DNA of 61,436 nucleotides from a bacterium (GTDB lineage Bacteria > Sysuimicrobiota > Sysuimicrobiia > Sysuimicrobiales > Segetimicrobiaceae). This document shows positions 1 to 61,436 of the stretch, piece by piece. The stretch spans positions 1 through 61,436 of the forward strand of contig DATGFS010000035.1 of NCBI GenBank assembly GCA_035308905.1. The letters run 5' to 3'. Each line of letters begins with the position of its first letter. The first letter of the stretch is position 1. A program made the position numbers and the translations under genes. The notes under the pieces are model-generated. The model made no database searches, was not told the DNA's origin, and was given only the letters and a program-made list of their open reading frames with translations.

Positions 1-359
1 TCGTCAACGCCTCCGGCTACGTGGGGTTCGACGGCGAGACCGACGTCGTGCTGTTCCAGCGGATCTGCCCGCACCTGGGCTGCATCTTCAACTTCATCCC
101 GGACTGGCACGAGGTCACGGCCGGCTACGGCGGGTTCGTCCCGCCGAAGTGGGAGCAGCACTCGCTCATGGCGTGCCCCTGCCACCTCAGCATCTACGAC
201 CCGACGTACCCGAACGACCCCGGCAACGTGATCTCGGGCCCGGCCCCGCGGGGCGCCCGCTACTTCAAGTTCGAGATCAAGGGCCAGGACATCGTCGTCA
301 GCGGCGCGGAGACCGGCGGCATCGCCGAGTGCCCGACGGCCGGCCGCGTGGAGGCCTGA
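1..359 (+). CDS. Rieske [2Fe-2S] protein, C-terminal part (5' truncated by window)
   Basis: The open frame runs in from the left edge (first full codon at base 3). It carries both Rieske cluster-binding boxes: CPHLGC and, about 35 residues later, CPCHLS followed by IYDP, giving the Cys/His pairs that bind the [2Fe-2S] cluster. In bc1/b6f-type complexes this subunit takes the first electron from quinol at the Qo site and passes it to a high-potential carrier. The stop is 3 bp before the next gene, a cytochrome b, so it is the first visible member of an operon. The N-terminal membrane anchor and Tat signal expected for the family lie outside the window; a tatA gene is found 5 kb downstream. Confidence 0.9.
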   Translation, partial: VNASGYVGFDGETDVVLFQRICPHLGCIFNFIPDWHEVTAGYGGFVPPKWEQHSLMACPCHLSIYDPTYPNDPGNVISGPAPRGARYFKFEIKGQDIVVSGAETGGIAECPTAGRVEA

Positions 360-362
360 CGC

Positions 363-1508
363 GTGGAATCGGTGCTGGCCAATCTCCGGGAGTGGCTGCA
401 GGATCGCAAGCAGCACCTGGATCTGTTCGACGAGACCAAGACCGCGCTGCAGGACAACCCGCTCTACATCGTGGGGGGGTTGGTCTGGCTGTCGTGGATG
501 GTCGTCATCGTCACCGGCATCATTCTGATGGTCTGGTACATCCCCACGACCACCGGTGCCTACCGATCGATCCTGCATCTGACGGAAGACATCCCGTTCG
601 GCTGGCTCATGCGCGGTATGCACAAGTACGGCGCCGACATGCTCGTCATTACGATCACGATCCGGATCTACCGCATGTACTTCGCCGGAGAATACAAGAA
701 GCCGGGCGAGCTGTCATGGATGATTCTCTTCGCCTCGCTCGTGCTGGCGATGATCTCGGGGATCACCGGCTACGCGCTGATCTGGAACCAGCGGGCGTTC
801 TGGGCGGCCAAGACGGTGCTCACTGTGCCGACCTACTACGACGAGATTCCGGGGCTGGGCAAACTCGGCATCGGGCACGCGATCGCCTACATCTTCCTCG
901 GCGGGCCGGCGCTCGGGCAGGCGACCCTGACCCGGTTTTACTCAATCCACTACGGCATCTCGGTCGTGTTTGTGATCCTGGCCGAGATCTTCTTCTATCG
1001 GACGCGGCGGCGCCGGGTCAACCTGTCGTTCTTCACGATCGGGCTCGTGCTCGCGTTCCTGGCGTACGTCAGCTTCGATCAGCTGGCGGCGATGGGACGG
1101 TGGGCCAATCCCAACCGGACGCCGCTGCCGATCCTGTCGGACTGGTACTTCCTCGCGCTGTATCAAGTGGTCAAGTACATGCCGCCGCTGTGGGCCGGCA
1201 TCGCCCCGGGCCTCCTGATCGGCTACGGCATGATCGTGCCGTTTCTCGACCGGACCAAGGAGACGCGGCCGCTCGAGCGCCCGTTCTTCTTCGTGGTCGG
1301 CGTCTACGCCCTCGCGATGTTCGTCGGCTTCACGGCGCTCATCATGCTCAACATCGCCGTGATCAGCCGCGACCCGCCGATCATCTTCGCGATCACGGTC
1401 GTTGTGATCTCGCTCGCCTTCATCTGGGAGATGCTGCACCGGCGGCGGAAGGCGGCCGCGCGCCCGGCGCCGCGGGGCCAGGCCGTGCGCCCGGCCGCGG
1501 CGTCGTAA
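363..1508 (+). CDS. cytochrome b subunit lacking the second haem-ligand pair
   Basis: A 381-residue multi-spanning protein with the cytochrome b/b6 layout and a subunit-IV-like C-terminal half. Helix B holds one histidine (RGMHKYGAD), but the residue 14 positions later, normally the second histidine, is arginine (ITIRIYRMYF). Helix D holds one histidine (FYSIHYG), but neither position +14 nor +15 is histidine (Phe, Phe). By the standard assignment the two remaining histidines are the haem bL ligands and the bH pair is missing. The Qo-site PEWY motif reads SDWY. GTG start 3 bp after the Rieske stop. A second, complete four-histidine cytochrome b is encoded at 1960. The family assignment is secure; loss of haem bH is inferred from sequence. 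Confidence 0.88.
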   Translation: MESVLANLREWLQDRKQHLDLFDETKTALQDNPLYIVGGLVWLSWMVVIVTGIILMVWYIPTTTGAYRSILHLTEDIPFGWLMRGMHKYGADMLVITITIRIYRMYFAGEYKKPGELSWMILFASLVLAMISGITGYALIWNQRAFWAAKTVLTVPTYYDEIPGLGKLGIGHAIAYIFLGGPALGQATLTRFYSIHYGISVVFVILAEIFFYRTRRRRVNLSFFTIGLVLAFLAYVSFDQLAAMGRWANPNRTPLPILSDWYFLALYQVVKYMPPLWAGIAPGLLIGYGMIVPFLDRTKETRPLERPFFFVVGVYALAMFVGFTALIMLNIAVISRDPPIIFAITVVVISLAFIWEMLHRRRKAAARPAPRGQAVRPAAAS

Positions 1509-1509
1509 C

Positions 1510-1776
1510 ATGTCGAAGCGCAAGCTGACCTTTTGGGGGCTGTTGATCGTCGCGGTCCTGGCGTTGAGCGAGTTCCTCGCGGCGTGGCGGGACTGGCGGG
1601 CGGTGCCGACGCTCGAACACGCCGCGGCGGTGACGGTGCTGGGGGTGGGACTGCTGGCGGCCATGGGATGGCTCGGGTTCCTGCTGTACGAGGTCGATCG
1701 GGCGGCCGGCCGGATCCGGCATCAGGTCGGCGTCTACGAGTGGGTGATCGCGATGCGGAGGGGCGCGGGCCGATGA
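1510..1776 (+). CDS. small two-span membrane protein of the cytochrome b cluster
   Basis: 88 residues, ATG one base after the preceding cytochrome b stop. There are two hydrophobic segments (about residues 7-24 and 38-60) and a basic C-terminus. I recognise no family. Its place between two cytochrome b genes, with almost no spacing, suggests an accessory or assembly subunit of the same complex. Its stop overlaps the ATG of the next small gene (ATGA), indicating translational coupling. Confidence 0.7.
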   Translation: MSKRKLTFWGLLIVAVLALSEFLAAWRDWRAVPTLEHAAAVTVLGVGLLAAMGWLGFLLYEVDRAAGRIRHQVGVYEWVIAMRRGAGR

Positions 1777-1967
1777 ACGACCGCGAGGCGCGCTACAGTG
1801 TCTGGATCGTGATCCTCGCCCTCGTCAGCCTGGCGGCCGTCCTGGCGATCGCCTGGGGCGAGGTCGCGGGGCAGCGCCTCGTCGGCGGCGCCGCGGTCGG
1901 GGTGATCCTGCTGGCGTATTCGTTCATCCTGCTCTTTCTGCGCAAGGGAGGGTTCACGGGTGTATAG
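1773..1967 (+). CDS. small two-span membrane protein of the cytochrome b cluster
   Basis: 64 residues starting at the ATG that overlaps the upstream stop (ATGA). Two predicted transmembrane segments (about residues 9-27 and 36-56) leave little soluble sequence. No family is recognised. The end overlaps the GTG of the second cytochrome b by 8 bp, so it is translationally embedded in the operon. Likely a small structural subunit comparable in size to the small b6f subunits, but that is only an analogy. Confidence 0.65.
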   Translation: MNDREARYSVWIVILALVSLAAVLAIAWGEVAGQRLVGGAAVGVILLAYSFILLFLRKGGFTGV

Positions 1968-3117
1968 CCGGGCGCTCGCCCGCCTGCTGGACTGGACGCT
2001 CCGGCTCGACGTGGCGATCAACCGCGTCTACCCGGAGGACTTCAATCCGCTCTACTACACCGGCGGGCTCTCCAACCTGTTCCTGACGGTGCTGGTCCTG
2101 TCCGGTATCTTCCTGTTCCTGTACTACATCCCTTCGTTCAACGACGCCTATATCTCGGTGCAGTTCATCACGGACACGGTGCCGTACGGGCAGATCATCC
2201 GCGGGATCCACCGCTACGCCGCGGACGGCTTCATGATCGCGGTGCTCCTGCACTTTTTCCGCAACTGGTTCACAGACCGGTTCCGGTTCTCGCGCGACGA
2301 ACCGTGGATCAGCGGGATGATGCTGCTCCTGTTCGCCGGCTTCCTCGGCGTGACCGGGTACGTGCTGGTGTGGGATCAGCGCAGCCAGCTCCTCGTCGCC
2401 ATGACCGGGCGGACGCTCGGGGCGGTGCCGTGGATCGGCGGGTGGCTCGAGACCCAGTGGCAGGGCAGCGCCGGCGTCTCCAATCTGCTGCTGCCCCGGA
2501 TGCTCTACCTTCACGTCGGGCCGGCGGTCATGCTCTACATCCTGCTGTGGTGGCACTACGTGCGGATCCGGCATCCCAAGGTGTGGCCGCCCGCGGTCTG
2601 GACGCTGTTCTCGTTGGGCCTGATCTTTCTCCTGACCGGCCTGCTGCCGGCGACGAGCCAGCCGGCCGCGCGGCCGGACACGGTCCCGACGACGCTTTCG
2701 GTGGACTGGCTGTTCCTGCTGCCGTACGTCGGGCTCAAGGTGCTGTCGCCGCTCGTGCTCGTTGCGCTCGCGGTCGTGATCACGGTCTACGGTCTGTACA
2801 TTCCGTACCAGCTGCCGGAGACCCCGGCCGCGATGGGCATTCGCGACTCGGGCATCGCGCAGGTGATCGACGCGAACTGCACGGGCTGTGAGCTGTGCTA
2901 CTTCGACTGCCCCTACAACGCCATCGTCATGGTGGCGAGCCCGCATCCGGGCGTGACAAAGGCGGCGCAGGCACGGAAGCTGTTCGCGATCGTGCTGGAG
3001 TCGCGGTGCGTGGAGTGCGGCATCTGCGTCGGCGCGTGTCCGTTCGAAGCGCTCGAGCTGCCGCGGCTCCTGGAGCGCGACGTCCAGGAGAAGGTGGTGC
3101 AGGCATGCCGGACCTAG
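1960..3117 (+). CDS. cytochrome b fused to a C-terminal 2x[4Fe-4S] ferredoxin domain
   Basis: 385 residues. Helix B has the normal pair of histidines 14 apart (GIHRYAADGF ... LLHFFRNW), and helix D likewise (LYLHVGP ... WWHYVRIR), so both haems can be bound. The PEWY position reads VDWL, so the Qo site is diverged. After the last membrane span, residues about 300-370 form a two-cluster ferredoxin: CTGCELC...DCPY and CVECGIC...ACPF. Covalent attachment of a ferredoxin to a cytochrome b implies that electrons leave or enter the b-haem chain on the cytoplasmic side through iron-sulfur clusters. GTG start overlapping the preceding gene; the stop overlaps the MvhD-like gene by 13 bp. Confidence 0.88.
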   Translation: MYSRALARLLDWTLRLDVAINRVYPEDFNPLYYTGGLSNLFLTVLVLSGIFLFLYYIPSFNDAYISVQFITDTVPYGQIIRGIHRYAADGFMIAVLLHFFRNWFTDRFRFSRDEPWISGMMLLLFAGFLGVTGYVLVWDQRSQLLVAMTGRTLGAVPWIGGWLETQWQGSAGVSNLLLPRMLYLHVGPAVMLYILLWWHYVRIRHPKVWPPAVWTLFSLGLIFLLTGLLPATSQPAARPDTVPTTLSVDWLFLLPYVGLKVLSPLVLVALAVVITVYGLYIPYQLPETPAAMGIRDSGIAQVIDANCTGCELCYFDCPYNAIVMVASPHPGVTKAAQARKLFAIVLESRCVECGICVGACPFEALELPRLLERDVQEKVVQACRT

Positions 3118-3713
3118 AGCGCCCGGCGGCCGCCCCCCAGGCCGCGGCGCCCGCGCCGGGCGCGGGCCGCCGTCCGAAGATCGTCGGGTTCCTCTGCGAC
3201 TTCGCCGTCGACGCGTCGGCGTTGACGGCGCCGGACGGGACGATGCGCGACGCGCCGAACGTCACGTTGATCAAGGTGCCGTGCTCCGGCTTCGTGCGGC
3301 CCTCCTGGCTCGAGTTCGCGCTGCGCAACGGCGCGGAGGGGACGTTTGTCTGCGGCTGCCCGCTCGGCGACTGCTTCAACCGGCTCGGCAACAACCTGAT
3401 CGGGGACCGCGTGGTGCAGCTGCGGCGCCGGTTCGAGCGGCAGAAGATCCACCCGGACCGGATCGCCTCGATCTACTTCGGCCTGCACGACCAAGAAAGT
3501 TTCCTCGGCGCGGTCAAAGCATTCAGCGAGCGCGTCGCGCAATTGCCGGGTCCCGCAGTACCGGCGCCCCGCGCGCCCGGCGGAGGTCCGGCGCGGCCGG
3601 CCGCCCCCCCTGCGGGCGGACCCGCCGCCGGCAACCGTGTCGTCGAGACGGGGCAAACCCGGCCGGGTGCGCCGGAACAGGCGCCCCCGCCCGGCACCCA
3701 GGAGGGATCGTAA
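3105..3713 (+). CDS. MvhD/FlpD-type iron-sulfur electron-transfer protein
   Basis: 202 residues. Residues about 23-145 match the hydrogenase/heterodisulfide-reductase delta subunit family (MvhD, FlpD; Pfam PF02662): GFLCDF, the PCSG motif, and GCPLGDC followed by a GNN turn. In methanogens this protein binds a [2Fe-2S] cluster and connects a hydrogenase or formate dehydrogenase to the flavin-based bifurcating HdrA. The second cysteine of the usual FLCxxC is alanine here. A Pro/Ala/Gly-rich tail of about 55 residues follows the domain. The ATG lies inside the end of the cytochrome b-ferredoxin gene, which strongly suggests a common complex. No HdrA or hydrogenase gene is in the window. Confidence 0.82.
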   Translation: MPDLERPAAAPQAAAPAPGAGRRPKIVGFLCDFAVDASALTAPDGTMRDAPNVTLIKVPCSGFVRPSWLEFALRNGAEGTFVCGCPLGDCFNRLGNNLIGDRVVQLRRRFERQKIHPDRIASIYFGLHDQESFLGAVKAFSERVAQLPGPAVPAPRAPGGGPARPAAPPAGGPAAGNRVVETGQTRPGAPEQAPPPGTQEGS

Positions 3714-3904
3714 TGGCAGAACAGCGTCCCCCGGCGCCCGGAGGTCCCGCGGCGGAGCGGGTGGGCGGTGCGCGCGCCGCGCGGGGCGATCCCGGTCCGC
3801 GTCGGTCGCAGAGCGTGATCTACTGGCGGTATCTCATCTTTTGGCTGCTCTTCTTCGGGCTTGTCTACTTCGTCACGCTCTACGGGATCGTCGCCGAAGC
3901 CTAA
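3713..3904 (+). CDS. small single-span membrane protein at the end of the Rieske/cytochrome b cluster
   Basis: 63 residues; the ATG shares its first base with the preceding TAA (TAATG). A Pro/Ala/Arg-rich N-terminal half of about 33 residues is followed by one hydrophobic segment (YLIFWLLFFGLVYFVTLYG). No family recognised. The overlap makes it part of the same transcript. It could anchor the soluble MvhD-like protein to the membrane, which is inference from position alone. Confidence 0.6.
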   Translation: MAEQRPPAPGGPAAERVGGARAARGDPGPRRSQSVIYWRYLIFWLLFFGLVYFVTLYGIVAEA

Positions 3905-3908
3905 CGAC

Positions 3909-4940
3909 TTGGCCGCCGCGGCGCTCGAGGAGATCTACGCGCCCGTCCGGCCCGACCTGGACGCGCTCGAACGCCTCTTTCGCGCGGAGCTGTCGTCCGA
4001 AGATCCGTTCGTCGGCCAGCTGGTCACGCACGTGCTCGCGACGCGCGGCAAGATGCTGCGGCCCGCGCTGGCCTGCCTCTCCGCGCGGGCGGCGGGGGAC
4101 GCCGCCCGGATGCCGGAGCAGGCCGAGGACCGGCTTGGCGCGGCCGGGGCGGTCGAGCTGATCCACGTGGCGTCGCTGATCCACGACGATGTCATCGACG
4201 CGGCCGATCTGCGCCGCGGGCAGGCCTCGGTCAACGCGATCTGGGGGAACCAGGTCGCGGTGCTGCTGGGCGACTTCCTCTTCAGCAAGGCCTTTCACAT
4301 GCTGGCGCGCCTTCGGACGCGCGAGGTCGCGGCCGCAATGGCGGCGGCGACGGTGCGCATGGCGAAGGCCGAGATCATCCAGATCAAGCACGGCAACACG
4401 CCGCATACGGATGAGCGCATCTACTTCGGGATCATCGACGGCAAGACCGCGGCGCTGACGGGGGCGGCGTGCCGGTGCGGCGCGCTCACCGCGGGGGCCC
4501 GTCCGGAGGTCGCGGAAGCGCTCGCGACCTTCGGCCTCGAGTGGGGCATGTCGTTCCAGATCACGGACGACGCGCTCGACATCACGGCGACCGCCGATCA
4601 CCTCGGCAAGCCGATCGGCAGCGACATTCAGACCGGCAAGGTCACCCTGCCGATCATCTACGCGCTGCGCGACGCGCCGGAGCAGGACGGCCGGCGCCTC
4701 CGCGAGATTCTGAGCGCCGATGGGAATCACACCTCCGGGGCCGGACTTCCGGCCGCGCCGGTGTCCGTTCTCGACGAGGTGCAGGCGATCGTCGCCCGCA
4801 CGGGGGCGGTCGAACGGGCGCTCGGCGTGGCGCGCGAGCGCGCGCAGCGCGCGGCGCGCGCCCTCGTGGGGCTCCCCCCGTCGGCGGCGCGCGACAGCCT
4901 CGCGGCCCTCGTGCAATTCGTGACGGTCCGCACCCGATGA
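3909..4940 (+). CDS. polyprenyl diphosphate synthase (heptaprenyl/octaprenyl type)
   Basis: A trans-isoprenyl diphosphate synthase of about 343 residues. The first aspartate-rich motif is in LIHDDVIDAADLRRG and the second in FQITDDALDI; GNQVAVLLGDFL and the KTAALTGAA region are typical of long-chain synthases that make quinone side chains. A TTG at 3909 gives the usual N-terminus (ALEEIYAPVRPDLDALE); an in-frame TTG at 3861 would overlap the upstream gene. Position directly behind a quinol-oxidising complex fits a role in menaquinone or ubiquinone tail synthesis. Chain length cannot be read from the sequence with confidence. Confidence 0.88.
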   Translation: MAAAALEEIYAPVRPDLDALERLFRAELSSEDPFVGQLVTHVLATRGKMLRPALACLSARAAGDAARMPEQAEDRLGAAGAVELIHVASLIHDDVIDAADLRRGQASVNAIWGNQVAVLLGDFLFSKAFHMLARLRTREVAAAMAAATVRMAKAEIIQIKHGNTPHTDERIYFGIIDGKTAALTGAACRCGALTAGARPEVAEALATFGLEWGMSFQITDDALDITATADHLGKPIGSDIQTGKVTLPIIYALRDAPEQDGRRLREILSADGNHTSGAGLPAAPVSVLDEVQAIVARTGAVERALGVARERAQRAARALVGLPPSAARDSLAALVQFVTVRTR

Positions 4941-4992
4941 CTCGTCTGGGCCTGCGGCCGGAACGGATCGCCGTCCCACGGCGTTCTTGGTG

Positions 4993-4998
4993 TATAAT
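4993..4998 (+). promoter_or_regulatory. probable -10 box upstream of tatA
   Basis: A perfect TATAAT lies 26 bp before the tatA start in otherwise GC-rich DNA. No good -35 hexamer is visible at the expected spacing, so the promoter is tentative. Confidence 0.4.
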
Positions 4999-5024
4999 TG
5001 AGGCAATCGAGCCGGAGGTGCACC

Positions 5025-5213
5025 ATGGGGCCCAAGTTCTGGGAGTTGATCATTGTCCTGGCGATTGTCATCCTGCTGTTCGGCCCGAGCCGGCTCGCGG
5101 GACTGGGCGGCGCAGTCGGCAAGGCGATGCGGGAGTTCAAGGACGCGACCAAGCCCGAGGAGCCAAAGGCCCCTCCGGCCGGCCAAGGCGGTGGCGCCGG
5201 TACCAAGGCCTAG
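5025..5213 (+). CDS. tatA: Sec-independent protein translocase TatA/E-type subunit
   Basis: 62 residues starting at ATG with GGAGGTG 5-11 bp upstream. One N-terminal transmembrane helix (WELIIVLAIVILLFG), the conserved FGPSRLAGLG hinge and an amphipathic helix ending in a short Pro/Lys tail are diagnostic of TatA/TatE. TatA multimers form the pore that exports folded proteins carrying twin-arginine signals, among them Rieske proteins such as the one encoded at the start of the window. No tatC is present here. Confidence 0.92.
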   Translation: MGPKFWELIIVLAIVILLFGPSRLAGLGGAVGKAMREFKDATKPEEPKAPPAGQGGGAGTKA

Positions 5214-5226
5214 CGGCCGCCGGCAT

Positions 5227-5289
5227 GCGTCCGGCGCTCGCCGGACGCGACGGGAGCAGCGCAGCGCGGGAGCGGCCCAAGGCCGCTCC
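5227..5289 (+). terminator. tandem hairpins downstream of tatA
   Basis: Two perfect 9-bp stems occur in succession: 5227-5235 with 5240-5248 (4-nt loop), and 5269-5277 with 5281-5289 (3-nt loop, followed by TGTTTC). The second resembles an intrinsic terminator with a weak U tract; the DUF4321-like gene starts 23 bp later. Confidence 0.55.
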
Positions 5290-5311
5290 TGTTTCATGTG
5301 GACGGTGAACC

Positions 5312-5584
5312 GTGGCCAGAGCGGCAAAGCGGACGGCCCGGGACCCCTGGTGGATATTCATCGTCGTGGTGGTGGCCGGCGCGATGCTCGGCAGCGTCGT
5401 CGCCGACGCGCTGGGGCAGTTTACCTATCTCGCGCCGCTCGGACACTCCGTCGCGGTCGGCGTGGATCCGCCGGTCACGCTCGACCTGCGCGTGCTCACC
5501 GTGACGTTGGGTTTCGTGGTTCGATTGAACCTCGCCACCGTGCTTGGTATAATCGCGGCGGTATTCGTATTCCGGTTGCTGTAG
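5312..5584 (+). CDS. DUF4321-like small membrane protein
   Basis: 90 residues with two hydrophobic helices, an N-terminal one around WWIFIVVVVAGAMLGSVVAD and a C-terminal one ending VFVFRLL. The C-terminal pattern TLGFVVRLNLATVLGI resembles the DUF4321 family (PF14209), which in Firmicutes and relatives is often encoded near radC and mreB, exactly as here. The function is unknown; the genomic link to the cell-shape operon is the best clue. GTG start. A strong promoter lies inside its 3' end. Confidence 0.7.
   Translation: MARAAKRTARDPWWIFIVVVVAGAMLGSVVADALGQFTYLAPLGHSVAVGVDPPVTLDLRVLTVTLGFVVRLNLATVLGIIAAVFVFRLL
5525..5553 (+). promoter_or_regulatory. sigma-70-type promoter inside the DUF4321-like gene, upstream of radC
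   Basis: TTGAAC at 5525-5530, a 17-bp spacer and TATAAT at 5548-5553, with an extended -10 (TGg). It lies about 140 bp before radC and could drive radC and the following mre genes. Confidence 0.6.
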
Positions 5585-5695
5585 CCGTCCGAACACCGAG
5601 GGGGGTGGGGCGCGCCCCGTGGGGGCCGGCTCCGCCCCGTTCTTGTCTGCGCGGCACGACACACGTCAACGTCACGATGGCCGGTCGCGGACGCT

Positions 5696-6412
5696 ATGCT
5701 TCAGACCAGGCGGCGGATCAAGGACCTGCCGGACGAGCTCCGGCCGCGGGAACGGCTGCTGCGGCACGGTCCGGACGCGCTCAGCACCGCGGAGCTCGTG
5801 GCGGTGCTCCTGCGAACCGGCTCGCCTACCCGAAGCGCCCTCGAGGTTGCGTCGGACCTCATCGCGCGGCACGGCGGTCTCGTGAGGCTCGCCGCGGCCG
5901 GGGTCCGCGAGCTGTGCGGCGTGGACGGGATCGGCGAGGTGAAGGCGCTCAATCTCCTCGCCGCCTTTGAGCTCGGCCGGCGGCTCGGCGCGCTGCCGGC
6001 GCGCCGCCGCGCGCTCATCGCCGGACCGGCCGATGCCGCGCGGGTGCTGATGGACCGGCTCCGGTTCGCCGAGGCGGAGCGGTTCGTGGTGCTGCTGCTC
6101 AACACGCGGCACGAGGTGCTGGACGCGGTGGAGGTGACGCGCGGCGGCTTGGCGAGCTCGCCGGTGCACCCCCGGGAGGTGTTCAAGCCCGCGGTGCGGG
6201 AGGGCGCCGCGGCGGTCATTTTGGTGCATAACCATCCGTCGGGGGATCCGACGCCGAGCCGGGCGGACCTCGCGATCACCGCGCGCCTCTGCCGTGCGGC
6301 GGCGGTGATGGGCGTCCCGGTACTGGACCACGTCATCATCGGCGACGGCCGGTGGGTCAGTCTGCGGGAGCGGGGCGTCGCGTTCGAAGGGCCGCCGTCC
6401 GCCGACGCCTAA
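5696..6412 (+). CDS. radC: RadC-family JAB-domain protein
   Basis: 238 residues. An N-terminal helix-hairpin-helix-like region (about residues 15-90, including GVDGIGEVKALNLLAAFELG) precedes a JAB/MPN metalloprotease-like domain with the conserved HNHPSGDPTPSRAD signature. Full family length. Despite its name, RadC is not established as a recombination protein and its biochemical role remains unclear. It directly precedes mreB, an arrangement common in Gram-positive bacteria. Confidence 0.92.
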   Translation: MLQTRRRIKDLPDELRPRERLLRHGPDALSTAELVAVLLRTGSPTRSALEVASDLIARHGGLVRLAAAGVRELCGVDGIGEVKALNLLAAFELGRRLGALPARRRALIAGPADAARVLMDRLRFAEAERFVVLLLNTRHEVLDAVEVTRGGLASSPVHPREVFKPAVREGAAAVILVHNHPSGDPTPSRADLAITARLCRAAAVMGVPVLDHVIIGDGRWVSLRERGVAFEGPPSADA

Positions 6413-6532
6413 CTGGGGCACAATAAGGAAGGTCTTGCCGGCCGTGCGGCCGGCGGTCCTGCGCCGGAGAGGATAGGAGGCCGTCAGCCACAGGGGCGGC
6501 CGGAAACCCCGTGTCCAAGACGGGGGAGGAGC

Positions 6533-7576
6533 GTGAGGGGAGTGCTGAACGGGTTGCTGGCCCGGTTCACGCGGGACATGGGGGTCGATCTCGGAACCGC
6601 CAACACGCTGGTGTACGTGCGGCGCGAGGGCATCGTGCTGCGGGAGCCGTCGGTCGTGGCGCGGCGCGTCGACGGCGGGGAGGTGCTGGCGGTCGGCGAA
6701 GAGGCCAAGCGGATGATCGGCCGGACGCCCGGCGACATCATCGCAACCCGGCCGCTGCGCGACGGCGTGATCGCGGACTTCGATACGACCGCCTCGATGC
6801 TGGCGTACTTTATCCGCCGCAGCTCGCGCGGCCGCAGCCTGATGCGTCCCCGCGTCATCGTCGGGATCCCGAGCGGCGTGACCGAGGTGGAGAAGCGCGC
6901 CGTCATCGACGCGACGCTGCAGGCCGGCGCGCGCGAGGCGTATCTCATCGAAGAGCCGATGGCCGCGGCGATCGGGGCCGGGCTGCCGGTGTCGGAGCCG
7001 ATCGGCAGCATGGTGGTGGACATCGGCGGCGGCACCACGGAGGTCGCCGTCATCGCCCTCGGCGGCATCGTCACGGCGCGCAGCATCCGGATCGCCGGCG
7101 ACGAGATGGATGAGGCGATCATTCAATACTCGCGCAAGGCCTACAACCTCCTGATCGGCGAGCGGACGTCCGAGGACATCAAGATCAAGATCGGCTCGGC
7201 GTATCCGCAGAAGGACGAGCAGTCGATCGAGGTGCGGGGCCGCGACCTCGTCTCCGGGCTGCCGCGGACCGTGCGCATGACCAGCACGGAGATCCGCGAG
7301 GCGATGGCGGAGCCGATCGCCGCGATCGTCGAAGCGGTGAAGATGACGCTCGAGCGCACGCCGCCGGAACTCGCCGCGGACATCGTCGATCGCGGCATCG
7401 TTATGGCCGGCGGGGGATCGCTGCTGCGCGGCCTCGACCGTCTGCTCAGCGAGGAAACGGGGATGCCGGTGATGTTGACGGAAGATCCGCTCAGCAGCGT
7501 CGTGCTCGGCACCGGCCGCGCGCTCGAGGAAATCGAAACGCTCAAGAAGGTGCTCATCACGAGCAAGAAGATGTAG
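6533..7576 (+). CDS. mreB: rod shape-determining protein MreB
   Basis: 347-residue bacterial actin. Phosphate-1 motif [15 protein letters not shown] at the N-terminus, phosphate-2 [14 protein letters not shown] near residue 160, and the adenosine motif [13 protein letters not shown] near residue 290. MreB filaments on the inner membrane face position the elongasome (MreC, MreD, PBP2, RodA). GTG start preceded by GGGGGAGGAG. First gene of the mreBCD-mrdA-rodA operon; the 120-bp leader contains a small hairpin at 6506-6526. Confidence 0.97.
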
Positions 7577-7577
7577 C

Positions 7578-8414
7578 GTGTTTCCGTCGCCCGCGCTGGT
7601 TCGCCGCAGGCTGCTTGTCTGGAGCCTGCTCTGCATCATCGCGCTCGTGATCCTGACGGCGCAGGTGCGCTCCCCGGACGGGCGCCGCATCGGCTGGATC
7701 GGCACCGCGGTGGAGGCGGTGCTCGCGCCGCCGACGGCGGCGCTGGCCCGCGCAGGCGGCGTGCTCGCCGACGCCTGGGGCTTTATCTCCGAGATCGGCA
7801 CGCTCCGCACGGAAAACCAGCGGCTCAAAGCCGAGGTCGCGCGCCTCCGCGAGGAAAACGCCCGCCTGCGGCCCGACGCGCAGGAGAACGTTCGCCTGCG
7901 GACGCTCCTCGGATTCAAGCAGCAGCTGCCGTATCGCTCGCTCGCGGCGCGGATCGTCGGCCGGGACCCGAGCCAGTGGTTCAGCACGGTTCTCATCGAC
8001 CGCGGCGCGTCCGAGGGGGTGGCGCGGGACGATCCCGTGATCACGAGCGACGGCGTCGTGGGCCACGTCGTCGAGACCCAAGGCTCGTGGGCGCGGGTGC
8101 TCCTCGTGGCCGATCCCCGCAGCGCCGTCAGCGTCGTGCTCGACCGGTCGCGCGAGGTGGGCGTCGCCGTCGGCCAGGGTCAGACGCTGCTCAAAGTCAC
8201 CTACCTCTCCCGCGACGCCGACGTGCGCCAGGGGGACGTGGTGCTGACCTCGGGCCTCGGCCCGATCTACCCTCGGGGTCTGTCGGTCGGCAGCGTCGTC
8301 AGCGTGTCGCGCACCACGATGTTCCAGGAGGCGGTCGTGCGGCCGACCTCGGACCTGGGGCACCTCGAGGACGTGCTCGTCGTCCTGCGCGGCGGACCTC
8401 AGCCGGCCCGCTGA
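7578..8414 (+). CDS. mreC: rod shape-determining protein MreC
   Basis: 278 residues. A single N-terminal membrane anchor (residues about 10-29), then a heptad-rich coiled coil (RTENQRLKAEVARLREENARL) and the C-terminal beta-rich domain (VARDDPVITSDGVVGHV; GDVVLTSGLG), the classical MreC order. It is a periplasmic or extracytoplasmic scaffold that activates PBP2-RodA. The GTG start comes one base after the mreB stop; the stop overlaps mreD. Confidence 0.95.
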   Translation: MFPSPALVRRRLLVWSLLCIIALVILTAQVRSPDGRRIGWIGTAVEAVLAPPTAALARAGGVLADAWGFISEIGTLRTENQRLKAEVARLREENARLRPDAQENVRLRTLLGFKQQLPYRSLAARIVGRDPSQWFSTVLIDRGASEGVARDDPVITSDGVVGHVVETQGSWARVLLVADPRSAVSVVLDRSREVGVAVGQGQTLLKVTYLSRDADVRQGDVVLTSGLGPIYPRGLSVGSVVSVSRTTMFQEAVVRPTSDLGHLEDVLVVLRGGPQPAR

Positions 8415-8923
8415 TGCGGTTCGTCGTGTATGCGGTCTTCGCCGCGGCCGGCACGGTCGTGCAGACCGCGTGGCTGGCGTACCTGCCCCTCGCCGGCGGC
8501 ATCGCGGATCCGCTGCTGCCGATCATCATGACCATCGGCCTGCTGCACGGGTCGGAAGAGGGCGCGGTAGTCGGCGCCGGCATCGGCCTGCTGCACGACG
8601 TGATGTCGGGGTCGCCCCTCGGGCTCGGCATGGCCGCCGGCGTTTGCGCCGGGTTCGCCGCGGGGCTCGGCGAAGGGAGCTTGTCGCTCGAGAGCGCGTG
8701 GCTCCCGGCGATCGGCGGTGCGCTGCTCACCGTCCTGGCCGGCGGCGTCACTTTGATCGGGGCGCACTTGGTCGGACTCGCCGCGGCGCCGCTGCCCGAC
8801 GCCGCCCGCGCCGTGCTCGGGAGCGCGTGCTATAATGGCGTCATCGCCGTGCCTATCTTCCACGGACTGCGCCGGCTCGATGTCGCAGTTGTCCGGCTCT
8901 ACGAGCGGTCTCACCCCGCCTAA
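8414..8923 (+). CDS. mreD: rod shape-determining protein MreD
   Basis: 169 residues, very hydrophobic, with about five predicted membrane spans and the MreD-like stretch GLLHDVMSGSPLGLGM. The ATG overlaps the mreC TGA. It is the membrane partner of MreC in the elongasome. An extended -10 promoter element occurs inside its 3' end. Confidence 0.92.
   Translation: MRFVVYAVFAAAGTVVQTAWLAYLPLAGGIADPLLPIIMTIGLLHGSEEGAVVGAGIGLLHDVMSGSPLGLGMAAGVCAGFAAGLGEGSLSLESAWLPAIGGALLTVLAGGVTLIGAHLVGLAAAPLPDAARAVLGSACYNGVIAVPIFHGLRRLDVAVVRLYERSHPA
8828..8836 (+). promoter_or_regulatory. extended -10 element inside mreD
   Basis: TGcTATAAT at 8828-8836, about 90 bp before mrdA. No matching -35 is seen, but extended -10 promoters need little. 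It might give extra expression of mrdA-rodA. Confidence 0.4.
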
Positions 8924-8925
8924 CC

Positions 8926-10893
8926 ATGGACCGGGACGTCTTCGAACGCCGCCTCACCACGCTGGCCGTGCTGGCCGCCGTGATGCTCGTCGTCTTGGTG
9001 ATCCGGCTGTGGCAGGTCCAGATCGTCCAGGGCGATTACTACCTCAAACTCTCCGAAGAGAACCGGCTCCGCGTCACGCCCGTGCTGGCGCCGCGCGGCG
9101 TGCTCGTCGACCGTCGCGGCCGTACCCTCGTTGCGAACCGGCCCGCCTTCACCGTGGCGCTGCTGCCGCTGGAGCTGCGCCACCCGCGGGCCGAGGCGCA
9201 GGCCGTCGGCAAGCTCCTCGCGATGGATCCGGCGGAGATCCTCTCACGGCTTGCGGCCGGCCGCGACCGGCCGTTTGAGCCCGTCCGCCTCCGGCGCGAT
9301 GTGCCGAAAGAGATCATCGCCGCGATCGAGGAGAGCCAGCTCGATCTGCCCGGCGTGCTGGTCGAGGTCGAGCCGCTCCGGCAGTACGTCTACCGTACGC
9401 TCGGCGCCCAGATCTTCGGCTACGTCGGCGAGATCAACGAGGACGAATTGAAGCGCCTCCGGCCCGCCGGCTACGAGTTGGGCGACCTGATCGGCAAAGA
9501 GGGCATCGAGGAGACCTACGACGCGTACATCCGGGGCCGGAACGGCCAGATCCAGGCGGAGGTCGACGCCCAGGGCCGGATGGTGCGCACGCTCGGGACG
9601 GTGCCCGCCGTGCCCGGCAATGAAGTCGTGCTCGGCTTGGACCTGGCCATGCAGCAGGTCGCGGAGGCGGGGCTCGGCGACCGGCCCGGCGTCGTGGTCG
9701 CTATGGATCCCCGCGACGGGACGATCCTGACCATGGTCAGCCACCCCGCGTTCGATCCCAACGTGTTCTCCGGCGGGATCAAGACGGGGGTCTGGAACGG
9801 CCTCATCAAAGACCCCGCGCGGCCGCTGCTCGATCGCGTGATCCAGGGCGCGTACCCGCCGGGCTCGGTGTTCAAGGTCGTCACCGCCTCGACCGCGCTG
9901 CAACTGGGTCTCGTGACCCCCGACACCGGCTTTTACTCCCCGGGTTACTACAACCTGGGCAACTGGACGTTCCACGCGTGGAAGGCGCTCGGCCACGTCA
10001 ACTTCATCGACGCGATCGCGCAGTCGTGCGACGAGTGCTTCTACGACCTGGCGCGGCGCGCCGGGCCGAACGAGGTGGCCAAGTACGCGCGGACGTACGG
10101 TCTCGGCGAGCGGACCGGCGTCGACCTGCCGAACGAGGGCAGCGGCGTCGTGCCGGATCCCGCGTGGAAGAAGCGCGTTTGGAAGCAGGATTGGTACGGC
10201 GGTGACACGCTCAACATGGGGATCGGCCAGGGGTTCGTGCTCACGACCCCGCTGCAGATCGCGCGCATGATGGCCGCGGTCGCGAACGGCGGGACGCTGG
10301 TGACGCCGCACCTCGTGACGGAGATCCGCAGCCTCGACGGCCGCGTCGTGGCGCGGATCGCGCCGCCGCCCGGCGGCCATATCCAGGTGACCCCGCAGAC
10401 GCTCGACGTCCTGCGCACGGGTCTCGCCGCGGTCGTCAGCCGCGGGACCGGGACCGCGTTGCAGATGCCGGGCTTCACCGCGGCCGGCAAGACCGGGACC
10501 GCCGAGGCCTCGCACGGCAAGCCGTACGCGTGGTTTGCGGCCTATGCGCCGGTGGACGCGCCGCGGCTCGTGGTGGTGGCGATGGTGGAGAACGCGGGCT
10601 TCGGCGCCGAGAACGCGCTGCCGGTGGTTAAGCAGGTGTTTCAGGCATGGCTGGCCGAGCAGAACGGCGCGGCTCCGGCGACGCCGGCAGCCGCGGCGCC
10701 GCCGCAGACGGGTGGTCCACGGACCGCCCCCGGTTCGCGCGCCGCCGCGCCTGTGCCCGCCGGTCCGGCGCCTCTGCCCGTTGCGCCGTCCGGCGGGTCG
10801 CCCTCCGCACCGGCTCCGAAGCCGGCGCAGGTGCCGGCCGCGGGGCCTGAGCCGGCGGCCCCGCCCGGCCTGCGGGAGAGCGGCCGCCAGTGA
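8926..10893 (+). CDS. mrdA: penicillin-binding protein 2 (elongasome transpeptidase)
   Basis: 655-residue class B PBP. One N-terminal transmembrane helix (about residues 14-32), the pedestal/dimerisation domain (LAPRGVLVDRRGRTL onward) and a transpeptidase domain with the active-site serine in PPGSVFKVVTA, the SxD motif SCD (SxD rather than SxN is normal for the PBP2 class) and KTG in AAGKTGTAE. It cross-links new peptidoglycan during lateral growth with RodA. After about residue 580 there is a Pro/Ala-rich disordered tail of about 70 residues, unusual for PBP2 but matching the tails on other proteins of this genome. The stop overlaps rodA. Confidence 0.95.
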   Translation: MDRDVFERRLTTLAVLAAVMLVVLVIRLWQVQIVQGDYYLKLSEENRLRVTPVLAPRGVLVDRRGRTLVANRPAFTVALLPLELRHPRAEAQAVGKLLAMDPAEILSRLAAGRDRPFEPVRLRRDVPKEIIAAIEESQLDLPGVLVEVEPLRQYVYRTLGAQIFGYVGEINEDELKRLRPAGYELGDLIGKEGIEETYDAYIRGRNGQIQAEVDAQGRMVRTLGTVPAVPGNEVVLGLDLAMQQVAEAGLGDRPGVVVAMDPRDGTILTMVSHPAFDPNVFSGGIKTGVWNGLIKDPARPLLDRVIQGAYPPGSVFKVVTASTALQLGLVTPDTGFYSPGYYNLGNWTFHAWKALGHVNFIDAIAQSCDECFYDLARRAGPNEVAKYARTYGLGERTGVDLPNEGSGVVPDPAWKKRVWKQDWYGGDTLNMGIGQGFVLTTPLQIARMMAAVANGGTLVTPHLVTEIRSLDGRVVARIAPPPGGHIQVTPQTLDVLRTGLAAVVSRGTGTALQMPGFTAAGKTGTAEASHGKPYAWFAAYAPVDAPRLVVVAMVENAGFGAENALPVVKQVFQAWLAEQNGAAPATPAAAAPPQTGGPRTAPGSRAAAPVPAGPAPLPVAPSGGSPSAPAPKPAQVPAAGPEPAAPPGLRESGRQ

Positions 10894-11999
10894 GCATCGG
10901 ACTCGACCGGCGCGTCGTTCGCAACATCGATCCGTTTCTCGCGACCTCGACCCTGCTGCTCTGCCTGTTCGGGCTCGTGATGGTTTACAGCACGACGCAC
11001 TACGGGCTGCACCCGCTGGTCTTCGTGCGCAGCCAGGTGCTGCACTTCGTCGTCGGCGCGGTGATCGCCGGCGCCATCCTCGCCGTCGACTACCGCTCCT
11101 TCGCGTCCGGGGCGCGCGCGCTCTACATCGTCAACCTGATCCTCCTGGCCGCGGTGCTGGTGGCCGGCCGGTCGAGCCTCGGCGCGCAGCGCTGGATTCC
11201 GCTCGGCCCGCTCGGACAGTTCCAGCCGTCGGAGTTCGCGAAGCTGGCGATCGTGGTCACGCTCGCCCGGCATCTCTCGGACCGGCCGGGACCGTACACG
11301 TCGGTTCGCGACCTGCTGCCGTTTCTCGCGCACATCTCGATCCCAATGATCCTGATCTTTCGCCAGCCGGACCTCGGCACGGCGCTGGTCTACGGCGCGA
11401 TCTTCGCCGGTATGCTGTACGCCGGCGGCGCGCGGCGGCGCGACCTCGCGCTCCTCGGCGTCGCCGGGGCCGCGGTGACCCCGCTGCTCTGGCACATCCT
11501 GAAGGCCTACCAGCGCCGGCGGCTGCTCTCGTTCCTCGACCCGTCGCTCGATCCCCTGGGCTCCGGGTACGGCATCATCCAGTCGAAGATCGCCGTCGGC
11601 AGCGGGATGCTGTGGGGCAAAGGGCTTTTCGCCGGGACCCAAAACGTGCTGCAGTTCGTCCCCGAGCACCACACCGACTTCATCTTCTCGGTCGTCGGCG
11701 AGGAGCTCGGGTTCGTCGGATGCGTCGTGCTGCTGGCGCTGTTCTACCTGTGGCTGGTGCGCGGCGTGCGCGCGGCCACGGTCGCGCGTGACCGGTTCGG
11801 CGCGCTCGTCGCGGTGGGGATCGTCTCGATGGTCGCCTTCCACGTCTTCGTGAACGTGGGGATGACCGTCGGGATCATGCCCATCACCGGCATCCCCCTG
11901 CCGTTCATCAGCTACGGGGGCAGCGCCCTCATGACGATGATCTGGGCGGCGGCGCTGTTACTGAACGTGGGGATGCGGCGGCAGAAGATTCTCTTCTAA
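10890..11999 (+). CDS. rodA: peptidoglycan glycosyltransferase RodA
   Basis: 369-residue SEDS-family protein with about ten membrane spans. Typical signatures are QRWIPLGPLGQFQPSEFAKL, FRQPDLGTALV and the C-terminal MPITGIPLPFISYGGSA. RodA polymerises lipid II with PBP2. The GTG start overlaps the end of mrdA by 4 bp, consistent with production in a fixed ratio. Confidence 0.96.
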   Translation: MSIGLDRRVVRNIDPFLATSTLLLCLFGLVMVYSTTHYGLHPLVFVRSQVLHFVVGAVIAGAILAVDYRSFASGARALYIVNLILLAAVLVAGRSSLGAQRWIPLGPLGQFQPSEFAKLAIVVTLARHLSDRPGPYTSVRDLLPFLAHISIPMILIFRQPDLGTALVYGAIFAGMLYAGGARRRDLALLGVAGAAVTPLLWHILKAYQRRRLLSFLDPSLDPLGSGYGIIQSKIAVGSGMLWGKGLFAGTQNVLQFVPEHHTDFIFSVVGEELGFVGCVVLLALFYLWLVRGVRAATVARDRFGALVAVGIVSMVAFHVFVNVGMTVGIMPITGIPLPFISYGGSALMTMIWAAALLLNVGMRRQKILF

Positions 12000-12013
12000 G
12001 CACTGGAGTGGGC

Positions 12014-13813
12014 ATGGGCAAAGAGATCATCGCCAACATCGAGCCGTTCGAAGTCCGCGTGGCCGTCATCGAGAACGGCGTCGTCGTGGGCCTCCTCATC
12101 GAACGCGGCGAGCCGCTCGCCGGCAACATCTATAAAGGCCGGGTCGCGAGCGTGCTGCCGGGCATGGAGGCCGCGTTCGTCGATGTCGGGCTCGACCGCA
12201 ACGCGTTCTTACATCTGTCGGACATCCGCACCCGCGGGGTCACCGCGTTCGGCGCCACCGAGGAGATCGAGGATCAGATCGGGCGGGGGGCCGCGATCGC
12301 GGAGCGGGTGCGCGTCGGTCAGGAAATCCTGGTCCAGGTCACCAAGGAGCCGCGCGGCAGCAAAGGCGCGCGGGCGACGACGTACGTGGCGCTGCCCGGC
12401 CACTACCTGGTGCTGACCCCCACCGTCCCCGGGATCGGCGTCAGCCGCAAGATCGACGACGAGCAGGAGCGGCGGCGGCTGCGCGCGATCGCGGATCGCC
12501 TCAGGCCGGAGGGCATGGGACTCATCGTCCGCACGGCGGCGGAGGGAGTGGCGGAGCGCGAGCTGGCGGACGACGTCCGCTTCCTGCTCCAGTTATGGAA
12601 CAGCGTCGCCGCGCGCGCGCGCGACGCCCGCGCGCCGGCCCTGCTCTATCAGGATCTCGGGCTGATCCGCCGGGTCGTGCGGGATCTGTTCACCGGCGAG
12701 GTCGAGCGCTTTGTCCTCGATTCGCCCGACGAATGGCGGCGGGTCCGCGAGCTGATCGGCGCCTTCGCGCCCGAGCTCGCCGGCCGCGTCCAGCTGCACG
12801 ACGGTCCCGCGCCGATCTTCGAGGCCCACCACGTCGAGCGCGAGATCGAGCGGGCGCTGCATCGCAAAGTGTGGCTGAAGAGCGGCGGCTACCTCGTCTT
12901 CGACCGGACCGAGGCCGCGACGGTCATCGACGTGAACACCGGCAAGTACGTCGGCAAGACCGACCTCGCCAGCACGATCCTCAAGACGAACATCGAGGCG
13001 GCGCGGGAGATCGCGCGGCAGATCCGCCTGCGCGACGTCGGGGGGATCATCCTCATCGATTTCATCGACATGGAGTCGCTGCCGCACCGCCGCGCCGTGC
13101 TGGACGCCCTCGGCGAGGCGGTCCGCGCCGACCGCACCAAGATCCACATCATCGATCTCACCGGCCTCGGACTCGTCGAAATGACGCGCAAGCGCGTCTA
13201 CCAGGACCTCGAGGAACTGATGCGGATCCCGTGCCCGTACTGCGAAGGCCGGGGGCGGGTGCTGTCGCCGCGCAGCGTCGCCGTACGCGCCCGGCGGGAG
13301 CTGCGGCGGCTCGCGCAGACGGCGCGGGCGGCCTACGTGGTCGCCGAGGTGCACCCGGAAGTGGCGGCGCTGCTCGACGACGACGGCGCATGGCGGCAGG
13401 CGCTCGAGCAGGCGACCGGCAAGCGCGTGCTCGTGCTTCCGCGTCCGGGAATTCATCTCGACCGGGCGGTCGTGCGGCAGGCCGACACTCCGGAGGCCGC
13501 GCAGCGGCAGGCGGCGCAGGGGGATGGCGCCGGTGAATCGATCTGGCTCGACCCGGTGCGCGGCGAGCCGCTGCACGTGCCGGACGACGAGACGGTGGAT
13601 GCGCGGATGCTGCGGCCGGTGGAGATGTACCGTCCCGGTGCTCTCGCGCGGCTGTGGAACTGGCTGCGCGGCCGGCGTGCGGACCCCACGCCGGCGCCCC
13701 CGCCGATCGAAGGGGCGCCGCTGCCGATGATATCCTCGAACGGACCGCTGCGCGTGAGGCGGCGCGGCCGGGGCGGCCGCCGCCGGCAGTCACGGCCGCC
13801 CGCAACCAGGTAA
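12014..13813 (+). CDS. rng: ribonuclease E/G family endoribonuclease
   Basis: 599 residues. An S1 RNA-binding domain (about residues 35-125, GNIYKGRVASVLPGMEAAFVD) is followed by the RNase H-like/DNase I-like catalytic core with VIDVNTGKYVG and GGIILIDFIDM, which supply the metal-binding aspartates, then the zinc-link cysteines in PCPYCEGRGRV. The C-terminal 170 residues are variable and end in an Arg-rich tail (RVRRRGRGGRRRQ) that could bind RNA or membranes. An ATG 6-9 bp after GGAG was chosen over the GTG at 12008. Its position between the shape operon and rplU is common. Confidence 0.93.
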   Translation: MGKEIIANIEPFEVRVAVIENGVVVGLLIERGEPLAGNIYKGRVASVLPGMEAAFVDVGLDRNAFLHLSDIRTRGVTAFGATEEIEDQIGRGAAIAERVRVGQEILVQVTKEPRGSKGARATTYVALPGHYLVLTPTVPGIGVSRKIDDEQERRRLRAIADRLRPEGMGLIVRTAAEGVAERELADDVRFLLQLWNSVAARARDARAPALLYQDLGLIRRVVRDLFTGEVERFVLDSPDEWRRVRELIGAFAPELAGRVQLHDGPAPIFEAHHVEREIERALHRKVWLKSGGYLVFDRTEAATVIDVNTGKYVGKTDLASTILKTNIEAAREIARQIRLRDVGGIILIDFIDMESLPHRRAVLDALGEAVRADRTKIHIIDLTGLGLVEMTRKRVYQDLEELMRIPCPYCEGRGRVLSPRSVAVRARRELRRLAQTARAAYVVAEVHPEVAALLDDDGAWRQALEQATGKRVLVLPRPGIHLDRAVVRQADTPEAAQRQAAQGDGAGESIWLDPVRGEPLHVPDDETVDARMLRPVEMYRPGALARLWNWLRGRRADPTPAPPPIEGAPLPMISSNGPLRVRRRGRGGRRRQSRPPATR

Positions 13814-13827
13814 GACGCCTTCCGCGT

Positions 13828-13856
13828 TTGACGCCCTTCGGCGCCAATGATATGAT
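13828..13856 (+). promoter_or_regulatory. sigma-70-type promoter for rplU-rpmA
   Basis: TTGACG at 13828-13833, an exact 17-bp spacer and TATGAT at 13851-13856, 39 bp before the rplU start. This is one of the best promoter matches in the window. Confidence 0.7.
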
Positions 13857-13894
13857 TGCGTGGCGCCCATGAAAGACAGGATGGTGGAGTAGGT

Positions 13895-14227
13895 ATGTAC
13901 GCGGTTATCGACAGAGGCGGCAAACAGATGCGCGTCGAGGAAGGCCAGGTCCTGGAAGTGGACCGCCTCGCCGCGGAGAAGGGCGCCGAAGTCGTGCTCG
14001 GGCGCGTGCTGATGATCGTCGACGCCGACAACGTCCGGTGCGGCGCGCCGGTCGTCGACGGCGCCCAGGTGACGGCCAAGGTGCTGTCGCACGGGCGGGC
14101 GCGCAAGGTGACGGTCGGCAAGTTCCGGCCGAAGAAGCACTACCGGCGCCGGGTCGGGCACCGGCAGCCGCTCAGCCGCGTGCGGATCGAGCGGATCGAA
14201 GTGGGAGGGGCCGGCGGTGGCGCATAA
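13895..14227 (+). CDS. rplU: 50S ribosomal protein L21
   Basis: 110 residues beginning [11 protein letters not shown], with [12 protein letters not shown] and the family signature [17 protein letters not shown] near residues 72-88. Full family length plus a short Gly-rich tail. It binds 23S rRNA in the large subunit. It overlaps rpmA by 11 bp and has its own promoter. Confidence 0.97.
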
Positions 14228-14477
14228 GAAAGGCGGCAGCAGTTCTCGAAACGGACGTGACAGCAACGCGCAGCGGCTCGGGATCAAGCGGTTCGGGGGC
14301 GAGACGGTGCCGGCGGGCAGCGTGCTCGTGCGGCAGCGCGGGACCCGGTACCGTCCCGGGCAAAACGTCGGCATCGGCCGCGACGACACCCTGTTCGCCC
14401 TGGCGAGCGGCGTCGTTCGGTTCGAGCGGCGCGGCCGTGACGGGCGGCAGATCTCGGTTTACCCGGCCGGCGCGTAA
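14217..14477 (+). CDS. rpmA: 50S ribosomal protein L27
   Basis: 86 residues starting [16 protein letters not shown], directly the mature-type N-terminus that reaches into the peptidyl-transferase centre, so no Firmicutes-type cleaved N-terminal extension is present. [20 protein letters not shown] and [12 protein letters not shown] are diagnostic. GTG start inside the 3' end of rplU. Confidence 0.97.
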
Positions 14478-14493
14478 CAGCGAGGGGAGCGTG

Positions 14494-16426
<1,933 letters not shown>

Positions 16427-16427
<1 letters not shown>

Positions 16428-16765
16428 TGGATTCACGCCGCAAGGCGCTCCTTGCAGCCGATGCCGCGGAGTCCAAGCTTGCCGGCAACGTGATCGTGCT
16501 CGACCTCCAGGAACACACGCCGGTCACCGATTTCTTCGTGATTGCCAGCGGCACCACGCGGGTCCAGATTCGGGCGATCATCGACGCGATCGAGGAGGCC
16601 TTGAAGGAGGCCGGCGCGCCGCGGCCGCGCGCCGAGGGCCGGGACGACGGCCGCTGGGTGCTGCTCGATTTCGGCGACGTGGTGGTGCACGTGATGAACC
16701 CGCGGGAGCGCGAGTACTACAACCTCGAGCGCCTGTGGGGCGATACGCCCATCCTCGAGCGGTAG
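16427..16765 (+). CDS. rsfS: ribosomal silencing factor RsfS
   Basis: 112 residues: VIVLDLQEHTPVTDFFVIASG and WVLLDFGDVVVHVM followed by REYYNLERLWGD are the family hallmarks (Iojap/RsfS). It binds L14 and blocks subunit joining when nutrients are scarce. The GTG overlaps the nadD stop (TAGTG), the usual nadD-rsfS arrangement. Confidence 0.95.
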
Positions 16766-17677
16766 ATGCTGCTGACGCTGCGCCCGGCCGAGAGCGGGGA
16801 CGCGGAGCACCTGCTGCGTCTCTACGAGGGCGTCTACCACGGCGGCTACTCGGCATGCTTCGGCCGGTACGGTACCCTCGGGCCGAAGGACGTCTGGTGG
16901 ATTCAGTCCGAGAAAGACGTGGTCGTGATCGAATTGAACAAGGAGCCGGCCGGCCTGCTCGTCTTCGGCCGCGACAAGAACCGGCTGCTCGCCGAGGAAG
17001 TGCTGCTGGTGCCGGACGCGCTGCGGCATACCCCGACGGCGCAGGCGCTGCGTACGGTGGTCGACCGGGTTGATGCGGAGCTGACCCGGCGGTTCCAGGA
17101 GGCCCGGCAGGACCACCTTCGCCTCCGCACGATGGAGCGCAATCCGCTCGGCATGCTCCTTGTCATGTCCGGACGTTTCACCGTCGCCGACGCGCTCGTC
17201 ATCTCGAGTCTCGATCTGCCGTCCGCGGCCGCCGGCGCCGAGCCGGCGCCGGACGCGGGCGTGGTGCCCGAGGGCTATGTTGTCCGGCGGGCGTTCGCCG
17301 GTCAAGACGAAGAAGCCGTCGCCCAACTGGACAAGGAGTGCCTCGGCGGCCGCGCGGAGCGCCACGAGCTTGCCCATCATCTGGCCGGCCGGGACGCGCG
17401 CACGTTTCTCGCGACCCGCGACGGCTACCCCGTCGGGTTTGTGATGGCCGCCGCGCGCGATGGGGTGGGGGAGTGGCGGCTCGGCGTACGCGAGACGCAT
17501 CGCCGCCGCGGACTCGGCACGGCGCTGGCCCGCACTGCCCTCGCCGCCCTCGGTGCCCGCGGTGTGCACATGGTCGTCGGCACGCACTGGGCCGGCGACG
17601 CGGTCGCGGAAGCGTTCGGGTCCGCGCTCGACTTCACGACCGAGCGCGTCTATCTCTACGCGGAACGGCCGCTTTGA
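16766..17677 (+). CDS. tandem GNAT acetyltransferase
   Basis: 303 residues with an ATG immediately after the rsfS stop. Two GNAT-like halves: a poorly conserved N-terminal one (TLRPAESGDAEHLLRLY) and a C-terminal one with the acetyl-CoA binding signature ETHRRRGLGTALARTAL (about residues 242-258) preceded by YPVGFVMAAARDGVGEW. The substrate is unknown. The tight coupling to rsfS suggests cotranscription but not necessarily a related function. Confidence 0.75.
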   Translation: MLLTLRPAESGDAEHLLRLYEGVYHGGYSACFGRYGTLGPKDVWWIQSEKDVVVIELNKEPAGLLVFGRDKNRLLAEEVLLVPDALRHTPTAQALRTVVDRVDAELTRRFQEARQDHLRLRTMERNPLGMLLVMSGRFTVADALVISSLDLPSAAAGAEPAPDAGVVPEGYVVRRAFAGQDEEAVAQLDKECLGGRAERHELAHHLAGRDARTFLATRDGYPVGFVMAAARDGVGEWRLGVRETHRRRGLGTALARTALAALGARGVHMVVGTHWAGDAVAEAFGSALDFTTERVYLYAERPL

Positions 17678-17715
17678 GGGTGATCTCGGTGAGCCCCGGT
17701 GGCGCGTCCGGGGCG

Positions 17716-17744
17716 TAGACCGTCTCTAAGTCCTCCGGTATAAT
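17716..17744 (+). promoter_or_regulatory. promoter of tRNA-Ala
   Basis: TAGACC at 17716-17721, a 17-bp spacer and TATAAT at 17739-17744, 25 bp before the tRNA 5' end. Confidence 0.55.
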
Positions 17745-17769
17745 ACGCATTGTCCCGTACGTGACGCGT

Positions 17770-17844
17770 GGGGCTGTAGCTCAGCGGGAGAGCGCCTCTT
17801 TGGCGTAGAGGAGGTCGAGGGTTCAATTCCCTCCAGCTCCACCA
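17770..17844 (+). tRNA. tRNA-Ala (anticodon GGC), CCA encoded
   Basis: A 75-nt cloverleaf. The acceptor stem GGGGCTG pairs with CAGCTCC (one G-T pair), the D-arm is AGCTCAGCGGGAGAGC, the anticodon stem CCTCT/AGAGG encloses TTGGCGT with anticodon GGC, and the T-loop GTTCAAT sits on a GAGGG/CCCTC stem. The 3' CCA is encoded. Its 3' half is the left attachment site of the downstream integrated element. Confidence 0.95.
17791..17844 (+). repeat. attL: tRNA-Ala 3' part, 54-bp direct repeat copy 1
   Basis: These 54 bp (anticodon arm to CCA) are identical to 23259-23312. The two copies bracket the integrase-bearing element, and the left copy belongs to the intact tRNA gene, as expected of an integrase that targets a tRNA 3' end and restores the gene. 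Confidence 0.9.
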
Positions 17845-17851
17845 GTAATTA

Positions 17852-19105
17852 CTAGGCTTGGCGCGTTGCGGTTGCTCCGTTCAAAACCCCAGTTTGTATT
17901 AGAAGAGTATTAGAGATCTCCGCAGCCAGCTCTTGGCTACGCACGTCCGCGTGAACATAGCGGTCCTGTGTAAATGAGGCCCGGCTGTGACCAAGGCGGT
18001 CGGCTATGTGCCGGGCATCGACCCGCTGCGCGTTGAGCCAGGTGGCTTGCAGATGTCTCAGGTCGTGGAGTCGAAACCGCGGGCACTTCTCGGCCAGCCG
18101 TTCGAGCCGAGGAAAATGGTCCCGGTTACGCAGATTGGACGGGTTGAGCGGCCGGCCGGTTGGGCCTACGAACAAGAGGCCGCTGTCCCTGTACTGCTCT
18201 CCGAGCCGGAGCCGCTGCTCCTTCTTCCACACAAGCGCTGCCCGCATCGCCTCGACAGCCTTGCCCGGCAACAGTACCGTCCGTTGCCCGCGCTTTGTCT
18301 TTGGCTTCCCGTAAGCCGGGTTGCGACCCGCGCGGCGTAGCGTCCGCTCGATGTTGATACACTGGCCATCAAACGCCTCTTCGGACAGTCCAAGTAACTC
18401 CCGCAGCCTCGCGCCCGTTCCAGCCGCGGTGACGTACAGCGCGTATTCGGCTGGGGTAGTCGTGGCTCGCGCGTCCTCCAGGTAGACTTGGAGCTGCTGG
18501 ACAGTCGGCAACGTGGGCTCGTACTCGTCGGCGCTCGGGGGCGTCGTGCTTGCACAAGGGTTCTTCAGAATGCGGCCAGCTTTGACTGCCTGCTCCAGCG
18601 CCGTATGAAGCAGTTGGGCCACGCGCTTCACCGTTGATCGGCTCGTGCCGCCATCGAGCAGGAAGGTGTAGAGGCCGTCGATAGCCGGCGCTCCGAGGCG
18701 GGAGAGTGGCACGTGGCCGAGCCGCGGAGCGATGTAGCAGCGGATCAGCATCTCCTCCAGCTCTTGCGTCTTAGGCCGAATCAAGCCCCTCGCGACCCGC
18801 TCTCGCGTCCACGACTGCAAGTAGTCTTGGGTGCGGAGGTGCGCCGAAGCGTTCGGACCCGCCCCGGCCCCAAACAACGGATGGTGCTGTAACTGCCGTG
18901 CGAACTGGTCCGCCTCGCGTCGACTGGCAAAACCCGAGTACCATTTGTACCGTCGTCTTCCCGTCGCAGGATCTCGGCCGGCGTAACAGGCCACGTAGAA
19001 CTTCCTATTTCGCTGAACGATGCAAGTACCGGACAAGCTCCACCCCCTTGGTTGCAGTTCTTGAGGGGGCAGGGTTCGCACGGAAGCGAGCTTTCTCCTA
19101 GACAT
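17852..19105 (-). CDS. int: tyrosine recombinase / phage-type integrase
   Basis: 417 residues. An N-terminal Arm-binding-like region (YYxxWYSGFASRREADQF pattern around residues 53-72), a SAM-like core-binding domain (residues about 90-185), and the catalytic domain with the first Arg in GARLRELLGL, the Lys in KTKRGQRTV, the HxLR box in LHDLRHLQAT, LGHS and the nucleophile Tyr in RYVHAD. All catalytic residues are present, so it is probably active. The stop codon lies 7 bp beyond the tRNA CCA. A frameshifted homologue lies behind attR at 23321-23680. Confidence 0.93.
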   Translation of the reverse strand: MSRRKLASVRTLPPQELQPRGWSLSGTCIVQRNRKFYVACYAGRDPATGRRRYKWYSGFASRREADQFARQLQHHPLFGAGAGPNASAHLRTQDYLQSWTRERVARGLIRPKTQELEEMLIRCYIAPRLGHVPLSRLGAPAIDGLYTFLLDGGTSRSTVKRVAQLLHTALEQAVKAGRILKNPCASTTPPSADEYEPTLPTVQQLQVYLEDARATTTPAEYALYVTAAGTGARLRELLGLSEEAFDGQCINIERTLRRAGRNPAYGKPKTKRGQRTVLLPGKAVEAMRAALVWKKEQRLRLGEQYRDSGLLFVGPTGRPLNPSNLRNRDHFPRLERLAEKCPRFRLHDLRHLQATWLNAQRVDARHIADRLGHSRASFTQDRYVHADVRSQELAAEISNTLLIQTGVLNGATATRQA

Positions 19106-19396
19106 GGCCGGCGGCTCCGGCCAAGCGTGGGAAGTAGACCTGATCGAGACCGGTTACGGAAGGGGGAAAGTCGGTGGGAGCGGGCGCGCGGGTGACGGTC
19201 TGGGTGAACATGAGATTCCAGTCCATTCTACCGGACCCGGTGATGCTGCGAGCGAAAGCCCGTTCGCAAGCCAGGGGTCAGCCTCTTGCGACGAGGGACG
19301 CGTTCTCCAGTGAAAGGAGTTCAGACGTTAAAATGGAAGGTCCGGCTGAAACCAGCGGTCCGAGGACGCCGCTCGAAATAAGGAGGGGAAAGCGCG

Positions 19397-20203
19397 ATGG
19401 CGGCCGGAGGGGAACGGGCAGCGGGATCGGCGGGCGTGCAGGGCGAGTTGTGGGGCGGCCGGGCAAAGGATTGGGCCGAAGTGCAGGAGCCCGTCCACCG
19501 GCCTATGTACGAGGCGGTGCTCGCCAGTGTTGAGGTGGGGCTAGGGACGCGGTTGCTCGACGTTGGGTGCGGCTCCGGAGTGTTCTGCGGACTTGCAGCC
19601 GCACGCGGGGCTTCGATTACGGGTGTTGACGCGGCACCGGCGCTGATCGGGATCGCAAAGGAACGTGTCCCGCAGGGTGACTTCCGTGTCGGGGAGATGG
19701 AGGCCCTGCCCTACGACGACAGGGAGTTCGATGTCGTGACCGGGTTCAACTCATTTCAATTCGCCGCGACCCCGGCCAACGCGCTTAGGGAAGCACGTCG
19801 GGTCGCGCGCCCCAACGCACCAATCGTCGTCACCACATGGGGGAAGCCGGAGCGCTGCGAGACTGCGCGGTACCTGCAGGCCTTACGCACACTTCTGCCG
19901 CCCGCGCCTCCAGGGGCTCCGGGGCCGTTTGCCCTCTCCGTGGAGGGTGCACTCGAAACCTTGGTGGCCGAGGCCGGTCTGACGCCACGGGATGTCCGCG
20001 ATGTGGCCTGCCCTTACGAGTACCCTGATTTGGAGACCGCTCTGCGAGGGCTGCTGTCCGCCGGTCCTGTAACCAAGGCGATCCAGACGTCAGGGGAAGC
20101 GCGCGTACGGGAGACGGTCGTGACCGCGCTCGCGCCGTTCAAGCGCGCGTCCGGTGGGTACCGGATGGAAAACGAGTTTCGCGTGCTGATCGCGACCGCG
20201 TAA
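19397..20203 (+). CDS. SAM-dependent class I methyltransferase
   Basis: 268 residues, ATG preceded by AGGAGGGG. Motif I LLDVGCGSGVFCGLAA, an acidic residue in GVDAAPALI, motif II region FDVVTGFNSFQFA and motif III region RPNAPIVVTTWG fit the Methyltransf_11/UbiE-like group, which acts on small molecules. The C-terminal part lacks a recognisable specificity domain. It is the first plus-strand cargo gene of the element. The substrate is unknown. Confidence 0.85.
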   Translation: MAAGGERAAGSAGVQGELWGGRAKDWAEVQEPVHRPMYEAVLASVEVGLGTRLLDVGCGSGVFCGLAAARGASITGVDAAPALIGIAKERVPQGDFRVGEMEALPYDDREFDVVTGFNSFQFAATPANALREARRVARPNAPIVVTTWGKPERCETARYLQALRTLLPPAPPGAPGPFALSVEGALETLVAEAGLTPRDVRDVACPYEYPDLETALRGLLSAGPVTKAIQTSGEARVRETVVTALAPFKRASGGYRMENEFRVLIATA

Positions 20204-20282
20204 GAAGCCTTCGGGCCTTGTTAGCCCTGACAAAGGACAAGCCGAGGTACGTAAAGGCTCGAACATTGTACCCGTGACCCTA

Positions 20283-20351
20283 TTGCGGTGCCGAGACTCA
20301 TCCAACGCTCCTGTTCGGCAGGAGGGCTCTACCGAACATCCGGAACCGCAA
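20283..20351. repeat. nested palindromic module, copy A
   Basis: The outer arms TTGCGGTGCCG and CGGAACCGCAA are near-perfect inverted repeats (one mismatch), and the inner arms TGTTCGG (20312-20318) and CCGAACA (20332-20338) are perfect. The module recurs at 21513-21567 with a closely similar right half. Confidence 0.7.
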
Positions 20352-20355
20352 CGAT

Positions 20356-20520
20356 GTGACCGACGTTGAGCGCCTCCACGACATCGAGCAGAAATTGCGC
20401 TGCTGGGGCTACCTGTCGCATTACCCGGATGCGGAGTGTGACGTGGCTTGGCTGCTTGAGCGGTTGGCAGAGCAGACCGAGCGCGTCGCCGAATTAGAGG
20501 CGCGGCTGCGGTGGAACTAG
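20356..20520 (+). CDS. hypothetical 54-residue coiled-coil protein
   Basis: A short frame opening with GTG just after the palindromic module, reading VTDVERLHDIEQKL and ending in a heptad-like helix (LLERLAEQTERVAELEARL). The regular amphipathic pattern and codon use look coding, but there is no clear ribosome-binding site and no recognised family. Confidence 0.4.
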   Translation: MTDVERLHDIEQKLRCWGYLSHYPDAECDVAWLLERLAEQTERVAELEARLRWN

Positions 20521-20821
20521 TGGTCGTTCGCGCTGCCACGACAGGCCGTATGTGATTATCCGCCCGGCCGTGGCTTGCCGCTGATCCCCTTTTGCGCGAA
20601 TGAGGTTTGTCTTTGGCGACTCGTCCGCCCTGTGCATCAGCCACCTTTGATAAATCTCGCAGGCAGGGAATTCCTCGTGACGACGCCGAACCCGGAGCGC
20701 AACGTCTGTCATGAACTTTGTTTCAATTGTTTGTGACTTCGTAGCAACGTCCCATACGTGCCGTCATTCGCAGCCGCTCCAGAACACGACCGGTCCGAAT
20801 AGAGTCCGAGGGGGGGAGTCT
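20521..20821. other. no confident gene
   Basis: About 300 bp within the element. A 72-residue minus-strand frame (20494-20712) exists but has no supporting features. I see no convincing promoter, RNA structure or gene. Confidence 0.4.
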
Positions 20822-21340
20822 ATGGGCTTGATACGTGCTCTGGTTCAGCACGGCTCTGCTCAGGTTTCAGCGAAACTCGGTCGGTGTCCTAAGTGCATGG
20901 GTCTTTCTCTTAGCGGCGCGATTATCGGCTGGATTGTGCTGGCTGCTGTCCTCTACTTCTGGCCGCAGTTTCCGTTCGCGAATCTCCTAACCGTATGGCC
21001 GTTGAGCTTTACGGCACTATGGGTCCTCCACATCACAATCTTCGGCGGCAGGGCAGTGGCGTGTGCGCGGCGCGAGACATCAGGTGTAGCAACGACAGAG
21101 CCTGCGGCAATCTCGTTGATTAGTAGGCGGCGGATGGTGGGAGTCTTCGCCAGGAGCGTTTGTCTCGGAGTTCTGGTCTCCGCCGCCGTGTCAGCTAACG
21201 CCTTCGCCGCCCCATCCAAACCCTTTTGCACCTGCACCGTCCACAAGCCTTTCTGTGGTGGTTGTACGCCCTGTCCCGGCTCCAGCTGCCATCCCGGAGA
21301 CTGTACGCCGGTTAGCACATTTGACGGGAGGTGCTTCTAA
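20822..21340 (+). CDS. membrane protein with CxxC motif and a cysteine-rich, possibly secreted C-terminus
   Basis: 172 residues, ATG four bases after GGGGGGAG. Residues 20-25 hold GRCPKC; two hydrophobic segments follow (about 29-47 and 55-72), vaguely like DUF3624-type CxxC membrane proteins. From residue 105 an internal ATG begins what reads as a complete Sec signal peptide (MVGVFARSVCLGVLVSAA, then an AFA site), followed by 43 residues with eight cysteines (KPFCTCTVHKPFCGGCTPC onward). The gene may be one fused protein or two overlapping products, the second starting at 21134. The function is unknown; the tail resembles small disulfide- or metal-binding secreted peptides. A terminator follows. 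Confidence 0.6.
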   Translation: MGLIRALVQHGSAQVSAKLGRCPKCMGLSLSGAIIGWIVLAAVLYFWPQFPFANLLTVWPLSFTALWVLHITIFGGRAVACARRETSGVATTEPAAISLISRRRMVGVFARSVCLGVLVSAAVSANAFAAPSKPFCTCTVHKPFCGGCTPCPGSSCHPGDCTPVSTFDGRCF

Positions 21341-21416
21341 AACAGCAGGTGCGATTGAAGCCGTGCTAGCATCTGGCGTGTCCGCGCAAGGGTTATTCAG
21401 GAACGCACGGGGACGG

Positions 21417-21455
21417 GAGCGGGTCAGGGATTCTGACTCGCTCTCGCTATTTTTC
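21417..21455 (+). terminator. intrinsic terminator after the cysteine-rich protein gene
   Basis: An 11-bp stem 21417-21427 / 21433-21443 (one G-T pair), 5-nt loop, then a T-rich stretch with TTTTT. Confidence 0.75.
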
Positions 21456-21512
21456 TGGGATCGCTGGGACCTTTGAGTTGTCGCCGATATTGTTGCCCTC
21501 GCTCGGAGTTTG

Positions 21513-21567
21513 CTGCGGTGCCGCCTTCGTTCGGGAGGAGTCTCCCACCGAACATCCGGAACCGCAA
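21513..21567. repeat. nested palindromic module, copy B
   Basis: Right half ACCGAACATCCGGAACCGCAA is shared with copy A (20331-20351), as are GCGGTGCCG at the left and the TTCGGnAGGAG centre. The outer and inner arms are inverted as in copy A; the spacer is 14 bp shorter. Confidence 0.7.
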
Positions 21568-21572
21568 ACGGA

Positions 21573-21821
21573 GTGGCTCCGCCCCGGACCCAAAACCCGA
21601 TCCAATACTGGCAACTCCGCTCGTGTCTGACTATCGAGCAGGCCGCGCAACGGGTCGCGATTTCGCTGGACCGCTACCGCGCTATCGTCGTGTTCGGGAA
21701 AGACTGTTTCACGGAGGAAGAGATTCGGAGAGTCCTTGTCGTCACGGGCATCGCTGAGGATAGACTCCGGGCGTGGGAGCAGCGGCCCCGAGGCGATACG
21801 CGAAACCCACTAGCGCGGTAG
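21573..21821 (+). CDS. hypothetical helix-turn-helix-like protein
   Basis: About 82 residues from the GTG at 21573; the frame is open upstream through the palindromic module. The core YWQLRSCLTIEQAAQRVAIS followed by LDRYRAIVVFG and CFTEEEIRRVLVVTGIAEDRL resembles a Cro/CI-type helix-turn-helix, in which 'TIEQAAQRVAISLDRY' would be the first helix pair. It could be the element's regulator, and the palindromes immediately upstream could be its operators; both are inference. The start is uncertain. Confidence 0.45.
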   Translation: MAPPRTQNPIQYWQLRSCLTIEQAAQRVAISLDRYRAIVVFGKDCFTEEEIRRVLVVTGIAEDRLRAWEQRPRGDTRNPLAR

Positions 21822-21918
21822 ACCATATGATAATCGGATTGCGGGCGGGGGGCAATTCAATAAGCTACCTTGTTGGCGATGAGGGGGAACGCCGGAGCCG
21901 CCGTGAACTGTGCTTCCG

Positions 21919-22962
21919 ATGTTGAAAGAAGATCAAGCTGCGGAACTTCTCAGGCAATGCGAGGGCTTGCTCGGCAGGCGACTCGGGGACACCCGGGACC
22001 GCTTGGGCCTTGCGGAACATCGGGCCGGGGCGATTTGGGAATTGATTGTCATGGACTCGGCCGGACAGATTGGAAGAGTAAGTTACCAGCCACAAACTGG
22101 TAGCAGTCGTCCAGACATAAAATTGCAGATTTCGGCTGATCGCACTATCTGGCTCGAGGCGACGTTTCTTCACCCTCGGTTTTGGAAAGAGGAGCTAAAA
22201 CGCGAGGCATCTACGGAATTGATCGTACAAGAGCTCAGACGACGAAACATTCCTCCTGGGAAAGTCCATTTTCGCTTCGCGACAGCTGTCCGCAGCGACG
22301 CAGGCCCCAAGGTGGAGTTGCCCGAGTTGAGGGAACGCGACTTGATTCTTCGCGAGCCAGGACTATCTTCGTTTCTCGACGCGATCGAGAAACAGCCGTC
22401 TGAAGACCGCAGCTATAAGACGCCGCATTACTCGCTCTCTCTAGTTTACACTGCGAATGCTGACAGCCGCTTCATAGGCAGCAGCGCGCCGAGGCTCGAT
22501 GCCCCTCAGACGGTACTAGAACACGGGCTGCACCGAGCGCTCGTAGAAAAGGCCGATCAGCACAGCGCCACTAATCTTCCGCTAGTCATTTGTGTGGGAA
22601 GCGATGCGAGCCCTGTTCTTACCTCCTTTCCCGGACCAAACCAGCCGGAGAATCGAAGAGTAGTCGAGGAATTCTTCCGCTATGCACCCTGGGTATCGGC
22701 CGTCGTTGTCGTCGCGATAAAATCACAAAAGCCCGCCGAGGGGGAGATTTTCCGCAATTCGAATACACGCTTCCCTCTTAGGGAAAATGAGTTCGACGCT
22801 CTACTCAGGTTGGATTTCAATCGGTGGGCATACACTTTTCCGCTGACGCCTCGGGATGCTCCCGTCGGTCCGGAGTGGATTCGTCGCGTCTGGGGTAATC
22901 CAATTTTGCGCCCATCGGGGGTTCCGCTATGGAGGTGGCAATACCAAGTAACATTTTGGTAG
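21919..22962 (+). CDS. unrecognised protein with PD-(D/E)XK-like motif
   Basis: 347 residues from ATG 21919 (a GTG at 21910 is an alternative). Near residues 40-90 the order WELIV, then RPDIKLQIS and IWLEATF resembles the E...PD...ExK core of the restriction-endonuclease fold, with Thr where Lys is usual. The rest is alpha/beta with a hydrophobic strand SAVVVVAIKS near residue 270 and a Trp-rich C-terminus. No family is recognised by eye. Mobile-element position makes a defence or restriction role possible, but I would not assert it. The base composition is lower in GC than the flanking chromosome. Confidence 0.55.
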   Translation: MLKEDQAAELLRQCEGLLGRRLGDTRDRLGLAEHRAGAIWELIVMDSAGQIGRVSYQPQTGSSRPDIKLQISADRTIWLEATFLHPRFWKEELKREASTELIVQELRRRNIPPGKVHFRFATAVRSDAGPKVELPELRERDLILREPGLSSFLDAIEKQPSEDRSYKTPHYSLSLVYTANADSRFIGSSAPRLDAPQTVLEHGLHRALVEKADQHSATNLPLVICVGSDASPVLTSFPGPNQPENRRVVEEFFRYAPWVSAVVVVAIKSQKPAEGEIFRNSNTRFPLRENEFDALLRLDFNRWAYTFPLTPRDAPVGPEWIRRVWGNPILRPSGVPLWRWQYQVTFW

Positions 22963-23156
22963 AGCTACTTGCGGGTAGAATGACGCCTCAGGAGGGATTG
23001 GGGCTCATCGCCAAGCCGATGCTGGACCGGTGGGGTATAGTTGACTGTCGGTTCGAAGCTGGCGATATTCAAGCCGGGAGAGCCGCGATGGTAGTCCTCA
23101 CACTCGCTCCGATTCAGCCGGTTTATGGGTTGAAAGAGCCCACGGAAAAGAGCTAG
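22929..23156 (+). CDS. hypothetical 75-residue protein
   Basis: ATG overlapping the 3' end of the preceding gene by 34 bp in another frame. The sequence MEVAIPSNILVELLAGRMTP ends in TLAPIQPVYGLKEP; no motif is recognised. Overlap suggests translational coupling with the PD-(D/E)XK-like protein, as an immunity- or partner-type small protein might be. A hairpin follows the stop. Confidence 0.5.
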   Translation: MEVAIPSNILVELLAGRMTPQEGLGLIAKPMLDRWGIVDCRFEAGDIQAGRAAMVVLTLAPIQPVYGLKEPTEKS

Positions 23157-23164
23157 TCCGAAGA

Positions 23165-23192
23165 GGGGAGCCCCGATCCTCCGAGGCTCCCC
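23165..23192 (+). terminator. terminator-like hairpin at the end of the element's cargo
   Basis: The 8-bp stem GGGGAGCC (23165-23172) / GGCTCCCC (23185-23192) encloses a 12-nt loop. It is followed by GCGATTGTATT, a weak T-rich tract. Confidence 0.55.
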
Positions 23193-23258
23193 GCGATTGT
23201 ATTAGCAAGGTATTGACGGCTCCTCGCCAGCCCGCGCAATCTAAGCCTTAACGATTGC

Positions 23259-23312
23259 AGCGCCTCTTTGGCGTAGAGGAGGTCGAGGGTTCAATTCCCT
23301 CCAGCTCCACCA
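23259..23312 (+). repeat. attR: 54-bp direct repeat copy 2
   Basis: Identical to 17791-17844 (tRNA-Ala anticodon arm to CCA). The D-arm and 5' acceptor are missing, so it is not a functional tRNA gene. It marks the right boundary of the 5.5-kb element and the left boundary of older integrated DNA. Confidence 0.9.
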
Positions 23313-23320
23313 TATTTTAA

Positions 23321-23680
23321 CTAGGGCTAGCGCGTGTTCGCCTCGCCGTTCAAAACCTTCGGTTGCATTAGCAATTCATTAGCAATCGCCGCCGCCTGCT
23401 CTTGCCCTCGCGGGTCAGCGTGAATATAGCGATCCATTGTGAATGACGCCTGACTGTGGCCGAGCCGGTCGGCAATATGGCGGGCGTCGATCCGCTGGGC
23501 TTTGAGGTAGGACCTCGCAAGTGCCGCAGGCCATGCAGTCGGAAGCGCGCCATTTTCAGACGTTCGAGCCGAGGGAAGTGGTCGCGGTTACGAAGGTTGC
23601 TTGGGTTGAACGGTCGGCTAAATTCGCCCACGAACAGCAGTCCGCTGTCCCGGTGCTTCGGCCCGAGTTTGAGATGATGA
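23321..23680 (-). pseudogene. tyrosine integrase remnant (C-terminal part, frameshifted)
   Basis: Minus-strand translation gives NPSNLRNRDHFPRLERL and RFRLHGLRHL in one frame, then DARHIADRLGHSQASF and DRYIHAD in another. These match the last third of the intact integrase at 17852-19105 at the same positions, with a frameshift after the HxLR box. The N-terminal two thirds are absent. The reverse-complement stop lies 8 bp from attR, matching the geometry at attL. Confidence 0.85.
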
Positions 23681-24087
23681 CAAGGGACGCGTGGATTGTC
23701 TGGGGATCATCGCCGCACCCGCAGGTGAACTCGGACCAGCGCGTGGGCTTGTGTCAGTTCCGGCTCGGTAAATGAAAACACTTGAGAGGTGCCCCTAATG
23801 AGGCACTGGGCTCGTTGGCTAAGCCTGAAACGACCCATAACTCGGTGTGGGGGCTTCGGGGCCGGTTCTTGTTCGGCTTGGTACCTCTCAAGACCGCGTG
23901 TCGCGAGCCGTGCTTGAGGCGCTGCCGATACTCGACGTCGACGATGAGTGCCGGCCGGATCGATCCACTGTGGCCACGTGTCCGGTAGGCGACGGCAATC
24001 ATCGCGGAACGTCGGCACGCTGCGGAACGGGCGCGTCTCCGGGACGCGGGCCTGCCGTCGAGAAAACGGGTGTGGTGATCCGAGCGG
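23681..24087. other. no confident gene; contains a long inverted repeat
   Basis: No frame here has family features. A 12-of-13 inverted repeat (23781-23793 and 23880-23892, CTTGAGAGGT arms) encloses about 86 bp with smaller internal hairpins and may be a structured RNA or the relic of a small insertion. Confidence 0.45.
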
Positions 24088-25038
24088 CTATACGGCCACG
24101 AGTTCCGACGACTTCAACTTCGGCCGCCCCGTGGCAAATGCCGTAGCCGTAGCGACGGTTGCCTCGCGCCTCCATGCCAGGTAAGCGGCCGCGGCATCCT
24201 CTCCGACTGCGCCCGCGGTGAGCAGCCACCGGACGGTTGCGTTCGCATCCGCTGCGTCGCAGGCGGTGAGAAGCGTGCTCACCATGTCCCATGTCCGCCC
24301 GGACGGCCAGGGGCAGCCCTGGGCGCTTGGTTCGGCGGGCTCGCTGTGCAGGAAACTCGGCTGGGCACGGATGAACGCGGCTACGCCCGCCCGGGTCGCG
24401 GAAAGACTGCGCTGCCAGCCTTCCGGGAGCGTCGGCAGGGTGAAACGCCAACCGGACAAGTATCCCTCGGACCAACTGTCGGCGTCGGGCGCCCAGGTGA
24501 TGTGGACCATGCGGTTCGCAAGCGGCGCAGTGAGCAGCTGCATGCTTGCTGCCGTTTCAAGAGGGTTCAGGGCCGCGGCGCAGCGGACACCCAGCGGCAG
24601 TTGAAAATCTCCGACGCGCCGCTGCTGCACGATTTGGAGCAGAGCGTTCTGGACGGCCGGCGGAGCGTAGGCGATATCATCGAAAAAGACGAGTCCGTCA
24701 CCGCCCTGCTTCACTGCTTGCGCGGCGAGCGCGACGGCCCATTGCAGGGATGCGCGCATCGTGCGGGTATCCAAGGAGCCGCTGGACGACAGAAACGGCA
24801 GTCCGGCAAAATCCGTCGCGTCATGGATCGTCGCGGTCATCGTGTGGATGGGCCACGCGAGGGCATCTGCGATCGAGAGAACCAGCGATGTTTTCCCGGT
24901 CCCGGGGGCACCGCGCAGCGCCAGCGGCACGTTGGCCAAGATGGCGAGCCCGATCGCCGCCACGGTGTCTTCCGTTGAAGAGTTGACGATCGATTCGCCG
25001 CTCGCCCGTGAAACCGGAGTAACCGGTATTTGGTTCAT
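24088..25038 (-). CDS. MoxR-like AAA+ ATPase
   Basis: 316 residues; ATG preceded by AGGAGAAG on the minus strand. Walker A in LRGAPGTGKTSLV (about residue 40), Walker B in GLVFFDDIAYAP, and sensor-1-like AALNP followed by an arginine-finger-like region (PLANRMVHI). This is the MoxR/RavA type, which usually works with a VWA-domain partner to remodel or insert metal into a target enzyme. No VWA gene is present; the expected downstream position holds decayed sequence, so the partner has probably been lost. The gene itself has no visible damage. Confidence 0.75.
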   Translation of the reverse strand: MNQIPVTPVSRASGESIVNSSTEDTVAAIGLAILANVPLALRGAPGTGKTSLVLSIADALAWPIHTMTATIHDATDFAGLPFLSSSGSLDTRTMRASLQWAVALAAQAVKQGGDGLVFFDDIAYAPPAVQNALLQIVQQRRVGDFQLPLGVRCAAALNPLETAASMQLLTAPLANRMVHITWAPDADSWSEGYLSGWRFTLPTLPEGWQRSLSATRAGVAAFIRAQPSFLHSEPAEPSAQGCPWPSGRTWDMVSTLLTACDAADANATVRWLLTAGAVGEDAAAAYLAWRREATVATATAFATGRPKLKSSELVAV

Positions 25039-25259
25039 GATCCTTCTCCTCTCATCGCGGAACTGCGCTTTCATAGTAAAGAGGTTGGGTATCGGGTGCG
25101 AGAGGATTGGCACCTCACGCGGTGGAGGTGCTAGAACTCTGTTCTGTGCAACATTGATCGAACTTTCGGTCAGTCTCTTCTCAAGACACTGAGCAGCGGC
25201 AGAATGTTCTGTGCGCCCCATGGTCCTGACGCTTCCGCGTTCCGACCGTGCGACGTCGC

Positions 25260-25543
25260 AGCATTCGTCGTGGGCGGCACGAGTATCGGCGCGCCTCAAT
25301 GGGCCGCGCTCATCGCGCTGGTAAACCAGGCCCGCTGCGTCGTTGCTGGGGTCCGGCGGTGTGAGCGGACCGCCGCTGTACGCGGCCGCGGGCGCATCGT
25401 ACTCCATCAACTATCATGATATTGCGTCCGGAAGTAACGGCAACTGCGGCACGCTGTGCACGGCCGGCGCAGGGTACGATTTCATCACCGGGCTTGGAAG
25501 CCCGCAGGCCAACGCTCTCATCGTATACCTGAGTTCCCACTAA
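25260..25543 (+). pseudogene. S53 (sedolisin/kumamolisin) peptidase C-terminal fragment, frameshifted
   Basis: VVGGTSIGAPQWAALIALVNQ carries the catalytic GTS serine region of S53 peptidases. After a frameshift near 25340 the next frame continues PPLYAAAGASYSINYHDI and GYDFITGLGSPQANAL, the calcium-binding end of the domain. The prodomain and the Glu/Asp part of the catalytic triad are missing. A truncated secreted acid protease. Confidence 0.85.
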
Positions 25544-25783
25544 GCCGAGGGCGCCGTACCGGCGACTGCCCGCGGGATGCGCTCCGGCCGCGAGCGCGGG
25601 ATAATACTGCGGCTTAAGCGTCCATTGGGTAGGCTGCCCAGTAGAGCCCCTACCGTCGCGTTTGCCTTGTCGGTTCACGGCGCGCGTAATAGATGAAAAA
25701 CTGCGTAGATTCACGAACTACGCCGCCTACGGAATGGGTATTTTGGGAAGAAGTCTGACCATCCGCTGAACAGGTTGGCCCGG

Positions 25784-27928
25784 ATGAGCGACAGCGTCAT
25801 ACGAGCGCGGAATCTAAGCGGCGGGAGCAGCGGCGCCCCGAACAGCGAGGCGACCGAGGCCGAAACCTTGGACGCCCTCGCGGCGCGCGTTCAGGCGCTG
25901 GAGCAGCAGCTCCGCACTACCGAGGAACGGTACCAGCAAATCTTCAACAACGCCCACGACATCGTCTACGTCCTTAACATGGAGGGCGCGTTCATGACCG
26001 TGAACGCGACGGCCCTCCGTCTCACGGGCTTCACGCTGGACGAGGTACGGGGCAAGCCGTACAGCACGGTCGTCGCGCCGGAATACCTCGAGGTGACGCG
26101 CGAGAACGTGCGCCGGAAACTGGCCGGGGCCGGGCCCACCACTTACGAGATCGAGCTCGTCGCGAAGGACGGGCACCGCATCCCGATCGAGGTGAGTTCG
26201 CAGCTGCTCATGGCCGACGGGCGTCCGGTCGGAATCCAGGGGATCGCCCGCGACATTACCGAGCGCAAACGGCACGAACTGGCGCTGCAGAACTCCGAGG
26301 CGCAGGCTCAGCGTCACGAAGCGCAGATCCGGCAGCAGCTGGAACGGCTCACCGCGCTCTACGGCGTGGCGGAGCAGCTGTCGCTGACCCTTGACCTGCA
26401 ACATCTCGCGCACGACATCGTCCGCGCCTGCGTCGAGTCTTTTGGCGTCACGGTCGCGTGGCTGGGGCGGGCCGAGTCCCCGGGCGCGATCCATCTCCTG
26501 GCCCACTATCCGCAGGAGACCGATTTCCCGCGTCACATCGCGGCGAATTCCGACGAGTCCGGCCGGCCGCACAACGTGGCGATGCAGGCCCTGCGGACCG
26601 GTATCCCGGCGGTCCAGATGGACATCACCGAACAGCCCGTGGCGGCGCGGTGGCGCGCGACGCTGCAGGATCTCGCGGTCAGATCCGTCGGCGCGTTTCC
26701 GCTGATCAGCCGGGACCGGCCGGTCGGCGTGCTCAGCCTGTACACGGCGCAGCCGGCGTTTTTCAGCCCGGAGCGCATCGAGTTCTTTCAGGCCTACACG
26801 CACCAGGTCGCCGCGGCGCTCGAGAACGCGCGGCTCTACGACGAGGCCGAGCGCCGGCTGCGCCAGCTTCAGGCGCTGCGGGACATCGACGCCGCGATCA
26901 GCGGCAGCCTCGACGTGCGGGTCACGTTCAACGTCTTCCTCGGGCACGTGATATCGCTGCTGCGGGCGGATGCCGCGGCCGTGCTGCTCTTCAACCCGCA
27001 CCTGCAGGCGCTCGAGTACTGCGCCGGCCGCGGGTTTCGGACCGCGGCCGTGCAGCACGGGCAGCTGCGCCTCGGCGAGGGGCACGCCGGACGCGCCGCG
27101 CTGGAGCGCCGCATGGTGACGGTGACGAACCTGGACTCGGATCCCGGGGACGCCTCACGGTCGCGCCTCTTGGCCGCCGAGAAGTTCTCGGGCTATGTTG
27201 CCGTTCCGCTCATGGCCAAGGGTCACGTGAAGGGCGTGCTCGAGATCTTCCAGCGGACGCCGCTCGGCGAGGGACACGACTGGCAGGAGCTGCTGACGGC
27301 GCTGGCCGGACAAGCGGCGATCGCCGCGGACAACGCGACATTGTTCGATGACCTGCAGCGCTCGAACATCGATCTCGCGCTCGCCTACGATACCACGCTG
27401 GACGGCTGGTCCCGCGCCCTCGACCTGCGGGACCGGGAGACGGAAGGTCACACCCGGCGGGTGGCGGAGATGACGCTGCGGCTCGCGCGCGCGCTCGGCG
27501 TGCCCGATCCGGAGCTCATCCACCTGCGCCGCGGCGCGCTGCTGCACGATATCGGGAAGATGGCGATTCCGGACAGCGTGCTGCTCAAACCGGGTCCGCT
27601 GACCGAGGAGGAGTGGGGGATCGTGCGGCAGCACCCGCTGACCGCCTACGAACTGCTCTCCTCCATCGCGTTCCTGCGTCCGGCGCTCGACATCCCGCAC
27701 TGCCATCACGAGCGGTGGGACGGGACCGGGTACCCGCGGGGCCTGCGGGGCGCGCAAATCCCCTTCGCGGCACGCATCTTTTCCGTCGCGGACGCGTTCG
27801 ACGCCATGCGGTCCGACCGCCCGTACCGGCCGGCGATGAGCGACGACGAAGCCCGCAGTCGGATCGCCGAACAATCCGGCAAGCAGTTCGATCCTCAGGT
27901 GGTGGAGGCGTTCCTCCGCCTCGCCTAG
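25784..27928 (+). CDS. PAS-GAF-GAF-HD-GYP signalling protein (probable c-di-GMP phosphodiesterase)
   Basis: 714 residues from ATG 25784. A coiled linker leads to a PAS domain (about residues 50-165, RYQQIFNNAHDIVYVLN to GIARDITERKRHE), two GAF domains (about 185-350 and 365-525), and a C-terminal HD-GYP domain with the metal-binding HD in ALLHDIGKMAIPD, HHERWDGTGYP and ARIFSVADAFDAM. HD-GYP proteins cleave cyclic di-GMP. There is no transmembrane segment, so it is a cytoplasmic sensor. It stands alone, with no response-regulator or GGDEF neighbour. Confidence 0.92.
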   Translation: MSDSVIRARNLSGGSSGAPNSEATEAETLDALAARVQALEQQLRTTEERYQQIFNNAHDIVYVLNMEGAFMTVNATALRLTGFTLDEVRGKPYSTVVAPEYLEVTRENVRRKLAGAGPTTYEIELVAKDGHRIPIEVSSQLLMADGRPVGIQGIARDITERKRHELALQNSEAQAQRHEAQIRQQLERLTALYGVAEQLSLTLDLQHLAHDIVRACVESFGVTVAWLGRAESPGAIHLLAHYPQETDFPRHIAANSDESGRPHNVAMQALRTGIPAVQMDITEQPVAARWRATLQDLAVRSVGAFPLISRDRPVGVLSLYTAQPAFFSPERIEFFQAYTHQVAAALENARLYDEAERRLRQLQALRDIDAAISGSLDVRVTFNVFLGHVISLLRADAAAVLLFNPHLQALEYCAGRGFRTAAVQHGQLRLGEGHAGRAALERRMVTVTNLDSDPGDASRSRLLAAEKFSGYVAVPLMAKGHVKGVLEIFQRTPLGEGHDWQELLTALAGQAAIAADNATLFDDLQRSNIDLALAYDTTLDGWSRALDLRDRETEGHTRRVAEMTLRLARALGVPDPELIHLRRGALLHDIGKMAIPDSVLLKPGPLTEEEWGIVRQHPLTAYELLSSIAFLRPALDIPHCHHERWDGTGYPRGLRGAQIPFAARIFSVADAFDAMRSDRPYRPAMSDDEARSRIAEQSGKQFDPQVVEAFLRLA

Positions 27929-28195
27929 CTACTTCGGCGTTAGATCCGCGGCCTCCACGATCCGGGTGAAGGGAATCTTGGCCGTCTCGTTGACCTCGCG
28001 GACGAGCGCGGCGTTCGGCGCTTCGAACAGGCACATGCAGTGCGCCTCGCCCGGAACAAACGTGCTCCGGATGTACCGGACCGGCTTCCCCTCCGCGGTA
28101 AACTTCTTGCTGGTCTCGATTGCCGCTTTCTGAGCCGCGGCGAGCTGCTCCATCGTGACGCCGGGCAGGTCCCGGTCCACCATGTACGTGCCCAA
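27929..28195 (-). CDS. DUF4242-family small protein
   Basis: 88 residues; a TTG start 6 nt after AGGAGG on the minus strand. YMVDRDLPGVTMEQL and the ending TRIVEAADLTP match the DUF4242 ferredoxin-like fold (members include the nickel-binding SCO4226 of Streptomyces). YIRSTFVPGEAHCMCLFEAP forms the central strands. The biological role is unknown. It converges on the HD-GYP gene with one base between stops. Confidence 0.75.
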   Translation of the reverse strand: MGTYMVDRDLPGVTMEQLAAAQKAAIETSKKFTAEGKPVRYIRSTFVPGEAHCMCLFEAPNAALVREVNETAKIPFTRIVEAADLTPK

Positions 28196-28238
28196 TGTCG
28201 TCCTCCTCTCGCGGCCGGCCCCTTGACCGGCCGCCGTG

Positions 28239-28282
28239 TAAATGACGCCCGGCGGCTTCGCGGCCGGGCACCGTGTCATTTA
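28239..28282. terminator. long hairpin overlapping the stop codon of the ATPase-TPR gene
   Basis: The outer arms TAAATGAC (28239-28246) and GTCATTTA (28275-28282) are perfect inverted repeats, and GCCCGGC / GCCGGGC arms inside give a long interrupted stem. The right arm contains the TAA of the minus-strand gene at 28280. Confidence 0.6.
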
Positions 28283-30622
28283 GTGCCTGTCGGCCAATTC
28301 CGGACCTCCTGCTCTATCCGGCATCGTCAGCGTCAAGGCTTCCTCGACCGCCCTCTCCGCGTCCATACGCCGGCCGGCCGACCACGCGCTGTCGAACGCT
28401 TCCCGGCCGAGGCGGGCGAGCGCGATCTCGGCGGCGCGTTCGCAATCCGCCCGGTGCGCCGGCGGCAGTTGCGCGCCCATCGAGCCCCGCAGCGCTTCGC
28501 CGGCCCCGAGCAGCCGCACCGCCCGCTGGGGCGAGTCGCCGACCGCGGCCGCCGCGAGGTCCTCGAGACATTCGGCGATGCCGACCTTGTCTCCCAGGCG
28601 TTTCCGGAGACTCAGACCTTCCTGGAGGAGGGCCGCCGCCTGAACGTGCGCGCCGCGCAGCCGCGCGGCGACCCCGAGGCTGACGAGCGCGGTCGTCACA
28701 CCCCACGTATCCTCGAGGGCCCGGAAGATGCCGAGACTTTCCTCGAGCAGGGCCTCCGCCAGGGCGGACCGGCCCTGATCGCGCGCGACCAGGCCGAGGA
28801 CGTGCAGCGAGAACGCGACGCGCGAGGCGTCGCCGAGCCGGCGATTGAGATCTACACTTTCCTGTCCGGCGGCCTCGGCGCGGGCGTAGTCGCCCTGATC
28901 GCGGGCGACAAGCGCCAGAAAGTGCAGGGCGGCCGCGGTACCGGATGGATCGTTCGCGCTTCGGAACAATCCCAGGCTCTCTTCCAGCGCCTCGCGCGCA
29001 CGACCGTAGTTGCCCTGGAACCGCGCGGCGTTGCCGACCGAGATGAGCGCGGTTGCGATGCCCCACGTCTCACCCAGCTCGCGGAACATCGCCAGGCTCT
29101 GCTCGGGGAGGGCGGCGGCGCGCGCGTAATGGCCTTGCGAGCGCGCCACCTGCTCGAGCAGCGAGGTTGCGGCGGCCATGCCGAGGGCGTTGCCGAGCGC
29201 GCGGGCGATGTTGAGGCTCTCCCGCCCGAACGCCTGCGCCTGATCGAACTCTCCCTGCCGCCAGGCGAGAAACCCGGCGCCGTAGAGCGCCCGCGCCCGC
29301 GCACGCGGATTGTCGGTCGGACCGGCGCCGATGGCCCGCGCGAGCCAGCTCCGGCCCTCCGTGAGATACCCTCGCGTGTGCCAGAACCACCACAGCGCGG
29401 CGACGAGTCGCACCGCCTCGCCGCCGGACGGTTCATCAAGCGAGAAGGCGATGGCCTCCCGTAGATTGTCGTGCTCCCGCTCGAGCCTTGCGATCCAGCG
29501 TTGCTGATCGGCGCCCTGGAGCTCGGCCTCGGATCGCTCGGCGAGCGCGAGGTACCAGTCGCGATGCCGCGCGCACGCGCGGGCCCGCTCGCCCTCTTCG
29601 AGAAGACGGTCCCGGCCGTACCAGCGAACAGTCTCCTGAAGCCGGAACCGCGGTTCGTTCTGCGGCCGCTCCGCGAGCAGCAGCGACTTGTTCACGAGCC
29701 GTCCGACGAGCGGACCGATCTCGTCCGCGGCGACGCCGTCTTCGGCGCAGACCGCCGTTGCCGCCTCGAGCGTGAAGCCGCCGGCGAATACCGATGCGCG
29801 CCGGAGCACCGCGCGCTCGCCGTCCGACAAGAGGTCGTGGCTCCAGTCCATCGCCGCCCGCAGCGTCTGGTGCCTCGGCAGGTCGGTGCGGCTCGCATCC
29901 GTCAGCAGCCGGAACCGGTCGTCGAGGCGGTCGGCGATCTGATCGACCGTGAGCGCGTTCAGCTGCGCGGCGGCCAGTTCGAGGGCCAGGGGTATGCCAT
30001 CGAGCCGGCGGCATATCCTCGCCACGGCCGCGGCGTTCTCGGGGATGACGCGAAACGCCGGCGCGATCGCGGCGGCGCGCTCCGCGAACAGGCGCGCCGC
30101 CTCGCACGACATCAGGTCGTCCGGCAAGAGTGCCGCGTGCTCGTGCGGCAGGGACAACGAAGGCACGCGGAAGGTGATTTCTTCCGCGACGGCAAGCGGC
30201 TCGCGACTCGTGACGAGAATCCTTACAGACGGACACGCCCGCAGCAGCCCGGTCGTGAGATGCGCGGCGGCGGCTACCAGATGCTCACAACTGTCGAGGA
30301 TCAGCAGCAGCCGCTTCGAGGCTGCGAACGCGACCAGGGAGTCGGCCGGGGTACGGCCCGGCTCCTCGGTGACCCCCAGGGCCGTCGCCACCGTCTGGAC
30401 GACGAGGCTCGGGTCGGACAGCGGTGCGAGCTCGACGAACCATGCGCCGTCCGGGAACGTGTCACGCAGGCCGCCGGCGACCTGCAGGGCGAGCCGCGTC
30501 TTGCCTCCTCCGCCGACGCCCGTCAGCGTAAGAAGCCGCGTCGTGCCGAGGAGACGGGTCACCTCGGCGCTCTCGTGTTCGCGGCCGATGAAGCTGGTGG
30601 TTTGGGACGGCAGGTTGCTCAT
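28280..30622 (-). CDS. NB-ARC/COG3903-type ATPase with TPR repeats
   Basis: 780 residues. N-terminal ATPase: SFIGREHESAEVTRLL, Walker A TGVGGGGKTRLALQVA (about residue 35), Walker B RLLLILDSCEHL, and ILVTSREPL, typical of the AfsR/LuxR-type STAND ATPases (COG3903). A winged-helix-like segment follows (QTLRAAMDWSHDLLSDGER), then from about residue 430 a long array of TPR repeats. The DNA-binding domain that usually accompanies this ATPase (N-terminal SARP or C-terminal LuxR HTH) is absent, so it is more likely a signalling scaffold than a direct regulator. No partner gene is adjacent. Confidence 0.85.
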   Translation of the reverse strand: MSNLPSQTTSFIGREHESAEVTRLLGTTRLLTLTGVGGGGKTRLALQVAGGLRDTFPDGAWFVELAPLSDPSLVVQTVATALGVTEEPGRTPADSLVAFAASKRLLLILDSCEHLVAAAAHLTTGLLRACPSVRILVTSREPLAVAEEITFRVPSLSLPHEHAALLPDDLMSCEAARLFAERAAAIAPAFRVIPENAAAVARICRRLDGIPLALELAAAQLNALTVDQIADRLDDRFRLLTDASRTDLPRHQTLRAAMDWSHDLLSDGERAVLRRASVFAGGFTLEAATAVCAEDGVAADEIGPLVGRLVNKSLLLAERPQNEPRFRLQETVRWYGRDRLLEEGERARACARHRDWYLALAERSEAELQGADQQRWIARLEREHDNLREAIAFSLDEPSGGEAVRLVAALWWFWHTRGYLTEGRSWLARAIGAGPTDNPRARARALYGAGFLAWRQGEFDQAQAFGRESLNIARALGNALGMAAATSLLEQVARSQGHYARAAALPEQSLAMFRELGETWGIATALISVGNAARFQGNYGRAREALEESLGLFRSANDPSGTAAALHFLALVARDQGDYARAEAAGQESVDLNRRLGDASRVAFSLHVLGLVARDQGRSALAEALLEESLGIFRALEDTWGVTTALVSLGVAARLRGAHVQAAALLQEGLSLRKRLGDKVGIAECLEDLAAAAVGDSPQRAVRLLGAGEALRGSMGAQLPPAHRADCERAAEIALARLGREAFDSAWSAGRRMDAERAVEEALTLTMPDRAGGPELADRH

Positions 30623-30740
30623 CGTCTGATTCCGATCAAATGTTACCCTACGTTCACGCGGTTCTTGCCGCGGGTTGGTTGCGGGACCGGTTTTGTGGCA
30701 CTGTCCCGACGGGGGCACGATCGTTGAATGCGACGCAAAC

Positions 30741-30772
30741 GGAGGGCCGCACCCGTTGGGCTGCGGCCCTCC
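30741..30772 (-). terminator. terminator hairpin downstream of the repeat-protein gene
   Basis: Perfect 11-bp stem 30741-30751 / 30762-30772 with a 10-nt loop, followed on the minus strand by GTTTGCG. It lies between the end of the 30825 gene and the start of the ATPase-TPR gene. Confidence 0.65.
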
Positions 30773-30824
30773 GCGATCAATCAGTATCCCGGCGGCACCG
30801 CGTGCGCCGCCTCATTTCGGCCCG

Positions 30825-32369
30825 CTAGTTTTCGGGAGTGTTGCACCCCTGGTTCGATCGAGGGTCACACTGCTGCTGCTTCTGGTACCCGGGCGCGCCG
30901 CCGCTATTACCCCGTTGTGGCTGTGCTTGCTGCTGCTGCGGCTGCGCCGGCTGCTGCGGTTGCGGCCGCTGATAGGTCGGCTGCGCTTGCTGCGGCTGCG
31001 GCCGCTGGTACGTCGGCTGCGCTTGCTGCGGTTGCGGCCGCTGGTACGTCGGCTGCGCCTGCTGCGGCTGGGGCCGCTGGTAGGTGGGCTGGGCCTGCGG
31101 CTGCCACTGTTGCTGCGGCCGCTGATAGGTCGGCTGCGCCTGCTGCGGCTGGGGTCGCTGGTAGGTGGGCTGGGCCTGCGGCTGCCACTGTTGCTGCGGG
31201 CGCTGATAGGTCGGCTGCGCCTGCGGCCGCTGGTACGTCGGCTGGAACTGCTGCGGCTGGGGCCGCTGGTACGTCGGCTGGACCTGCTGCGGCTGCGGCC
31301 GCTGGTAGGTGGGCTGGGCCTGCGGCTGCCACTGTTGCTGCGGCCGCTGATAGGTCGGCTGCGCCTGCTGCGGCTGGGGCCGCTGGTAGGTGGGCTGGGC
31401 CTGCGGCTGCCACTGTTGCTGCGGCCGCTGATAGGTCGGCTGGACCTGCTGCGGCTGGGGCCGCTGGTAGGTGGGCTGGGCCTGCGGCTGCCACTGTTGC
31501 TGCGGCCGCTGATAAGTGGGCTGCGCCTGCGGCGCCGGCAGCGCGCGATGGGGTGCCGACCACGGACTCGGCCGCGACGTCACGGTCCGGGCGATCTGCT
31601 GCATCTGATACCTCGGCGCGTCCCAGTGCGGATCGCCGACCGCAACGGGAGCCTGCACGTACACGTTCACGTACGTTCCGCTGTAGCTCCGATAGGTCGG
31701 ATGATAGTAGTACGAACGGTACGGCCCATAGTACGGATAGCGCCGGTACTGTCCATCGTAGTCACGCACGGCAAGGTACTGGTAGTTGTTGACCGTGATG
31801 ATTCCGAGGACCGCTCCCAAGAGCGGCTCTGCCGCCAAGATGAGCGGGGCGGACGCCGGATAGTAGCCCCCGTACGGCCGATACCGCGCGCTGTAGTAGT
31901 GGTGGTAATAGGCGCCGTAATAGGGATACCGATAGTAGCCGCCGGAGGCATTATGGGAGATGAGGTACAACAGTCCGGCGACGAGGACAGTGCCGAGCAC
32001 CGTGCCCAACAGCGGCATCGGTGCGATCGCGGTCTGAGACGCCGCGAGAACAGGGACGGGACCCGTCACGTCGATCTGCGTCGCGATGAACTCGCTGCCG
32101 TACGGTACCACCCAGGCGTCAACGGGCGCGCCGACGTAGCCTTCGAGTGTGCAGAACGGGACGGTTGATTCTTGCACGGCGACTGCTGTCTGATCCGATG
32201 CGTAGATCGTCTCCGTGTTGCCGGCCGAGTCGAGCGTGAACGTGCCCGATTGGCAGTCAACGGCATCGATACTTCCTTGAAGTTCCGCGGCCGTCTGCGC
32301 CTGGCCGACTCCGTTGAGACCAAGGAACGAGACAAATACCGCGATAGCGGCGGCGATGAGCGTTTTCAC
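30825..32369 (-). CDS. secreted Tyr/Pro/Gln-rich repeat protein
   Basis: 514 residues from a GTG preceded by AGGAGGAGG. Residues 1-26 are a Sec signal peptide (LIAAAIAVFVSFLGLNGVGQ, cleavage near AQT). Residues about 27-95 form a small beta-rich domain resembling the DUF5666/OB-like type; a hydrophobic segment near residue 115 (LLGTVLGTVLVAGLLYLI) is followed by a Tyr-rich stretch (YYRYPYYGAYYHHYYSARY) and a second hydrophobic patch. From about residue 285 there are roughly 18 repeats of a PTYQRPQ-type unit rich in Pro and Gln. It looks like an envelope-associated or adhesive/scaffold protein. Confidence 0.75.
   Translation of the reverse strand: MKTLIAAAIAVFVSFLGLNGVGQAQTAAELQGSIDAVDCQSGTFTLDSAGNTETIYASDQTAVAVQESTVPFCTLEGYVGAPVDAWVVPYGSEFIATQIDVTGPVPVLAASQTAIAPMPLLGTVLGTVLVAGLLYLISHNASGGYYRYPYYGAYYHHYYSARYRPYGGYYPASAPLILAAEPLLGAVLGIITVNNYQYLAVRDYDGQYRRYPYYGPYRSYYYHPTYRSYSGTYVNVYVQAPVAVGDPHWDAPRYQMQQIARTVTSRPSPWSAPHRALPAPQAQPTYQRPQQQWQPQAQPTYQRPQPQQVQPTYQRPQQQWQPQAQPTYQRPQPQQAQPTYQRPQQQWQPQAQPTYQRPQPQQVQPTYQRPQPQQFQPTYQRPQAQPTYQRPQQQWQPQAQPTYQRPQPQQAQPTYQRPQQQWQPQAQPTYQRPQPQQAQPTYQRPQPQQAQPTYQRPQPQQAQPTYQRPQPQQPAQPQQQQAQPQRGNSGGAPGYQKQQQCDPRSNQGCNTPEN
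30960..31530 (-). repeat. tandem coding repeats (PTYQRPQ-type units)
   Basis: Units of about 36 and 60 bp, built from GGCCGCTGGTAGGTGGGCTG-like segments, repeat many times with small variations. The longer unit adds a QQQWQPQAQ block. Repeat number is likely to vary by slippage. Confidence 0.85.
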
Positions 32370-32543
32370 GTTGGACCTCCTCCTGCGTCCTGGTTCCAGG
32401 GTACCCTCCGCGGGTGAACGGTCTGTTGGAAAGCGATGGAGAAATTGTGGGAAACTTATGAAGGCGCGTTCGCAGATTTGAAGGGCCGCGTCGGACGCCG
32501 GTCCGCAAGATGATCCGGCCGGCGCCTTGTTGAACCGGTTGCC

Positions 32544-33332
32544 ATGCCGGAACTGCCGGATGTCGAGTTGGTCGCGCGCCGCCTTCGCCGGTCCGTCGTC
32601 CGGCGCCGCGTGACGCGCGTCGCGATTCGTGACCGGTCCGTCGTGCGATCTCCGGCGCCGCGCCTCTTCGCGCGGCGACTGCGCGGCCGGCGGATTCGGA
32701 CGGTCGGCCGGCGCGGCAAGTATCTCCTCGTCCACCTCGGCGGAGGCCTCGTCATGGTTGGCCATCTGCGAATGACCGGGGATTTCGTCGTGGTGCCGAG
32801 ACGCGATCCGATCCACCCGCACACGCGGCTTGTCCTCGGGCTCGGTCCCCGCGACATCCGGTTTGTCGATCAACGCCGGTTTGGCCACGTGGACCTGATC
32901 GCCGCGGGCGAGCTCGAGACGTTTCCGGGCCTGCGGGCGCTCGGAGTGGAGCCGCTGACGCCGGCGTTCTCGCTGGACCGTCTGCGCGCGTTGATCGATC
33001 GGCGCCGCGGTGGCCTCAAAGCGTTCCTGCTGCGCCAGGACCTGATCGCCGGGATCGGCAACCTCTACGCGGACGAGATCCTATTCCAAGCGCGGCTCCA
33101 TCCGTCCCGCTCGCTTCGGAATCTGCGTCCCGCGCAAGTCCGTGCGCTCCACCGTTCCATCCGCGGGGCGCTCCGCCGTGGCATCGCGTCGCTTTCGGGT
33201 CGGGGCCGGCCGATCGGAGACTTTGTTGAGGCTCGCGAGAAGGGCGGCACGTGTCCGCGCTGCGGTGGGCCGCTGCGTGTGGCGACAATCGGGGGCCGCA
33301 CGACGTACTACTGCCCGCGCTGCCAGCGGTAG
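32544..33332 (+). CDS. mutM: formamidopyrimidine-DNA glycosylase Fpg/MutM
   Basis: 262 residues. MPELPDVELVARRL supplies the catalytic N-terminal Pro and Glu; HLRMTGDF and the helix-two-turn-helix FLLRQDLIAGIGNLYADEIL are present; the C-terminal zinc finger is CPRCGG ... YYCPRCQR. It removes 8-oxoguanine and formamidopyrimidines and nicks the abasic site. PELPDVE and the zinc finger place it in the Fpg/Nei family; Fpg is more likely than Nei, but substrate preference cannot be read with certainty. Confidence 0.92.
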   Translation: MPELPDVELVARRLRRSVVRRRVTRVAIRDRSVVRSPAPRLFARRLRGRRIRTVGRRGKYLLVHLGGGLVMVGHLRMTGDFVVVPRRDPIHPHTRLVLGLGPRDIRFVDQRRFGHVDLIAAGELETFPGLRALGVEPLTPAFSLDRLRALIDRRRGGLKAFLLRQDLIAGIGNLYADEILFQARLHPSRSLRNLRPAQVRALHRSIRGALRRGIASLSGRGRPIGDFVEAREKGGTCPRCGGPLRVATIGGRTTYYCPRCQR

Positions 33333-33350
33333 GGGCGCGCGCCGCGAACG

Positions 33351-33381
33351 AAAGAGGGACGGCCTAACGGCCGCCCCTCAC
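33351..33381. terminator. bidirectional hairpin between mutM and aconitase
   Basis: GAGGGaCGGCC and GGCCGCCCCTC form a GC-rich stem around TAAC between two convergent genes. Confidence 0.55.
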
Positions 33382-33404
33382 TGTCGTCCAGTTGAGCGGG
33401 GTCG

Positions 33405-35681
33405 TTACTTGCCGTGGAACAGATTCAGCGCGGATCCCTTCCGGAACCACTCCAATTGCGAGGTGCTGTACGAATGGTTGAGCCACACCGTCTCGGTCGT
33501 GCCGTCGGCGTGGCGGATCCGGCACTCCACCGGCTTGCCGGCCGCCATGCCGGCCAGACCCACCAGGCTCACGCGGTCGTCCTCGCGGAACCGGTCGTAA
33601 TCGCCGGGCTCGGGCAGAGTGAGCGCCAGCACGCCCTGCTTCTTCAAGTTCGACTCATGGATCCGGGCGAAGCTCCGCACGATGACGGCCCCCGCGCCGA
33701 GCAGCCGCGGCGACAGCGCCGCGTGCTCGCGGCTGCTGCCCTCGCCGTAGTTGGCGTCGCCGATGACGACCCAGCGCAGCCCCCGCGCTTTGTAGTCCCG
33801 TGCCACAACGGAGACGGGCTGGCCCGCCTCGCCGGTCACGGCGTTCCGGACTTTGCCGGCTTCGCCGGTGAACGCGTTGGTCGCTCCCATGAACATGTTG
33901 TCGCTGAACCTGTCGAGATGACCCCGATACCGCAGCCATGGGCCCGCGGGGGAGATGTGGTCCGTCGTCGTCTTCCCCTTCGTCTTCAATAGAATCGGCA
34001 TGTCGACGAAGTCCTGGCCTTCCCAGGCCGGCCAGGGCTCCATCAGCTGCAGGCGCTCGCTGCGCGGATCAACTTTCAGCTCGATCCGGCTGCCGTCGGC
34101 CGGCGGCGCGACGTACGTGATGCGCCCCGGGTCGAAGGGGCGGGACGGCACCTCGGGGGCCGGCGCGGGCGGGCGAAGCCGGAACGGCTTCCCATCGGCG
34201 CCGGTCAGCGTATCGGTGAGCGGATTGAACGACAGCCGCCCGGCGAGTGCGAGCGCGGTGATGAGCTCCGGACTGCCGATGAAGTTCATCGTCGTCGGCT
34301 GTCCGTCGTTGCGCCGAGGGAAGTTGCGATTGTAGGACGTGACGATGGTGTTCGGAACGGCCGCGGCCTCTTTGGCCCGCCGCCACTGCCCGATGCACGG
34401 CCCGCAGGCGTTCGCGAGGACGGTCGCCTTGATCTCCGTCAGCGAGTGCATCTGGCCGTCGCGCTCGATCGTCGCCCGGATCTGCTCGGAGCCGGGTGTC
34501 ACGAGGAACGGGACGGCCGCCGTGACCCCGTGCGCGCGGGCCTGCTCGGCCACGTCGGCGGCGCGGCTCATGTCCTCGTACGATGAATTGGTGCAGCTGC
34601 CGATCAACGCGGTCGAGATGGCGTCGCGAAACTCGTTCTTCCCGTCCTGCACCTCGGCCGCGAGCTTCGACACCGGGCGTGCGCGGTCGGGGGAGTGGGG
34701 ACCGACCACGTATGGTTCCAGCGCCGAGAGATCGAGCCGGATCACCCGGTCGTAGTGACGCTCCGGGTCGGCTTCGACTTCCGCATCCGGCGCCAGCAGA
34801 TGCCGGTGGGCGCGGGCCGGCTCGACGAGCTCGCCGCGGCCGGTGGCCCGGAGGTAGGTCGCCATCCGCTCGTCGTACGAGAACATCGACGTCGTCGCGC
34901 CGAGCTCGGCCCCCATGTTGGTGATCGTGGCCTTGCCGGTGGCGCTGATCGTCTGCGCGCCGGGTCCGATGTACTCGACGATGGCGTTCGTCCCGCCCGC
35001 CACGGTGAGCTGCCCGGCGACGTAGAGGATGACGTCCTTCGGCGCGGTCCACCCGCTGAGCTCGCCGGTCAGGTACACCGCGATGTGCTTCGGATAGAGG
35101 ACCTCCCAGGGAAGGCCCGCCATGACCTCGACCGCGTCGGCCCCGCCGACGCCCACCGCGCAGGCGCCGAGGCCGCCGCCGTTCGGCGTGTGCGAGTCGG
35201 TGCCGATGATGAGCTCGCCGGGAAACGCGTAGTGCTCGAGGACGACCTGGTGGATGATCCCGGCGCCGGGGCCCCAGAACCCGGCCCCGAACTTTGCCGC
35301 GGCCGACTTGAGAAAATCGTAGACTTCCGAGTTCTCGGCGATCGACGCCTGCAAGTCGGCCTGGCCCTCAACCCGGGCCTGGATGAGGTGATCGCAGTGG
35401 ATCGTCGTGGGAACGGCGACGTGGGTCCGCCGCGTCTGCATGAACTGCAGCATCGCGGTCTGGCCCAACACGTCTTGGAGGACAACGCGGTCCGGCCGCA
35501 GCAGGAGGTAGCTCCGGCCGGGCTCCATCTCCTGGGTGTCGGGATCGTCGAGGTGGCCCAGCAGGACCTTGTCGGCTAAAGTGAGCGGCCGGCCGAGGCG
35601 GCGCCGCACGACGTTGAGCGTCCGTTCCATCCGATCGTAGACCGCGGCCGCCATCGCGGCGGTGGACTCGATTGTGACCAT
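33405..35681 (-). CDS. acnA: aconitate hydratase
   Basis: 758 residues, the size of mitochondrial-type aconitases. [4Fe-4S]-ligating cysteines are in IGSCTNSSYEDM and ANACGPCIGQW; GTDSHTPNGGGLG and the swivelling-domain motif GDANYGEGSSREHAAL are diagnostic. It interconverts citrate and isocitrate in the TCA cycle. ATG 35681 was chosen; an upstream GTG at 35747 lies inside the predicted promoter. A gene symbol is given for function; the subfamily resembles the mitochondrial type more than E. coli AcnA. Confidence 0.93.
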   Translation of the reverse strand: MVTIESTAAMAAAVYDRMERTLNVVRRRLGRPLTLADKVLLGHLDDPDTQEMEPGRSYLLLRPDRVVLQDVLGQTAMLQFMQTRRTHVAVPTTIHCDHLIQARVEGQADLQASIAENSEVYDFLKSAAAKFGAGFWGPGAGIIHQVVLEHYAFPGELIIGTDSHTPNGGGLGACAVGVGGADAVEVMAGLPWEVLYPKHIAVYLTGELSGWTAPKDVILYVAGQLTVAGGTNAIVEYIGPGAQTISATGKATITNMGAELGATTSMFSYDERMATYLRATGRGELVEPARAHRHLLAPDAEVEADPERHYDRVIRLDLSALEPYVVGPHSPDRARPVSKLAAEVQDGKNEFRDAISTALIGSCTNSSYEDMSRAADVAEQARAHGVTAAVPFLVTPGSEQIRATIERDGQMHSLTEIKATVLANACGPCIGQWRRAKEAAAVPNTIVTSYNRNFPRRNDGQPTTMNFIGSPELITALALAGRLSFNPLTDTLTGADGKPFRLRPPAPAPEVPSRPFDPGRITYVAPPADGSRIELKVDPRSERLQLMEPWPAWEGQDFVDMPILLKTKGKTTTDHISPAGPWLRYRGHLDRFSDNMFMGATNAFTGEAGKVRNAVTGEAGQPVSVVARDYKARGLRWVVIGDANYGEGSSREHAALSPRLLGAGAVIVRSFARIHESNLKKQGVLALTLPEPGDYDRFREDDRVSLVGLAGMAAGKPVECRIRHADGTTETVWLNHSYSTSQLEWFRKGSALNLFHGK

Positions 35682-35718
35682 GCGCGTGCCCCCCAGGCGA
35701 AGATCGGAACCGAAAACG

Positions 35719-35747
35719 AGCATAACACTCCGCCGCCCACGCGTCAC
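35719..35747 (-). promoter_or_regulatory. promoter of the aconitase gene
   Basis: On the minus strand GTGACG, a 17-bp spacer and TATGCT, 38 bp before the start codon. Four of six matches in each box. Confidence 0.5.
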
Positions 35748-35878
35748 CGGGACGCACGAGGCGGCGACGCGGCCGGAGCTCCTGCGAGAGACAGGGCAGG
35801 GGCCGTCGCGTCATCGTCGAACGGCGGTCGCCATGATACGTCGCGCGCCGCGCAGCCGGCAGGCATAGCCGGACGCCC

Positions 35879-37243
35879 GTGGCCGAGCGCCTCATCGCGC
35901 ACGTCGACATGGACGCCTTCTTCGCGGCCGTCGAAGTGCGCGACCATCCGGAGTATCGCGGCCGGCCCGTCGTGGTCGGCGCGGGGCCGCACGCGCGCGG
36001 GGTCGTCGCGGCCGCGTCGTACGAGGCGCGCCGGTACGGCATCCACTCGGCGATGCCTTCGCGCCGCGCGTTTGCGCTGTGCCCCGGCGCGGTGTTCCTG
36101 CCGCCCGATATGGCGCGCTACCGCGCGGAGTCGGAGCGCGTGTTCGACCTGCTGGAGACGTTCACGCCGCAGATCGAGCCGGTCTCGGTCGACGAGGCGT
36201 TCCTCGATCTGACCGGCTGCCCCGTGCCCGCCGGCCACGCGTCGTCGTCCGCCGAACCGGGCCTCGCGTTCGGGCAGGCAATTCAGCGGCGGATCCGGGC
36301 GCGCCTCGGGCTGCCCGCGTCGGTCGGCGTCGCGCCGAACAAGTTCCTCGCGAAGGTCGCGTCCGAGCTGGCGAAGCCGGACGGCGTCCGCCGGATCACG
36401 CCGGACGCGGTGCAGTCGGTGCTCGATCCACTGCCGGTGGAGGCGCTCTGGGGCGTCGGACCGGAGACCCGCGCGCGGCTTCAGGCCCTCCGCATCGCCA
36501 CGGTCGGCGCGCTCCGCCGGACCCCGGTGTCGGCCCTGCGCGCCATCCTCGGATTCCCGGCGGAACGGCTCGTCGCGCTGAGCCGCGGAGAAGACGACCG
36601 GCCCGTCGATCCGGGCGGTGAGGCGAAGTCGATCGGGCGCGAAGTGACCTTCGACCACGACACGCGCGACCGCGACCTCCTCGCCCGCACGCTGCGCGCG
36701 GCGTGCGAAGACGTCGCGCACCGGCTGCGGGCCGGCGGCGTCGCCGGCCGCGTCGTCACGCTGAAGGTGCGGTTCGAGCCGTTCGAGACGCGCACGCGCC
36801 GCCTCACGCTGCCCGCGGCGACCGACCACGGCGGCCGCATCGCCCGGGCCGTGACGGACCTCTGGCGGCGGTTCGAGCCTCTGTCGCGCCGCGTTCGCCT
36901 CGTCGGCGTCACCGTGTCGGGACTGGAGCGCCCCACGGGGGCGCAGATCAATTTGTTCGGCGGCGCCGGTCCGCCGCGCCCGGCGGGCGCCGGGGAACAG
37001 GCGTCGACGTCATGGTCGCCGGCGGCAGATCCGCCGGTCCTGCACAGTCGGGTCGATCGCGTTGTCGATGCGATCAACGAGCGATTCGGTGAGGGGACGG
37101 TCGCTCCGGCGCGCGTGCTGGAGCCGGGTACGGCTACGGCTCGGCCGCGCCGGCGTCGGGAGGCCCCGCGGCAGAGGGGGACGCCGCGTCCCGCGCCGTC
37201 GGGGGAGCGGCCGGGGCGCCGGCGGCCAGCACCTCGTTCTTGA
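35879..37243 (+). CDS. dinB: DNA polymerase IV (Y family)
   Basis: 454 residues with a GTG start. The catalytic motif IAHVDMDAFFAAVE, the steric gate region and SVDEAFLDLT carry the metal-binding acidic residues; helix-hairpin-helix LWGVGPETRARLQAL and a little-finger domain follow. It performs error-prone translesion synthesis. The C-terminus carries about 75 extra residues, Pro/Arg-rich, whose coding sequence overlaps the end of hpt on the other strand. No canonical beta-clamp motif is obvious at the extreme C-terminus; QINLFGG near residue 360 is the likely clamp-binding peptide. Confidence 0.93.
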   Translation: MAERLIAHVDMDAFFAAVEVRDHPEYRGRPVVVGAGPHARGVVAAASYEARRYGIHSAMPSRRAFALCPGAVFLPPDMARYRAESERVFDLLETFTPQIEPVSVDEAFLDLTGCPVPAGHASSSAEPGLAFGQAIQRRIRARLGLPASVGVAPNKFLAKVASELAKPDGVRRITPDAVQSVLDPLPVEALWGVGPETRARLQALRIATVGALRRTPVSALRAILGFPAERLVALSRGEDDRPVDPGGEAKSIGREVTFDHDTRDRDLLARTLRAACEDVAHRLRAGGVAGRVVTLKVRFEPFETRTRRLTLPAATDHGGRIARAVTDLWRRFEPLSRRVRLVGVTVSGLERPTGAQINLFGGAGPPRPAGAGEQASTSWSPAADPPVLHSRVDRVVDAINERFGEGTVAPARVLEPGTATARPRRRREAPRQRGTPRPAPSGERPGRRRPAPRS

Positions 37244-37769
37244 GGACACCGATGAACGGCAGGTGGCGATACCGCTCGCGATAATCGAGCCCATAGCCCA
37301 CGAGAAAGCGGTCCGGCACCTCGAAGCCGCGGTAGGCGATGTCGAGCGTCTCGAGGATGCGCCGGTACGGCCGGTCGAGGAGCGTGCAGATGCGCAGGCT
37401 GGCCGGCGCGCGCGCCTGCAGAAGCCGGAGCAGGTATCCCGCGGTCAACCCCGTGTCGATGATGTCTTCTACGAGGACCACGTCGCGCCCCGTGATCTCG
37501 ACGTCGAGGTCCTTGATCAGCCGCACGACCCCGCTCTGCGCCTTGGCGCTGCCGTAGGTCGTGATTGCCATGAAGTCGATCTCGACCGGGACGGCGAGCG
37601 CGCGGGTGAGGTCGGTGAGGAAGTAGACGGCGCCCTTCAGCACCGAGACGAGGAGGGGGGCGCGGCCGGCGTAGTCCCGGGAGATGGCGGCGGCCAGCTC
37701 GCGCACGCGCCCGGTGATCTGTTCTTCCGTGAACAGAATCTCCTGGATGTCCGCGAACGGATCAGTCAC
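37134..37769 (-). CDS. hpt: hypoxanthine(-guanine) phosphoribosyltransferase
   Basis: 211 residues. The PRPP-binding loop VVLVEDIIDTGLTA (about residue 100), SVLKGAVYFLTDL and the base-specificity region VPDRFLVGYGLDYRERYRHLP are typical of HPRT. It salvages hypoxanthine and guanine to IMP and GMP. The family normally ends near IGVLKNEV; here about 30 Ala/Pro-rich residues extend the protein so that the last 110 bp overlap dinB on the opposite strand. The GTG start shares one base with the preceding gene's TAG. Confidence 0.93.
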   Translation of the reverse strand: MTDPFADIQEILFTEEQITGRVRELAAAISRDYAGRAPLLVSVLKGAVYFLTDLTRALAVPVEIDFMAITTYGSAKAQSGVVRLIKDLDVEITGRDVVLVEDIIDTGLTAGYLLRLLQARAPASLRICTLLDRPYRRILETLDIAYRGFEVPDRFLVGYGLDYRERYRHLPFIGVLKNEVLAAGAPAAPPTARDAASPSAAGPPDAGAAEP

Positions 37770-38143
37770 TACCGCGGCGCCAGCTGCCGGTCGCCGGCGG
37801 GCGCCATCCCGTACTTCAGCAGCAGCTGCCGGTAGTCGCGGCCGTAGAAGATCTTGACGTTGATGTCCGGGTACAGCTCCCGCAGGCGCCGGAGTTTGCG
37901 GTTCTTCTTGGTGACGAGGCTCTGCTTCAGCGTCGTCAATTCGATGTAGAGGTTGAGGTCGGGAAGATAGAAGTCGGGGTTGAAACTCTCGATCGCGCGG
38001 CCTCGGGCGTCCCAGCGGAGGGGGAAACTGCGGGGTTCGTATTCCCACCGGACCCCGTAAAAATCGAGTATTCTTGCGAACTCAGCCTCGCTGGCGTGGG
38101 CGAACCGCGGATGCCCGTCGCCGGCGGGCGAACGGCTCCTCAC
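37769..38143 (-). CDS. small PD-(D/E)XK-like protein next to hpt
   Basis: 124 residues with a GTG start. EAEFARILDFYGVRWEYEP, then SFNPDFYLPDLNLYIELTTLK and a C-terminal basic helix, give the E...PD...ExT/K pattern of small VSR/restriction-like nuclease folds. No established function. Its one-base overlap with hpt and same-strand order suggest cotranscription. Thr replaces the usual Lys two residues after Glu (a Lys follows shortly after), so activity is uncertain. Confidence 0.65.
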   Translation of the reverse strand: MRSRSPAGDGHPRFAHASEAEFARILDFYGVRWEYEPRSFPLRWDARGRAIESFNPDFYLPDLNLYIELTTLKQSLVTKKNRKLRRLRELYPDINVKIFYGRDYRQLLLKYGMAPAGDRQLAPR

Positions 38144-38197
38144 CGAGCCCTCATGGTCCTCCGGCGCACGACCTGAACGCTAGTATAGCCGCCGGTG

Positions 38198-38203
38198 TAA
38201 AAT
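38198..38203 (+). promoter_or_regulatory. possible -10 of the HEAT-repeat operon
   Basis: TGTAAAAT in the divergent intergenic region, 131 bp before the HEAT-repeat gene; no clear -35. Confidence 0.3.
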
Positions 38204-38333
38204 AGATCAAGGAGAGGGTTTAGGGGGCGGCGAACGTCTGCCGAACCTCAAGATATGCCCTCTTCGGCGGGCCCGGGTCCCCGAGCGTTCGCAAATCGCG
38301 AAATGCTCCGGGCGGGCTGGGAGGCAGTGTGCC

Positions 38334-39509
38334 ATGACGACACCCCCTTCGGGTAGTCGGCCGGAATCGACGGGGCCGGAGCACGACGTCGAGCGCTACG
38401 TGCAGCAGCTGCGGAGCGCCGACGTCACTCTGCGCAGCGACGCGGCCCACGCGCTCGGCAAGCTGGCCGACGAGCGGGCCGTGCCGGCGCTCGCGGAAGC
38501 CCTCCACGACCAGGACGAATACGTCCGGAAGAGCGCGATCATGGCGCTTCGTCGGATCGGCGGCCAGGGCGCCATGGAGGCGATGCGGCTGGCGCTCGGC
38601 GACCGTTCGGAGCAGGTCTGCGTGCAGGCGGTCAAGGGGCTCGGCGAACTGCGCGACGCCGGCGCCGCGGAGGCGCTCATCAAGGTGCTGTCGCGCCGGG
38701 AGCGGTCCCTCGTGGCCGCGGCCACCGACGCGCTCATCCGGATCGGGCCCGACGCGGTCGGCCCGCTGATGGAGGCGTTCAAGGACCGCTACCTCCGCCG
38801 CCGGATCGGCGCGCAGGTCTGGCGCATCCTCACCGAGATGGGCCCGCGCAGCATGGACGCGCTGCTCGCGGCGCTCGGCGACGAGAACTACTACGTCAAG
38901 CTGACCGCGCTTACCATTCTCGGGCGCATCGGCGACAAACGCGTGGTGGCGCCGATCATCGGCGTCTTTCTGAGCGACCCGCGGCTGCAGGAGACCGTCG
39001 TCGGGACGATCGGCCGGCTCGAGGAGCGCGTCGTGATCACGCTCCCGCCGGGGGATCGCGAGGCCGGGTTGCCGGTGGAGGTCGTGCACGCGTTGTCGCA
39101 GGGCGACCGCGAGGCCGTGCTCGCGGCCCTCGGCGCCGCGATGGAAAACCCGATCGGGAAGGTCCGCCGCTTCGCGCTGAAGGCGATGTTCGCGCTGCTC
39201 GGTGAGACGTCGTTCGAGCGGCTGCTCGGGTACCTCGCCGACGACGACCCGGACGTCAAGCGCCTGGTGGTCCGTCTCCTCGGCAAACTGCGCGACAAGC
39301 GCGTGATCGAGCCGCTGATGGATCTGCTCCTGAAGGACGGGGGCCAGGTCGAAGAGGCCGTCTGGGACACGCTCAAGGTGCTCACGAACCTGCACGAATA
39401 CGAGGAGCTCCGCAAACGCGTCGCGCGCGAGAAGGCGGGAACTCGTCCGGTCGTGAAGACTTATAAGAAGAAAGATGTCTCACCGGACTGGTGGCGCGAC
39501 CAAGACTGA
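38334..39509 (+). CDS. HEAT-repeat protein
   Basis: 391 residues made of about eight to nine HEAT/PBS-lyase-like repeats, each of the form DEYVRKSAIMALRRIGG or RAVPALAEALHD. No catalytic motif, signal peptide or membrane span. Likely an adaptor or scaffold. The last 35 bp overlap surE, and it heads a probable HEAT-surE-ftsE-ftsX operon. Confidence 0.8.
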   Translation: MTTPPSGSRPESTGPEHDVERYVQQLRSADVTLRSDAAHALGKLADERAVPALAEALHDQDEYVRKSAIMALRRIGGQGAMEAMRLALGDRSEQVCVQAVKGLGELRDAGAAEALIKVLSRRERSLVAAATDALIRIGPDAVGPLMEAFKDRYLRRRIGAQVWRILTEMGPRSMDALLAALGDENYYVKLTALTILGRIGDKRVVAPIIGVFLSDPRLQETVVGTIGRLEERVVITLPPGDREAGLPVEVVHALSQGDREAVLAALGAAMENPIGKVRRFALKAMFALLGETSFERLLGYLADDDPDVKRLVVRLLGKLRDKRVIEPLMDLLLKDGGQVEEAVWDTLKVLTNLHEYEELRKRVAREKAGTRPVVKTYKKKDVSPDWWRDQD

Positions 39510-40308
39510 CGCGCGGCCTGCGGGCCGCGGCGCTTCGCTTCGCGTTCTTCTGACCAACGACGACGGCATCGCATCGCCCGGGCTGCTCGCGCTGGCCCGG
39601 GCGATCAGCCGTGTGGCGGCGGCGTTTGTGGTCGCGCCCGAGCACGAGCGGAGCGCGGCCAGCCACGCGATCACCCTGCACAAGCCGCTGCGCGCAACCC
39701 GGGTGTCGCTCGACACCGTCGACGTGCCGGCCTGGGCGACGAACGGCACGCCGGCGGACTGCGTCGTGCTGGGGGTCCTCGATCTGCTGGCCCAGCCGCC
39801 GGATATCGTCGTGTCCGGCATCAACCTCGGCGCGAACCTCGGGATGGACCTCATCTACTCGGGGACGGTATCCGGCGCCGTGGAGGGTGCGCTCTTCGGC
39901 CTCGCCGCCGTCGCCATGTCGGTGACCGCGTTCCGGGACATCCACTGGGAACCGGCGGCCGACTTCGCGGCGCAGCTGGTCGGGCAGGTGGCGGAGCACG
40001 GCCTGCCGCCCGACACGTTTCTGAACGTCAACGTGCCCAACCGTCCGGCCGGGGAGATCGGGGGCGTGGAGATCACGCGGCAGAGCACCCGCCGCTACGT
40101 CAACCGCGTCGAGAAGCGGTCGGATCCGCGGGGCCGCGACTATTACTGGCTGACCGGCTCGGCCGAGACCGAGGAGAGCCCCGCCGGCACCGACGCGTGG
40201 GCGGTGGCCCGGGGCCGCATCTCGGTGACCCCGCTCCGGCTCAGCATGACCTACGAAGAGCTCAGCCCGATCCTGCGGTCGTGGACGCTGCCGGTGCCGG
40301 GCCGGTGA
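39475..40308 (+). CDS. surE: 5'-nucleotidase SurE
   Basis: 277 residues. VLLTNDDGIASPGL supplies the metal-binding DD, with APEHERSAASHAITL and SGINLGANLGMDLIYSGTV typical of SurE. It dephosphorylates nucleoside 5'- and 3'-monophosphates and is linked to stationary-phase survival. The ATG lies 35 bp inside the HEAT-repeat gene; the first 22 residues before the domain are variable. Confidence 0.92.
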   Translation: MSHRTGGATKTDARPAGRGASLRVLLTNDDGIASPGLLALARAISRVAAAFVVAPEHERSAASHAITLHKPLRATRVSLDTVDVPAWATNGTPADCVVLGVLDLLAQPPDIVVSGINLGANLGMDLIYSGTVSGAVEGALFGLAAVAMSVTAFRDIHWEPAADFAAQLVGQVAEHGLPPDTFLNVNVPNRPAGEIGGVEITRQSTRRYVNRVEKRSDPRGRDYYWLTGSAETEESPAGTDAWAVARGRISVTPLRLSMTYEELSPILRSWTLPVPGR

Positions 40309-40417
40309 GGGGCATACAGTTGCCGTGAGAGCATGGCCGCCGGGGGGCGAGCGGGCGACGGGCAACGGGCGCGTGACCGGCGAGGGGCACGTGACGGGCG
40401 ACGGACATACTGACCCG

Positions 40418-41104
40418 ATGGTCCGCTTCTCGCAGGTGTCCAAGACGTACGCGAACGGGGTCGAAGCGCTGCGCGACGTCTCGCTCGAGATCGGCGCCGG
40501 CGACTTCGTGTTTGTCGTCGGCCCGACCGGCGTCGGCAAGTCGACGCTCCTCAAGCTGATCTACCGCGAGGAACTGCCGACCCGCGGGACGGTGTCGGTC
40601 GAGGGCCGCGACGTGACCCGCATGCCGGCGCGCGAGATCCCGTTCCTGCGCCGCCGGGTCGGCGTCGTGTTTCAGGATTTCCGGCTGCTGCCGCGCAAGA
40701 CGGCCTGGGAGAACGTCGCGTTCGCGCTCGAGGTGACGGGGACCGCGCCGCCGGACGCCGGCCGCCGCGTGACGGAGCTGTTGGAAATGGTCGGGCTCAC
40801 GGCGCGCGCCGACGCGGTGCCGCGGGAGCTGTCCGCGGGCGAGCAGCAGCGGGTCAGCATCGCGCGGGCGCTGGTACACGGGCCGAACCTCCTGCTTGCG
40901 GACGAGCCGACCGGCAACCTCGATCCGGACACGTCGTGGGAGATCGTCCGGCTGCTCGCCCGAATCAACGCGGGCGGGATGACGGTCGTGGTCACGACGC
41001 ACGATCAAACGATCGTGGACCGCCTGCGCCGCCGGGTCATCGCGATCGACAGGGGCGCGGTGGTGCGCGATGACGCGGAGGGCGTGTATGCCGGGGAAAC
41101 CTAA
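40418..41104 (+). CDS. ftsE: cell-division ABC ATPase FtsE
   Basis: 228 residues from ATG 40418, giving the canonical MVRFSQVSKTYANGVEAL. Walker A GPTGVGKSTLLK, signature LSAGEQQRVSIARAL and Walker B LLLADEPTGNLDP. With FtsX it regulates septal or lateral cell-wall hydrolases. A GTG at 40325 would add 31 residues encoded by short imperfect repeats (GTGACSGGCGASGG); this extension is unlike any FtsE I know. The end overlaps ftsX. Confidence 0.93.
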   Translation: MVRFSQVSKTYANGVEALRDVSLEIGAGDFVFVVGPTGVGKSTLLKLIYREELPTRGTVSVEGRDVTRMPAREIPFLRRRVGVVFQDFRLLPRKTAWENVAFALEVTGTAPPDAGRRVTELLEMVGLTARADAVPRELSAGEQQRVSIARALVHGPNLLLADEPTGNLDPDTSWEIVRLLARINAGGMTVVVTTHDQTIVDRLRRRVIAIDRGAVVRDDAEGVYAGET

Positions 41105-42011
41105 GGCGGCCGGCGGCGGGCGGCGCGTGCGTCCGCTGGGCCTGGGTTACGCGCTGGCCGAGGGGGCGCAGGGCTTCGTGCGCAACGGCCTCGCGAGCGT
41201 CGCGTCCGTCCTCATCACCGCGATGACGCTGGTCGCCCTCGGCGCGGCGCTCGCCGTCGCGGGCGCCTTGAACCACGTCGCCGCCGCCCTGGAACAGCAG
41301 CTGCAGGTGGTCGTGTACTTCCGCTCGGGGGTCACGCCCGAGGAGGTCGTCGTGGCGCGCAGCCGTCTTCAGCAGATCCCCGGCGTGGCCGGGATCGAGT
41401 ACGTCTCGCCGCAGGAAGCGCTGCGCCGCCTCGAAGCGCAGCTCGGCGCGCGGGCCAAGTTCCGCGATCTGCTCCAGCACAACCCACTGCCGGCGTCGCT
41501 GGTCGTGACGGCGACCGGGAGCGACCGGCTGCGCGCAATCGCCGCCGGCGCGCGCGATCTGCCGGGCGTCGACGAAGTTCGCGACGGCGGGCTGGTGCTG
41601 GAGCGGCTGCTGGCCGTCACCCGCGCGGTGCGGCTCGGCGGAACGGCCGCCGGCGCACTGCTGGCCTGCGTCGCGCTCGTGGTGATTGCGGGGACCATCC
41701 GCCTCACGGTCTTCGCGCGGCGGGCCGAGATCGAGGTGATGCGGCTCGTCGGCGCGACCGCGTGGTTCATCCGCTGGCCGTTCGTCGTGGAGGGCGCCGT
41801 CACGGGAGCCTGCGGGGCCTGCGGCGCGGCTGCGGCGGTCGCGGCCGGCTACGCCCTCATCGCCGGCGGCGCCGCGCGGGCGCTGCCGTTTGTGCCGCTC
41901 CCGGGGGCGGGGGAGGTCGCCTTCGATATCGTCTGGAAGCTCGTGGTGTGGGGTGTGCTAATCGGCGTAACCGCGAGTCTGCTCGCGGTGCGCCGGTACG
42001 TGCGCATATAG
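41088..42011 (+). CDS. ftsX: cell-division protein FtsX
   Basis: 307 residues; ATG 41088 lies 5 bp after GGAGGG and inside ftsE. One N-terminal span, a large extracytoplasmic domain (LQVVVYFRSGVTPEEVVV and VSPQEALRRLEAQLG) and three C-terminal spans, the FtsX topology. It transmits FtsE ATP hydrolysis to peptidoglycan hydrolases. Confidence 0.93.
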   Translation: MPGKPKAAGGGRRVRPLGLGYALAEGAQGFVRNGLASVASVLITAMTLVALGAALAVAGALNHVAAALEQQLQVVVYFRSGVTPEEVVVARSRLQQIPGVAGIEYVSPQEALRRLEAQLGARAKFRDLLQHNPLPASLVVTATGSDRLRAIAAGARDLPGVDEVRDGGLVLERLLAVTRAVRLGGTAAGALLACVALVVIAGTIRLTVFARRAEIEVMRLVGATAWFIRWPFVVEGAVTGACGACGAAAAVAAGYALIAGGAARALPFVPLPGAGEVAFDIVWKLVVWGVLIGVTASLLAVRRYVRI

Positions 42012-42030
42012 AGTCAGGAGGCGAGAAACG

Positions 42031-43299
42031 ATGGCGAAGGCAGTGATGACGGCGCCGCGTGAAGACGCCTGGCAGGTTGCGCTCCGGCAGTTCCAGATCG
42101 CCGCGGACATGCTCGGACTCAAGCGCGGCGTGCGCGAGCTTCTCGCGCACCCGAAACGGGAGCTGACCGTCAATTTCCCGGTCAAGCTCGAGGACGGATC
42201 GGTGCGCGTCTTCACCGGGTACCGCGTCCACCATACCACCGTGCCCGGTCCGACGAAGGGCGGCATTCGCTATCATCCCGACGTGACCCTGAACGAGGTC
42301 CGGGCGCTCGCGATGTGGATGACCTGGAAGTGCGCGGTCGTCGGGCTGCCGTACGGCGGCGCGAAGGGCGGCGTCATCTGCAATCCCAAGGAGCTGTCGC
42401 TGCAGGAGCTCGAGCATCTGACCCGCCGGTACGCGACCGAAATCTCCATACTGATCGGCCCGGAGAGCGACATCCCGGCGCCGGACGTCGGCACCAATCC
42501 GCGCATCATGGCGTGGATCATGGACACCTACAGCATGCACCGCGGCTACTCCGTCCCGGCGGTCGTGACGGGGAAGCCGATCTCGATCGGCGGCTCGCAG
42601 GGCCGCGTCGAAGCCACGGGCCGCGGCTGTATGATCGTCGCACGCGAAGCCGCCAAGCACCTCGGCATGCCGCTCGCCGGGGCGCGCGTCGTCGTGCAGG
42701 GGTACGGCAACGTCGGCAGCATCGCGGCGATGCTCCTCCAGGAGCAGGGCTGCAAGATCGTGGCGGCGAGCGACAGCGGCGGCGGCGTCTACAATCCCAA
42801 GGGGTTCGACCCGGCCGACCTGCTGCGTCACAAGGAGCACACCGGCAGTGTCGTCGGTTACCGGGGGACCGACGCCGTCACGAACGACGACCTGCTCGAG
42901 CTGCCCTGCGAGATCCTCGTGCCGAGCGCGCTCGAAGGCCAGATCACGAAGGACAACGCCGAGCGGATCAAGGCCCGCATGGTGGTCGAGGGTGCGAACG
43001 GGCCGACGACTCCGGAGGCCGACGAGGTCCTGCGCGATCGCAAGGTCTTCGTCGTGCCCGACATCCTGGCCAACGCCGGCGGCGTCGTCGTGTCCTACTT
43101 CGAGTGGGTGCAGGACCTGCAGTCGTTCTTCTGGACCGAAGAGGAGATCAACGAGCGGCTCGAGCGGATCATGGTGCGGAGCTTCCGCGAAGTGCTCGAG
43201 ACGTCGCAGGAGAAGGAAGTTCACATGCGCTCCGGCGCGCTCGTGCGCGCGGTGAGCCGCCTGAACGACGCGCTGCTGACGAGAGGCATCTACCCTTGA
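42031..43299 (+). CDS. gdhA: glutamate dehydrogenase
   Basis: 422 residues, AGGAG 10 bp upstream of the ATG. GPTKGGIRYHPDV and the catalytic-lysine motif LPYGGAKGGV in the N-terminal domain, and the nucleotide-binding fold VVVQGYGNVGSIAAMLL. It interconverts glutamate and 2-oxoglutarate plus ammonia; the GxGNVG loop fits NAD or NADP, and I cannot decide. The sequence ends in the normal RGIYP. The TGA is at the exact edge of a TnpB transposon, and proline dehydrogenase follows it, suggesting a former proline/glutamate catabolic unit. Confidence 0.94.
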   Translation: MAKAVMTAPREDAWQVALRQFQIAADMLGLKRGVRELLAHPKRELTVNFPVKLEDGSVRVFTGYRVHHTTVPGPTKGGIRYHPDVTLNEVRALAMWMTWKCAVVGLPYGGAKGGVICNPKELSLQELEHLTRRYATEISILIGPESDIPAPDVGTNPRIMAWIMDTYSMHRGYSVPAVVTGKPISIGGSQGRVEATGRGCMIVAREAAKHLGMPLAGARVVVQGYGNVGSIAAMLLQEQGCKIVAASDSGGGVYNPKGFDPADLLRHKEHTGSVVGYRGTDAVTNDDLLELPCEILVPSALEGQITKDNAERIKARMVVEGANGPTTPEADEVLRDRKVFVVPDILANAGGVVVSYFEWVQDLQSFFWTEEEINERLERIMVRSFREVLETSQEKEVHMRSGALVRAVSRLNDALLTRGIYP

Positions 43300-44510
43300 C
43301 ATTCTCTGCGGATCAAGCCAGAGATTCTCGTTTCATCGAGGCCTGCTCTCGTCGAGAGTCTGACGGTCTCTCTGCGAGCATTTTTCGTCTCCGCGTGCCC
43401 CGCGGCGACACCCAGCAATCTCAGTCCTTGCGTCCGAATATTGATGGCGGCGTTGATGTCGCGGTCGTGCAGCGCCCCGCAGGCGCACCGCCAAATCCCG
43501 TCGTTCAGGGACAGTCTATTGTTGCGCGTGCCACATTGGCTGCACAACTGGCTGGAGGGGAACCACCGGTCAACCAGGGCAAGCTGACGATGATTCCATT
43601 TTGTTTTGTATCTTAACTGGAGAAGGAGTTGCCCGAGGGCGGCGTCCTGGACGCTCTTGGCCAGCTTGGTTCTCGCAAGGCCCGTGACGGCCAGGTCCTG
43701 TAGGCATAGCGCGTCGTACGTGCGAACGAGCTGCGTGGTGACCTTATGTGTAAAATCTAAACGCCTGTTGCTGACACGCCGATAAAGGGCGGCTATTCGA
43801 AGCCGCGCGCGGTGACGACGGCGAGATCCAGGTCGGCGACGAGAGAGGCGGCGTTGCGCACGGCACAGAGACCGCTCGCTCTTTCGAAAGTATCGTGGCG
43901 CGGCGATGCGCATGCCGTTGGACAGGACGACGAAATTCGCCAGGCCCTGATCGATGCCGACGACCCTTTCCGGGTCCAGCGGACGGGATGGTGGGTCCGG
44001 CATTTCGATCGCCGTCCCAAAACTGACACCCCAGTGTCCCAACTTGTCTTCCGTAAACGTTGTACTCGTGATGCGCCCGTCGATTGGCCGCGACTGACGT
44101 AAGCGGACCCAACCAATTTTCGGGATGAAAACGCGGCCGTTGGCAATTTTAACTCGTTGCGGAATTCGGAAAGTAGGACGATCCCATTTCTTGCTCTTGA
44201 ATCGCGGGAAGCGCGCTCGTCTCGCGAAGAAATTTTGAAATGCCTGATCGACGTCGCGGACACTGGCCTGAAGAGCCTGGGCGTCAATCTTCTGAAGCCA
44301 CAGAGTCGTCGGCTGCCGTTTCAAGATCGTCAACTCGCGGCAAAGCGCGCCACGAGTGAGCATCGCGCCGTATTCACGGTAATGGTCGATTCGTCGCGCC
44401 AAGGCCCAATTCCAGACCCACCGGCGAGCGCCGGCCATCCTGACGAGTCCGAGACGTTGAACCCGTGTCGGTCTGAGTCTAAATCGGTATCCCTTTCTGA
44501 TCGTTGTCAT
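43290..44510 (-). CDS. tnpB: TnpB (IS200/IS605-type OrfB) with altered RuvC glutamate
   Basis: 406 residues beginning MTTIRKGYRFRLRPT. The N-terminal wedge/REC region, then RuvC motifs: the first Asp in VVGIDQGLANF, the middle motif reads LCLQDLAVTG where the catalytic Glu is normally directly before DL (Gln here; codon CAG), and the last Asp in HDRDINAA. The zinc ribbon has CSQCG and CACG. Full length and without frameshift. TnpB is an RNA-guided nuclease that uses an RNA from the transposon's right end. The stop codon of this gene lies within gdhA on the other strand, beyond the transposon end. No tnpA is present. Confidence 0.9.
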   Translation of the reverse strand: MTTIRKGYRFRLRPTRVQRLGLVRMAGARRWVWNWALARRIDHYREYGAMLTRGALCRELTILKRQPTTLWLQKIDAQALQASVRDVDQAFQNFFARRARFPRFKSKKWDRPTFRIPQRVKIANGRVFIPKIGWVRLRQSRPIDGRITSTTFTEDKLGHWGVSFGTAIEMPDPPSRPLDPERVVGIDQGLANFVVLSNGMRIAAPRYFRKSERSLCRAQRRLSRRRPGSRRRHRARLRIAALYRRVSNRRLDFTHKVTTQLVRTYDALCLQDLAVTGLARTKLAKSVQDAALGQLLLQLRYKTKWNHRQLALVDRWFPSSQLCSQCGTRNNRLSLNDGIWRCACGALHDRDINAAINIRTQGLRLLGVAAGHAETKNARRETVRLSTRAGLDETRISGLIRRECQG

Positions 44511-44600
44511 GGTATACAGTAGTTCAGATGTTTTGCAGTCTAGATGTCCATTCGTACTGAGTTTGCGTGAATCCTTCAGACAGTCAGCCGAGTGGGGATC
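43297..44600 (-). mobile_element. IS1341-type (tnpB-only IS605 group) element
   Basis: The right end reads, on the minus strand, GAATCTCTGGC...GCAGAGAATGTCA, an imperfect hairpin near 43303-43324 ending in TGTCA as in IS605-group elements, and it meets gdhA at its stop codon. The left end lies somewhere in the 100 bp between the tnpB start and the proline dehydrogenase start; I could not place it precisely. Confidence 0.65.
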
Positions 44601-44615
44601 TAACCGCATCCGGAG

Positions 44616-45656
44616 ATGGGAATGTTGAGGTTTCTTCGTACACTATTTTTAGGACTATCACGGTCACCCTGGTTTCGCGAGTTGTCGCTTCGGCAACCTA
44701 TCTTGCGCCGGGCCGTTCGTCGTTTCATCGCGGGCGAACGGCTCGACGAGGCGCTGGACGCCCTCGGCCGGCTCAACCGGGACGGCCTGTCGGCCACGCT
44801 CGATCTGCTGGGCGAGGACGTCACGACGCCCGCGCAGGCTGAGGCGAGCGCCGACGCTTATCTCGGTATCGTCGACGCGCTGCGCGCGCACCCGGTCCCG
44901 CCGGATCTGCCCGGGGTGGACAACAATCTCTCCCTGAAGCTGACGCAGCTGGGCCTCGCCGTGGATGCGGCCCACTGCGCCCGCCTGCTGCGCCGGATCC
45001 TCGACCGCGCCGCCGTCCGCCCCTGGGCCTGCGGGGCGAGCCAAAGATGCCCAGACGGGGCGCCGATGTTCGTGCGGATCGACATGGAGTCGAGCGCGCA
45101 CACGGGGGCCACGCTGGCGCTGTTCGACACGCTGTGGGCGGAGGGCCGCCGCGACGTGGGCGTCGTGATCCAGGCGTACCTGCACCGCAGCGCGGCCGAC
45201 GTCGACCGGCTCAACGCCCTCGGCGCGCGCGTCCGGCTCGTCAAGGGCGCGTACGACGAGCCGCCCACCGTGGCGTATCCCCGAAAGCGGGACGTGGACG
45301 CGGCCTTCGCCCGCCTCGCCGAGGCGCTGCTGCGGGACGGCGTGTACCCGGCGTTCGCCACCCACGACGAGCGTCTCATCGACCACGTGGTCCGGACCGC
45401 GGCGGCGGCGGGGATCCCCGCGGACCGGTTCGAGTTCCAGATGCTCTACGGCATCCGGCGCGATCTCCAGGCCGGGCTGCGCCGGCGGGGGTACCGCGTC
45501 CGCGTCTACGTGCCTTTCGGGGAAGAGTGGTACCCGTACTTCATGCGGCGGCTGGCCGAGCGTCCCGCCAACGTCGGCTTCGTCCTGCGCAGCCTCATTC
45601 GAGAGCGCCCCGGCCGACCGGGTCGGCCGGCAACCATGAAATTAAAGGCCGCCTGA
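44616..45656 (+). CDS. putB: proline dehydrogenase
   Basis: 346 residues, FAD-binding TIM-barrel of the monofunctional type. FVRIDMESSAHTGATLALF, VIQAYLHRSAADV, RLVKGAYDEP, FATHDERLIDHV and FEFQMLYGIRRDLQ with the closing RVYVPFGEEWYPYFMRRLAERPAN-type region (quoted in parts) are diagnostic. It oxidises proline to pyrroline-5-carboxylate and passes electrons to quinone. A Cys-containing insert near residue 140 (ACGASQRCPDG) is unusual. Separated from gdhA only by the TnpB element. Confidence 0.92.
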   Translation: MGMLRFLRTLFLGLSRSPWFRELSLRQPILRRAVRRFIAGERLDEALDALGRLNRDGLSATLDLLGEDVTTPAQAEASADAYLGIVDALRAHPVPPDLPGVDNNLSLKLTQLGLAVDAAHCARLLRRILDRAAVRPWACGASQRCPDGAPMFVRIDMESSAHTGATLALFDTLWAEGRRDVGVVIQAYLHRSAADVDRLNALGARVRLVKGAYDEPPTVAYPRKRDVDAAFARLAEALLRDGVYPAFATHDERLIDHVVRTAAAAGIPADRFEFQMLYGIRRDLQAGLRRRGYRVRVYVPFGEEWYPYFMRRLAERPANVGFVLRSLIRERPGRPGRPATMKLKAA

Positions 45657-45830
45657 CCCCGGGCCCCGCGGCGGGCGCCAAAGCGTACCGCATCCGTCAA
45701 GTTAAGCCAGGCGAAACGCGCGGGCCGCACGCAGGGAGTTGCGCGTGCGGCTGCGAACCTCCCAACGCGATTCCTTCATGATTTCCTTCGTACGGAAACG
45801 TTGGGGGAGAGCGTACCAGGGGGTGGTTAC

Positions 45831-47024
45831 GTGAGAAGAATTATCGCATTGATGAGCGTCCTGGCAGTGCTGGGCTTTGGATTCGCCGGTCCGAGCGGCG
45901 TGGGCCTGCATGCCGCGAACGCGGCCGCCGGCCGCGTCGTCAAGATCGGCGTGGACCTGCCCATGTCGGGCGGCGAGGCGCCGAACGGCGTGCCGACCAA
46001 CAACGGCGTCCTGCTGGCGATCGACCAGGCCAACAAGGCGGGCGGCCCGTACCGGTTCGAGGAAGTGCTGAAAGACGACGCCGTGAACGGCGTGCACGAT
46101 CCGGCGCAGGGCGCGAAGAACGTGCAGGAACTGGCCGCGGATTCCGCGGTCGTCGGCATCATCGGCAACTTCAACAGCAACGTCGGCAAGGCGTCGATCC
46201 CGATCAGCAACGCGGCGGGCGTGGTGCAGATCACCCCATCTCAGACGAACCCCTCGCTCACGAAGGGGCCGGATGCGAAGGCGCTTCGGACCAAGCCGAA
46301 CAACTACTTCCGGATCTGCGCGACGGACGACCTGCAAGGCCCGGTCGCGGCAGACTACGCCTTCAAGGCGCTGAAGGCCCGGAAGATGGCGATCCTCGAC
46401 GATACGGAGACGTACGGTAAGGGCATCGCCGACGAGGTGGAGAAAGAGTTCAAGCGGCTCGGCGGTACGGTCGTGAGCCACGACGGCATTCCGAAGGGCA
46501 GTCAGGACTTCCATGCGATCCTGACCAAGATCAAGGCGGAAAATCCGGACATCCTCTTCTTCGGCGGCGTCACCACCACGGGCGGCGGCCTGATCCGCAA
46601 GCAGATGGCGGACGTCGGCCTGAAGGCCCTCTATGAGGGCGGCGACGGCATCGTCGAAGACGAGTTCCTCAAGGTCGCGGGCGATTCGGCGGACGGTTCC
46701 TACGGCACGGTCGCGGCGATCGACGCGACGAAGATCGCTTCCGCGAAGGCGTTCCTTGCGGCCTACAAGGCCAAGTTCAACGACGATCCCGGCGCGTACA
46801 GCGCGAGTGCCTACGTCGGGGCGAAGATCATCATCGACGCGGTCAAGGCCTCCGGGCCGGACCGTGCGAAGGTCCTCGCGCACGTGCGCGCGCTCAAGGG
46901 CTACAAGAGCATCCTCGGGACGTTCGGGTTCGACGCGAACGGCGACACCACCAACCGGGTCATCAGCGTCTACGTGGTCAAGAACGGCAAGTGGGTCTGG
47001 GCGGACCAAGAGATCGCGCAGTAG
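45831..47024 (+). CDS. livK: branched-chain amino-acid ABC transporter, substrate-binding protein
   Basis: 397 residues from a GTG 7 bp after AGGGGG. Signal peptide residues 1-31 (IIALMSVLAVLGFGFAG, cleavage near NAA), then a type I periplasmic-binding fold: VVKIGVDLPMSGGEAPNG, VVGIIGNFNSNVGKAS, KMAILDDTETYGKG and the Ser/Thr-rich ligand loop. No lipobox is apparent. It binds amino acids or amides for the LivHMGF permease. It is separated from livH by a stable hairpin. Confidence 0.92.
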   Translation: MRRIIALMSVLAVLGFGFAGPSGVGLHAANAAAGRVVKIGVDLPMSGGEAPNGVPTNNGVLLAIDQANKAGGPYRFEEVLKDDAVNGVHDPAQGAKNVQELAADSAVVGIIGNFNSNVGKASIPISNAAGVVQITPSQTNPSLTKGPDAKALRTKPNNYFRICATDDLQGPVAADYAFKALKARKMAILDDTETYGKGIADEVEKEFKRLGGTVVSHDGIPKGSQDFHAILTKIKAENPDILFFGGVTTTGGGLIRKQMADVGLKALYEGGDGIVEDEFLKVAGDSADGSYGTVAAIDATKIASAKAFLAAYKAKFNDDPGAYSASAYVGAKIIIDAVKASGPDRAKVLAHVRALKGYKSILGTFGFDANGDTTNRVISVYVVKNGKWVWADQEIAQ

Positions 47025-47044
47025 CTAAAGATACCGAAAGGGAA

Positions 47045-47083
47045 CGAGGGGGCGGGAGGCAGATCGCCGAGCCCGCCCCCTCG
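47045..47083 (+). terminator. 12-bp hairpin between livK and livH
   Basis: Perfect stem 47045-47056 / 47072-47083 with a 15-nt loop and no T tract. It ends 11 bp before the livH start. It more likely protects the livK transcript 3' end or lowers readthrough than terminates fully. Confidence 0.6.
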
Positions 47084-47094
47084 GCCCGTCTGCC

Positions 47095-48012
47095 ATGAAT
47101 TGGGTCCTCTTCAGCCAGCAGCTGATCAACGCCCTGTCGCTCGGGGCCATCTATGCCGTCGTGGCCCTGGGCTACACCATGGTCTACGGCATCATCGAGC
47201 TGATCAACTTCGCCCACGGCGACGTGTACACCGCGGGGTCGTTCGTCGCCCTCGCGGTGCTCGTGTTCATGGGCGCGACCCACCGCATGGTCGGGGTGGC
47301 GCTCACGTTCACGCTCATCGTGGTGTTTCTCGTGACGATGCTCGTCATGGGAGCGACCGGGGTGGTGATCGAGCGGTTTGCCTACCGTCCGCTGCGGGGC
47401 CGGCAGCGTCTGGCCCCGCTCCTGACCGCGATCGGCGTCTCGTTCAGCCTCGAGAATCTGCTCCAGCTCTGGATGGGGCCGTCGCCGGTGCCGGTCCCGC
47501 AGATCATCGCGAACCCGTTCTTCGACATCGGCCCCGTGAGCGTCGGCCAGATGCAGCTCATCGTGATCGGTTCCTCGCTCGTCATGATGATCGCACTGCA
47601 GCTGTTCGTCAACCGCACGAAGCTCGGCCGGGCGATGCGGGCGACGGCGCAGGACTGGATGGCCGCCGAGATCATGGGGATCGACATCAACAAGACGATC
47701 GCGCTGACCTTCTTTATCGGCTCGGTGCTCGCGGGGGCGGCTGGGGTCATCACCGGTCTGTACTACGGCAACGCCTGGTTCATCAACGGCTTCCGGGCCG
47801 GACTGATCGCGTTCACGGCCGCGGTGCTGGGGGGCATCGGCAACACGACCGGCGCCGCGCTCGGCGGGTTCCTCATCGGGTTCATCGAGGTCATGACCGC
47901 CCAGTACATCGGCTTCCAGTGGGCCGAGGTGACCATCTTTTCCGTGCTGATCCTGGTCTTGATCTTCCGGCCGACCGGCCTCCTCGGCCAGCAGCTTCCG
48001 GAGCGCACGTAG
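47095..48012 (+). CDS. livH: branched-chain amino-acid ABC permease LivH
   Basis: 305 residues, about eight membrane spans. LGAIYAVVALGYTMVYGII followed by NFAHGDVYTAGSF is the classic LivH N-terminus, and RAMRATAQDWMAAEIMGID is the cytoplasmic coupling helix region. It forms the channel with LivM. It follows the hairpin downstream of livK. Confidence 0.95.
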   Translation: MNWVLFSQQLINALSLGAIYAVVALGYTMVYGIIELINFAHGDVYTAGSFVALAVLVFMGATHRMVGVALTFTLIVVFLVTMLVMGATGVVIERFAYRPLRGRQRLAPLLTAIGVSFSLENLLQLWMGPSPVPVPQIIANPFFDIGPVSVGQMQLIVIGSSLVMMIALQLFVNRTKLGRAMRATAQDWMAAEIMGIDINKTIALTFFIGSVLAGAAGVITGLYYGNAWFINGFRAGLIAFTAAVLGGIGNTTGAALGGFLIGFIEVMTAQYIGFQWAEVTIFSVLILVLIFRPTGLLGQQLPERT

Positions 48013-48016
48013 GCCC

Positions 48017-49168
48017 GTGGCCGCGCGTTCGGCGGGGTCGGATGCCGGGTCGCGGCCCGGCGTGCTGGAGCGGCTGGGGCGGTATCGCTTCGCGCTCGGC
48101 GCCCTGATCCTCTTTCTGCTCTATCCGCTCCTCGATCACAATGCCGGGCACGTCAACGCCGCCGCCGACGCGGCCGTCTTCGCGCTCCTCGCGCTGGGCC
48201 TCAACATCGTCGTCGGCTTTGCCGGACTCCTCGATCTCGGCTACGCCGCGTTCTTTGCGATCGGCTCGTACACGTACGCGCTGTCGGCGTCGCCCTTCTA
48301 CAACGTCCACATGCCGTTTTGGCCGATGCTGTTCCTCGGCGCGATCATCGCCGGCATCTCCGGCGCGCTGCTCGGCGCGCCGACGCTCCGCCTCCGCGGC
48401 GACTATTTGGCCATCGTGACGCTGGGGTTCGGCGAGATCGTGCCGACCGTGTTCCTGAACCTTCCAAAATATACCGGCGGGACGAACGGCGTGGTCGGCA
48501 TCGACAAGCCGACGGTGTTCGGCTACAGCTTCGGATTCAATCCGGTCCCGTACTATTACACGTTGATCGTGATCCTCGTCTTCTCGGTGATCGCCGTGCT
48601 GCGTCTGCGGGATTCGCGGCTGGGGCGCGCGTGGCTGGCCGTCCGCGAAGACGAGACCGCGGCCGCCTCGATGGGCATCAACCTCACGACGACGAAGCTT
48701 CTCGCGTTTTCGTTCGGCGCGTTCTTCTCGGGGTTCGGCGGCGCGCTCTATGTCGCCAAACTCGGGGTGGTGAGCCCGGAGCAGTTCAACTTCACCGTCT
48801 CCTTCACGATTCTGGCGATGGTGGTGCTGGGGGGGATGGGGAGCGTCTTCGGCGTGATCGCGGGCGCCGCGATCCTCTACGAGTTCCAGACTCTCTTTCT
48901 CAACGACCTCACGCAGTGGTCGCACGCCATCGGCACGGCGTGGGGAATACCGCTGCTCACCCGGCTCAATTTCGTCGACCTCAAGTTCCTGCTCTACGGG
49001 CTGGGGCTGATCTTGTTGATGCTGCTCCGACCCGAGGGGCTCTTCCCCGAGCGGCGGACGCGGGCGATCATCACGGAGCGGGTCGCGGCGGAGATCCCGC
49101 CCGAAGACGTCTCCGCCGCGGCCGGCGCCACCGGGGCCGCGGAGAGCCCGACGGAGGACGGCGCGTGA
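48017..49168 (+). CDS. livM: branched-chain amino-acid ABC permease LivM
   Basis: 383 residues, GTG start 5 bp after livH. ALGLNIVVGFAGLLDLGYAAF and AVREDETAAASMGINLTTTKL are LivM hallmarks; GGMGSVFGVIAGAAIL near the C-terminus. A Glu/Ala-rich tail of about 30 residues follows the last span. It overlaps livG by 4 bp. Confidence 0.95.
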   Translation: MAARSAGSDAGSRPGVLERLGRYRFALGALILFLLYPLLDHNAGHVNAAADAAVFALLALGLNIVVGFAGLLDLGYAAFFAIGSYTYALSASPFYNVHMPFWPMLFLGAIIAGISGALLGAPTLRLRGDYLAIVTLGFGEIVPTVFLNLPKYTGGTNGVVGIDKPTVFGYSFGFNPVPYYYTLIVILVFSVIAVLRLRDSRLGRAWLAVREDETAAASMGINLTTTKLLAFSFGAFFSGFGGALYVAKLGVVSPEQFNFTVSFTILAMVVLGGMGSVFGVIAGAAILYEFQTLFLNDLTQWSHAIGTAWGIPLLTRLNFVDLKFLLYGLGLILLMLLRPEGLFPERRTRAIITERVAAEIPPEDVSAAAGATGAAESPTEDGA

Positions 49169-49941
49169 GCGAGCTTCTCCTCGACGCGCGCGGGGTGACG
49201 AAGACGTTCGGCGGCCTCGTCGCCGTCAACCACGTTGATTTCACCGTGCCCGCCGAGAGCGTCGTCAGCCTGATCGGGCCCAACGGGGCGGGGAAGACGA
49301 CGTTCTTCAACGTGATCGCCGGGCTGTACCGTCCCACCGCCGGCACGATCACGTTCGCCGGGCACGAGATCACCGGCCGGCGGGCGCACGAGATCGCCCG
49401 CCTCGGGATCGCGAGGACGTTTCAGAGCATCCGGATCTTCGCCAACATGACCGCGCTCGAGAACGTGCTCATCGGCATGCATACTCATCTTACCGCGGAT
49501 CCGCTCCGGATCGTGCTCGGGACCGGGGGAATCGTCCGTGAGGAAGAGGGCGCGCACCGGGATGCGCGCGAGCTGCTGGCGTTCGTCGGGCTGCGAGGAC
49601 GCGAGGACGAGATGGCCAAGAACCTCGCCTACGGCGACCAGCGGCGGCTCGAGATCGCGCGGGCGCTCGCGCTGCGGCCGCGCCTCCTGCTGCTCGACGA
49701 GCCCGCGGCGGGCATGAATCCCGAGGAGGCCCGGCGCCTCATGGAGTTCATCCGCCGGCTCCGGCGGGAGCTGCGGCTCACCGTGCTGCTGATCGAGCAC
49801 CAGATGCGCGTCGTGATGGGCGTCGCGGACCGCGTGACGGTGCTGGATCACGGAGAGAAGATCGCGGAGGGCACGCCGGACGAGATCCGCCGCGATCCCC
49901 GGGTCATCGAGGCCTACCTGGGCAAGGCGGCTTTGGGATAA
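49165..49941 (+). CDS. livG: branched-chain amino-acid ABC ATPase LivG
   Basis: 258 residues. Walker A GPNGAGKTTFFN, Q-loop ARTFQSIRIF, Walker B LLLLDEPAAGMNP. The signature motif reads LAYGDQRRLEIARAL, in which the usual SGGQ is YGDQ, as is normal for LivG. The C-terminal EGTPDEIRRDPRVIEAYLG is typical. GTG start overlapping livM. Confidence 0.95.
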   Translation: MSELLLDARGVTKTFGGLVAVNHVDFTVPAESVVSLIGPNGAGKTTFFNVIAGLYRPTAGTITFAGHEITGRRAHEIARLGIARTFQSIRIFANMTALENVLIGMHTHLTADPLRIVLGTGGIVREEEGAHRDARELLAFVGLRGREDEMAKNLAYGDQRRLEIARALALRPRLLLLDEPAAGMNPEEARRLMEFIRRLRRELRLTVLLIEHQMRVVMGVADRVTVLDHGEKIAEGTPDEIRRDPRVIEAYLGKAALG

Positions 49942-49945
49942 GACG

Positions 49946-50659
49946 ATGGCGAGCCTAGTCGTCGAGGAGATCCACGCGTTCTACGGCCACATCCACGCCT
50001 TGCACGGCGTCTCGATCACCGTGGAAACCGGCGAGATCGTCACGTTGATCGGTGCGAACGGCGCGGGCAAGAGCACCACGCTCAAGACGATCGCCGGATT
50101 TCTGCGGCCGCGCCCGGGGCGCATTCTCCTCGAAGATCGGCCGATCCAGGGCCTCCGGCCCCACGAGATCACCCGGCACGGGATCTGCCTCGTGCCGGAG
50201 GGCCGCCGGGTCTTCCCGCGCATGACCGTCCTCGAAAACTTGCAGATGGGGGCCTTTTCGCGCTCGAACGCGCGGGAGATCCGCGAAGACCTCGACCGCG
50301 TGTGCCAGCTCTTTCCGCGCCTGGCCGAGCGCCTGACGCAGACCGCAGGCACGCTGTCGGGCGGCGAGCAGCAGATGCTCGCGATCGGCCGCGGCATGAT
50401 GGCCCGGCCGAAGATCCTGCTGCTCGACGAGCCCTCGATGGGCCTGGCGCCGGTGCTCGTCGAGTTGATCTTCAAGACGGTGCAGGAGATCAACGCCCAG
50501 GGGGTCACGATCCTTCTCGTGGAACAGAACGCGCTCATGGCGCTTTCGATCGCCAAACGCGGGTACGTTCTCGAGACGGGGCGGGTCGTCTTGACGGACC
50601 TGGCGGAGAGTCTTCGCCAGAACGATCTCGTTAGGAAGAGTTACCTCGGCGAACTGTAG
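49946..50659 (+). CDS. livF: branched-chain amino-acid ABC ATPase LivF
   Basis: 237 residues. Walker A GANGAGKSTTLK, LVPEGRRVFPRMTVLENL (LivF hallmark), signature LSGGEQQMLAIGRGM and Walker B LLLDEPSMGLAP. It completes the livKHMGF operon; it ends 6 bp before the convergent histidine kinase stop. Confidence 0.95.
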   Translation: MASLVVEEIHAFYGHIHALHGVSITVETGEIVTLIGANGAGKSTTLKTIAGFLRPRPGRILLEDRPIQGLRPHEITRHGICLVPEGRRVFPRMTVLENLQMGAFSRSNAREIREDLDRVCQLFPRLAERLTQTAGTLSGGEQQMLAIGRGMMARPKILLLDEPSMGLAPVLVELIFKTVQEINAQGVTILLVEQNALMALSIAKRGYVLETGRVVLTDLAESLRQNDLVRKSYLGEL

Positions 50660-50665
50660 CGGGGA

Positions 50666-52453
50666 TCAGTTCGCCGGGGCGGACGTCGCCTCTCGCGCCA
50701 GCGGCAGCGCGACCGAAAACGTGCTGCCCGCGCCGGGCCGGCTCGTCACCATAATGCGGCCGCCGTGGGCGTCGACGATGTGCTTCGCGATCGCGAGTCC
50801 CAGCCCGCTGCCCCCGGCTTCCCGGCTCCGCGACCGCTCGACCCGGTAGAAGCGGTCGAAGATCCGCGGCAGGTCGTCGGGGGGGATGCCGCGTCCCGAG
50901 TCCGTCACGGATACCACCGCGTCGGCGCCGTCCTCGCGCAGCGTCACCTCGACGGCGCCGCCTTCCGGCGTAAATTTGATCGCGTTGTCGATCAGGTTGG
51001 TGAAGACCTGCAGGATGCGGTCCGCGTCGGCCGTCACGACCAGGGTGCCGGCGGCGGAGGCCCGCAGCGCGATGTGGTGCTGCGCGGCCTGCGGGCGGAG
51101 GCGGCTCGCCGCTTCCTCGACGAGGGCGTCCAGGCGGACCGGGCCGAGCTCCATCGGTTCGGCCCGCGACTCCAGGCGGGAGAGGGCCATCAGGTCGTCG
51201 ACGAGCGTCATGAGGCGCGTCGCCTCGGCGTCGATGATCGTCAGGAACCGGCGGCAGGCCTGCTCGTCGGCCGCGGCGCCGGCGAGCAGCGTTTCCGTGA
51301 AGCCCTTGATCGACGTGAGGGGGGTGCGCAGCTCGTGCGAGACGTTCGCGGTGAGGTCGCGCCGGAGGCGCTCCGCGCGGCGGAACTCCGTGACGTCGCG
51401 CACGACGGCGACGGCGCCGGCGTTCCGTCCGCCGGCCGCGCGCAGCGGCGTCGCGTTCAGGTGGAAGAGGCGCTCGCGGGCGCCGCTGCCGAGCGTGAAC
51501 TCTTCCGCCGCGTCCGTGCCTCGGCGCGCCGTGTGGTCGAGCGCCCGCCACACCGCGTGGTCCCCGAGGGCGTCGGCGGCGGGACGGCCCGCGTCGTCCG
51601 GGCGGAGGCCCAGCAGATCCCGCGCGGCGCCGTTCAGGAGGAGGAGCCGTCCCGCGCCGTCGGTGGCGACGACGGCGTCGCTCATCGAGCTGATGATCGC
51701 CTCGATCTTGGTGCGCTCCTCGGTGAGGGCGTCCAGCTTCTGGCTCAGCTGGTCGGCCATCCTGTTGAACGCCGCGGCGAGATTACCGATCTCGTCCCGG
51801 CTTGCCACGGTCGCCCGGCTGGCGAGGTCGCCCGCGGAGATACGCCCCGCGGTGAAGGCCAGTTCTTGGACCGGCGCCGACAGCGCCCGCGCGCGCCACG
51901 CGCCGAGGAGCCACGCGGCCGCGGCGCCGAGCAGCAGCGCCGTGCCGAGCGCGGTCCAGACGCGATTCAGCACGGCCTGGACCCACACGTGCGGGACGCT
52001 GATCTGCACGACCCCCGTGACGCGGCCGTTCGAGACAAGCGGCGCCGCCGCGAAGAGACGCGTCTCCCCCAGCACGGGATCGTAGCGGATGTCGACCGGG
52101 GAGGGGGCGCCGTGGAGCGCAGCCGTGACCTCCGGCGGAACCGGTCCCGCCTGCGCCCAGCGGCTGGTGGCCGGCGCCTGGCCGTCCGCGTCCTTCACGC
52201 CCACGTAGACTTCCGGGCGCCAGGCCAGCCGGTTGGCCGCCGCGTCCAACTGCGAGAGCGTGAGCCCGCCGGCCTGCGATCCCTCGAGCATGCGCGCGGC
52301 CATGCGCGCCTGGCTCAGCACGGCGCGTTCGTACATCTCCGTCTGCAGCTGGACCAGCGCCGGGACGAGATACGCGGCGGCGAGCGCGAGCGAGAACACC
52401 ACCAGAAGCAGGTGGCTCGCGGTGAGTTTCCAGCGCAGGCTGCCGAGTTTCAT
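50666..52453 (-). CDS. sensor histidine kinase, PhoR/WalK type
   Basis: 595 residues. N-terminal span (about 12-33), an extracytoplasmic sensor domain (about 34-165), a second span, HAMP (RALSAPVQELAFTAGRI onward), PAS (KIEAIISSMSDAVVATDG), HisKA with phosphoacceptor His in NVSHELRTPLTSIKG, and HATPase with N, G1 (VSVTDSGRGIPP) and G2 (GSGLGLAIAKHIV) boxes. It phosphorylates the partner regulator encoded 4 bp upstream. The domain order matches kinases that respond to phosphate or cell-wall state. Confidence 0.94.
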   Translation of the reverse strand: MKLGSLRWKLTASHLLLVVFSLALAAAYLVPALVQLQTEMYERAVLSQARMAARMLEGSQAGGLTLSQLDAAANRLAWRPEVYVGVKDADGQAPATSRWAQAGPVPPEVTAALHGAPSPVDIRYDPVLGETRLFAAAPLVSNGRVTGVVQISVPHVWVQAVLNRVWTALGTALLLGAAAAWLLGAWRARALSAPVQELAFTAGRISAGDLASRATVASRDEIGNLAAAFNRMADQLSQKLDALTEERTKIEAIISSMSDAVVATDGAGRLLLLNGAARDLLGLRPDDAGRPAADALGDHAVWRALDHTARRGTDAAEEFTLGSGARERLFHLNATPLRAAGGRNAGAVAVVRDVTEFRRAERLRRDLTANVSHELRTPLTSIKGFTETLLAGAAADEQACRRFLTIIDAEATRLMTLVDDLMALSRLESRAEPMELGPVRLDALVEEAASRLRPQAAQHHIALRASAAGTLVVTADADRILQVFTNLIDNAIKFTPEGGAVEVTLREDGADAVVSVTDSGRGIPPDDLPRIFDRFYRVERSRSREAGGSGLGLAIAKHIVDAHGGRIMVTSRPGAGSTFSVALPLAREATSAPAN

Positions 52454-53220
52454 CTCGTGTCCGGCGAGGGCCCTCCGGCCGCGTCCCGCTTCAGCTTATA
52501 ACCGACCCCGCGCACGGTCACGATGAACGTCGGGGTGTTCGGGTCGTCCTCGATCTTCTCGCGCAGGCGGCTGATGTGCATGTCGACCGTGCGCGTGCTG
52601 CCGAAGTACTCGTACCCCCAGATGTGCTCGAGGAGAAAATCCCGCGTGAAGACCTGATTGGGATGGCCCATCAAGAGACGGAGGAGATCGAACTCCTTCG
52701 CCGTGAGCTCGATCGCGCGGTCGCCGAGGCGCACCTCGTGCGTGAGCGCGTTCAGGACGAGCCGTCCCGAGACGAGCGGTGTGTCGGCCCCCCGGACGTC
52801 GTCGCGCCCGGTCCGGCGCAGGATCGCGCGCACGCGCGCAACGAGCTCCCGGGGGCTGAACGGTTTGGTGACGTAGTCGTCCGCGCCCGACTCCAGGCCG
52901 AGCACGCGGTCGTGTTCGCTGTCCTTGGCCGTCAGCATCAGGATCGGCACCGGCGTCTGACGCCGCAGATGCCGGCAGACTTCGAGTCCGTCGACGTACG
53001 GCAGCATCAGATCGAGGATCACGAGATCGGGCGGGGCGGTACGCGCCTTCTCGATGGCGTCATGGCCGTCGTAGGCCACGTCGACCGCAAAGCCTTCCTG
53101 GGTCAGGTTGTACCGGACGAGCTCCACGATGTTGGGCTCGTCGTCCACGACGAGGATCCGCCCGCCGAGTTTTGCCCGGCCGGTGTTGTCCGTCTGCCAG
53201 TCCGATTTAACCGCCGCCAT
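52450..53220 (-). CDS. OmpR/PhoB-family response regulator
   Basis: 256 residues. Receiver domain: ILVVDDEPNIVELV, phosphoacceptor Asp in LVILDLMLPYVDGLEV, and YVTKPFSPRELVARV; C-terminal winged helix with ELTAKEFDLLRLLMGHPNQ and RTVDMHISRLREKIE, then GVGYKL. Closest in feel to PhoB/PhoP/RegX3. It overlaps the kinase gene by 4 bp. Direct repeats with an 11-bp period lie about 130 bp upstream. Confidence 0.94.
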   Translation of the reverse strand: MAAVKSDWQTDNTGRAKLGGRILVVDDEPNIVELVRYNLTQEGFAVDVAYDGHDAIEKARTAPPDLVILDLMLPYVDGLEVCRHLRRQTPVPILMLTAKDSEHDRVLGLESGADDYVTKPFSPRELVARVRAILRRTGRDDVRGADTPLVSGRLVLNALTHEVRLGDRAIELTAKEFDLLRLLMGHPNQVFTRDFLLEHIWGYEYFGSTRTVDMHISRLREKIEDDPNTPTFIVTVRGVGYKLKRDAAGGPSPDTR

Positions 53221-53350
53221 CGCCGTGCGCCTCCACCCCAGGGGTCGCTTTCCGGGGTTCGTGTCGCTTCTCCGTGCCTCCGGTCTTCCCTCCAACGGGC
53301 TCACCCGGGCTCCCGTTGACAGCATTGTCCTCGGGTCCGGTAGGGCGACC

Positions 53351-53377
53351 GTCACGATTCGGTCACAAATGCGTAAC
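53351..53377. promoter_or_regulatory. three 11-bp-spaced direct repeats (Pho-box-like operator)
   Basis: GTCAC at 53351, GTCAC at 53362 and GTAAC at 53373, each 11 bp apart. This one-turn spacing is how PhoB/PhoP/RegX3-type regulators bind as head-to-tail dimers. It lies between the divergent response regulator and the P-loop kinase gene. Confidence 0.55.
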
Positions 53378-53464
53378 ACGGGTCGGGAAGCGCAGGAGGG
53401 GCGATGCCGGACCGGACCGAAGTCACCGATCCTGCGCGGGCCGCGACGCCCGCGTTCCGACGTT

Positions 53465-55195
53465 GTGGCTGGAGGAGGACCGCCGCTGGATCCCTTTACC
53501 TTTCCCCCCGCTCCGGACCCGAAGGCCCCCGAATGGCCCGGGACGCCGATCGGCGCCAGCAATACCACCACGAAGACGAAAGGCCGCACGGCCGTCCACG
53601 ACAAGACGATCGATCGCGCGGAGGGCCGCCGCGATGAGCTGGTGTCCTCCGCCGTCGAGCACATCGTCCGAGCGGCGGGCAAAGAGCCGCTCAGCCTCCA
53701 GGATGTGGTCATCCACGGCGTCCGCGTCCGCGCCGTCACCAACTCGAAGCACCTTGCGAACTTCTGGCTGACCAACTGGTACACTCCCGACGAGTGGCGG
53801 GCCCAGACGGGTCTGGAGCCGCCGGTCAAGCCGCAGGTGACCGTGTACGCGCTCGGCCGCGTCGCCGACCAGCAGGAAGCGGCCTACTACAGCCGCCGCA
53901 CCAACACGGTTGTCTTCTTCAACACCTCGTACTACGGGCAGTTGAAGTCGTGGGTCCTCGGCGCCGTCGGCCGCGTGCTCGCGGAGGACTGGGGCATCCA
54001 CAGCATCCACGGCGCGTGCGTCGAGAAGGGCGGCCGCGGCGTGCTGTACATCGCGCCGACCGGGACGGGGAAGTCGACGTCGTCCTATGGGCTGCAGGCC
54101 GTGTACCCCGACACGCGGTTTCACTCGGACGACTGGGTCTACGTCCGGTACGCGTACGCCACGCGCGGTGGGGACCGCCTGGCGCCGCTCGAGGTGGTGC
54201 CGGCCCAAGGCGCGGCGATCCGGGGCTACCGCGTCTTCCGGTGGATCGAGGAGCATCGGAACGCGGCCGCGCAGGTCCGCGGCCTCGACCTGCGCAACAC
54301 GGAGCGCACGGTGTCGCTCACCGACCTCGACCACAGCCAGCCGCCTCAGGCCTACGCGTACACGAGCGAGAAGATCTTCTATCTGCGGACGAACCTCGTC
54401 GCCAATTTCCCGCTCTCGGCGCACGAGATGCTGCGGTCGCCGCTCGAGAACGTCCCCGAGGTGACGGCGGCCTTCCTGGACGGCCGCGCCGCGGAACTGG
54501 ACGCGCTCGTCGACGACATCCTCGTCGTTACCGGAGGGGACGACCAGTACGCGCGGGAGGCCGCGGCGCACCTGGGCGCGATGCCGCGCGAGGACCTGCG
54601 GCGCCTCTTGGCCCGCATGATCGCCTTCGACAACGGCCGCGCGATGCTCGACATCACGCGCATCCTTCCGGCGTCGCGCGTCGTCACGAACCCGATGGAG
54701 CCGACGCCGCTGGCCAGCGTCATCTTATTGAAGCGGAATCCGAGCGACCGCACCGTGCTCGAGACCCTGTCGCTCGGCGCGTTCATGGGCCGCCTGCTGC
54801 TCGGGGAGACGCCCGACCGAAAGCGCGAGATTGCCTACAACGCCTACCGCGCCGTCGACGATGAGGCGGAGCAGGCTGTGATCGCCCGCATCGAGGCGGA
54901 GGCCGCCCGCGACGGGGGGACCGCGGAGGCGCTCTACGCGGCGTTCCTGCGTCAGCACGGGGTGCCGGAGACGCTGGCGGAGGAGTTCGAACTGTTCCGG
55001 GTGCTGCACGAGGCCGCGCGGTGCTACGACCTCAACACGATCCTGGCGCGTGATCCGAAGGTGACCGGGCTCAAGGAGGCGGTCGCCCGCACGATGGAGC
55101 TCATCGGCTACGCGATCGAGGCGCGCACCGGCGCGATTCATCTGACGCTGGACGGCTACCGAGACGTGGTCGCGGCCGCGCGCGCGTCCACCTGA
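53465..55195 (+). CDS. P-loop protein related to PEP carboxykinase/HPr kinase
   Basis: About 576 residues from a GTG at 53465. SIHGACVEKGGRGVLYIAPTG runs into the P-loop APTGTGKSTSSYGL and then FHSDDWVYVRYAY, matching the kinase-1a/kinase-2 arrangement of PEPCK and HprK (PTGTGKSTS, then an acidic metal-binding pair). The last 250 residues are helical. I do not recognise a characterised family; substrate unknown. The start is uncertain: a well-placed AGGAGGGG-ATG at 53404 opens a different frame that ends at 53637. Downstream is a PLP acyltransferase. Confidence 0.65.
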   Translation: MAGGGPPLDPFTFPPAPDPKAPEWPGTPIGASNTTTKTKGRTAVHDKTIDRAEGRRDELVSSAVEHIVRAAGKEPLSLQDVVIHGVRVRAVTNSKHLANFWLTNWYTPDEWRAQTGLEPPVKPQVTVYALGRVADQQEAAYYSRRTNTVVFFNTSYYGQLKSWVLGAVGRVLAEDWGIHSIHGACVEKGGRGVLYIAPTGTGKSTSSYGLQAVYPDTRFHSDDWVYVRYAYATRGGDRLAPLEVVPAQGAAIRGYRVFRWIEEHRNAAAQVRGLDLRNTERTVSLTDLDHSQPPQAYAYTSEKIFYLRTNLVANFPLSAHEMLRSPLENVPEVTAAFLDGRAAELDALVDDILVVTGGDDQYAREAAAHLGAMPREDLRRLLARMIAFDNGRAMLDITRILPASRVVTNPMEPTPLASVILLKRNPSDRTVLETLSLGAFMGRLLLGETPDRKREIAYNAYRAVDDEAEQAVIARIEAEAARDGGTAEALYAAFLRQHGVPETLAEEFELFRVLHEAARCYDLNTILARDPKVTGLKEAVARTMELIGYAIEARTGAIHLTLDGYRDVVAAARAST

Positions 55196-55220
55196 TCCGG
55201 CGCCGCCGGAGGCGGCCGCG

Positions 55221-56411
55221 ATGACAAACCCACTCGCGTTCCTCGACGACGAACTCGCGGCGCTGCGGAGCCAGGGTCTCTACCGCTGGCCGCGGCGCCT
55301 CACCGGCGAGCAGGCGCCGGTCTGCGTCTACGACGGCCGGCGCGTGATCAATCTCTGCTCCAACAACTACCTCGGCCTGGCCAACGACCCGCGGCTCAAA
55401 GAGGCGGCCCGGCGGGCGATCGACGAGTACGGGGTGGGGTCGGGCGCCGTCCGCACGATCGCCGGCAACCTCGCGATCCACGAGCAGGTGGAGGCGCGGC
55501 TCGCGGCGTTCAAGCACACCGAGGCGGCGCTGCTGTACCAGTCGGGGTTCACCGCCAACGCGGGGACGGTGTCGGCGATCCTCGGCCGCGGCGACGTCGT
55601 CGTCAGCGACGAGCTCAACCATGCCAGCATCATCGACGGCTGCCGGCTCAGCGGGGCGGAGCGGAAGATCTTCCCGCACCGCGACGTCGGCTCGGCCCGG
55701 CGGCACCTCGCCGAGGCGCGCGCCGGAGCGGCCCGGCATGTGCTGCTCATCACCGATGGGGTCTTCAGCATGGACGGCGACGTCGCGCCGCTGCCGGACC
55801 TTGTCGAGGCCGCGGAAGAATTTGGGGCGATCATGATGGTGGACGATGCCCACGCAAGCGGCGTGATGGGCTCGGGCGGCCGGGGTACCGTGGACCACTT
55901 CGAGCTGCACGGCCGCGTGCACGTGCAGGTGGGCACGCTCAGCAAGGCCTGGGCGTGCCTGGGCGGCTACGTCGCCGGGAGCCGCGCCCTGATCGAGTTT
56001 CTGATGCAGCGCGCGCGGCCGCTGCTGTTCAGCACGTCGCACCCGCCCTCGGTCGCCGCGACGGCGCTCGCGGCCCTCGACCGGATCGAGGCGGACCCCG
56101 GGTTGATCGACCGGCTCTGGGACAATACCCGGTTCCTCAAGGCGGGACTGGCGCGGCGCGGCTTCGACACCGGAACGAGCGAGACGCCGATCACGCCGAT
56201 CATGATCGGGGATGAGGCGAAGGCGATGCGCTTCTCGGACCGCCTCTTCGAGGAGGGTGTGTTTGCCCTCGGCATCGCCTTTCCGACGGTGCCGCGGGGC
56301 AGGGCGCGCGTGCGGACGATCGTGACGGCCGGGCACACGAAGGAGCAGCTGTCCGAGGCGCTCGACGCCTGCGGGCGGGTGGGGCGCGAGATGGGGGTCA
56401 CGGGATCGTAG
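55221..56411 (+). CDS. kbl: glycine C-acetyltransferase / 2-amino-3-ketobutyrate CoA ligase family (AONS-like PLP enzyme)
   Basis: 396 residues, GGAGG upstream of the ATG. INLCSNNYLGLANDPRL, GVGSGAVRTIAGNLAIHEQ, DELNHASIIDG, MMVDDAHASGVMG and the PLP-lysine motif GTLSKAWACLGGYVAG are typical of the alpha-oxoamine synthase family. RTIAGNLAIHEQVE favours Kbl (threonine to glycine breakdown) over BioF, but no threonine dehydrogenase is adjacent. It could also be 8-amino-7-oxononanoate synthase. Confidence 0.88.
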   Translation: MTNPLAFLDDELAALRSQGLYRWPRRLTGEQAPVCVYDGRRVINLCSNNYLGLANDPRLKEAARRAIDEYGVGSGAVRTIAGNLAIHEQVEARLAAFKHTEAALLYQSGFTANAGTVSAILGRGDVVVSDELNHASIIDGCRLSGAERKIFPHRDVGSARRHLAEARAGAARHVLLITDGVFSMDGDVAPLPDLVEAAEEFGAIMMVDDAHASGVMGSGGRGTVDHFELHGRVHVQVGTLSKAWACLGGYVAGSRALIEFLMQRARPLLFSTSHPPSVAATALAALDRIEADPGLIDRLWDNTRFLKAGLARRGFDTGTSETPITPIMIGDEAKAMRFSDRLFEEGVFALGIAFPTVPRGRARVRTIVTAGHTKEQLSEALDACGRVGREMGVTGS

Positions 56412-56452
56412 CCGAGGAGGATCACACGACCGCGAGCGAGCCCGTTGGGCCG

Positions 56453-56869
56453 TTGCAGCTGCGGGTCGGCCAGACGGCGCGGCTGACGAAGACCGTTACG
56501 GACGTCGACCTGCGCCTCTACGCCGAGATCACAGGAGATTATAATCCCCTGCATTTTTCCGACGATTTCGCCGCGCGGACGCGGTTCGGCCGGCGGGTCG
56601 CGCAGGGCGGGATCGCGGCGGGCCTGTTGAACGCCTTGGTTGCGATGGAACTGCCCGGGCCGGGTACCGTGTTCATGAGCCAATCGCTCACGTACCGTCG
56701 TCCGGCATATGTCGGCGATACGCTGACCGCCACGGTGGAGATCCTCGCGCTCAAGGCGGACAAACCCGTCTGTCACCTTGCCTTCGCCGTCACCAACCAG
56801 AACGGCGAGACCGTCTTAGACGCGGAGGCGTGGACCTACACGCTGAGGCCCGACGCCGAACAAACGTGA
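56453..56869 (+). CDS. MaoC-like (R)-specific enoyl hydratase
   Basis: 138 residues from a TTG start. The hot-dog fold hydratase signature YAEITGDYNPLHFSDDFA contains the catalytic Asp and His; GGIAAGLLNALVAMELPG and the closing TATVEILAL strands follow. Such enzymes hydrate (R)-3-hydroxyacyl-CoA/enoyl-CoA in fatty-acid or polyhydroxyalkanoate metabolism. AGGAGG at 56415 has no properly spaced in-frame ATG/GTG, so the start is uncertain. Confidence 0.82.
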   Translation: MQLRVGQTARLTKTVTDVDLRLYAEITGDYNPLHFSDDFAARTRFGRRVAQGGIAAGLLNALVAMELPGPGTVFMSQSLTYRRPAYVGDTLTATVEILALKADKPVCHLAFAVTNQNGETVLDAEAWTYTLRPDAEQT

Positions 56870-56912
56870 GTACGCGTCCCGCGTCGTCTCAGAGGTCGCG
56901 CGCGCGCGCCGG

Positions 56913-57929
56913 TCAGGCCGGGCGGTTCTGCCGCTCTTCGAGGCGCAGGACCTTCCACGCGCCGTATGAGAGCGACCAGGTGAGCACGAACAGCGCGACG
57001 AGCAGGTAGCCAAGCCGGCCGAGGTCGAGGGCCGCGAGGCCGCCCCAGACCCCGGCGGTCAGGCCAAGGGCGCGGGCGATCGCCTGGGCGAGCTCGATGC
57101 CGCCGATGAGCAGCGCGGCGACCACGGAGAGCCCCGTCACCGTGAGGTTGTAATACACTTTCCGGATCGGCGTCGCGAACGCCCATCGGTATGCGGTCGT
57201 CATGAAGATGCCATCCGACGTGTCCATCAAGCTCATCCCCGCGCCGAACAGCAGCGGCAGGGCGAGCACGCCCCAGACGGGCAGCGCGCTCGCGGCGGCC
57301 CCGGCGGCGAGGGCGAGCAGCGCCACCTCGCTCGCGGTGTCGAACCCGAGGCCGAAGACCATCCCGAGCGGGTAGACGTGCCAGTCGCGGGTGATCAGGC
57401 GGAAGAGCGGGCTCGCCACGCGCATGACGAGCCCGCGGGAGAGCAGGAGGCCTTCCAGTTCCTCCGCGTCGTGATGGCCGCGGCGCATCCGCTGGAAGAT
57501 CAGATAGATATCGAGCCAGATGAACAGGTTGAGCACGCCGATGAGCAGGAGGAAGCCGCCGGAGACGGTGATGCCGATGAGCCCGCCGACCGTCTGGAGG
57601 TACGGCAGCGACCGCTGCGTCCAGTGCGTCACGAGCACGGTGGCCGCCGCCATCAGGAACACGACGCTCGAATGCCCGATGGAGAAGTAGAAACCGACGC
57701 CGAGCGGGGAGCGCCGGTCCCGGACGAGCTTGCGGACGACGTTGTCGATCGCCGCGATGTGATCGGCGTCAAACGCATGGCGCAACCCGAGGGTGTAGGC
57801 GAGGAAGCCCATCCCGAGCAGCGCCGGGTGCGCGCGGGCCGCCGCGACCAGCGCCGCGGCCCCGCCGATGTGCAGCGCGAAGATAGCGCCCCCGTACCCG
57901 GCGCATCCGCGCCACTGTCCCGGCGTCAC
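56913..57929 (-). CDS. nickel/cobalt permease, NiCoT family
   Basis: 338 residues, about eight spans, GTG start with AGGAAAAG upstream. The NiCoT signature RHAFDADHIAAIDN in the second span, FSIGHSSVVF and LGFDTASEVALL are conserved metal-selecting motifs. It imports Ni2+ and/or Co2+ across the membrane. The likely clients are nickel enzymes such as hydrogenase or urease; none is in the window. Confidence 0.94.
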   Translation of the reverse strand: MTPGQWRGCAGYGGAIFALHIGGAAALVAAARAHPALLGMGFLAYTLGLRHAFDADHIAAIDNVVRKLVRDRRSPLGVGFYFSIGHSSVVFLMAAATVLVTHWTQRSLPYLQTVGGLIGITVSGGFLLLIGVLNLFIWLDIYLIFQRMRRGHHDAEELEGLLLSRGLVMRVASPLFRLITRDWHVYPLGMVFGLGFDTASEVALLALAAGAAASALPVWGVLALPLLFGAGMSLMDTSDGIFMTTAYRWAFATPIRKVYYNLTVTGLSVVAALLIGGIELAQAIARALGLTAGVWGGLAALDLGRLGYLLVALFVLTWSLSYGAWKVLRLEERQNRPA

Positions 57930-58010
57930 AGTTCTTTTCCTTTGGCGATCAACCGGCTGTTACCTGGGTCCGAGGTGCCGATCCATCCCTGGCAGGCGGG
58001 GGGCCGATGT

Positions 58011-58016
58011 TATACT
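58011..58016 (+). promoter_or_regulatory. probable -10 box of moeA, leaving almost no leader
   Basis: TATACT ends 10 bp before the ATG at 58027. If transcription starts 6-8 bp downstream, the message would be nearly leaderless unless the ATG at 58042 is used. Confidence 0.4.
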
Positions 58017-58026
58017 CTAGGTTGCG

Positions 58027-59268
58027 ATGCCTGGGTTTACGATGCTACTGACCCCGCAGGAGGCCAAAGAGCGGTTCGCGCGCGCGTACGCGCCGCGCCC
58101 CCGCGGGATGGAACACGTCCCGCTCGCGGAGGCGTACGGCCGCGTCCTGGCGCAGGAGGCGGTCGCGGGGGAGGATCTTCCCGCCTTCGACCGTTCCACC
58201 GTGGACGGGTTCGCCATACGGGCGGAGGACGCGTCGAAGGCGGCTCCGGACGCCCCGGCGGCGCTGCGGCTTGTAGGCGAGGTGCAGATGGGCGAGACGG
58301 CCCCGGTTGCGGTCGGGGCGGACGAGACGGTGCGTATTCCGACCGGCGGCATGCTGCCGCCCGGCGCGGACGCGGTCGTCATGCTCGAGGACGTGGACGA
58401 ACGCGACGGCCGGATCTCGGTGCGGCGCTCTGCCCGGCCCGGGGATAACGTGATTCGCCGCGCCGAGGACGTGCGCCGCGGCGACGTGGCGCTGCGGCCC
58501 GGCACGCGCCTCCGGCCGCAGGACGTCGGCCTGCTGGCCGCCGTCGGCATCACCGCGGTGCCGGTGTTCCTCCGGCCGCGGGTGGCGATCATCGCGACCG
58601 GGGACGAGGTCGTGCCCGCGGACCGCACCCCGGAGGGCGGGCAGGTGCGGGACGTCAACACCTACACGCTCGCGGCGCTGGTGCGGCAGGAGGGCGGCGT
58701 GCCGCGCGTCGCCGGCATCGTCGAGGACGTGTACGACGTGCTGCTGCGGGCGCTGCGGGACGCGCGGGCGGACTCAGATCTGGTGCTCGTCAGCGGCGGC
58801 AGCTCCGTCGGTGAGCGGGACGCGGTCGCGCGCGCGATCGGCGAGCTCGGCCGGCCGGGCGTGATCGTGCACGGCGTGAGCATCAAGCCGGGCAAGCCCA
58901 CGATCCTCGCGCTCGTCGACGGCACCCCGATCGTCGGGCTGCCGGGACACCCGGTGAGCGGGATGGTCATCTTCGATGTCTTCGTGCGCGACGTGCTGCG
59001 CGGCCTCGCCGGCCGGACCGACGTGCGGCCGTTCGGCCGCGTGGTCCGGGCGCGTCTCGCGCGGCCGATTCCGTCGGCCGGCGTGCGGGAAGATCACATC
59101 CGGGTGCACCTCGAGCAGCGGAACGGCGAAGTCCACGCGGTGCCGGTGCTCGGCAAGTCCGGCATCATCACCACGATGACGCGGGCCGACGGCGTCGTGG
59201 TAGTGCCGATCGGGCAGCGCATGCTCGACGCCGGGACCGACGTGGACGTGGAGCTCTTCGAGCCGTGA
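58027..59268 (+). CDS. moeA: molybdopterin molybdenumtransferase MoeA
   Basis: 413 residues. [58 protein letters not shown] and [23 protein letters not shown] (quoted here only in part: GLPGHPVSG) define MoeA. It inserts molybdate into adenylated molybdopterin. First gene of moeA-moaC-mogA. ATG 58027 gives [10 protein letters not shown]; the ATG at 58042 is the alternative. Confidence 0.95.
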
Positions 59269-59756
59269 CGGGACGGCGCGCCGCGCTGACGCACGTCGGC
59301 CGGCGGGGCGCGCGGATGGTCGACGTGGGCGCGAAGGCCGAGACCGTTCGCGAGGCGGTGGCGCGCGGCGAGGTCGTCATGCGCGCCTCGACCCTGCGGA
59401 TGATCACGCGGGGCGCCGCGCGCAAGGGCGACGTACTGACCGTCGCGCAGATCGCCGGCATCGCGTCGGCGAAGCGGACGTGGGAGCTGATTCCGCTGTG
59501 CCATCCAATTCCGCTGACGGGCGTCGCGGTGACGCTCGAGCCCGACGCGGCGCGCGGCCGGGTGGTGATCGAGGCGCGGGTGCGGACGCGCGGACGCACG
59601 GGGGCGGAGATGGAGGCCCTCGTCGCCGTCGCGACGGCCGCCCTTACCGTGTACGACATGGTGAAGGCCGTTGAACGCGGCGTCCGCATCGAGGGAATCC
59701 GCCTCACGCGCAAGTCCGGCGGTAAGTCGGGCACCTACCGGTGGAACGGCCGGTGA
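59265..59756 (+). CDS. moaC: cyclic pyranopterin monophosphate synthase MoaC
   Basis: 163 residues; the GTG overlaps the moeA stop. [41 protein letters not shown] and [12 protein letters not shown] are conserved MoaC motifs with the catalytic Lys in the last. It forms cPMP from the MoaA product. No moaA is in the window. Confidence 0.95.
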
Positions 59757-60277
59757 GCGCGGAGCCGCGTCTGCGGGGCGTTCGCTGCGGCATCCTCACC
59801 GCGAGCGACTCGGTCAGCAAAGGCCACGGCAAGGACGACAGCGGCCGGTACCTCGCGGAGACCCTCGAGGCCGAGGGGGCCGAAGTCCTTGTCCGCCTCG
59901 TCGTGCCGGACGATCTGGAGACGATCACGCGGTCGCTCGCCGACATGGCGGACTCGTTGCACGTCGACCTGGTGCTGACCACGGGCGGGAGCGGCGTCGC
60001 CCCGCGTGACGTGACGCCCGAGGCCACGCTGCGGGTCGTGGAGCGCCAGATGCCGGGGATCCCGGAGGCGGCGCGGATCGCGACGGCCGCGCGGACGCCG
60101 CTCGCGATGCTGTCGCGGGCGGTCGCCGGAATCCGCGGCCGGACCCTGATCGTCAACATGCCCGGCAGCCCCAAGGCCGTGCGGGAATGGATGGACGTGA
60201 TTCTGCCGGTGCTGCGGCACACGGTCGAGCTCTTACAAGAGAAGCGATTGGAGTGGGGCCGGGAACACCGGCCGTAG
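59753..60277 (+). CDS. mogA: molybdopterin adenylyltransferase MogA/MoaB type
   Basis: 174 residues from the GTG that overlaps the moaC stop (GTGA); a GTG at 59741 would add four residues. [39 protein letters not shown] and [15 protein letters not shown] are the MPT-binding and TTGGxG motifs. It adenylates molybdopterin before MoeA acts. Confidence 0.93.
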
Positions 60278-60281
60278 GCGT

Positions 60282-61436
<1,155 letters not shown>

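Follow-up and report, generated by a model that had tools for sequence, protein, structure and literature searches.

A conserved Rieske/cytochrome b gene cluster of Sysuimicrobiota with two complementary cytochromes b, a ferredoxin and FlpD: a candidate for quinone-based electron bifurcation

Introduction

Rieske/cytochrome b complexes associated with NAD(P) oxidoreductases are encoded in the anammox bacterium Kuenenia (Kuste4569-4574 and Kustd1480-1485), and quinone-based bifurcation to a cytoplasmic acceptor has been proposed for them (PMC12954380). A symmetry rule quoted in the same source (PMC12954380), by which an ordinary menaquinone system would leave heme bN too positive for the usual ferredoxin, counts against bifurcation of this kind in the complex described below. 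Engineered enzymes have demonstrated that electrons can pass from one half of bc1 to the other, a transfer whose role in physiology is under debate. In cross-inactivated bc1, carrying G158W in one half and H212N in the other, transfer between the P-side hemes supports turnover (PMC4330944).

The locus described here lies at the beginning of a 61,436-nucleotide contig of a bacterium classified in Sysuimicrobiota (family Segetimicrobiaceae; contig DATGFS010000035.1 of assembly GCA_035308905.1). The entire contig is referred to as the window. The closest precedent is provided by the anammox complexes, which likewise have a Rieske/cytochrome b core joined to a cytoplasmic iron-sulfur electron path. 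They are composed of a b6-like cytochrome b with subunit IV, multiheme cytochromes c and a flavin/NAD(P) subunit, whereas the present cluster encodes two unlike cytochromes b (b1 and b2) with complementary losses, ferredoxin and FlpD, and neither a flavin nor an NAD(P) subunit. As in cross-inactivated bc1, a Qo site without an N-side heme in one half is combined with the reverse in the other, and the P-side hemes would be the crossing point. That enzyme, however, is a laboratory mutant of a symmetric complex with a Qi outlet, while the arrangement reported here is natural, fixed in two phyla and attached to ferredoxin and FlpD. With canonical bc1 and b6f the locus shares the Rieske protein, cytochrome b folds, the Qo motif and a c-type cytochrome, which relatives encode within the cluster, and it differs from them in having two dissimilar cytochromes b, one of them without the N-side heme, and the cytoplasmic ferredoxin and FlpD. 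A published description of such a cluster was not found in the open-access literature on MvhD/FlpD, hydrogenases, Rieske proteins and cytochrome b.

Results

The cluster comprises seven genes, all on the + strand and abutting or overlapping their neighbours according to ORF coordinates, in the order Rieske, cytochrome b1, small membrane proteins 1 and 2, b2-ferredoxin, FlpD and small membrane protein 3. Seven tightly packed genes, coding for a Rieske protein, two cytochromes b, a fused ferredoxin, an MvhD/FlpD-type protein and three small membrane proteins, had been claimed in a first-pass annotation of this DNA; all of them were recovered at the stated place, and each part was found by Pfam or ORF evidence. 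Chance ORFs or an annotation artefact as the source of the cluster are excluded by its conservation. The small membrane proteins, recognized as ORFs with hydrophobic segments, are encoded at 1510-1776 (protein 1, conserved cluster c18), 1773-1967 (protein 2, with relatives in cluster c15) and 3713-3904 (protein 3, with one hydrophobic segment; cluster c30, found in L033, L037 and L040 of the window's own family). The next gene downstream in the window, which likewise follows the cluster in relatives, codes for a polyprenyl synthetase (3861-4940, + strand; PF00348, 8e-68), the true start of which is likely downstream of 3861. This enzyme of isoprenoid or quinone tail synthesis is probably a neighbour and not a subunit of the complex. 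A defence-system scan returned no matches.

The Rieske [2Fe-2S] protein is represented by its C-terminal part (1-359). Because the window is a whole contig, whose left edge falls within this gene, the 5' end is missing, and this truncation explains the Pfam score slightly below the cut-off (PF00355, E 0.0016). The window protein retains the two ligand motifs CPHLGC and CPCHLSIY in full, and CPHLGC and CPCH(L/F)SIY are present in 18/18 Rieske proteins of the clusters. An RR signal is found on full-length relatives. In relatives, ccm genes, Rieske and a diheme cytochrome c form a common cluster, in which the diheme cytochrome c gene immediately precedes Rieske; the corresponding position in the window is beyond the contig end.

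Two b hemes are expected per cytochrome b, and ligands for both are present in b2, while b1 has those for the P-side heme only. Cytochrome b1 (363-1508; PF00033 7e-33, PF00032 1e-6) is a single chain carrying both halves, not split into b6 and subunit IV. In an alignment of 16 b1 sequences, the retained P-side heme ligand His87 (621-623), its helix-D partner His196 (948-950) and the Qo motif Ser-Asp-Trp-Tyr (SDWY; S259, D260, W261 and Y262; 1137-1148) are all invariant. Alignment to solved b6 indicates that both N-side heme ligands are lost: invariant Arg101 (663-665) replaces the helix-B His that binds this heme, and no His is present 14-15 residues past His196. Cytochrome b2 (1960-3117; PF00033 3e-30, Fer4 1e-10), modelled with six membrane helices, is fused to the ferredoxin. 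Its four heme ligands, His84 (2209-2211), His98 (2251-2253), His185 (2512-2514) and His199 (2554-2556), are invariant among 17 aligned b2 sequences, and its Qo motif is degenerate. The N-side ligand column is occupied by Arg in 21/21 b1 sequences, as opposed to His in 22/22 b2 and 12/12 fused relatives, and the identical Arg vs His pattern is repeated in a second, very diverged b1/b2 pair. The alignments indicate that b1 and b2 are degenerate in complementary ways, an asymmetry that is new here.

The Cys of heme ci in b6 (NIFYC) is replaced by Ile in b1 and by Tyr in b2, which is another difference from b6f. In the tree, a 100/99 branch lies between b1 and b2, contradicting an origin of the pair by recent tandem duplication of a single cytochrome b. 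The AlphaFold2 model of b2-ferredoxin is of moderate confidence (pLDDT 63), with the ferredoxin part mostly <50 and its placement uninterpretable; a fold search with this model led to cytochrome b of bc1.

The domain fused to b2 (2878-3063) was assigned to a 2x[4Fe-4S] ferredoxin by Pfam Fer4 families, with the segments CTGCELCYFDCP and CVECGICVGACP, and its eight Cys are invariant in all aligned b2 (n = 17). The subsequent FlpD/MvhD-like [2Fe-2S] protein (3105-3713) scores 79.5 bits in the FlpD family, for which the curated cut-off is 22.3. Its initial assignment to the MvhD/FlpD type is upheld (PF02662 2.8e-22; MvhD of 5odc 3e-19) and can be sharpened in one respect, as the second Cys in CNWC of MvhD has no equivalent in this FlpD, which reads FLCDF in the window. 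All four Cys columns shared with MvhD are filled in the window protein and in every aligned FlpD of Rieske-type clusters, and these residues would serve as [2Fe-2S] ligands. In a search with an HdrA2 model, ferredoxin and FlpD match consecutive stretches, ferredoxin corresponding to model positions 570-642. The succession of a 2x[4Fe-4S] domain and a FlpD domain, with four Cys common with MvhD, is thus shared with the HdrA2 C-terminal module and MvhAGD-HdrABC. The difference is that the module described here sits on a membrane cytochrome b, and that no HdrA flavin domain was found in the genome or family.

Lack of conservation of the gene order had been named beforehand as one outcome that would refute the proposed grouping, and the grouping withstood this test. 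Comparison of coordinates placed FlpD directly downstream of b2-ferredoxin in 37/37 CSP1-3/Sysuimicrobiota genomes in which b2-ferredoxin was found, a regularity far beyond coincidence. The scan of genome contigs, performed with narrow patterns, returned CSP1-3-like relatives only. A further phylum also has the cluster, and b1 at E < 1e-50 was detected only in two lineages, both having b2-ferredoxin. Sequence comparison is sufficient to establish the presence and fixed order of the genes, the asymmetry of the ligands and the b2-ferredoxin-FlpD module.

In other phyla b2, ferredoxin and FlpD are fused into one protein, which has the same domain order in a single chain and the four heme His. Unlike in the cluster, no b1 or Rieske was recognised near these fusions, and they are accompanied by heme-copper oxidase-like genes, in a putative NO reductase or oxidase context. 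This suggests that the module is able to do something other than take electrons from a Qo site.

Discussion

Considering the ligand patterns of b1 and b2, the membrane core is probably a b1-b2 heterodimer with cross wiring. Menaquinol would be oxidised at b1, the bearer of the sole complete Qo site, and the first electron would pass through Rieske to the diheme cytochrome c, whose gene precedes Rieske in relatives, and further to an oxidase. Since b1 has no N-side heme, the second, low-potential electron must cross to b2; it would move from the P-side heme of b1 to the P-side heme and then the N-side heme of b2, and exit on the cytoplasmic side to the fused 2x[4Fe-4S] ferredoxin and the [2Fe-2S] center of FlpD. 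Quinone at a Qn site of b2 is perhaps an extra outlet. A split of quinol electrons between a high-potential Rieske path and a cytoplasmic low-potential iron-sulfur path was already put forward in the first-pass annotation. It gains support from the complementary heme-ligand and Qo losses, which appear to be the strongest evidence for such routing.

We infer the heterodimer, the electron route and its outward direction from these features; taken together, the heterodimer, the electron split and outward flow to ferredoxin and FlpD come somewhat short of an even chance. To the more specific reading of a heterodimeric Rieske/cytochrome b complex with quinone-based bifurcation, in which a soluble cytoplasmic low-potential carrier would be the second product, reached via ferredoxin and FlpD, we assign a probability of roughly 0.4. 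As a part of it, and equally tentatively, the low-potential electron may be forced to cross the dimer and leave the membrane because the half that bears Qo has permanently lost its N-side heme. On the opposite side, b2-type fusions are encountered near oxidase-like genes with neither b1 nor Rieske, a search of the G386 and G387 clusters yielded no Rieske gene, and no HdrA was found.

Electrons might also run in the opposite direction, from a low-potential cytoplasmic donor docked on FlpD through ferredoxin and heme bN of b2 to quinone at a Qn site, and the same heterodimer would then run a Q cycle and have its own port through which soluble electrons enter. Electron entry from ferredoxin into cytochrome b6f has been discussed for cyclic flow. 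This direction is thermodynamically easy, it agrees with the role of FlpD/MvhD in known systems, where dehydrogenase electrons are passed on (established for MvhD), and with the existence, in other phyla, of b2-ferredoxin-FlpD that has neither Rieske nor a Qo partner. Nevertheless, we consider it unlikely: it leaves the loss of the b1 N-side heme in every member unexplained, and in the examined relatives no dehydrogenase gene lies within or beside the cluster.

A plain Q cycle through the heterodimer, in which all low-potential electrons would reduce quinone at a Qn site of b2 and ferredoxin and FlpD would be a regulatory or redox-sensing attachment, is improbable in our estimate. No cytochrome b was found besides this pair in G037, G039 and G040, and the pair must therefore be able to support respiration; in addition, engineered bc1 sustains Q-cycle turnover by cross-dimer transfer (PMC4330944). 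However, the invariance of all eight ferredoxin Cys throughout b2 and the conservation of four Cys in FlpD across phyla speak for real electron transfer. Very doubtful is the presence of two separate enzymes in one operon, with b1 and Rieske acting as a quinol:cytochrome c reductase and b2-ferredoxin-FlpD as a quinone-linked oxidoreductase. While b2-type proteins without b1 in other phyla and the 100/99 branch separating b1 from b2 fit such a division, low-potential electrons would have no way out of b1 by itself, b1 matches at E < 1e-50 are confined to two lineages having b2-ferredoxin, and the gene order is fixed, with tight overlaps.

Should electrons leave through the cytoplasmic branch, as in the preferred bifurcation reading, the complex would be to quinones what flavin-based bifurcation is to flavins, and would supply low-potential electrons from menaquinol without reversing complex I. 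It may represent a natural device by which electrons from quinol are divided between respiration and a carrier in the cytoplasm. This lineage appears to be wholly dependent on electron transfer between bc halves. Either outcome would revise the description of respiration in Sysuimicrobiota; in the published survey of this group, no Rieske or cytochrome b complex is mentioned (PMC11604079).

Regarding the soluble partner, absence of HdrA had been noted for the window, and the search with the HdrA2 model extended it to the genome and its family, where the flavin subunit was not found and only ferredoxin/FlpD parts and weak short matches were obtained. None of the identified cluster genes in relatives codes for an NAD(P) oxidoreductase subunit; the window contig itself starts inside Rieske. 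One clear case of a NiFe hydrogenase was detected in the window genome. It is located on a different contig beside redox genes of its own and is therefore not an obvious donor to FlpD. Its neighbours resemble genes for a FAD/NAD reductase and a cNMP-binding protein, a surrounding which we take to resemble that of group 3b hydrogenases.

Conservation of the gene cluster

The window spans one entire contig from a draft assembly of 4.0 Mb, and open reading frames and Pfam matches bear out the first-pass description of its first seven genes: a Rieske gene, a cytochrome b with a quinol-oxidising (Qo) motif (b1, 363-1508, + strand), two small membrane proteins (1510-1776 and 1773-1967), a cytochrome b fused to a 2x[4Fe-4S] ferredoxin (b2-Fd, 1960-3117, +), an FlpD/MvhD-like [2Fe-2S] protein (FlpD, 3105-3713, +) and a further small membrane protein (3713-3904). 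The Rieske protein has a weak Pfam score because the contig end cuts its gene, yet both ligand motifs are intact.

A lack of conservation of this order in related genomes had been set beforehand as refuting evidence. All-against-all protein comparison of 20 relatives revealed the same recurring block, ccmC-ccmD-ccmE-ccmF-diheme cytochrome c-Rieske-b1-small membrane proteins-b2-Fd-FlpD-polyprenyl synthetase, with a secreted protein between ccmF and the diheme cytochrome c in part of the relatives. The ccm names were assigned by reading sequences; identities of the diheme cytochrome c, FixO-like protein and polyprenyl synthetase were checked separately. Among the 43 phylum genomes compared, b2-Fd was found in 37, and coordinate comparison places FlpD directly 3' of it in every one. 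The six genomes in which b2-Fd was not found comprise a single genus in which the complex is absent (G008-G011), and G004 and G019, where b1 is present and b2-Fd is probably missing due to contig breaks. Relatives of the cluster occur in MAGs named 'Terrabacteria group bacterium ANGP1', in HRbin32, and in others that bear the label Armatimonadetes or Bacillota; these names point to CSP1-3, now Sysuimicrobiota, as the lineage.

The complex also occurs in a second phylum, represented here by four genomes. Genome G151 (locus L129) has the order ccoN-ccoO-cytochrome c-Rieske-b1-b2-Fd-FlpD, and G386 (L151) and G387 (L152) share it except for the Rieske gene, which was not recognised in their clusters (L151:1-5535, L152). 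Their b1 keeps a Qo-like motif, ADWY, although the cluster is without a recognisable Rieske gene.

Complementary asymmetry and origin of the two cytochromes b

The two hemes of cytochrome b are held between four His residues on helices B and D. The first His of each pair (H87, H196) is invariant in b1 and the second is gone: position 101, which aligns with the N-side heme ligand of solved b6, is Arg in every b1, and no His lies 14 or 15 residues past H196. All four ligands (H84, H98, H185, H199) are invariant in the b2 alignment. The helix-B N-side position is occupied by Arg in 21/21 b1, whereas all 22 b2 and all 12 fused relatives have His there, a pattern which the pairs of G386 and G387 also fit. 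The aligned b1 all carry SDWY as their Qo motif; variants including VDWLF and LDVFF stand in its place in b2. Alignments to b6 show that the Cys for heme ci is absent from both proteins. Glu208 of helix D (984-986) is invariant in the 16 aligned b1, not in G386/G387; it may pair with Arg101 (663-665) in a buried salt bridge at the site of the missing N-side heme.

In the cytochrome b tree, whose several long branches limit finer statements, b1 forms a single clade (support 100/100), and a 100/99 branch separates b1 and the other cytochromes b of the window genome from b2 and the fusions. The complex therefore unites two old lineages. On the same ground, b1 and b2 were rejected as recent duplicates.

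The b2-ferredoxin-FlpD module in other proteins

Eleven genomes from other phyla encode b2, ferredoxin and FlpD as a single polypeptide, and these natural fusions indicate that the three function together. Consecutive stretches of the HdrA2 model match the ferredoxin tail (model positions 570-642) and FlpD (645-771), which identifies the ferredoxin-FlpD pair as the module found at the HdrA2 C-terminus. A search with the HdrA2 model did not find the HdrA flavin subunit in the window genome or its family.

Most fused genes adjoin COX1-, COX2- and SCO-like genes (L125-L128, L130-L132, L135, L137). Three COX1 proteins near fusions (L125, L130, L132) carry GHPSQQI; the corresponding motif of A-type oxidases is GHPEVY. 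Together with cytochrome cd1 at L127, this suggests that the COX1-like neighbours may be NO reductases or belong to NO reductase operons. Beside the intact COX1 of L130 lies a 468-residue membrane protein (L130:3928-5334), COX1-related by BLAST clustering and with no Pfam or NCBIfam match.

Proposed electron route and relation to known systems

Quinol would be oxidised at the Qo site of b1, and the second electron would have to cross to b2, because b1 has a Qo site but no N-side heme. In a cross-inactivated laboratory bc1 (G158W in one half, H212N in the other), electrons passing between the P-side hemes sustain turnover (PMC4330944), and a structural review also draws electron transfer across the dimer (PMC9162462). 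From heme bN of b2, the electron would pass to the ferredoxin fused to it, whose predicted position, judging by helix count and cytochrome b orientation, is cytoplasmic, and then to FlpD, which has four MvhD-like cysteines.

Outward flow, in which low-potential electrons leave via b2, is ranked ahead of FlpD as the entry, since an exit through b2 makes better sense of the missing N-side heme in b1 than an entry does. Its main caveat is thermodynamics: under the symmetry rule that PMC12954380 quotes, heme bN in a usual menaquinone system would be too positive to reduce an ordinary ferredoxin. This leaves three possibilities: shifted potentials, a moderate acceptor, or inward flow.

No matching cluster was found in the open-access literature searched, coverage of which was incomplete. 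The closest precedent is the anammox pair of complexes, which connect a Rieske/b core with NAD(P) oxidoreductases and have been proposed to bifurcate (PMC12954380). Because the cluster described here differs from these in its cytochromes b and its cytoplasmic module, we regard it as a variant form of the Rieske/cytochrome b complex, neither of HdrA nor of anammox type.

Cellular and genomic context

Besides the two of the cluster, the window genome has three further cytochromes b, one of which belongs to a canonical Rieske plus cytochrome b/c pair that has PEWY and the full set of four His; the complex is therefore an addition there. In G037, G039 and G040 only the cluster's two cytochromes b were found, so the complex must carry respiration in these genomes.

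Some CSP1-3 families have a gene similar to CcoN (cbb3 oxidase subunit I) directly 3' of FlpD (L045:7948-9363, L046:8346-9737, L047:7577-8989, L051:5233-6627). The heme and copper His of L129 CcoN are lost in all four (alignment columns 62, 64, 209, 259, 260, 347, 349), and the protein is apparently a pseudo-oxidase, retained beside FixO- and cytochrome c-like genes.

Elsewhere in the window, a tRNA (17770-17841) is the only element between 16000 and 26000 reaching an Rfam cut-off. G+C content falls to 0.57-0.60 at 20000-24000, compared with about 0.70 elsewhere, and this dip could be a foreign island.
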